Below the pieces are notes generated by a model. It had not been told where the DNA came from, ran no database searches, and saw only the letters and a program-made list of their open reading frames with translations. From positions 1 through 36,688 of the forward strand of contig JARIGM010000024.1 in assembly GCA_029288865.1 (NCBI GenBank): a stretch of DNA of 36,688 nucleotides, written 5' to 3'. This document shows, in pieces, positions 1 through 36,688 of this stretch; within the stretch, counting starts at the first letter, position 1; every line of letters begins with the position of its first letter. The position numbers and the translations under genes are program-made. Source of the stretch: Candidatus Kaiserbacteria bacterium (GTDB taxonomy: Bacteria > Patescibacteriota > Minisyncoccia > Phycocordibacterales > Phycocordibacteraceae).

Positions 1-335
1 TCAATAGCGAGGATAGGAGAAATATACTGCTTTTCACAAAGTACAAAATCAACCGATTTGCGGTTTATGTGTGAACGGGCACCTTGCCAGTTATGACCAC
101 GTATCTTTTCATCAAGCAGACTTGAAAGGTGTATTTGTGCAAAGATGTAATATTCATTACCAACAGCTTCGACGAGTGCCTTATAACACTCGCTCTCATT
201 GCGAGTCATTAGATATTGCTTCTTGCGGTATGGATAGGATTTTGAACCGCGTGAAGTTACTGAGTTGAACTGTTTTACCACTGAAACAACAAATATCGCG
301 ACCACGAGAATAGCTGCAAGAAGAAATAGACTCAT
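1..335 (-). CDS. DUF2726-like protein, partial (C-terminus runs off the window)
   Basis: Minus-strand reading from ATG at 335 gives MSLFLLAAILVVAIFVVSVVKQF...YRKKQYLMTRNESECYKALVEAVGNEYYIFAQIHLSSLLDEKIRGHNWQGARSHINRKSVDFVLCEKQYISPILAI: N-terminal TM plus DUF2726-type core. Missing from the ORF track because it is truncated. Confidence 0.8.
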   Translation of the reverse strand, partial: MSLFLLAAILVVAIFVVSVVKQFNSVTSRGSKSYPYRKKQYLMTRNESECYKALVEAVGNEYYIFAQIHLSSLLDEKIRGHNWQGARSHINRKSVDFVLCEKQYISPILAI

Positions 336-420
336 AAAATAAGTATACGTAAGATCAACTGTTCGACCATTCTCGCGTCTAATAAACACAATCTAAGCAA
401 AATAGGTGTATTGTAGATTC

Positions 421-1227
421 ATGAAGAAATTTGCACTGTTTATTGTTTCAGCCAGCATCCTCCTTATCCCTAGTTTTAGTGTTCATGCCGGTTACGTGCA
501 CGGTTACACCCGCAGCAATGGTACCTATGTACAAGGCTACTACCGAACTACCGCTGATGGTAACCCTTATAATAACTATAGTTTTCCAGGTAACTATAAT
601 CCTAATACGGGAAAAATTACTGGCGGAAGTGCCTCTACGTATCTAAACAATTATTATAAATCAAGCTCAACCTATTCCCCGTCCTATTCGCCATCGTCCG
701 TAGATACTTATTCGTATCCAACAACCCCTTCTTGTCCGTTAAATTCTTATGCTAACGGTACGACCTGTAAATGCATCTATGGCTACGTATCAAACGGAAC
801 TAGTTGTGTATCAGGAAATAGTTTGTGTTATACGCAAACAGGAATAATGTCTAGTTATGACGTAGCTACGAATAGTTGTAAATGTATGAGTGGATATGCG
901 ATAGGGGTATCCGGTCAATGTGAATATCAGTCCGCATATAGCTATACTTCTTCGAGCTCTGGTTTGAGTAATAGTAATTGTCCAGCACACTCATCACAAT
1001 CAGTTACAGACTCAAACAAATGTAGTTGTAACGCCGGATATCAGCCTAACAGTGCAAAGAATCAATGTGTTTTAATTCCTGTAAAAAGTAATGATCAGTT
1101 GTGCGAAGACTCTTTCGGAAATGCAAGTAAATGGACTGGAAATATAAACAGTGGCGGCTTACCGACCTGTGCGTGTCAAACTGGATATCAATGGAATACA
1201 GATCAAACATCCTGTGTCAGGAAATAA
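421..1227 (+). CDS. Secreted Cys-rich protein with YVHGYTRSNGTYVQGYYRT...GNPYNNYSFPGNYNPNTGK motif and EGF-like CxC repeats
   Basis: Signal peptide MKKFALFIVSASILLIPSFSVHA, then repeated Cys pairs (CKCIYGY, CKCMSGYA, CSCNAGYQ, CACQTGYQ). ATG at 421 is a better start than the track's 406. Confidence 0.75.
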   Translation: MKKFALFIVSASILLIPSFSVHAGYVHGYTRSNGTYVQGYYRTTADGNPYNNYSFPGNYNPNTGKITGGSASTYLNNYYKSSSTYSPSYSPSSVDTYSYPTTPSCPLNSYANGTTCKCIYGYVSNGTSCVSGNSLCYTQTGIMSSYDVATNSCKCMSGYAIGVSGQCEYQSAYSYTSSSSGLSNSNCPAHSSQSVTDSNKCSCNAGYQPNSAKNQCVLIPVKSNDQLCEDSFGNASKWTGNINSGGLPTCACQTGYQWNTDQTSCVRK

Positions 1228-1260
1228 GACAAAAGCCTGCTTATCGCAGGCTTTTGTCTT
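1226..1260. terminator. Bidirectional intrinsic terminator, 15-bp perfect stem
   Basis: AAGACAAAAGCCTGC-TTATC-GCAGGCTTTTGTCTT between convergent genes. Confidence 0.9.
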
Positions 1261-1277
1261 ATTTTACCTATTTCAGA

Positions 1278-2579
1278 TTAATAACTCTTCAAACGTCGTG
1301 ACTTTTCGTGTGTGCGGATCTTCTCAAGCGCCTTCGCTTCAATCTGACGGATACGCTCACGGGTGACGCCAAACTCCTTACCCACTTCTTCAAGGGTGTG
1401 ATACACGCCATCCAAAAGGCCATGGCGCATTTCAAGGATCTTACGTTCCTTTGGAGAAAGGTCGTCAAGGATATCCCGAACCTGCTCCGTCAAAATGCGC
1501 TCAGAGGATTCTTGTACGGGAGAAGGAATCTTGTCGTCAGCAATGAAGTCACCAAGGGTGCTCTTCTCGTCGTCATCAGAGCCGATTGGGTTTTCAAGTG
1601 AAAGCGTATCCTGGTTGATCTTTTCGATCTGGTAGATCTTATCAACTTCAACACCCATTTCGATGGCCACTTCTTCTGGCTGCGGGTCACGGCCAAGCGT
1701 TTGTGCAAGACGGCGGCTCACCTGCTTATACTTCGCGATGGTTTCCACCATGTGCACCGGAATACGGATGGTGCGGGACTGGTCGGCAAGCGCACGAGTG
1801 ATCGCCTGGCGAATCCACCAGGTCGCGTACGTTGAAAACTTGTATCCCTTCTTCCAATCGAACTTATCGACGGCCTTATGTAAGCCGAGATTTCCTTCTT
1901 GGATGAGGTCGAGGAGCGTGAGGTCCGGTGAGCGGCCGACGTATTTCTTCGCGATAGACACGACGAGGCGGAGGTTCGCGCGCATAAGGAGTCCGCGCGC
2001 CTCGTTATCTCCCGCTTCGATGCGCTGCGCAAGATCGCGTTCTTCAGCTGCAGTGAGGAGCGGGTACTGACCGATCTCACGAAGATAGATCTGGATCGAA
2101 TCGTAGCCCGATGAATCGCGACCCTTGATGTTGCGGCTCGCGAGGTACTGGTCTGCATTGTCTTCGAGCATGCCGCCTTCGAGGATGTCGATGCCGCTGA
2201 TGGTGAAGCGCTCGTACAGTTCGTCGAGGAATGAGATGTCGTTCTCGACATTCGGGAACTCGCGGAGGATCTCGCTATACGTGATGTATCCGCGTTCGCG
2301 ACCCTTCTTAATGAGCTGATCTGCCTTGTTGTCGCGCTCGTTCGTTGCTTTCGCTTTTGCGCCTTGCGCAGCAGCACGCACGACCGATGCCGCTTTCACT
2401 TTCGTCTTTGCAGCCTTTGCGGGAGCTTTCTTTGCTACAGGTTTCTTCGCGACTTTCGTCTTTGCTTTTGGTGCAGCTTTCGCGCCGCTCTTCGCAGCCT
2501 TTGCAGGAACCTTTTTCACCAGCTTCTTTGCAGGCTTAGATGCGGACGGAGCTGCCTTTTTCTTTTTTGGCGTAGGCAT
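1278..2579 (-). CDS. rpoD: RNA polymerase primary sigma factor with Lys/Ala-rich N-terminal extension
   Basis: Region 2 ([81 protein letters not shown]) and region 4 ([43 protein letters not shown]). Confidence 0.97.
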
Positions 2580-2613
2580 AAAAATATAAATAAGAGTTTG
2601 GAAATAATTTGAA

Positions 2614-4407
2614 CTAGAGCGCAGAAAGCTGGGCTGAGAGTGTCTTGCACGTCTCTACCAATGCACGAATGGCGGATGCATCATTCGTTGCTTCCGCTTT
2701 GCGCAGTTCTTGCGTTGCCTCTCGATACTTTTCCGAGAGTACCGCATGTTCGAACAATCTCACGAGTTCAGAAACTTCACGTTCGCTTGGCTGCTCCCCG
2801 TAGGTAAGTCCAGCCTCAAAAATAGCGCGCTCTGGAATCGGTTCGGCCGGAACCGAGGCGCCAATTATACGAGTATACTCACTTTCTACCTTTCTGGCAA
2901 GGTCAGAGTCGGGATAATTTGCAGCAAGGGCGAGCAGCATGATGCGTCGCTGCTCGACCGTGCTCGGTTTCTGTGGCGGTGGCGGTTGAGGAGAACCGAA
3001 GCCCGGACGATACGAGGATGAATCGGGTCCAGAGGATCGGGATGCGCCACCTGCAGGAGTAGACGAATGGGATGACGAATAATTACCGCCTGCTCCACTT
3101 CCCCCTGCGGCGATATCCTTTTGATGTCGCGTGAGCGACGAACGAACTGCCTCAGGCGTGAGACCGAGGGCGCGGGCAGTAAGTCCCATGAAATGTTCTT
3201 GCTCAAGCGGACTTTGCACGGCAGCAATAAGCGGGATGACCGTCTTCTCTGCCGCAAGAATCAGCTTGTGCGAATCTTTTTCTGCAGCACTGAGCACTGA
3301 GAGGAAAAATTCAACGATGGACTGCGCTTCAGTCACGCGCTTCGCGAACTCTCGTGCACCATTTGGTTCGCTTGCGATATCCGCTGGGTCTTTCCCGGCC
3401 GGAAGATGCACGGCCTTCACGCGCATGCCTGCTGCAAGCGCCGCTGTGGCATTCTTCGCACTTGCCGCGAGTCCTGCTCGATCCGAATCCAGACAGAGCA
3501 TAAGGTTATCCGCATATCGCTTGATGAGCGATAGATGGTGCGGCGAAAGCGCCGTGCCTGAAAGAGCGATGGTGTTCGTGAACCCGATCTGATGCAAGAG
3601 CACGAGATCGAATTGCCCTTCCACGAGGATGGCAAAGCCGCGCGTGCGGATAGCGTCTTTCGCGCGGTCCATACCGAAGAGCACATCTGATTTCTTGAAG
3701 AGCTCAGTCTCGGGACTATTCAGATACTTCGCTTGATCGTTCGGGTCGAGGGCACGACCGGTGAACGCGACCGTCCTGCCCGCAATGTCGCGGATCGGAA
3801 ACATGAGCCGGTTGCGGAATCGGTCATACCACGTTCCCGCGCGGCCATCCGCCTCCTTAATTAATCCTGCACCCAGAAGTTCGGCATTCGTGAATCCCTT
3901 CGCTTGCAACTCTTCGAGCAAGGTGCGCCAGCCATCCGGTGCGAATCCCAGCTGCCAATCTTTGATCGTCTGCTCTGAAGCACCGCGCTTCAAGGCATAC
4001 GCATATGCGGCTGAGTCCGGCGTGAGATGTCTCGAGTAGCTCACGACCGCTTCCGCCATCGCCTGCCGCAAGCGTTCTGTCGCATCCTTCTGCTTCCCTT
4101 CGCCACGCTCGTACACGATCTCGACTCCCGCCTTCTCTGCGAGAATCTTCAGCGCACCCTTGAAGTCCACGCCCTCCATCTTCTCGATGAACGTGAACAT
4201 ATCGCCGCCCTGTCCCGTCGAGAAGCAATAGTACGAATTGCGCTCGATGTTCACGAAGAAGGATGGCGTCTTTTCTTTCGTGAATGGCGACAATCCGCGC
4301 ATGTACTTCCCCGCTTTCTGCAGCTTCACGTACGGCGTCACCACCTCGACTATCGAGATCTTGTCCTTGATCTGCTGTACCGTATCCGCCGCCATAGTTC
4401 TCTCCAT
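2614..4407 (-). CDS. dnaG: DNA primase
   Basis: N-terminal DnaG zinc-ribbon-like fold, TOPRIM ([38 protein letters not shown]) and primase core. The zinc ligands are mostly replaced. Confidence 0.95.
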
Positions 4408-4435
4408 TCTACCGCGATTCCCGCATCCACAGGAC

Positions 4436-4465
4436 TTGACATATACGTATATTATGAGATATAGT
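4436..4465 (+). promoter_or_regulatory. Sigma70-type promoter for the 4503 CDS
   Basis: TTGACA (4436-4441), N18, TATAGT (4460-4465); followed by GGAGG SD before ATG 4503. Confidence 0.7.
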
Positions 4466-4502
4466 AAACACTGGTTTCAACAAGTACATTCTGGAGGTTA
4501 CC

Positions 4503-4868
4503 ATGCGTAAGCTTGTTTCCCTGACTCTCATCGGCGCAATCTCGCTTTCTTGTCTTTCGATCCCGGCGAGCATTGCATACGCCGAGGATTCGACGACGGC
4601 CCAGCAACCTCAGCGAGTCACTTCGCTCGACTACTCTCTGGCCAAGGCTGTCTATCCCTACCGGGTGACAGACAAGAAGGTCGTGGACGCCGTCATTCAA
4701 TGCAAGGTCAAGTATACGACGGTCGCGGTGAAAGGTCCGTATTACATCACGACCAGCGACTACAAGAAGATCGACGCCTGCGTGGATGAGGCACTCCCCG
4801 GCGCAAAGTACGATTCGATCAAGCTGCTCGCCGTCGTCGAAAGTATCTACGGGATCTCGAGGCAATAA
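4503..4868 (+). CDS. Small secreted protein of unknown function
   Basis: Signal peptide MRKLVSLTLIGAISLSCLSIPASIAYA, good SD and promoter, hairpin GGGAGGA...TCCTCCC just downstream. Confidence 0.7.
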   Translation: MRKLVSLTLIGAISLSCLSIPASIAYAEDSTTAQQPQRVTSLDYSLAKAVYPYRVTDKKVVDAVIQCKVKYTTVAVKGPYYITTSDYKKIDACVDEALPGAKYDSIKLLAVVESIYGISRQ

Positions 4869-4949
4869 CCTCACAAACCGAATTGGGAGGACGGTCAATT
4901 CCTCCCCTCTTTTGAGCTTACGAATCAACGCGTTCGCAACTTCATCGAG

Positions 4950-4978
4950 TTGACGTCAAAATTAAACAAGAATATACT
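4950..4978 (+). promoter_or_regulatory. Promoter for candidate sRNA
   Basis: TTGACG (4950-4955), N17, TATACT (4973-4978). Confidence 0.55.
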
Positions 4979-4984
4979 ATTGGT

Positions 4985-5062
4985 ACAAGTGCCTTCGGGC
5001 TCGCTCAGAAAGGAGCTACCAAGTCGAAAAACCCTCAGAGTAAATCTCTGAGGGTTTTTCGT
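4985..5062 (+). ncRNA. Candidate ~78-nt small RNA ending at an intrinsic terminator
   Basis: Promoter immediately upstream, no ORF, TTGGTA...TACCAA closing helix enclosing GCC-TTCG-GGC, then a 16-bp terminator stem 5025-5061. Confidence 0.45.
5025..5061. terminator. 16-bp terminator hairpin overlapping the 3' end of the MazF-like CDS
   Basis: CGAAAAACCCTCAGAG-TAAAT-CTCTGAGGGTTTTTCG. Confidence 0.85.
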
Positions 5063-5418
5063 ATTACTTCGAACCTTTCTTTATCAAGTCGGCCGATCTT
5101 ATAGACCAGACGTTTAACATCTATGACCCTGATCTGAGACAAGATTGCACGCGCTTCGCTCCCTTGAACCGATCCCAGGGATGGGCGTAATGGATGTTTA
5201 TTCGTAGAAGAAGTGAGAGGCGCAATGAGACACGTATCGGAGCTCATGCTTTTCAGCACAAGGACTGGTCGTCTGAACTCTTCTCCTCCGTCCTCCTCAA
5301 AACCGATATTTACACCAACATAACACCACCATATTTCGCGTTCATTACAATATTTCTTCCTTGAACTACGGTCTAGTAATTCTTTCCGAGCGCACCATCC
5401 TTTAAAATCTTTATTCAT
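5035..5418 (-). CDS. PemK/MazF-family toxin-like protein, stand-alone
   Basis: NEREIWWCYVGVNIGFEEDGGEEFRRPVLVLKSMSSDTCLIAPLTS... resembles the PemK/MazF fold; no antitoxin ORF adjacent. Confidence 0.8.
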   Translation of the reverse strand: MNKDFKGWCARKELLDRSSRKKYCNEREIWWCYVGVNIGFEEDGGEEFRRPVLVLKSMSSDTCLIAPLTSSTNKHPLRPSLGSVQGSEARAILSQIRVIDVKRLVYKIGRLDKERFEVIRKTLRDLL

Positions 5419-5481
5419 CGCGCTATCCTATCGCATCGAGTTAAAGTAAAAATCAAAAAAATCTAAACTCTTTCTAAAATG

Positions 5482-5515
5482 ATAAAACACCACTACTCTC
5501 GTAGTGGTGTTTTAT
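5482..5515. terminator. 15-bp terminator hairpin downstream of rpoC
   Basis: ATAAAACACCACTAC-TCTC-GTAGTGGTGTTTTAT. Confidence 0.9.
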
Positions 5516-5531
5516 TTTGTACGCCTTCGCG

Positions 5532-9278
<3,747 letters not shown>

Positions 9279-9298
9279 ATGTTTGAGGGTTAGCGCGA

Positions 9299-12200
9299 TT
9301 ACTCGGCGATGTCAGTCGACATCGGCTCGATGTCGAGCGCGAGACCGCGGATCTGGTTAGTAAGTACGGCAAATGAAGCCGGTGTTCCTGAATGAGAGAC
9401 TGGGTCTCCCTTCACGATCGCATCGAAGGTCGCAGAGCGGCCGGTGATATCGTCGGACTTGATAGTGAGCATCTCGCGGAGCGTATATGCCGCGCCGTAA
9501 CCGAGAAGCGCCCACACTTCCATTTCTCCGAAACGCTGACCACCGTTCTGTGCCTTTCCTCCGAGCGGCTGCTGGGTGATGAGGCTATATGGACCGATCG
9601 AGCGCATGTGAATCTTGTCTTCCACCATGTGATGGAGTTTCAAGATGTACATGTAACCGACTGATACTGGCTGTGCGAATGCTTCGCCAGTGCGGCCATC
9701 GAAGAGCTGCATCTTGCCTGAGCGATCGAAGCCTGCCTTCTCAAGTTCGTCCTTGATCTCATCTGCGGTTGCACCTGCGAATGGAGGCACGACTGCCTGA
9801 TAGCCGAGCTCGTTCGCAGCAAGGCCGAGGTGAAGCTCGAGAATCTGTCCGAGGTTCATACGAGATGGGACACCGAGCGGCGTGAGGATCACGTCGACTG
9901 GATTGCCGTCCTTATCGAATGGCATGTCCTCGACAGGAAGCACGCGTGAGATGACACCCTTGTTTCCGTGACGTCCTGCGAGCTTGTCACCCACTGAGAC
10001 ATTACGAACCTGAGCGACCGTCACGACGATCTTCTTGATGATGCCTGATTCGAGCTGATCGCCCTTCTCGCGTGAGAAGACGCGCACGCCGATAACACGG
10101 CCGCGCTTTCCTCCTTCCATGCGGAGTGAGGTATCCTTCACGTCCTTCGCCTTGTCGCCGAAGATCGAGCGGAGGAGACGCTCTTCAGGAGTAAGTTGTG
10201 TCTCACCCTTTGGAGTTACCTTACCGACGAGAATGTCGCCTGGGCGAACTTCTGCACCGATACGGATCACACCTTCCTCATCGAGGTTCTTGAGGCGGAG
10301 CTCACCCACGTTTGGAATGTCGTGCGTGGTCACTTCCGGACCAAGTTTGGTGTCACGGACAGCACATTCGAAATCTTCGATGTGGACAGTCGTGAACTTC
10401 GAGTTCTCCACCATGCGTTCAGAGACGATGATAGCGTCTTCGTAATTCGCACCATTCCATGACATGAAGGCAACGCGTGCGTTCTGGCCGAGTGCCATCT
10501 GGCCGTTTGCCGATGATGATGCGTCTGCAAGAACGTCACCCTTCTTTACCTTGTCGCCGGCCTTTACGGATGGGCGCTGGCTGAATGCGGAATTCTGGTT
10601 CGTCTGCGTGAGGCCCTGGAGCTTATACTCGTGTGGCTTTCCGTTTGACGGAGTGACGATGATCTTGCGAGCATCGCAGAACGTGACGTCGCCTGATTCC
10701 TCAGCGATTACGAGGCGACCCGTGTTGCGAGCTGCATGTCCTTCGATACCGGTTGCAACCAACGGTGCCTCAGGGATGAGGACCGGAGTCGCTTGTTTCT
10801 GCATGTTCGAACCCATGAGTGCGCGGTTCGCGTCATCGTGGTCCACGAACGGAATCATTGCTGTTGCAGCTGAGAACATCTGATAGGTCGAACAGTCGAT
10901 GAGCGTGACTTCGTCGCGCGAGACCACTGCTGGTTCGCCGCCGCGTCGTGCTTCGAGCATGTCTTCCTTGATGCGTCCCTTATCGTCGAGCAAGGTCGCT
11001 GCGTGCGCAACGACATGTCGCTCTTCCTCAAGCGCGTTGAGGTACACGATCTCTTCGGTAACGACACCCTTCTTCACGACTGCATATGGAGTCTCGATGA
11101 CGCCGTATTCGTTCGTGCGCGCGTGGAGCGCGAGACGAAGGATAAGACCGATGTTCTGACCTTCCGGCGTGTGGATCGGACAGAGACGTCCGTAGTGCGA
11201 TGGGTGCACGTCGCGCACTTCGAAGCCTGCACGTTCGCGCGTGAGACCGCCCGGACCGAGCGCTGAAAGCGTACGCATATTCTCGAGCTCAGCGAGAATG
11301 TTCTGCTGGTCCATGAACTGCGAAAGCTGGTTCGCCGTGAAGAACTCGCGGATTGATGCCTGGAGTGGACGAGGGTTGATGAATGACATCGGGAGCGAGG
11401 TCTCAGACTCGATGGTCGACATGCGGTCCTGGATGTTGCGCTTCATACGCGACATACCGACGCGCATACGAGACTGCAAGAGTTCACCGACGAAACGAAC
11501 GCGGCGGAAGCCGAGGTGATCGATATCGTCAGGGCGAGCGTCTGGGGTGACGTTCAAACGAGCGATCTCAGCAGTGATGCGGAGCAGGTCCTCGAGTTCG
11601 AGAACGCGATTCGTGAGAGCCTTGTCTTCAGTCGAGAGACCGAAGCGCTGGTTGAGGCGGTAACGTCCGATCTTATTAAGATCGTAACGATCTGCCGTGA
11701 AGAGCGCGTTCACGTACTGCTTCGCGTTTTCTGGGGTCGCAAGATCGCCGTCGCGCATGCGGCGGTGAATCTCGACATATGCGTCTTCAGTCGTCTTGGT
11801 CGTGTCGTGTGCGAGGGTTGCCTGCATCGCAGCAAATGCGATCGGATCCTTTGCGAAGCGCGCTGCGATCTCTTCCTTTGTTCCTGCACCAAAGACGGTG
11901 AGGAGGTTTGAGATCGGAAACTTGCGCTTGCGGTCGATCTTCACGAAGATCGCGCCATCTGCTTCTGAATCGATCTCGATCCAGACACCGCGAGACGGGA
12001 TGATCTTAGCGCCGAAGAAGTTCTTTCCTTTTACTTCTTCTGCAACGAAGAACGCGCCGAATGATCGGGCGAGCTGCGGCACGATGGCACGCTCAACACC
12101 CGACACGATGAATGAGCCGTGCGGCGTCATGATCGGCACATCAGCGACAAAGATGTCCTGAGTCTTCTCAGTACCGAAGGTCTTGTTGAGGAGCGTAACG

Positions 12201-12502
12201 GTTACCTTGAGCGGTGCTTCGTATGTGCGCATGTTCTCGCGCGCATATTCTTCATCACCCTTCGGATCGCCAAGCTCGAAACTATCGAAACGGAGCTCGA
12301 ACTTCTTTCCTGAATAATCTGAAATCGGAGAAAACTCCTTGAAGAGCTCCTTGAGCCCATCACGGACGAGCCACTGGAAAGACTGGCGCTGGTGGGCCAC
12401 CAAATCCGGGAACTCGACGCGCGGCGCTTGGTATGCGCCGAAGGTCTTCTGTACGAGATTGTGACCTTCTGTCACATTCCGGCTTGCATTTTTTTGCGGC
12501 AT
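9299..12502 (-). CDS. rpoB: DNA-directed RNA polymerase subunit beta (ORF open to 12541; MPQKNASRN start at 12502 preferred)
   Basis: SQFMDQQNILAELENMRTLSALGPGGLTRERAGFEVRDVHPSHYGRLCPIHTPEGQNIGLI; KLAGRHGNKGVIS; QPLGGKAQNGGQRFGEMEVWALLGYGAAYTLREML. Confidence 0.98.
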   Translation of the reverse strand: MPQKNASRNVTEGHNLVQKTFGAYQAPRVEFPDLVAHQRQSFQWLVRDGLKELFKEFSPISDYSGKKFELRFDSFELGDPKGDEEYARENMRTYEAPLKVTVTLLNKTFGTEKTQDIFVADVPIMTPHGSFIVSGVERAIVPQLARSFGAFFVAEEVKGKNFFGAKIIPSRGVWIEIDSEADGAIFVKIDRKRKFPISNLLTVFGAGTKEEIAARFAKDPIAFAAMQATLAHDTTKTTEDAYVEIHRRMRDGDLATPENAKQYVNALFTADRYDLNKIGRYRLNQRFGLSTEDKALTNRVLELEDLLRITAEIARLNVTPDARPDDIDHLGFRRVRFVGELLQSRMRVGMSRMKRNIQDRMSTIESETSLPMSFINPRPLQASIREFFTANQLSQFMDQQNILAELENMRTLSALGPGGLTRERAGFEVRDVHPSHYGRLCPIHTPEGQNIGLILRLALHARTNEYGVIETPYAVVKKGVVTEEIVYLNALEEERHVVAHAATLLDDKGRIKEDMLEARRGGEPAVVSRDEVTLIDCSTYQMFSAATAMIPFVDHDDANRALMGSNMQKQATPVLIPEAPLVATGIEGHAARNTGRLVIAEESGDVTFCDARKIIVTPSNGKPHEYKLQGLTQTNQNSAFSQRPSVKAGDKVKKGDVLADASSSANGQMALGQNARVAFMSWNGANYEDAIIVSERMVENSKFTTVHIEDFECAVRDTKLGPEVTTHDIPNVGELRLKNLDEEGVIRIGAEVRPGDILVGKVTPKGETQLTPEERLLRSIFGDKAKDVKDTSLRMEGGKRGRVIGVRVFSREKGDQLESGIIKKIVVTVAQVRNVSVGDKLAGRHGNKGVISRVLPVEDMPFDKDGNPVDVILTPLGVPSRMNLGQILELHLGLAANELGYQAVVPPFAGATADEIKDELEKAGFDRSGKMQLFDGRTGEAFAQPVSVGYMYILKLHHMVEDKIHMRSIGPYSLITQQPLGGKAQNGGQRFGEMEVWALLGYGAAYTLREMLTIKSDDITGRSATFDAIVKGDPVSHSGTPASFAVLTNQIRGLALDIEPMSTDIAE

Positions 12503-12701
12503 AGAGAAAAAATGTAAGGCGTTTCGAGTAAACGGCAACATGCTCGCACATACGTACGAGCCGCGCCTCGTTCTTCGAAGACGCTGATTTTTAATAAAAA
12601 AATATGAAGTTTTTCGCCCTTGAACGCTCCCCCGTCGTTACTCAATCTGTAAGATAAATATACCGTGAAGGCCACCGGGACGCAAGCTGAAGGGTGTGAA
12701 A

Positions 12702-12744
12702 AAGCCCCGTCCGCCATACAAATGACGAAACGGGGCTTGTTTTA
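12702..12744. terminator. Terminator-like hairpin between divergent genes
   Basis: AAGCCCCGT (12702-12710) pairs with ACGGGGCTT (12730-12738), followed by GTTTT. Confidence 0.55.
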
Positions 12745-12822
12745 GGCTTTAGTACTAGCATAAAAAATTTACATATTCAAAAATCGTGCTAAAGTGCACC
12801 CAGACATGAACGGAGGTACCAA

Positions 12823-13500
12823 ATGTCTGAGTCCCTTGAACTTAAGACTGAACTCGACGTATGGAAGCATCTCTATACCCAGGGTTCTGTTTCAGACGCT
12901 GCGCGCAAACGTATATGGCGCCTATTTAATGAACTGTTTCCTGAAGGACATAAATTCAGCTTGCGGGAGACGGCTCGTTTCTGTGCCGACCAACTCGAAC
13001 AAGGAAAAGTAAGCACTGACCTATACGAAGTTAATGTACTCCGTATTCATCCTGACGCGTTACGATTTCTTGCTCAGTACGGTCTCGACTACTCACCGTA
13101 TGATTGGAAGGACGCAGCACCTCAAGAATGGGAATTGCAACCGGAATCTCAGAGGTGTATAGAGAACAGTTTCTTGTTCTTACAAAGAACAAGACTGAAA
13201 ACAGGGAATACACTTTGTATGGTAGAAGGTATTACACTAAGTCCTTGCGTACCATGCATGGATCACATGTGGATTGCTAGAGATGTCACGAGTACGACCG
13301 CCATTGACTGGAGTATATATGCGGTCTCTAAGTGGACCCGTTACCTCGGATTCCCACTCACGCTTAATGAATACAATGAATGCTGTCGATTAATTACTCC
13401 GGACAGGTTCGCTGGACATCTACTCTTCGAAAACATATATTTCCCTATTGTTCAAAAAAGACTTGAAGAAATTGCCATGAATCGCCTAGCCGCTCACTAA
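12823..13500 (+). CDS. Uncharacterised 225-aa protein
   Basis: SD GGAGG before ATG, long ORF, terminator at the stop codon; central MVEGITLSPCVPCMDHMWIARDVTSTTAIDWSIY...RYLGFPLT. Confidence 0.7.
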   Translation: MSESLELKTELDVWKHLYTQGSVSDAARKRIWRLFNELFPEGHKFSLRETARFCADQLEQGKVSTDLYEVNVLRIHPDALRFLAQYGLDYSPYDWKDAAPQEWELQPESQRCIENSFLFLQRTRLKTGNTLCMVEGITLSPCVPCMDHMWIARDVTSTTAIDWSIYAVSKWTRYLGFPLTLNEYNECCRLITPDRFAGHLLFENIYFPIVQKRLEEIAMNRLAAH

Positions 13501-13515
13501 CCTGAGCGGCTTTTC
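13488..13515 (+). terminator. Intrinsic terminator overlapping the stop codon of the 12823 CDS
   Basis: AGCCGCTCA-CTAACC-TGAGCGGCT followed by TTTCTTT. Confidence 0.8.
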
Positions 13516-13528
13516 TTTCATGTAAGTT

Positions 13529-14182
13529 TTATTTTTCTGCGCGCCAGGAATCGATCTTCGCGTGATGGCCGGTCTTGAGCACTGCCGGCACCTTATACTT
13601 CTTCCCTTCCCATTCGATCGTGTCAGGGCGCGTGAATACTTCGTGGGATGCAATGCGACGCTCCTCTACGGAATCGTCTTTTCCGAGGACTCCTGGGATG
13701 CGGCGGGTCACCGCATCAATGATCGCCATGGCTGGCACCTCCGCACCAGTATAAGTCGCCTCGCCCACTGCGTATGTCTTAAATGTTCCCATTGTCTTTA
13801 AAATCTTTGCGGCTCGCTCATCGACACCTTCATAGCGGCCGCACACGAGCACGACGTCTTCAAATTTTGCGAGCTTGTCCGCTTCTGCATTCGTAAATTG
13901 CTTTGCTCCAGGCACGAACCAAACGATTGCGATCTTCTTCTTGTCTTTGCGGCGCGCAAGCGCTTTCTTTGTCGCCTTCACGACCGGCAACGCCGTCATG
14001 ACCATACCCGGACCGCCGCCATAGGGGCGCTCGTCTACCTTTCCCCACTTGTTATCGACATAGTCGCGCGGATTCTGATAATCCACGCTGATCTTCTTCG
14101 CTGTACGAGCGCGTCCGAGGATCGAAGCCGAGAGGTACGGCTCGCAAGCTTCCTGAAATAGGGTTATGAGATGAAATCGCAT
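13529..14182 (-). CDS. trmD: tRNA (guanine-N1)-methyltransferase
   Basis: MRFHLITLFQEACEPYLSASILGRA; DERPYGGGPGMVM; VLVCGRYEGVDERA; IPGVLGKDDSVEE. Confidence 0.96.
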   Translation of the reverse strand: MRFHLITLFQEACEPYLSASILGRARTAKKISVDYQNPRDYVDNKWGKVDERPYGGGPGMVMTALPVVKATKKALARRKDKKKIAIVWFVPGAKQFTNAEADKLAKFEDVVLVCGRYEGVDERAAKILKTMGTFKTYAVGEATYTGAEVPAMAIIDAVTRRIPGVLGKDDSVEERRIASHEVFTRPDTIEWEGKKYKVPAVLKTGHHAKIDSWRAEK

Positions 14183-14223
14183 TAGGACACTCTACTACAA
14201 ACGTGTCCAATTTCCTAGCCTCG

Positions 14224-14751
14224 TCAGTATGCGTACGGAATGCCGGTCTTTGCGCCAACCTTATGGTTCCATTCCACCTGCCGACTTTGTTGGACCGAAA
14301 CGGCAGCGTATTCTTGACGTAATTCAGAAAGCGGACGCGTGAGCTGTTCCGAGATAGCGATGAACCTGTTGAGGTTCTCGCGCAGTTCAAGGACGCTCGC
14401 GCGATCCTCACGTACTTCCTGCTTGCTCGCCATGATCATGGGAATCCGCGCGATCTGTCCGCCCAAGTCCGTGCGCACTTCGTCTATGTTTGCCTGTAGC
14501 CGCGCGATGTCATCCTTGGTGGCCATGACCTCGACGATACGCGCAATATCATCACCAAATTCTGTTCGCAGTTCTAGTTTCGCCTCGTCTACAGCGGTCG
14601 TGACAATTTCTTGCACCACTTCTTGTACAATCCCCTGTACGATACCAGGAACCGCAGCATTAATGCCGGTGGTGACCATGCCAGGTACTACCTCCGTAAC
14701 GACGTCCGTTACGACAGTGCGAATCTGAGTCAGATCATCCTTGGTGAGCAT
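14224..14751 (-). CDS. Coiled-coil hypothetical protein
   Basis: MLTKDDLTQIRTVVTDVVTEVVPGMV...; heptad-like repetitive sequence. Confidence 0.7.
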   Translation of the reverse strand: MLTKDDLTQIRTVVTDVVTEVVPGMVTTGINAAVPGIVQGIVQEVVQEIVTTAVDEAKLELRTEFGDDIARIVEVMATKDDIARLQANIDEVRTDLGGQIARIPMIMASKQEVREDRASVLELRENLNRFIAISEQLTRPLSELRQEYAAVSVQQSRQVEWNHKVGAKTGIPYAY

Positions 14752-14845
14752 TCACCCATTTTATCACCCACAGCTAAAATAAAGATGAGGCCGTTATGAA
14801 ATATTTCTGAGTTTTTGACTTTCCCGCAGCTTTCTGCGAAATCCT

Positions 14846-15157
14846 CTACGCGCCAAGCTCGTCGAGCGCCTGATCGACTGTCTTGAGTTCCGTGTACTGG
14901 CGCTTGCCGCCGACCGGTTCGTTGATCTTGAGGTTCACGCGGGCATTGTGCTTCATGCCGACCACGCGGAGGAGGGTGCGGAGTGCCTTCGCGATATTGC
15001 CGTCCTTGCCGATGATCTTGCCCATATCTTCCGGAGCGACGGTGAGCGTCAGAAGGACGCCGAGCTGATCGACGGTGCGGGTAATCTCTACAGCCTCTTG
15101 GTTATCTACCAAGGCTTTGATGACGTACTCGAGAAATGCGTGGTCTTGTTCTTTCAT
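14846..15157 (-). CDS. khpA: KH-domain RNA-binding protein (KhpA-like), extended
   Basis: MKEQDHAFLEYVIKALVDNQEAVEITRTVDQLGVLLTLTVAPEDMGKIIGKDGNIAKALRTLLRVVG; lies in the rpsP-KH-trmD neighbourhood. Confidence 0.9.
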   Translation of the reverse strand: MKEQDHAFLEYVIKALVDNQEAVEITRTVDQLGVLLTLTVAPEDMGKIIGKDGNIAKALRTLLRVVGMKHNARVNLKINEPVGGKRQYTELKTVDQALDELGA

Positions 15158-15220
15158 AGCAGTCGTAATAGTACGGATAAGGTGATGAAAAGTGTATGTG
15201 CTGGCGACGCCAGCCCTCCA

Positions 15221-15634
15221 CTACGCAGCTGCCTCAGCAGCGACTTCTTCTGCAGGAGCTTCTTCGGTTGCCTCAGGCGCTGCTTCTGCAGGCGCTTCAG
15301 CTGGAGTCTCAGCAGCTGGTGCTGGGGTTGGAGCCGCTTCCGCAACTACCTCTTTGACTGGAGCAGTCTTCTTAGGAAGGACGTTGATCTTCTTGCCCTC
15401 GATCACGCCATTCTTGACGAGGAGGTTGTGGACAGAGTCAGAAACCTGAGCTCCCTTCTTCATCCAGTCCTTGACCTTGTCTGCCTGGATATTTGTTGCC
15501 TTGGTCTTTGGGTTATAAGTACCTACCAAATCAACGTATTTTCCGGCCTTTGGGCCTGAAGTCTTCTCAAGAACGGCAATGCGAAAAGCCGGGTCGTTCT
15601 TTCGGCCAATGCGCTGGTATCGGATCATCAACAT
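15221..15634 (-). CDS. rpsP: 30S ribosomal protein S16 with Ala/Pro/Glu-rich C-terminal tail
   Basis: MLMIRYQRIGRKNDPAFRIAVLEKTSGPKAGKYVDLVGTYNPKTK... Confidence 0.97.
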   Translation of the reverse strand: MLMIRYQRIGRKNDPAFRIAVLEKTSGPKAGKYVDLVGTYNPKTKATNIQADKVKDWMKKGAQVSDSVHNLLVKNGVIEGKKINVLPKKTAPVKEVVAEAAPTPAPAAETPAEAPAEAAPEATEEAPAEEVAAEAAA

Positions 15635-15790
15635 ATAGTGTGGCTACAGTACCAGATATGCCCAAAAAAATCAACGTATACATGCTTTGGGTTAAAATAT
15701 AAGGGTTATTATGTTTGACGAAAGTAGAATAAGTGGTTAACTGGCTTTAAAGAGTTGTACTTTTCATCAATCGACAGCGGGAGATTCAAA

Positions 15791-16105
15791 ATGGAGAAAA
15801 GAAAAGGACGGACAGAGTGGGATATTCCCTGGTTTCCGGTTAGCTACTGTATGTTAGGAACTGGAAGCAGTCTCGGACAAACCTTCTACCTAGCCACCCT
15901 GAATCCTACATGGGTGTTGGCATTCCTGGGTATTCTGATTTTATACGCTGTTGGATATCCCATGATGATAATAGCTGGGGTTAGGGTTTCAGTTTTCATC
16001 ATGGCCGCCACGGCAGCTCTCGTTATCGCGTTTGGAGGACCCCTTGTTTTCCCAGTCCATGGAATAAAGAGTTACCTGGCGGCTAGTCATTACACTTCTT
16101 CATGA
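15791..16105 (+). CDS. Small membrane protein
   Basis: MEKRKGRTEWDIPWFPVSYCMLGTGSSLGQTFYLATLNPTWVLAFLGILILYAVGYPMMIIAG...; hydrophobic segments and downstream terminator. Confidence 0.55.
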   Translation: MEKRKGRTEWDIPWFPVSYCMLGTGSSLGQTFYLATLNPTWVLAFLGILILYAVGYPMMIIAGVRVSVFIMAATAALVIAFGGPLVFPVHGIKSYLAASHYTSS

Positions 16106-16113
16106 ATTTAACT

Positions 16114-16148
16114 AACAGGCACCGGACCAACCTCCGATGCCTGTTTTT
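16114..16148 (+). terminator. Intrinsic terminator
   Basis: AACAGGCA...TGCCTGTT plus TTTT, with inner CGGA/TCCG. Confidence 0.8.
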
Positions 16149-16181
16149 TCATATTAGCCAGTGTCTGATACAGTAAGAGAA

Positions 16182-18182
16182 ATGGCCGAACAGACAAAGA
16201 TATACGAGGGTCCGATTGCAGCGAGCCCCCGCGGCATCGGCTTCATGCCGATCGGTGAGGACGAGCATGGAAACAAGCTCGAGGATCTCATAATCCCTGC
16301 AGAAGCGATGAAAGGCGCGTTCCCCGGCGACATCGTAAAGGTGGAGGCGACCGGATTCATCGAAGACCAACGCACGCACAAGAAGCGTGCTGCTGGCCGT
16401 GTCGTGGAGATCGTCACGCGGTCCCGCGAGACATTCGTGGGTACTCTCATTCCGGACGAAACGCCGGGCGCTCCGCACGGCCAGGTGCTCCTCCGACCGG
16501 ATTGGAAGAAGATGTATGTGCCTTTCATCGTGCGCGGAGACAGCCTCCCGCTCGGACAGAAGGTCGTGCTGCGATTCCGCGCATGGCCTGAAGGCGAACC
16601 GTTGCCGTGGGGAGTCGTTGAAGAGATCATCGGTCCAGCTGGGCAACACGAGACTGAAATGCGCGCGCTCGCGCTCGGGCAAGGATTCCATGCAGACTTC
16701 CCTCCTGGCGTTATCTCAGAAGCAAAGCAGCTCGAAGAACAGGGAAAATCTATGCTCGCCGCAGAAGCGGAAGCAAGCATCGCGAGCGGACGCCGCAAGG
16801 ATTTCCGCAAGACGACAACCTTCACAATCGATCCCTACGACGCGAAGGACTTTGATGACGCGCTCTCGGTGAAGTTCTTGGACGACGGAACGATCGAAGT
16901 TGGCGTACATATCGCGGACGTATCATTCTTCGTGCGCCCCGGCACTGCGATTGATAACGAGGCACGCAACCGCGCAACATCCGTCTATTTGGTGGATCGC
17001 ACGATCCCGATGCTTCCGCACGTGCTTTCCACGAATCTCGCATCGCTCAATCCGCATGAAGATCGTCTCTCCGTCTCAGCCGTATTCGTGCTCGACAAGG
17101 ACGCGAACATTCTTTCCAAATGGTTCGGCGAGACCGCGATCTACTCTGACCATCGCTTTACCTACGAAGACGCACAGGACGTGCTCGATACGAACAACGG
17201 TCCGATGCTCAATGAGCTCGTTGCTCTTCGCGATCTCTCAAAGAAGATTCGCGCGAAGCGCGTTGCGAAGGGTGCGATCGAATTCGATACTGCCGAAGTG
17301 AAAGTGAAGCTCGATGATGCTGGCAAGCCGATCGAAGTCGTACTCAAGGAACGCAAAGAAACGAACATGCTCATCGAAGACTTCATGCTCCTCGCGAACG
17401 AGGCTGTCGCTGAAATGCTTTTCGAGGAAACTCGCAAAGCCAACATTCAGCCTGGCTCCATCTATCGAACGCACGATCTCCCGAACCCTGATAAGATCGT
17501 AGACCTCGCACAATTCTTGAAAGTCATGGGATACGACCTCCCAACACAGAACGGTCACGTGAAAGGCACGGACATCAACAAACTCATGAAGCAGGTAGAA
17601 GGCACGCCTGAGGAATACCTCATCAAGACGACAGCGCTGCGATCTATGGCAAAGGCGACCTACACAACGAAGAATATCGGCCACTTCGGTCTCGCGTTTG
17701 AATACTATACGCACTTCACTTCTCCGATCCGCCGCTACCCAGACCTCCTCGTGCATCGCATGCTGAAGCACTTCCGCAACGGCGAACCGTTCACGAAGGA
17801 GCAATTCTTCGAACTCGATCAGCTCGCGATCCATTCGAGCGAACGCGAAGTCGGCGCAGCGCAAGCTGAACGCGATTCAGTGAAGCTCAAGCTCGTTGAG
17901 TTCATGGCAGATAAGGTGGACCAAGAATTCGATGCTGTTATCAGCGGCGTTTCAGACCGCGGTATCTATGTCGAGCTTAAGGAGACGCATGCAGAAGGCA
18001 TGGTCCGCATCCGCGACCTCGGCAACGACTATTTCATCCATGACGAGAAGCGATACCGCATCGTCGGCGAGCGCACGAAGGTACAATTCGCACTCGGCGA
18101 TCCGATTCGCGTAAAGCTCATCGCTGCGCGCGTCCTCGAGCGCGAGCTCGATTTCGCACTTGCAACTCCTCTCACTCCATAA
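16182..18182 (+). CDS. rnr: Ribonuclease R / RNB-family exoribonuclease
   Basis: FTIDPYDAKDFDDALSVKFLDDGTIEVGVHIADVSFFVRPG..DNEARNRATSVYLVDRTIPMLP; HFTSPIRRYPDLLVHRML; C-terminal S1 domain. Upstream in-frame ATG at 16161 also possible. Confidence 0.95.
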   Translation: MAEQTKIYEGPIAASPRGIGFMPIGEDEHGNKLEDLIIPAEAMKGAFPGDIVKVEATGFIEDQRTHKKRAAGRVVEIVTRSRETFVGTLIPDETPGAPHGQVLLRPDWKKMYVPFIVRGDSLPLGQKVVLRFRAWPEGEPLPWGVVEEIIGPAGQHETEMRALALGQGFHADFPPGVISEAKQLEEQGKSMLAAEAEASIASGRRKDFRKTTTFTIDPYDAKDFDDALSVKFLDDGTIEVGVHIADVSFFVRPGTAIDNEARNRATSVYLVDRTIPMLPHVLSTNLASLNPHEDRLSVSAVFVLDKDANILSKWFGETAIYSDHRFTYEDAQDVLDTNNGPMLNELVALRDLSKKIRAKRVAKGAIEFDTAEVKVKLDDAGKPIEVVLKERKETNMLIEDFMLLANEAVAEMLFEETRKANIQPGSIYRTHDLPNPDKIVDLAQFLKVMGYDLPTQNGHVKGTDINKLMKQVEGTPEEYLIKTTALRSMAKATYTTKNIGHFGLAFEYYTHFTSPIRRYPDLLVHRMLKHFRNGEPFTKEQFFELDQLAIHSSEREVGAAQAERDSVKLKLVEFMADKVDQEFDAVISGVSDRGIYVELKETHAEGMVRIRDLGNDYFIHDEKRYRIVGERTKVQFALGDPIRVKLIAARVLERELDFALATPLTP

Positions 18183-18238
18183 CATTGACTTTTTTGTTCA
18201 ATGTAGTACTTTGAACAGAGTCAATAAAGGAGATTTTC

Positions 18239-18682
18239 ATGATCTTTCTGCGTCTTGTACTTGGTACGATAAGTATCTTCGTGCTTGCCTTCACCGCCGG
18301 TCTCGTCCTGGGTGAAACTTGGCTTTCATCAATCTGCGCACAGCACTTCGGCCTCATCGCCTCGCTCTTTATGCTCTGCGATGGGCTGCTGTACCTCTAC
18401 GTGGCATGGATATGCCTCTCACGACTCACTCGAGACGAGCGACAGCTCATGAACAGTTTGCTCGTGAGTGGAATCGCTTGTTCTGCAGCCGTGAGCTTAG
18501 CTTCCACTGCTGCCTGGGTCGCCGATCATCCGATTCCAGTGCTTCCGCAGGTGTGGTTCCCCCGCTTCGCGCTTTTCACGATCGCAGCATTTGCCCCATT
18601 CGTGGTGTTACAACTCGCGCTTCACATAGGAGGAGAAATGCGGCACGAGCGTATCGCTTCGACTCGGAAAACCAGCACCTAA
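18239..18682 (+). CDS. Membrane protein of unknown function
   Basis: Four predicted hydrophobic segments; AAAGGAG SD upstream of ATG 18239; terminator after stop. Confidence 0.6.
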   Translation: MIFLRLVLGTISIFVLAFTAGLVLGETWLSSICAQHFGLIASLFMLCDGLLYLYVAWICLSRLTRDERQLMNSLLVSGIACSAAVSLASTAAWVADHPIPVLPQVWFPRFALFTIAAFAPFVVLQLALHIGGEMRHERIASTRKTST

Positions 18683-18686
18683 AAAT

Positions 18687-18717
18687 AAAAAGAGCTCTCT
18701 TACGAGAGCTCTTTTTT
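18687..18717. terminator. Bidirectional terminator, 13-bp stem
   Basis: AAAAAGAGCTCTC-TTAC-GAGAGCTCTTTTT between convergent genes. Confidence 0.88.
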
Positions 18718-18719
18718 AG

Positions 18720-19439
18720 CTATTCTCCTTTTGGTGGATCGGTGAAGAGGTGCGCTGGAGGAAAATTCGCCGTGGAAATTCCTTTGTAACACGTCCAGTT
18801 TTGCCACAATACTCCCGCGTGAAGCAGATTGGTGATGAGGGGTAGCACTAGCATTATTTCCATGAACCGCAGGAATATCACGAGACGAGCCGGATCGACA
18901 CGACTCAGTGCAATGGAGACGATGATCACGGTGCCACAGAATATCGTCGTCGTGAAAAGTGGTTCCCAGATCTCACGACTCCTCCAATAGTACACATACC
19001 GACCGTATATCACGGCAAACCAGACAAAGAAGACTAGTGTATGGAAGGTATTTATCCCTGCAACAAACGAGCCAAAACCATGTGCAACGACCTCGTGGAA
19101 GTATGCTGAAACGATTATCATCAGACTGATCTCTTTCCATGGAAAGAAGGTGAGGCCGTTGCCATTACGGGTCCCCACCCACCAGCCGATGAGAAGAGCG
19201 AAGCAACACAAGCCGGCCACGATAAAGACCATTGCATCCATATCTCCGCGAACGTTCAGTCCGTGCCCAAACGATAAGACGAACAAAGCGACGCAGAAAA
19301 AACCTTGGATCAAAATCGGCACCATTCCTTCCAGATACTCGCGCCTGGACATGGCGCGCGCACGGGCCGAATATCCATTCTCTGCGACAAACGTTGCACG
19401 TCGTCCGATTTGCGTAGTACTTATTACCTTAACGAACAT
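18720..19439 (-). CDS. Multi-pass membrane protein of unknown function
   Basis: Several hydrophobic segments (ILIQGFFCVALFVLSFGHGL; AMVFIVAGLCCFALLIGWWVG; TLVFFVWFAVIYGRYVYYW). Confidence 0.65.
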   Translation of the reverse strand: MFVKVISTTQIGRRATFVAENGYSARARAMSRREYLEGMVPILIQGFFCVALFVLSFGHGLNVRGDMDAMVFIVAGLCCFALLIGWWVGTRNGNGLTFFPWKEISLMIIVSAYFHEVVAHGFGSFVAGINTFHTLVFFVWFAVIYGRYVYYWRSREIWEPLFTTTIFCGTVIIVSIALSRVDPARLVIFLRFMEIMLVLPLITNLLHAGVLWQNWTCYKGISTANFPPAHLFTDPPKGE

Positions 19440-19506
19440 GATTGCCCTCCTTCAGGGTTGTTCACACTACTTCTACCCTATACCCTTCCGTACAATAGTA
19501 AAGCCT

Positions 19507-21729
19507 CTATTTCGCAACGGCGACTGCCTCTTCGAAGCGCACTGAGAGAAGCTTGGAGATGCCATCTGCGCCCATAGTAACGCCGTAGAGGATGCCGGCT
19601 CGGCTCATGGTCTCGCGGTTGTGCGTGATCACGATGAGCTGCGACTTCTTCGCAAGATTCTCGATCATGTCACCGTAACGGCGGCTGTTTGCTTCATCGA
19701 GTGCGGCGTCAGTCTCATCGAGGATGAGAAACGGCGGCGGATTGACCTGGCTCATCGCAAAGATAAGCGCGATGGACGTGAGCGCGCGCTCGCCACCAGA
19801 GAGCTGCATGAGGGACTGCACTTTCTTTTTTGGAAGATGCACAGAAATTTCGATGCCCGGCTTTCCTTTCGCCATGACTTCAGCCTCATCGTCGTCTTCA
19901 TCAATCGCAGCTGCCTCTTCGAGCACGAGCTTTGCCGAGCCGCCGCCGAACATGAGCGAGAAGAATTCCGTGAATGAGGCATTCACCTTCGCAAGACCTT
20001 CGCTGAAGGTCTTCGAGAGTTCGTCGTCGAGATCGTCGATGAGCGTGCGCAGGCCTGCCGCAGACTTCGAAAGGTCTTCGAGCTCATGTGCGAGATATGC
20101 TTCGCGCTCCACTGCGTCCTTGTATTCAGTGCGTACGTCTTCACCTGCTCCGCCTGCCTCTTCGACGCGGATCTTGAGACGCACGATGCCACGGAGCCGA
20201 TCTTCCTGGACACGTCGCTCTTCACTCGGCAATTCGCTCACTGCTTGATATGAAAGTGCTGGCGTGCCGACGATCGCAAGCGCTTCGCTGCGTTCGCGAC
20301 TGAACATCTCATCGAGCTGCGTAAGCTCTTCGAGGCGCGCCGTCAGGCGCGCGATGTTTCCTTCTTCGCGAGCTTTCGTGTCTGCGACGGCGAGCACGCG
20401 GTGACGCTCTTCACGACCGGTTTCTTCATATGCAAATACTGCCTCACGAGCGCGAAGCAACGCTGCGCGCGCGTCTTCAATCGCGCTACCGAGCTTCTGA
20501 TCCTTCTCGATCAGCTCCTTGTGTTCCGCTTCAAGCGTGTACACGAGATTCTCTTCTTCGGCGAGATAGTCATCATTTGGTGACGCGAAGCGCTCGAAGA
20601 ATGCAAAGATCGCATGGCGGATACCTTGAATCGTCGCGCGCAACGCATCAGGATGCACGTCCTCTGGGAAGTTCGTCTGACGATCCACTTCATTACGGAG
20701 TGATTCGAGATCTTCTCGAGACACCTTCACATATGGATCGCGCGACACCTGCTGGCTTCGCTTCTTCGCGCTCTCAAGCGCACCTTCGACGCGACCGATG
20801 TCGCGAGAAAGCTGTGCGCGTTCATTAGTCGCACGATCTAATTCTCGTTCTGCCTGTCGCACGGCTTCCGTACGCTTCATACCCTCGACATCGTTCTTTG
20901 TGCGCTCTTCGAAGAGCGCGAGCTCTGCTTCGGCCGCTCGGAACCGTTCGTTCGCCTCATCTCGCTCCTTCATCGCGCGCGTACGCTCGACACCAAGATA
21001 CGTCTCTTCGATCGCGAAGTATGTCTGATACGCCGCTTGCAGTTCGCGGCGCAATTCTTCTGCACGCTCAAGTCGCTCGACTTGCTTGCCCAAAAAACGA
21101 ATGTGCGGGGCAATCTCACGACGCAACGCTTCCACCTGCTTCACATTCTCTTCGGTCTTTTCAAGTTTTCGCTCAGCTTCTTGTTTCTTGAATTCAAAAA
21201 CTTTCAAGCCAAGCGCGTCCTCGAGCATTGAACGACGCTCACGTGGAGCAGACGCAAGAATGCGATCGGCCTCTCCTTGCGAGATGATGTGATGTCCAGT
21301 CTCGCCAATGTTCGCACTCGCGAGCAATTCTTGAATGTCACGCAGACGCGCCTTAGTACCATTAATGGAATATTCGCTTGACCCATCGCGGAACACGGCG
21401 CGCTCGATGGTGACCTCATCGAAATCGAGCTTCGGGAATAAACGCCCGACATGACCATGAGCGCGATGCGGCGTATTATCGAATACGATTGCGACTGCAG
21501 CGCGGTTTGCGCGCGGTGCCATATGCGAACCCGCGAAGATAAGATCTTCGCTCTTCTTCCCGCGCATGGACTTCATCGACTGTTCGCCGAGCGCGAAGCG
21601 GAACGCTTCTGCGACGTTCGATTTTCCGGAACCGTTCGGTCCCACGATCGATGTGGTCTGGGACGAGAAATCAAGCACGGTTTTCCGCGCAAATGATTTG
21701 AACCCCGCGATCTCCAGCCGCTTCAACAT
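19507..21729 (-). CDS. smc: SMC-family ATPase, short form without a recognisable hinge
   Basis: Walker A GPNGSGKSN, signature LSGGERALTSIALIFAMSQ, Walker B FLILDETDAALDEANSRRY; only 740 aa. Confidence 0.93.
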   Translation of the reverse strand: MLKRLEIAGFKSFARKTVLDFSSQTTSIVGPNGSGKSNVAEAFRFALGEQSMKSMRGKKSEDLIFAGSHMAPRANRAAVAIVFDNTPHRAHGHVGRLFPKLDFDEVTIERAVFRDGSSEYSINGTKARLRDIQELLASANIGETGHHIISQGEADRILASAPRERRSMLEDALGLKVFEFKKQEAERKLEKTEENVKQVEALRREIAPHIRFLGKQVERLERAEELRRELQAAYQTYFAIEETYLGVERTRAMKERDEANERFRAAEAELALFEERTKNDVEGMKRTEAVRQAERELDRATNERAQLSRDIGRVEGALESAKKRSQQVSRDPYVKVSREDLESLRNEVDRQTNFPEDVHPDALRATIQGIRHAIFAFFERFASPNDDYLAEEENLVYTLEAEHKELIEKDQKLGSAIEDARAALLRAREAVFAYEETGREERHRVLAVADTKAREEGNIARLTARLEELTQLDEMFSRERSEALAIVGTPALSYQAVSELPSEERRVQEDRLRGIVRLKIRVEEAGGAGEDVRTEYKDAVEREAYLAHELEDLSKSAAGLRTLIDDLDDELSKTFSEGLAKVNASFTEFFSLMFGGGSAKLVLEEAAAIDEDDDEAEVMAKGKPGIEISVHLPKKKVQSLMQLSGGERALTSIALIFAMSQVNPPPFLILDETDAALDEANSRRYGDMIENLAKKSQLIVITHNRETMSRAGILYGVTMGADGISKLLSVRFEEAVAVAK

Positions 21730-21799
21730 TTATAGACAGTATAACGTGTAACCAGTTTAAAAAACGAATCCTTTGTCCTGCCCTGTGTATCTTCTCGAT

Positions 21800-22489
21800 T
21801 TACCACCCCGTTGTTTCAAGTGCAGCCTGCGCAGCAGATTGTTCTGCTTCTTGCTTTGAGTTCCCGACTCCTTCGGCAACCTGTTGTGTTCCGACGAATA
21901 CCCCAACGGTGAATTTCTTGTCGTGATCCGGTCCATCTTCCTTGAGGGTCTTGTAGTGCGGCGTCGTGCTCTTGCGATCTTGCGCGACTTCTTGGAAGTG
22001 GCTCTTCGCGTCCTGCCACGTGCGCTTTGCGATCACGTCGTCGATCTTGCCGTAGAGATGCTTCGCAATGAACGCTTCTGCTGTCTCGTATCCTTGATCG
22101 AGATAGATCGCACCGAGCAGAGCCTCGAACGCATTCGCAAGAATGATCTGTCGCGCGCGTCCGGTGTCTTTCGCTTCCCCTTTAGACAAGAGCAGCATGT
22201 CGTTCAGGCCGATTTCGGTTGCCGTGTCTGCAAGCGAGAACGTATTCACGAGCGCTGCGCGATACGCCGTCAGATCGCCTTCCGGCTTCGTCGGGAATTT
22301 CGTGAAAAGGAAATGTGTCACCGCGAGCTCCAGCACCGCGTCCCCCAAGAACTCCAAGCGTTCGTTGTGATGCGTGATGGTCGCCTTGTTTTCATTCAAA
22401 TAGGAACGGTGCGTCAGCGCCTCGATCAGAAGATCCAGGTTATTAAATGTAAGCCCTAGTTGTTTTGCATGGCCTTCGAATTCAGGCAT
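21800..22489 (-). CDS. rnc: Ribonuclease III
   Basis: NERLEFLGDAVLELAVTHFLF; NAFEALLGAIYLDQGY; C-terminal dsRBD (VGTQQVAEGVGNSKQEAEQSAAQAAL). Confidence 0.97.
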   Translation of the reverse strand: MPEFEGHAKQLGLTFNNLDLLIEALTHRSYLNENKATITHHNERLEFLGDAVLELAVTHFLFTKFPTKPEGDLTAYRAALVNTFSLADTATEIGLNDMLLLSKGEAKDTGRARQIILANAFEALLGAIYLDQGYETAEAFIAKHLYGKIDDVIAKRTWQDAKSHFQEVAQDRKSTTPHYKTLKEDGPDHDKKFTVGVFVGTQQVAEGVGNSKQEAEQSAAQAALETTGW

Positions 22490-22514
22490 ATAAGTAGGTT
22501 ATAGCACAGGTACG

Positions 22515-22627
22515 CACAGAACAGGTAATGCGGTGAGGGAGGCTCTCGGAGCGCGACGGCGAGAGAGCGAGCCGATTTTTCAGCAGAAAAATACGGCGTA
22601 CTCCCGAGACGCATTACCTGTTCTGTG
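22515..22627. repeat. Structured 113-bp inverted repeat between nusB-Nudix and rnc
   Basis: CACAGAACAGGTAATGCG (22515-22532) is a perfect 18-nt inverted match of CGCATTACCTGTTCTGTG (22610-22627); further GGGAG/CTCCC, CTCTCG/CGAGAG and ATTTTTC-AGCA-GAAAAAT stems inside. Confidence 0.93.
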
Positions 22628-23516
22628 ACGCGTGGTCGAGAAGCACTTGCACACCCGCCGTCACGATCGGCAGCATGTCGTCATAGAAGTTGAGGTCGAG
22701 AATATCCGGCAAACGGAACCATTTCGCGTCATCAAGACCGCCGCTCTTCTTGAGCTCAAGCTGTTCGAATGGCGCTTCCACCAAGAAGAAATACACGTGC
22801 TTACGGACTTTTCCCTTCTCAGGGTGCGATGCGATGTATTCGTTCTCACCCACTTTCTCCCCGACCGTGCACGAGAGTCCGAGTTCTTCCTTCACCACGC
22901 GCGTCACACCTGCTTGCGGCGTTGGATCCTTTTCTATATGCCCCTTCGAGAGCGTCCAGTGTCCAAACACATCATGCACGAGCGCGAGATAATACTGGCC
23001 TTCGTGCTTCGCATAAATGATTGCCCCGCCGAGCTTTTCCATCGGCAAGTCTTCGCGACGAACGCGCTCCTTCTTTCCATGCTCGTCCTTGCCGGGCTCA
23101 CCCATTTCTTTGTATACGGCACCGAGTACTCCATTTATGAATCGGCCTGACGAATCGCCGCCGAATATCTTCGCGAGTTCTATCGCCTCATTTATAGCTA
23201 CTTTGGCTGGCACCTGCGTGCGGTCTGCGAAGAGCAGCTCGAAAAGACCGATGCGGAGTATGTTTCGGTCTACGGGTGCGATCTTCGCGAGCGGCCAATC
23301 AGGCGCTGCTTTTTCTATCACGAGGTCGAGGTCTGCGCGTTTTGCGATGACCCCATCGAGGAGTTGCTCCATAAAAGCCTTGTCCGTATCTTCCCCGCCG
23401 AATTCATCGACGTTGCGCGCAAGGATCTCCTTGGTCGCAGAATCTTCGGCATGCGTTGTATCCCACTCGAAAAGAGTTTGAAGGACGACGGATCGGGCAA
23501 GGTGGCGGTTGGCCAT
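22614..23516 (-). CDS. nusB: NusB antitermination factor fused to a Nudix-like domain
   Basis: N-terminal NusB (ARSVVLQTLFEWD...DRNILRIGLFELLFADRTQVPAKVAINEAIELAKIFGGDSSGRFINGVLGAVYKE); C-terminal Nudix-like (GGAIIYAKHEGQYYLALVHDVFGHWTLSKGHIEKDPTPQAGVTRVVKEELGLSC). Confidence 0.93.
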   Translation of the reverse strand: MANRHLARSVVLQTLFEWDTTHAEDSATKEILARNVDEFGGEDTDKAFMEQLLDGVIAKRADLDLVIEKAAPDWPLAKIAPVDRNILRIGLFELLFADRTQVPAKVAINEAIELAKIFGGDSSGRFINGVLGAVYKEMGEPGKDEHGKKERVRREDLPMEKLGGAIIYAKHEGQYYLALVHDVFGHWTLSKGHIEKDPTPQAGVTRVVKEELGLSCTVGEKVGENEYIASHPEKGKVRKHVYFFLVEAPFEQLELKKSGGLDDAKWFRLPDILDLNFYDDMLPIVTAGVQVLLDHASQNR

Positions 23517-23652
23517 ATAAAGAGCGGGTACCTAGATACGATAGCACGCCGCATCGAAACGCCATAAATTACACGGTGTGTATAAGTTTTTCAGAAAGAT
23601 TTCACAACCGCTTGAACTTTATTTGAACTCCCTCTTTGTACCGTGTTGGTAC

Positions 23653-23721
23653 GCCGGTGGACTGGTGCGATGCCAACCCTCATCAAGTTGCGCATCGAGG
23701 GTCCGATTCCCTCCACCGGCA
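23653..23721 (+). ncRNA. tRNA-like fold, copy 1 (D-armless, function unknown)
   Basis: 7-bp acceptor GCCGGTG/CACCGGC, 5-bp T-arm GAGGG-TCCGATT-CCCTC, extended central hairpin GATGC..CAAC-CCTCATCAA-GTTG-C-GCATC. No D-arm, no CCA. Confidence 0.6.
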
Positions 23722-23731
23722 TAGCGACCGT

Positions 23732-23760
23732 TGACAGGAATAAATCTGAAGGAGTATAAT
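23732..23760 (+). promoter_or_regulatory. Consensus-like promoter in element copy 1
   Basis: ACCG-TTGACA-N18-TATAAT; expected +1 coincides with GATGAGGG at 23767. Block conserved in copy 2. Confidence 0.75.
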
Positions 23761-23766
23761 TATCTC

Positions 23767-23835
23767 GATGAGGGTTGGCTCGCACTAGCGATGCGCGACG
23801 AAAACAAAAGAGCCGCAAGCGGCTCTTTTGTTTTT
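23767..23835 (+). ncRNA. Predicted short RNA, copy 1, complementary to the tRNA-like hairpin
   Basis: Starts 7 nt after the -10 and ends in a terminator; GATGAGGGTTGGC-TCGCACTAG and CGATGCGCGAC pair with 23662-23684 and 23687-23697. Confidence 0.6.
23801..23835. terminator. Terminator of short RNA copy 1 (near-perfect palindrome)
   Basis: AAAACAAAAGAGCCGC-AA-GCGGCTCTTTTGTTTT. Confidence 0.9.
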
Positions 23836-23907
23836 ACTTACCCACGACCCCAGACTTAATAAAAAATGGCGCTTATTGAGGGCGTCATTTTTGTATCATT
23901 TTTTACT

Positions 23908-24282
23908 TTACTTGCTGCCGCTGCGGCGAACACCTACCTTTGCCTTGCCCTTCACTCCCTTATCAAGGACTCCCTGAGAAAGCTTCTCGCTCTTCTCTTC
24001 CGCGACATTGTGCTTCTCAGCGTGTACTGGCTCGTTCACACCTTCAGCATGTACATGCTCGCGCTTGCCCTTTGCTTTCTTCTCCTCCTTCTTAGATTCA
24101 GCCTTCAACTCCTTTTTGGAGATGATCTGAATACCGCGGTACATGCCCGTGGTCTCGTCGAGGCGATGAGGAAGGCGGAGCTTGCCGCTTGTCTTATCGG
24201 TAACGATAGTAGTCCCCGCGAGCGCGTGATGGCTGCGGCGGTTTTTGGTATGAGAACTGGTGTGGCGCATTCGTACTGACAT
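23908..24282 (-). CDS. rpmF: 50S ribosomal protein L32, Cys-free, with long charged C-terminal extension
   Basis: From Met at 24282: MSVRMRHTSSHTKNRRSHHALAGTTIVTDKTSGKLRLPHRLDETTGMYRGIQII..., L32 pattern without the CxxC/CxxC zinc ligands. Confidence 0.85.
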   Translation of the reverse strand: MSVRMRHTSSHTKNRRSHHALAGTTIVTDKTSGKLRLPHRLDETTGMYRGIQIISKKELKAESKKEEKKAKGKREHVHAEGVNEPVHAEKHNVAEEKSEKLSQGVLDKGVKGKAKVGVRRSGSK

Positions 24283-24482
24283 ACCGAACACCATACCATA
24301 TGGCTGTTTAAAAGGCAAAATCGACCCGCTTCGCATCTCATCCGTAATCCACCCTTATTTCATTGCGTATTTTGGCATTTTGGGGCAGTATGAACGTAGC
24401 CGCCCCATCAAGGACAGCGGCTGGTTACCCCGGGATACGACTGGCGTTATGCAATCGTCTCGGGCAATCGATATAAACCCTC

Positions 24483-24506
24483 AACATCAGCCCATTGGGA
24501 GATGTT
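24483..24506 (+). promoter_or_regulatory. Hairpin occluding the SD of the 24508 small ORF
   Basis: AACATC-AG-CCC-ATT-GGG-A-GATGTT; the GGGAG SD lies in the 3' arm. Confidence 0.4.
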
Positions 24507-24507
24507 C

Positions 24508-24642
24508 ATGTCCACGACAACTGTTCCTCAACTGCACTTTTTCAATACGGGAGGGATCGGCGCGAGTATGCGCATCGACTGGAGCGACCCTGGCAATCGC
24601 CTCAAACGATACCGCCTCGGCAGTAGTCAGTCCCTGGCATAA
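24508..24642 (+). CDS. Possible 44-aa small protein
   Basis: GGGAG SD 6 nt before ATG; MSTTTVPQLHFFNTGGIGASMRIDWSDPGNRLKRYRLGSSQSLA*; followed by hairpins and a terminator. Confidence 0.35.
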   Translation: MSTTTVPQLHFFNTGGIGASMRIDWSDPGNRLKRYRLGSSQSLA

Positions 24643-24660
24643 CGCCCGATCCAGGGACTG
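24628..24660 (+). repeat. 10-bp inverted repeat at the end of the small ORF
   Basis: CAGTCCCTGG (24628-24637) / CCAGGGACTG (24651-24660); no U-tract. Confidence 0.7.
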
Positions 24661-24724
24661 AACCACTTACCATTCATATTTCCTCAGGGAAATCACATCG
24701 CGAATGTGCCAATACACATTCAGG

Positions 24725-24750
24725 AGCCCGACGCTTTGCGCCGGGCTTTT
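24725..24750 (+). terminator. Intrinsic terminator
   Basis: AGCCCG-A-CGC-TTT-GCG-C-CGGGCT then TTTC. Confidence 0.75.
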
Positions 24751-24753
24751 CTA

Positions 24754-25350
24754 TTACGCACCCTCGAGAAATCGGGTGAGGAATGTTTTCCGGTGCTCGG
24801 GAGAAAGCCCATACGCGCGGATCGCATCATAGTGCGCTTTCGTGCCATAGCCTTTATGTTTCTCAAAGCCATAGTTCGCATGTATGAGCGCTAGCTCAAC
24901 CATAAGCCGATCGCGCGTCACTTTCGCTGCGACCGACGCAAGCATGATGGCCGGCACGATACCGTCCCCACCAATGATCGTCTCTTGTGCATACTCGCGT
25001 GGCGCGAGCAGTGATCCGTCCAAAAAGACCTTCCCTTCTGTCGGATCAGACATGAGTGCGCGGATTCCCTCGGCAGCGCCGTCATATACGGAAGGCACGA
25101 TGCCATCTGAATCAATCTGTGCCGCACTTCGAAGCGCGACATGATATTTAAGTTCCTCTACAGCCACACGTTCCTGCAACAGTTCGAAAATTCGCTCACG
25201 TGCTTTTTCGCTCATTTGCTTCGAATCATTTAGCCCCGAGAACACACTCAAGAAATCAAACCCCTCGGGCGCCACCACCACTCCGACTGCCACTGGTCCC
25301 GCAATCGGCCCCCTCCCCGCCTCATCCACGCCCACGATCAACTTTGTCAT
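24754..25350 (-). CDS. rnhB: Ribonuclease HII
   Basis: LIVGVDEAGRGPIAGPVAVGVVV; GLNDSKQMSEKARE; ASVAAKVTRDRLM; KHKGYGTKAHYDAI. Confidence 0.97.
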   Translation of the reverse strand: MTKLIVGVDEAGRGPIAGPVAVGVVVAPEGFDFLSVFSGLNDSKQMSEKARERIFELLQERVAVEELKYHVALRSAAQIDSDGIVPSVYDGAAEGIRALMSDPTEGKVFLDGSLLAPREYAQETIIGGDGIVPAIMLASVAAKVTRDRLMVELALIHANYGFEKHKGYGTKAHYDAIRAYGLSPEHRKTFLTRFLEGA

Positions 25351-25428
25351 CGGTACAGTCTATCAGTTATATGGGAAGCCCCGGAGCGGTACGCTGCGGG
25401 GCATACATATCTTTGATAGAATGGAGTT

Positions 25429-28400
25429 ATGAGCAGGTTCATCCACCTCCACACCCACAGCCACTACTCGTTCCTCGAGGCGCTCCCGAAAGTGGAAGAA
25501 CTTGTAGATGAGGCAAAGAAGCAAGGCATGGAGGCGGTAGGTCTTACGGATTCGGGCAACATGCACGGTGCGATCGAATTTTATAAGTACGCAGTGAAAG
25601 CTGGCGTAAAGCCGATCCTCGGTGTTGATACGTACGTCGCACCTCGCTCGCGACACGAGAAAGATCGCAATCTTGATTCGAAGCGCTCACGTATCGTAAT
25701 GCTCGCCGAAAATAACGACGGATATAAAAACCTGCTGAAGATGGTGACAGCTTCATATATGGAAGGGTTCTTCGACAAGCCGCGTGTGGATAAGGAATTG
25801 CTCCGAGCGCATCACGAGAATGTGATTGCCATCCTGCCTTCCTTCTCAGGCGAAGTGGCATTAATGGTCGCCGCAGGCGACATGAAAGGCGCAGCTGCAG
25901 CGCTCGCCGAATACGAAAGCATCTTCGGGAAAGGAAACCTTTTTCTGGAGATCACCCATCACCCGACTGTCCCCGGCCACACGGAAAAGATGAAGAAGAT
26001 CGTGCAGCTCTCGCAGGAATCCGGCGTGCCACTCGTCGCGCAGCACGACGTGTATTATCTGAAGCCGACCGATCGCGAAGCGACCGAAGTGATGCGTCGC
26101 ATCCAGCACGGGCGCTCTGGCGCCGGAGGCAACGAGCAGGAAGATTTCTCATTCATTTCAGAAAAGGAAGCGCTGAAAATTTTTAAAGACGCACCCGAAG
26201 CAGTAGACAACTCACGTGCGATCGCAGACCGCTGCAATCTTTCATTCGATCTCGGCAAATGGATTTTCCCTGCCGTGCCTGTCTCTGAAGGATATGAGTC
26301 TCACGAGGATGAACTCCGCAAAAAAGCATACGCCGGCATCGCGTGGCGAGGCATGGAGGACACAGAAGCAGTTCGGACACGCATCGACTACGAGCTCGAC
26401 ATCATCATCTCGAAAGGATTCGCGGTGTATTACCTCGTGGTGGCTGACTTGCTGCGCTTTGCAAAGACGGCGGGCATCGTGACCACGACCCGCGGTTCCG
26501 CTGCAGGCTCTCTCGTGAGTTATCTCATCGGAATTTCGAACGTCGATCCGCTGTATTTTAAATTGCCGTTCGAGCGCTTCCTGAACCCTGAACGTCCGAA
26601 AGCGCCGGATATCGACATGGATATGGCCGATAATCGCCGCGATGACATGATCGCATATGCGCGTCAGAAATACGGCGCGGATCACGTGGCGCAGATAGGT
26701 ACGTTCGGTACGCTCGCAGCGCGCGCTGCTGCACGCGACGTGGCTCGTGCGCTCGGGCACTCATACGGCGTCGGCGACCGGATCGCGAAATTGATCCCGA
26801 TCGGTGCGCAGGGCTTCCCCATGACGATCGAACGCGCGCTCAACGAATCGCCCGATCTCAAGAAGCTGTATAACGAAGATGACGACGTTCGCGAAATCCT
26901 CGACCTCGCAAAACAGATCGAAGGATGCGTACGACACGTGGGAGTGCACGCCGCCGGCGTGGTAGTATCTCCGACTCCGCTCGTCGAATGGTCTCCGCTC
27001 CAGTTCGATCCGAAGGGTGAAGGGAAAGTCATCACACAGTACGACATGTATTCGATCTCGGACGAGTACGGCGGCGTGGGTCTCCTCAAGTTCGACTTCC
27101 TCGGCATCAAGAACCTTGCCATCCTCGCGGATGCTGTGAAGCGCATTCGTGAATCGCGCGGCATCGAGATCGACATCGAGACGATTCCGCTTGACGACCC
27201 GAAGACGTTTGCCATGCTCGCGCGCGGCGAAACAGAAGGCACGTTCCAGCTTTCCGGTTCGGGCATGACTCGGTATCTCAAAGAGCTCAAGCCGTCTACC
27301 ATCCACGACATCAACGCGATGGTGGCACTCTATCGCCCGGGGCCGATGGATACGATCCCTCAATATATTGAGCGCAAGCATAATGCGAAACTGAGAACCT
27401 ATCTCGACCCGCGCATGGAGGAATTCCTCGATTTCTCATACGGGCTTTTGGTGTACCAGGACGATGTGCTCCTTTCTGCTATCAGGTTTGCGGGCTATTC
27501 GTGGCTTGAAGCCGACACGCTCCGTAAAGCGATGGGAAAGAAGGTGCCAGAAATCATGCAAGCTGAAAAGTCCAAGCTTCTCAAGGGTTTCGTGGAGTAT
27601 GGCAAGCTGAGCGAAAAGAAGGCCGAGGAACTCTGGCTTCTCATCGAACCATTCGCTGCGTACGGATTCAACAAGGCGCATGCTGCGAGCTATGGAAAGG
27701 TGGCGTATCAGACGGCGTTTCTAAAAGCGAACTTCCCTGTCGACTACATGGCAGCAGTTCTGACCGCGGACTCCGGCGACACCGACGCGATCTCGATCTT
27801 CGTAGCTGAGTGTAAGCGCATGGGCATTCCAGTGCTGCCTCCAGATGTAAACGAAAGCGGCACCGACTTCACCGTGGCGGGCGAAAACAAAGACACCATC
27901 CGCTTCGGACTTTCCTCCATCAAGAACTTCGGTGAGGGCATTGCGCAAGCCATTATGGAGGAACGCGCGAAAGGCGGACCATTCCAAACGCTTTCCGAAT
28001 TCCTTTGTCGGATCGATTCGAAAAACTTGAACCGCCGCTCGCTTGAGGCACTCATCAAATGCGGAGCGCTCGATCAATTCGCCGAAGGGATGGGCGGCCG
28101 CGCGTACCTCATGAAGCACATAGAATTGCTTCTCACCTTCCACCGCGATGCGACAGCAAGCGCTCCGCAAGATTCCCTCTTTGGTCCGATGGCTGCACCT
28201 GTCCTCCGATTGCCTGAAGAGACGATGCACACTTCGCTCTTAGACAAGCTGAATTGGGAAAAGGAACTGCTCGGCATCTACGTGTCCGGACACCCGCTCG
28301 ATGCGCATGCGGACCGCGTCGCGAAGGCGACGGCCACAATCTCCTCCATCCTTGCAGAACCGAAAGATGGCATGCATGTGATCTTCCCCGTGCTCGTCGC

Positions 28401-28614
28401 GGAAGTGAAAACCTTCCTCACCAAAAAAGGAGATAAGATGGCCTTCGTGAAGTTCGTGGACCAGACCGACTCGATCGAAGGAGTTATCTTCCCAAAGCTG
28501 TATGAAATACACAACAATACGGTCGCTGCAGATAAATGTATCCTCATAAAGGCCACCGTCTCGATGCGAAACGGCGAGGCAAGCCTCGCCGTCGACGACC
28601 TGAAAGCGATCTAG
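25429..28614 (+). CDS. dnaE: DNA polymerase III subunit alpha
   Basis: PHP domain start FIHLHTHSHYSFLEALPKVEELV; KAPDIDMDMADNRRDDMIAYA; CVRHVGVHAAGVVVSP; ALYRPGPMDTIPQYIERK; C-terminal OB fold. Confidence 0.97.
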   Translation: MSRFIHLHTHSHYSFLEALPKVEELVDEAKKQGMEAVGLTDSGNMHGAIEFYKYAVKAGVKPILGVDTYVAPRSRHEKDRNLDSKRSRIVMLAENNDGYKNLLKMVTASYMEGFFDKPRVDKELLRAHHENVIAILPSFSGEVALMVAAGDMKGAAAALAEYESIFGKGNLFLEITHHPTVPGHTEKMKKIVQLSQESGVPLVAQHDVYYLKPTDREATEVMRRIQHGRSGAGGNEQEDFSFISEKEALKIFKDAPEAVDNSRAIADRCNLSFDLGKWIFPAVPVSEGYESHEDELRKKAYAGIAWRGMEDTEAVRTRIDYELDIIISKGFAVYYLVVADLLRFAKTAGIVTTTRGSAAGSLVSYLIGISNVDPLYFKLPFERFLNPERPKAPDIDMDMADNRRDDMIAYARQKYGADHVAQIGTFGTLAARAAARDVARALGHSYGVGDRIAKLIPIGAQGFPMTIERALNESPDLKKLYNEDDDVREILDLAKQIEGCVRHVGVHAAGVVVSPTPLVEWSPLQFDPKGEGKVITQYDMYSISDEYGGVGLLKFDFLGIKNLAILADAVKRIRESRGIEIDIETIPLDDPKTFAMLARGETEGTFQLSGSGMTRYLKELKPSTIHDINAMVALYRPGPMDTIPQYIERKHNAKLRTYLDPRMEEFLDFSYGLLVYQDDVLLSAIRFAGYSWLEADTLRKAMGKKVPEIMQAEKSKLLKGFVEYGKLSEKKAEELWLLIEPFAAYGFNKAHAASYGKVAYQTAFLKANFPVDYMAAVLTADSGDTDAISIFVAECKRMGIPVLPPDVNESGTDFTVAGENKDTIRFGLSSIKNFGEGIAQAIMEERAKGGPFQTLSEFLCRIDSKNLNRRSLEALIKCGALDQFAEGMGGRAYLMKHIELLLTFHRDATASAPQDSLFGPMAAPVLRLPEETMHTSLLDKLNWEKELLGIYVSGHPLDAHADRVAKATATISSILAEPKDGMHVIFPVLVAEVKTFLTKKGDKMAFVKFVDQTDSIEGVIFPKLYEIHNNTVAADKCILIKATVSMRNGEASLAVDDLKAI

Positions 28615-28704
28615 AACGGGAGAGACGTAAATTGTCAAAAACTCAGGAAAACTTTAGAACTTTTTGATGGAGATTTTATTCTTCATTTGCCAAACTGCTG
28701 GTAC

Positions 28705-28773
28705 GCCGGTGGTTTGGTACAAGAAATACCCTCATCAAGTATTCTCTTGAGGGTTCGATTCCCTCCGCCGGCA
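28705..28773 (+). ncRNA. tRNA-like fold, copy 2 (D-armless, function unknown)
   Basis: Acceptor GCCGGTG/CGCCGGC (one G-U), T-arm GAGGG-TTCGATT-CCCTC, same 69-nt length and same CCTCATCAA loop as copy 1. Confidence 0.6.
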
Positions 28774-28782
28774 TAGTTACCG

Positions 28783-28812
28783 TTGACAAGAGAAAACTTG
28801 AAGGAGTATACT
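28783..28812 (+). promoter_or_regulatory. Consensus-like promoter in element copy 2
   Basis: ACCG-TTGACA-N18-TATACT with conserved TTGAAGGAG in the spacer; expected +1 at GATGAGGG, 28819. Confidence 0.75.
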
Positions 28813-28818
28813 TTTGTC

Positions 28819-28886
28819 GATGAGGGTGTTTCTTGTGTAAGAAACGAGAGGATACGGAAAGGAGCCGCGAAAGCGGCTTTTTTCTT
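28819..28886 (+). ncRNA. Predicted short RNA, copy 2, complementary to the tRNA-like hairpin
   Basis: GATGAGGGTGTTTCTTGTGT pairs with 28717-28736 and CGAGAGGATAC pairs with 28739-28749; ends with AGCCGC-GAAA-GCGGCT-TTTTT terminator. Confidence 0.6.
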
Positions 28887-28928
28887 TTACTATTCTGCTC
28901 TCCTGTCTCCCGTGATATGCTTTCAGAT

Positions 28929-30689
28929 ATGCCTAGCTCAGAGAATTCTATTGCCGAAAAACGCCACACGCTCGCTCATTTACTCGCTGCCGCCGTCCTC
29001 GAACGTTACCCCCACGCAAAACCCACCATCGGTCCTGCCGTAGATAACGGCTTCTATTACGACTTCGATTTCTCAGGAGGAAATGGCGCTCCCGGCGAAG
29101 CCGAACTCTCCCAACTCGAAGAATCCATGCGCGAGATGCTCGCTTCTTGGAACGCGATGACTGGCACCGAAGTGTCCGAAAAAGATGCGCGCGACCGATT
29201 CTCTTCGAATCCGTTCAAGCTCGAGATTATCGACGGCATCGTCGCCGCAGGCGATCCGATTACCCTCTACACCGCAGGCGATTTCACCGACCTCTGCCGC
29301 GGCGGCCACAGCGAGCATCCGAATAAGGACATCAAGCCTGACTCCTTCACGCTCGACCGCGTTGCAGGTGCATACTGGCGCGGCGACGAGACCAAGCCGA
29401 TGCTCACCCGCATCTACGGCCTGGCCTTCGACACTAAAGATGAGCTTGATGCATTCCAAGCACAACGCGAAGAAGCGAAGAAGCGCGATCACCGAAAACT
29501 CGGCAAAGAGCTCGACCTTTTCACCTTTAGCGACCTTGTTGGTGCTGGCCTTCCCCTCTACACGCCGAAAGGCACAATCATGCGCGATATGCTCGCAGGA
29601 TTCTCGGAAGAGCTGCAGCGCTCATACGGATTCCAAAAGGTATGGATTCCGCATATCACGAAGATCGATTTGTATAAGAAGTCCGGTCATTGGGACAAGT
29701 TCGGTGACGAACTCTTTTTGGTAAAGAGCCAGGAGTCATCCGACGAGTTTGCACTCAAGCCGATGAACTGTCCGCATCACACGCAGATCTACGCAAGCAA
29801 GCCCCGCTCGTACCGCGATCTCCCGCTCCGCTTCATGGAGACAACAACCTGTTATCGGGACGAAAAGACCGGCGAACTGTCAGGCCTCACTCGTGTCCGC
29901 TCTCTCACCCAAGACGACGCACACGTGTTCTGTCGCATGGACCAGATCGAACAAGAATTCGAGAACATCATGACGATGATCAAGAAGATGTACGGCACGC
30001 TCGGGCTCTCGTTCAAGGCTCGCCTTTCCTTCTCTGATCCTGCGAATCCCGCTGGATACCTTGGCGAGAGAAGCCAATGGGATGAGGCAGAAGCAATTCT
30101 TGAAAAGATAGCAAAGAAACTAGATATCCAATACTTCATTGCGCAGGGCGAAGCGGCATTCTATGGTCCGAAGATCGACGTTATGGTGACTGATGCGATC
30201 GGCCGCGAATGGCAGTGCGCAACCGAGCAGCTCGACTTCGTCCAGCCGATGCGCTTCGAACTCGAATATACGGCAGAAGATGGTACCAAGAAGACCCCGG
30301 TCATGATCCACAAGGCACTCCTCGGTACTATCGACCGCTTCCTTGGCGTGTTCATCGAACACACTGCGGGTAACTTCCCGACATGGCTCGCGCCAGTACA
30401 GGTGAAAGTCGTGACAGTCTCAGACAAGCAAATGGAATACGGGCAGCAGGTCCTGCAGGAGCTTCTCGCAGCTGGCGTGCGCGCTGAACTCGATACTGCA
30501 AGCGAATCTATGGGTAAGAAGATCCGCAATGCCAAGACTGAGAAAGTCCCGTACGTGCTCGTGATCGGTGACAAGGAAGTCGAGGACAAGACCGTGACCG
30601 TCGAGAGTCGCGATGCCGGCAAGCTCGATCCCCTTCCTGTCTCTGACTTCATTCAGAAGACTCTCGCCGAAATCTCCACCCGCTCCTAG
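28929..30689 (+). CDS. thrS: Threonyl-tRNA synthetase lacking the N-terminal TGS domain
   Basis: Begins in the editing domain (RHTLAHLLAAAVLERYPHAKPTIGPAVDNGFYYDF); PMNCPHHTQIY; TRVRSLTQDDAHVFCR; GTIDRFLGVFIEH. Alternative ATG at 28917. Confidence 0.95.
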   Translation: MPSSENSIAEKRHTLAHLLAAAVLERYPHAKPTIGPAVDNGFYYDFDFSGGNGAPGEAELSQLEESMREMLASWNAMTGTEVSEKDARDRFSSNPFKLEIIDGIVAAGDPITLYTAGDFTDLCRGGHSEHPNKDIKPDSFTLDRVAGAYWRGDETKPMLTRIYGLAFDTKDELDAFQAQREEAKKRDHRKLGKELDLFTFSDLVGAGLPLYTPKGTIMRDMLAGFSEELQRSYGFQKVWIPHITKIDLYKKSGHWDKFGDELFLVKSQESSDEFALKPMNCPHHTQIYASKPRSYRDLPLRFMETTTCYRDEKTGELSGLTRVRSLTQDDAHVFCRMDQIEQEFENIMTMIKKMYGTLGLSFKARLSFSDPANPAGYLGERSQWDEAEAILEKIAKKLDIQYFIAQGEAAFYGPKIDVMVTDAIGREWQCATEQLDFVQPMRFELEYTAEDGTKKTPVMIHKALLGTIDRFLGVFIEHTAGNFPTWLAPVQVKVVTVSDKQMEYGQQVLQELLAAGVRAELDTASESMGKKIRNAKTEKVPYVLVIGDKEVEDKTVTVESRDAGKLDPLPVSDFIQKTLAEISTRS

Positions 30690-30747
30690 AAAATAAAAAG
30701 CCCCAGGTATCCCGTCATTTAAGGATACCTGGGGCTTTTTATTTTCT
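30688..30747. terminator. Bidirectional terminator with a 25-bp perfect stem
   Basis: AGAAAATAAAAAGCCCCAGGTATCC - 10-nt loop - GGATACCTGGGGCTTTTTATTTTCT between convergent genes. Confidence 0.95.
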
Positions 30748-33436
30748 AACCTTCGATAATCGCAAGCGCGCGTGTCAGCGCGAGCTTCGCACCAGTTACG
30801 CCAACCGAGTAGCTTGAGTCGACTGCGTTCGTAAGCGCAGCAACCAGGCGTTCGAGGAAGTTCGTTGCGCAACCGCGAGTAATCTCAGCGATCTCGGGGT
30901 GTACGTTCGAACCTTCAACGCGAGCGCGGTATGCATCGTCGAGCGCGCAAACAACCTGTGAGAGGAATGCTTCTGCATCACCTCCTTCGCGAATGATATG
31001 GCGGATAGTGCCGAAGACGGTATCGCGTTCGTCATTCAAGAGCGCAGCGATGAAGTCACGGACGTCAGCTGAAAGCGGTGCTGCAACCGGAGCAGGGCGG
31101 TTCGTCATCGGAGCTGGTGCATGTGCTGCAGGAGCTGCATGCTCGTGAGCAGGTGCCGGAGCGTGCGCTGCGGGTATTGCGTCTTCCTGATGGAAGTTTC
31201 CAACCTGCCAGGTTGCGCCAGACTCGCGAGAGAGACCCTTCACGATGTCATCGATGGTAAGCGTCTCGCCTTGCGGAGCGAATGCGCGTGCTGCTGCAGC
31301 CGGAGCTGCCGCTGCCATCGCAGGAGCTGCATGATGTGCTGACGCTGGCGGATGTGCAGGACCATGTGCAGGAGCGTGAGCTACAGTTGGGCCGTGCGCC
31401 GCTGGAGCATGAGCTGCAGCAAGATGCGCGACACCTGCCGCATGAGCGCCAGCTGAGGCAACTGCGCCATGCGCTGCCGAGTGATTCAACACCTGATCCA
31501 CACCTGCACCAAAGAGGTGCATCTTCACAGCAAAGAATGGAACGAGCTTGAAGAGGATGAGGTACGCAGCTGCGACACACCAGAGGACGAGGAAGGTCCA
31601 GTAGATGATAGTACCGACAGGACCGAGGTCAAGACCGGTGTATGGGATCTGCGAGAGATACACGTATGCAGCTGCTGGAGCGCCCTGGATGATCTGACCA
31701 GAGACATCGTGACCTCCACCTCCGTGGCCGCCTGAGCCACCACCGCCTCCGCCCCCTCCACCACCGCCTGGGTGCTGGGTTGTAATGGTGACGCTACATG
31801 CGCCATTCGCTGGAGCGTTCGGTACCGTGGCCGTATAGGTAACCGAATCACTTGGCGGCGTAACCGTAATTGATCCATGATCAACCGGAGTTACATTGCC
31901 GATATTGTTGTCGATCGAGACTGCACTTGCGTTCTGTGTCGTCCACGTCAGAGTTACTGACTCGCCTGGATTGATGACGGACTTGTCCGCATTGAGCGAA
32001 ATACACTCTGGGCTTGAAGTGACGACTGGAGGCTTCACCTTCACGGTCACCTGACAGTTCGAATTCGTAATGCTGCCATTCACCTTCTCGACATACGTCG
32101 TGTCGGTTGCCGGGTTGACCACCTTCGAACCTTGATTGAGCGGAGTGACTGCGTCACCATTGATAGTGACCGTTGTCGCGTTCTTGGTCTGCCATGCAAG
32201 CGTTACCGCTTCGCCTGGATTGATCTCAGTCTTGTCTGCAGTAAGTGCGACACACTCTGGTGTTGGCGGAGGAGTCGTCTTGATGACGACGCTTGCCTGA
32301 CAGGTGACGGTTCCGCTCGTACCATTAACAGTTGCTGTATACGTAGTGTCCTTCGTCGGACGAACCGTTGTAGAACCCTGGGCTACTGGAGTAACCGGAC
32401 CGACTCCCTGATCAATAGATATGGATGTCGCATGCACCGTCTTCCATGAAAGCGTGACGGTATCACCCGGCTGTATCTCCGTCTTATCCGCCTTCAAATA
32501 TTCACAGAGCGGTGGCGTCGGAACAACAGGGACGACTGGCGTGACTGGTACGACCGGAACTACTGGCACTGAAGGAGTGATGTCAGTACAACACGGCGGA
32601 AGATTGTTGTTTCCAGGAGGAGTAACGATCGGGGTCGGAGTTGTGACGTCAGTACAACATGGTGGAAGGTCATTATTACCCTTGTTTGGCTGACCAGTGA
32701 CCGTCACGACCGTTGTCGCAGGCGTGGTGACACTATCAGGCGTGCTCTGATTGGTACAACACGGCGGAAGATTGTTGTTCCCTTTTGTTGGTGCCGTGAC
32801 GGTTACTTCGACAGGATCGGAATTGTTTGTACTTGGAAGGTCCTTAGAATGATCTGGTTTTGAACCGACCACGGTCACATTAGTGGTACCTGTATCAGTT
32901 GTGGTGAGCAAACTTCCCGTTGTCTTGGTGTTATCTGGCGAGTCCGTGTTGCCATGGACAACCACTGTGGTTGGAACTTCAGGAGTCACAGGCGTAACAG
33001 GAACAGCTGCAGGGGTTGATGGTGCTGGGGTCGGATCAGCATGAACAGTAACGTTGGTGGTGCCGTCGCTCGGTGCAGTACTTGGAGCAGGGGTTGAAGC
33101 AGTGGTTCCCGAGTTAGAACCCGAATTCGAAGAATTGGTGTTCTGACTCGAATCGGTTGAAGCAGGAGCAGACGGTACGGTGACCGGGGTCACTGGTACG
33201 ACCGGCACGATCGGCGTAATTGGTACGACCACTGGCACGGGCGGGATGACTGGCGGCGGAGCGACGACGGGCACTACCACTGGCGGTACGACGAATGCGA
33301 GCGCTTGACTCGGCGTGGTCATACCCGTTCCGAATGCGATACTCGATCCCAAAAGAACGGTAGCGAGTACGGCAAAGACTCCGATCATGATCGGATGCTT
33401 CTCGGCGTATTGCGTTGTATTTTTATATGCTGACAT
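30746..33436 (-). CDS. Large membrane-anchored surface protein: Pro/Val/Thr-rich region, three NNxLPPCCT repeats, three Ig-like repeats, Gly-rich linker, IPYTG-TM segment, long cytoplasmic tail
   Basis: Start MSAYKNTTQYAEKHPIMIG at 33436 with AGGAGC SD; three copies of 'C..L.ADK..I.PG..VTL.W.T..A..V.I'; QIPYTGLDLGPVGTIIYWTFLVLWCVAAAYLILFKLVPFF. Confidence 0.85.
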   Translation of the reverse strand: MSAYKNTTQYAEKHPIMIGVFAVLATVLLGSSIAFGTGMTTPSQALAFVVPPVVVPVVAPPPVIPPVPVVVPITPIVPVVPVTPVTVPSAPASTDSSQNTNSSNSGSNSGTTASTPAPSTAPSDGTTNVTVHADPTPAPSTPAAVPVTPVTPEVPTTVVVHGNTDSPDNTKTTGSLLTTTDTGTTNVTVVGSKPDHSKDLPSTNNSDPVEVTVTAPTKGNNNLPPCCTNQSTPDSVTTPATTVVTVTGQPNKGNNDLPPCCTDVTTPTPIVTPPGNNNLPPCCTDITPSVPVVPVVPVTPVVPVVPTPPLCEYLKADKTEIQPGDTVTLSWKTVHATSISIDQGVGPVTPVAQGSTTVRPTKDTTYTATVNGTSGTVTCQASVVIKTTPPPTPECVALTADKTEINPGEAVTLAWQTKNATTVTINGDAVTPLNQGSKVVNPATDTTYVEKVNGSITNSNCQVTVKVKPPVVTSSPECISLNADKSVINPGESVTLTWTTQNASAVSIDNNIGNVTPVDHGSITVTPPSDSVTYTATVPNAPANGACSVTITTQHPGGGGGGGGGGGSGGHGGGGHDVSGQIIQGAPAAAYVYLSQIPYTGLDLGPVGTIIYWTFLVLWCVAAAYLILFKLVPFFAVKMHLFGAGVDQVLNHSAAHGAVASAGAHAAGVAHLAAAHAPAAHGPTVAHAPAHGPAHPPASAHHAAPAMAAAAPAAAARAFAPQGETLTIDDIVKGLSRESGATWQVGNFHQEDAIPAAHAPAPAHEHAAPAAHAPAPMTNRPAPVAAPLSADVRDFIAALLNDERDTVFGTIRHIIREGGDAEAFLSQVVCALDDAYRARVEGSNVHPEIAEITRGCATNFLERLVAALTNAVDSSYSVGVTGAKLALTRALAIIEG

Positions 33437-33556
33437 AAGTGTTGCTCCTGATTCTAATAAAGGTAATAAATGTTTCCCCTGCCACAATACGTGGCGTACA
33501 AAAAAGAGGAGATGAAGCGGACCATGGCCCACTCCATCTTCTCTGTTTCTCAATCA

Positions 33557-34963
33557 TCAACGCGGAACGAATTCCCAGTACTGGGGATGTTTGCCTTCCC
33601 AGCTTTCCGGAATTTCATCCGTGTTTGCCATCGTGACGCGGACGGAGGTGGTAAAGCCATTCCGTTCCTTCGTAACAGTGCGAGTCGTGGGATTAACCAC
33701 ATATGCTCGCGGGCCGGAGGTGTAGCTGCCGTACTCGGCATTGCCGACAAAGACGGCTTTCGATTGCCAACGTTCGTCTCGCGTGAGGCATTCGATGACG
33801 AACAGATCGCCATTGTTTGCTTCCGCGAATTGCGGCGGCAAGCGCAGGATAACCTGGCCGGCGATAGGCGCACGATAGACGAAGTCGCCATATTCGTGCA
33901 CCGAACGACCGCCAAGGTAATCCCTTTCAAGTGTCGGGATCGGCCCATCGGGCCCATCGAACGAACAGACCTTACCCCAGTCACCACAATCTTCATGGAA
34001 CCGTTGATCGCGGATATCCACGAATTCTGTGCTACCGATTTCTCGGACTGCTGGACTGCATCCGCCAGAGGAAGGCATAAGCCCGACTCCGACAATGTCG
34101 TCGTGCAGTATCGAACCCGCGACCATCGTCGAGACGACAAAGACGCAGTTCGTCTTTGCCGGAGGTGGTGGCGGCGGTGGCGGTGGCGGAACTTTGCTGA
34201 GGATACTCAGTGACCAGTTCCGACAGATAAGCGGCAAATCGAGACGCCATACGGTGCCATCCTTGTCTTGAATGCTCCAGGCGATAGTGTTGACTGTCTG
34301 GCTCGTGAGAGCCGTACCGTCTTTCCCTATCACGACCGGATTGTCCGCGACAGTGACGTCGTACATCGGATGATCGCGAGATTCCACCATAAGATAGTGG
34401 GTACGCGGAGCGATCGAACTGGCTGTGCCGTTCGGATTACTCCGGATGACCTGCTTAAACATCGAGATAGCATAGTCTGTGAGACCAGCTTTCTTCGCAT
34501 GCTCAAGAGCACGATCGAGATAAGCGTCGCTCATAGCCACTTCAATCGAAGGTGCATACGGCGCGGCGCCGAAGTTCCTCCAGCAATGACCAGGAAGACA
34601 GTCAGGGTCGTCGACAGATGCCGCCACAGGCGCGGGATGCGGATGCATCGCGTGCTTGCGGTGTGCGGGTTTAGCCGCTGGCTTTGCTGCTGCCGCCTGA
34701 GCGGGAGCAGCTGTCGAGACTGATGCTGATGCCGAAGCACTGGCAGAAGCGGAAGCAACGGCCGGCTTGGGAGCCGGAGTCGCTGGCTTTGCAGCAGGCG
34801 TCGGTTTCGGTGCGGGTTTAGCCGATGCCGAAACCGAGACGGACGTCGAAGACGAGGTCGAAGTGGTAGTCGTAGTGATGGTCTGTCCTGCGTACGCATA
34901 CGCAGGCAGTCCACTCAGCAGTGCGAGAATCGCAGCCGAGGTGATGAGAGACGAGGTCTTCAT
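33557..34963 (-). CDS. Secreted protein with Ser/Ala- and Pro-rich low-complexity segments
   Basis: Signal peptide MKTSSLITSAAILALLSGLPAYAYA; SASASASASASVS tract; ten-residue proline run. Confidence 0.8.
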   Translation of the reverse strand: MKTSSLITSAAILALLSGLPAYAYAGQTITTTTTSTSSSTSVSVSASAKPAPKPTPAAKPATPAPKPAVASASASASASASVSTAAPAQAAAAKPAAKPAHRKHAMHPHPAPVAASVDDPDCLPGHCWRNFGAAPYAPSIEVAMSDAYLDRALEHAKKAGLTDYAISMFKQVIRSNPNGTASSIAPRTHYLMVESRDHPMYDVTVADNPVVIGKDGTALTSQTVNTIAWSIQDKDGTVWRLDLPLICRNWSLSILSKVPPPPPPPPPPAKTNCVFVVSTMVAGSILHDDIVGVGLMPSSGGCSPAVREIGSTEFVDIRDQRFHEDCGDWGKVCSFDGPDGPIPTLERDYLGGRSVHEYGDFVYRAPIAGQVILRLPPQFAEANNGDLFVIECLTRDERWQSKAVFVGNAEYGSYTSGPRAYVVNPTTRTVTKERNGFTTSVRVTMANTDEIPESWEGKHPQYWEFVPR

Positions 34964-35101
34964 CTGGTGACTCCTTGTGTTACGCCGCTACGAGAGCAGA
35001 CGTTTGGTTGATGATGTGAGATAAAAAAAGAACTCGATATCTCCTCCTTTTCAGTTTTGCAACTTACTAGGAGCTATGCGAGCAGGAACTGCACGTGCGT
35101 G

Positions 35102-35812
35102 CTAGTTCCCGAGCGCGTAGCTTCCAACAAGCGTAGCGGTGACGACAAAACGGTCGGTCTTCTGACCGAACGAATCACAGGTGGCCAAGGTCAACGTGTA
35201 GCCAGTCGTCGTGAGCGGGATCGCGTCCGAAGTCGCGCTCATCTGCTGCACCGACGATACCGAATACACGTACTGACGATCAGCACTATATACGATGATC
35301 TGGTCCCCCGACTTCAAGTTCTGGATTCCGTTGAATGCCTTGAACTCCTGGTTGTGCACGATCGGCAAGTAGCTCGAGTGACCGAAGATCACGACGTTGC
35401 CCTGCTGGCCGAGCGTCGCTGACGTCGGATAGCGTACTGTACCAGTGAGCAGGTAGTTGTCGAGTGCTTCGACATTCGTCGTACTTGGATTAGCAACTTT
35501 CTGTGAAAGACCGATCTTTGGCACGGCTACCTTCACCGGCAACTCGCCTTGTGCAGATGCGATGTCCGCAGAGACGGCAGCAGCTGGACCTACCATAAGT
35601 GGTGAGGTCGTGACCGTCGCTACCGGAGCACCAGTCGTGTCAGCCTTGGTCGTCTCGCTTGCATCGATTGCGTCTGGGACGAAGTCGAGCGCGTCTAGCG
35701 TCCACAGCGAACCGCCAAAGATAACCAGAAATACCGCCAAAAAAGTCCATTTTTTGGCGTATACGCGCATTATCGCGCTTTCTTCATTACCATGGCCGTG
35801 TGCTGTGCTCAT
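35102..35812 (-). CDS. Sortase (class D/E/F-like)
   Basis: N-terminal TM; VIFGHSSYLP; TLTLATCDSFGQKTDRFVVTATL (His...TLxTC...R). Start MSTAHGHGNEES at 35812 with AGGAG SD. Confidence 0.9.
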   Translation of the reverse strand: MSTAHGHGNEESAIMRVYAKKWTFLAVFLVIFGGSLWTLDALDFVPDAIDASETTKADTTGAPVATVTTSPLMVGPAAAVSADIASAQGELPVKVAVPKIGLSQKVANPSTTNVEALDNYLLTGTVRYPTSATLGQQGNVVIFGHSSYLPIVHNQEFKAFNGIQNLKSGDQIIVYSADRQYVYSVSSVQQMSATSDAIPLTTTGYTLTLATCDSFGQKTDRFVVTATLVGSYALGN

Positions 35813-35847
35813 ATGCCGACTCCTATATAAATACACCATATTAGCGG

Positions 35848-35904
35848 TATTGTCAATAGCTCCCGGCTCGGCCGGTTCTTGACAATATCTTTCTGCCGTG
35901 GTAA
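35848..35904. promoter_or_regulatory. Divergent promoter region with 9-bp inverted -35 boxes
   Basis: TATTGTCAA (35848-35856) and TTGACAATA (35879-35887) are exact reverse complements; plus strand TTGACA-N17-TAAATA, minus strand TTGACA-N17-TATTTA. Confidence 0.65.
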
Positions 35905-35915
35905 ATAAGAGGCAT

Positions 35916-36662
35916 ATGGAATCGACCACAACCTATACCACGACCGAGACCCACGACTCGAAAAAGGCGCCGGCAAGCCCGGCGACTATCGCCCTCGCGT
36001 CTATCGGATTCGTGACCCTTATCGTCCTCGGCATCCTGCTCGCCATCTATAGCGCGCAATACGTCCCGACGGCGATGAACAAGTTCTTCTCTGCGATCGG
36101 TACCAAGAAAGGCGGCAATCCGGCGCTGAACGTCGTCTCGACCACGACCATCTCATTCGGCCAGCAACCGACTGCGACCACCGGCGCGCTCATGACTGCG
36201 ACCACCACTGCCCCAGCAGCGACTTCCGTATCTTCGAAGCCGGCTACTGTGCCAGCAACTTCCGCCCCGCACGCGCCTCGCCTCTACGGTCTTCCGAATC
36301 TTTCAGTAACTATCCTCGCGACCGGTTATCTTGCAAATGGCGCGCCTGAGTCGTTCGTCGCTTCGCCGATCGTTCCTCCCGGCGCTCGCGCTGCCGTTCG
36401 CTTCTCTATCGCGAACACTGGCACGAACCTCACCGGTCCATGGAACTTCGCCGCAGCGATCCCGACCCAGAATGTTTATGTCTTCACTTCCCCAGTTGAG
36501 CAGTCATTGAACCCGGGTGATCATATTGTCTTCACCCTCGGCTTCGATCAGGCAGACTTCGGTCCGAACCATCCGATCACGATCATTGCTGATCCGTCCA
36601 ATGCCCTTCCAGAAGGCACCAAGGCTGATAACGCAGCGACGGCGATCATCAACGTTCAGTAA
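35916..36662 (+). CDS. Membrane-anchored exported protein with CARDB-like domain
   Basis: N-terminal TM (ATIALASIGFVTLIVLGILLAIYSAQ), Thr/Ala linker, then LPNLSVTILATGYL...PPGARAAVRFSIANTGTNLTGPWNFAAAIP...LNPGDHIVFTLGF. Confidence 0.8.
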   Translation: MESTTTYTTTETHDSKKAPASPATIALASIGFVTLIVLGILLAIYSAQYVPTAMNKFFSAIGTKKGGNPALNVVSTTTISFGQQPTATTGALMTATTTAPAATSVSSKPATVPATSAPHAPRLYGLPNLSVTILATGYLANGAPESFVASPIVPPGARAAVRFSIANTGTNLTGPWNFAAAIPTQNVYVFTSPVEQSLNPGDHIVFTLGFDQADFGPNHPITIIADPSNALPEGTKADNAATAIINVQ

Positions 36663-36688
36663 GAAAGTAAGAAAAACAAAAGAGCCGG

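Follow-up and report, generated by a model that had tools for sequence, protein, structure and literature searches.

A candidate two-gene RNA module in Patescibacteria: a tRNA-like RNA beside its own co-diversifying antisense RNA

The closest described pairs of adjacent small RNAs are the type VIII toxin-antitoxin pairs SdsR/RyeA and CreT/CreA (PMC10767807, PMC8501985), and some antisense RNAs start to pair when their unpaired 5' tail contacts a U-turn loop of the target (PMC4485353). Here we describe a locus at which a tRNA-like RNA (TLD) is followed by a small RNA complementary to it. Because both RNAs change sequence together in dozens of lineages, the comparison points to an undescribed system in which one RNA would control another. 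We know of no system that pairs a tRNA-like RNA with a dedicated, co-diversifying antisense RNA; we found no dedicated family for this module in Rfam 15 and, in the open-access literature, no paper describing a module of this kind.

Two RNA genes in the window

The window, by which we mean the whole stretch of DNA analyzed here (36,688 nucleotides), holds two copies of the module, both on the forward strand. In copy 2, the TLD (28705-28773, +) matched covariance model R1 at 85.9 bits, and all of its helices covary in relatives. It consists of a 7-bp acceptor stem (28705-28711/28766-28772), a D-loop-like segment GTTTGGTA without a D-stem (28712-28719), an arm stem of about 10 bp with one bulged C (28720-28729/28739-28749), the arm loop CCTCATCAA (28730-28738), and a 5-bp T-arm with TTCGATT (28749-28765), with a discriminator A at 28773. 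Ten bases after the TLD lies a predicted antisense promoter (28783-28812, +; score 11/12) composed of TTGACA (28783-28788), 18 nt, and TATACT (28807-28812). The antisense RNA, of about 70 nt (28819-28888, +), was recognized by its pairing and predicted fold; we infer its start from the promoter and its end from the terminator. It carries segments a' (28819-28838) and b' (28845-28855) and an intrinsic terminator hairpin (approximately 28857-28883), and in its predicted fold the 5' tail GATGAGG is unpaired and is followed by a hairpin and then by the terminator hairpin. The single-sequence fold of the copy 2 TLD favors a different pairing; the arm appears in the folds of copies 1 and 3 and is also supported by covariation among relatives.

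A preliminary description of this DNA had proposed that the two RNAs of copy 2 are complementary in two stretches, and checking each pair bore this out. Helix a joins 28717-28736 to 28819-28838 (20/20 positions paired, 3 of them G-U), helix b joins 28739-28749 to 28845-28855 (11/11 positions paired, 2 G-U), and the AA at 28737-28738 is left unpaired between them. As the helices cross and their linker is only 2 nt, it is unlikely that both are complete at once. The 117 bases that follow the TLD (28705-28773) can pair with it in a helix of at most 20 bp; across 2000 dinucleotide shuffles of this downstream segment, the longest helix averaged 9.9 bp with a maximum of 19, and 0/2000 reached 20. 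Copy 1 has the same plan with another arm: a TLD at 23653-23721 (+; R1, 80.1 bits), an antisense promoter at 23731-23760 (+; score 12/12) with TTGACA (23731-23736), 18 nt, and TATAAT (23755-23760), and an antisense RNA followed by a terminator (23767-23835, +, with putative ends). Its a' (23767-23779, +) pairs with 23672-23684 over 13 bp and its b' (23789-23799, +) with 23687-23697 over 11 bp, so the arm bases do differ between the copies, as had been claimed.

On this window ARAGORN called 0 tRNA genes, and neither copy 2 nor the window matched Rfam at the gathering cut-off; the most relevant matches below the cut-off were mascRNA (26 bits) and tRNA (20.8 bits, cut-off 29). Given these results, the missing D-stem, the loop of 8-9 nt, and the length of 67-69 nt, we rejected an ordinary tRNA as the identity of the TLD. 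Copy 1 faces rpmF, which lies on the other strand, and several further modules face a convergent gene; a T-box or leader attenuator was rejected on these grounds, as was a thrS leader or T-box for copy 2, given that no codirectional gene lies behind copy 1 and others. Elsewhere in the window, a NusB domain and then a NUDIX domain are encoded in a single reading frame (22614-23516), apparently a fusion. A perfect 26-nt inverted repeat (30687-30748), probably a two-way terminator, lies at the end of the threonyl-tRNA synthetase gene.

The genome that contains the window (G000; 842 kb in 36 contigs) has seven TLD copies, and it also carries an ordinary tmRNA and an apparently full tRNA set. Loops vary within it: on contig C27 the loop reads ACTTGGTATC, with AGGATACCAAGT in the neighboring RNA. 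Three full copies have CCTCATCAA in common, and copies within one genome often share the loop or the acceptor while their arms differ, which hints at gene conversion or at selection for distinct partners. Immediately upstream of the tRNA-like gene of the third copy (L006, G000:C3) lies an inverted repeat, CCTCATCA...TGATGAGG, in which the loop and seed sequence of this module recur.

Copy-specific pairing across Patescibacteria

Covariance models R1, R2, and R3 were built successively from 11, 32, and 55 sequences. In total we collected 73 TLDs, 7 in G000 and the rest in relatives that span about 20 Patescibacteria families; the named carriers are Parcubacteria and Candidatus Kaiserbacteria, and carrier genomes are small, mostly about 0.4-1.4 Mb. 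R3 matched 13 of 106 genomes in the family, one of which (G092, a 74-nt match) was not counted, and 14 of 379 across the phylum; nearly all ordinary tRNAs drop out with this model, and the class II sequences (see below) in its building set could favor similar ones. For R2, matching genomes numbered 9 of 397 at the level of the order and 8 of 384 at that of the class. These genome frequencies are minimum values, as stricter filters apply to searches of more than 40 genomes. A BLAST search of limited sensitivity for homologues on phages, viral contigs, and plasmids returned none, and a viral origin was rejected because 4 viral pattern matches were tRNA-type sequences without the module.

The general plan of the TLD is an acceptor stem, a T-arm, a stemless D-loop, and a hypervariable arm with an 8-9-nt loop. 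Its length is 67-69 nt in 64/73, and every copy has an arm of about 37 nt. In an alignment of 55 sequences, 94.7% of cells were paired and 20/20 pairs had changes on both sides. The covariation score of this alignment was 0.68, compared with 0.25 for shuffles and 0.12-0.19 for slid partners; the alignment was fitted to the model and its numbers lean that way, the slid control being the fairer comparison. What is conserved is the T-arm, the acceptor, and a UYRNYA loop, in which U (64/73) is followed by Y (72/73) and R (73/73), with an invariant A three bases past R. We did not adopt the loop as a working anticodon (Y-Y-R-N-Y-A read as G34-N35-Y36-A37), because A34 occurs in 18/73, C33 in 18/73, and the loops have 8-9 nt. 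Nor would the TLDs replace missing tRNAs, as G000 has Thr GGT, Asp GTC, Val GAC, Ile GAT, Gly GCC, and Ser GCT.

The acceptor stems fall into two classes. All 23 class II TLDs have G1:C72, G2:C71, G3:U70, and A73, with pairs 4-7 variable. The G3:U70 pair is the alanine identity element and is also present in tmRNA, and class II TLDs are probably alanine-accepting. The 49 class I TLDs, both window copies among them, have Y3:R70, a variable discriminator, and no alanine signature; one TLD (L007) fits neither class. Within class I, GGU loops favor a U73 discriminator (15/19 vs 12/30, p = 0.009), and the tRNA-Thr of G000 has U73. An encoded CCA follows the discriminator in 11/73 TLDs (p = 2 × 10−8 vs 1/64, with relatedness ignored), and a CCA-ended, tRNA-like fate of the TLD is likely.

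An antisense partner was found for 66-67 of the 73 TLDs. Its 5' end pairs with the loop and the 5' stem strand of the TLD (helix a); helix b, which is often present, joins a segment further along to the 3' stem strand. When 73 arms were searched against 73 downstream regions, the cognate region was best for 46 and among the top three for 60, with a median score of 38 for cognate pairs vs 20. Across 67 anchored cognate pairs and 15 positions of helix a, the paired fraction was 0.90, compared with 0.58 for swapped partners (maximum of 500 swaps, 0.63); the anchor is set on each cognate pair and so brings some cognate bias, whereas the all-vs-all search is free and uses no anchor. With one module per family (20 families), the fractions were 0.94 for cognate and 0.64 for swapped partners. 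Cells changed on both sides numbered 364, against 110 expected, and a variable loop position shows all four Watson-Crick types (U-A 31, G-C 19, A-U 12, C-G 3). When pairing energies are compared within a genome, the cognate partner gives the strongest value of its row in most cases, not all. The view that the differing arms reflect real, selected base pairing, first proposed from the two window copies, is thus upheld by the difference between cognate and swapped partners.

Helix b is weaker than helix a. It reaches at least 8 bp in 30/67 modules, against about 6 expected after partner swap, its longest run is 7.6 in cognate and 5.6 in swapped pairs, and it is short or missing in more than half of the modules. 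The skipped AA followed by a second helix of 11 bp, as noted in the preliminary description, holds in the window; as a general rule it fails, since it applies only to part of the subgroup with the CCTCATCAA loop. Helix b is also explained by the predicted hairpin of the short RNA itself, a mirror of the tRNA-like stem. In class II, complementarity often continues into the D-loop. Apart from complementarity to its own TLD, the antisense RNA has no conserved element.

We rejected the proposal that the TLD and the short RNA form one concatenated structure. In three modules (L198, L201, and L203) the partner is on the opposite strand and faces the TLD across a shared terminator, and the two genes of L107 are separated by a terminator; a single folded transcript is ruled out by these arrangements, and the opposite-strand partner in one lineage argues for two separate transcripts. 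The antisense promoter is a near-consensus sigma70 promoter (average score 10.3/12) found in the same place in nearly all modules, and a' starts about 3-10 nt after the -10 box, which makes a' the 5' end. This tail is unpaired in the predicted folds of most tested copies. Upstream of the TLDs we found no recognizable sigma70 promoter, with scores like those of shuffled sequence. Ordinary tRNA genes of G000 score equally low, and we therefore dropped a weak TLD promoter as a toxin-antitoxin hallmark. Taken at the level of sequence, these comparisons establish two genes in separate predicted transcription units with copy-specific, co-evolving pairing.

Some modules have conserved gene neighborhoods across genomes, yet their arms, loops, and partners are unrelated; arm and partner are replaced together. 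Unrelated modules occupy the same site in L090/L098 (flanking proteins 93% and 87% identical), L088/L093 (80%, 86%), L089/L092 (90%, 68%), L094/L096 (one flank, 89%), and, at grpE-dnaK, L006/L100 (67%, 81%), while L093/L099 are close orthologues with small changes. We found no consistent enzyme gene near the modules. Eight modules from four families have, within about 75-190 bases of the TLD, a gene encoding an RNA-binding protein of the RRM type (the one protein tested matched Pfam RRM_1), upstream in L007, L089, L092, L126, L133, and L139 and downstream in L198 and L203; this could be a protein partner or merely a shared site. Two modules of different families, L008 (G000:C27) and L136, face the end of a gyrA-like gene at 135 and 136 bases, and both have a TTGGTA loop. 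No partner is visible near five TLDs (L091, L095, L097, L103, and L170), and in L095, L097, and L091 the partnerless gene stands directly before an open reading frame (no Pfam match for L095, the one tested).

Possible roles of the module

The module could serve as a toxin-antitoxin system, regulate translation, or provide an aminoacyl donor. The explanation that we favor, and hold to be somewhat more probable than its being wrong, is a two-gene RNA module in which a dedicated antisense RNA would restrain a tRNA mimic, as a toxin/antitoxin-like pair or a self-contained switch. The first gene would encode a tRNA mimic without a D-stem, the arm of which would replace the stacked D and anticodon stems and expose a U-turn-type loop. 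The second would encode a small antisense RNA, made from a strong promoter, whose unpaired 5' end would dock on this loop. Strand exchange would then unzip the arm, its 5' strand passing to a' and its 3' strand to b', and in many class II copies pairing would extend into the D-loop. Pairing may inactivate the mimic or mark it for degradation, and a freed, CCA-ended TLD may interfere with or modify translation. We infer a negative effect of the antisense RNA on the TLD. The TLD is the likelier effector and the antisense RNA the likelier inhibitor, because the conserved parts lie in the TLD and the antisense RNA is conserved only in its complementarity. Toxin-antitoxin-like use of the module is plausible; a TLD that is always toxic is less likely, because orphan TLDs without a visible partner exist. 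Against this explanation we count that the window copies are class I and lack the alanine signature, that helix b is missing or short in over half of the modules, and that the TLDs lack a recognizable sigma70 promoter (though ordinary tRNA genes are alike in this); against a toxin-antitoxin role specifically, that the modules sit at fixed sites and none were found on phages or plasmids, unlike many toxin-antitoxin pairs. A stronger and more tentative version, which we regard as possible but doubtful, is an RNA-only conflict or addiction module of hypervariable, translation-acting tRNA mimics, each checked by its own antisense RNA. If so, one class would be alanine-charged with loops that never match an alanine codon, and the replacement of pair specificity at fixed sites would keep copies orthogonal. 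Retention of up to seven copies in such small genomes points to a real benefit or to addiction.

Other explanations share parts of this evidence. The alanine signature of class II (23/23), the encoded CCA, and the preference of class I GGU loops for the U73 that the G000 tRNA-Thr also has would suit a TLD that is a dedicated aminoacyl donor, for example of alanine or threonine for non-ribosomal use, with the antisense RNA setting its level in a benign arrangement without addiction. We think this unlikely, as a simple donor would hardly account for a loop that is hypervariable and matched by its own antisense RNA, for the presence of several copies in one genome, or for the turnover at fixed sites, and no consistent enzyme gene is nearby. 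The same acceptor identity, together with the T-loop and CCA, would be superfluous if the tRNA-like RNA were a stable decoy (sponge) for a short RNA that regulates its own mRNA targets. A sponge would profit from the stability of tRNA-like folds and from pairing as specific and strong as that found here, but the short RNA has no conserved sequence beyond the match to its own TLD, which makes a conserved mRNA target unlikely, and we give this reading little credence. Compensatory change would also maintain pairing in any two-piece RNA, and the antisense RNA might complete the tRNA-like RNA in trans to form one active molecule. Several observations make this quite improbable: the pairing destroys the covarying arm of the TLD and in class II often reaches the D-loop, orphan TLDs exist, helix b is not universal, and nothing but complementarity is conserved in the antisense RNA. 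The probability that the complementarity arose by chance, or that copy 2 is a decayed tRNA with a duplicated fragment and no functional module, is close to nil. The failure of ARAGORN and Rfam to call copy 2 would fit decay, but covariation, seen in every TLD helix, already contradicts this reading, and the shuffles, the compensatory changes across about 20 families, and the near-constant length also speak against it.

Comparison with described RNA systems

Annotation pipelines will mostly miss the module, or label a copy as a tRNA or tmRNA; with the covariance model and the partner-swap test, the family is now directly searchable. The likeness to tRNA (RF00005) lies in the acceptor, the T-arm with TTCGATT, the GG of the D-loop, and a loop near the anticodon position, and one TLD (L122) scores 32.5 bits with this family. 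The tRNA-like domain of tmRNA (RF00023) likewise combines an acceptor and T-arm with a stemless D-loop, and class II shares its G3:U70 and A73; one class II TLD, L198, has a score of 47.1 bits, right at the Rfam cut-off. Unlike tmRNA, the TLD has no tag-coding part and its arm is closed by an 8-9-nt loop. We rejected tmRNA as its identity on the basis of the arms of about 37 nt in all copies and the true tmRNA elsewhere in G000.

Type VIII pairs also consist of two adjacent small RNAs on the same or opposite strands, one apparently counteracting the other. By adjacency and specific complementarity the predicted module resembles this layout, and we do not claim membership. CreA works via a CRISPR effector, whereas the RNAs here would pair directly; SdsR and RyeA overlap on opposite strands, and the presumed effector here is tRNA-shaped. 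Type I toxin-antitoxin systems (hok/sok) were rejected, as the target here is a 69-nt structured RNA whose arm is hypervariable, and the alignment shows no evident reading frame common to the copies. In its pairing, the module is closer to Sok/hok and to pMV158 RNAII, in which an antisense RNA with an unpaired 5' tail, a hairpin, and a terminator meets a target loop with a U-turn pattern. By sequence criteria, the copies have both a YUNR-type loop and a complementary 5' tail predicted to be unpaired. Here, however, the target is neither an mRNA nor complementary to the antisense gene as a whole; the stretches that pair are arranged in tandem, with their order crossed, and each copy of the pair diversifies separately. 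The TLD loops may also resemble the RNAI loops of plasmid ColE1 (UUGGUA). What is new is the module and its likely effector, combined with a pairing mechanism that resembles that of known antisense RNAs.
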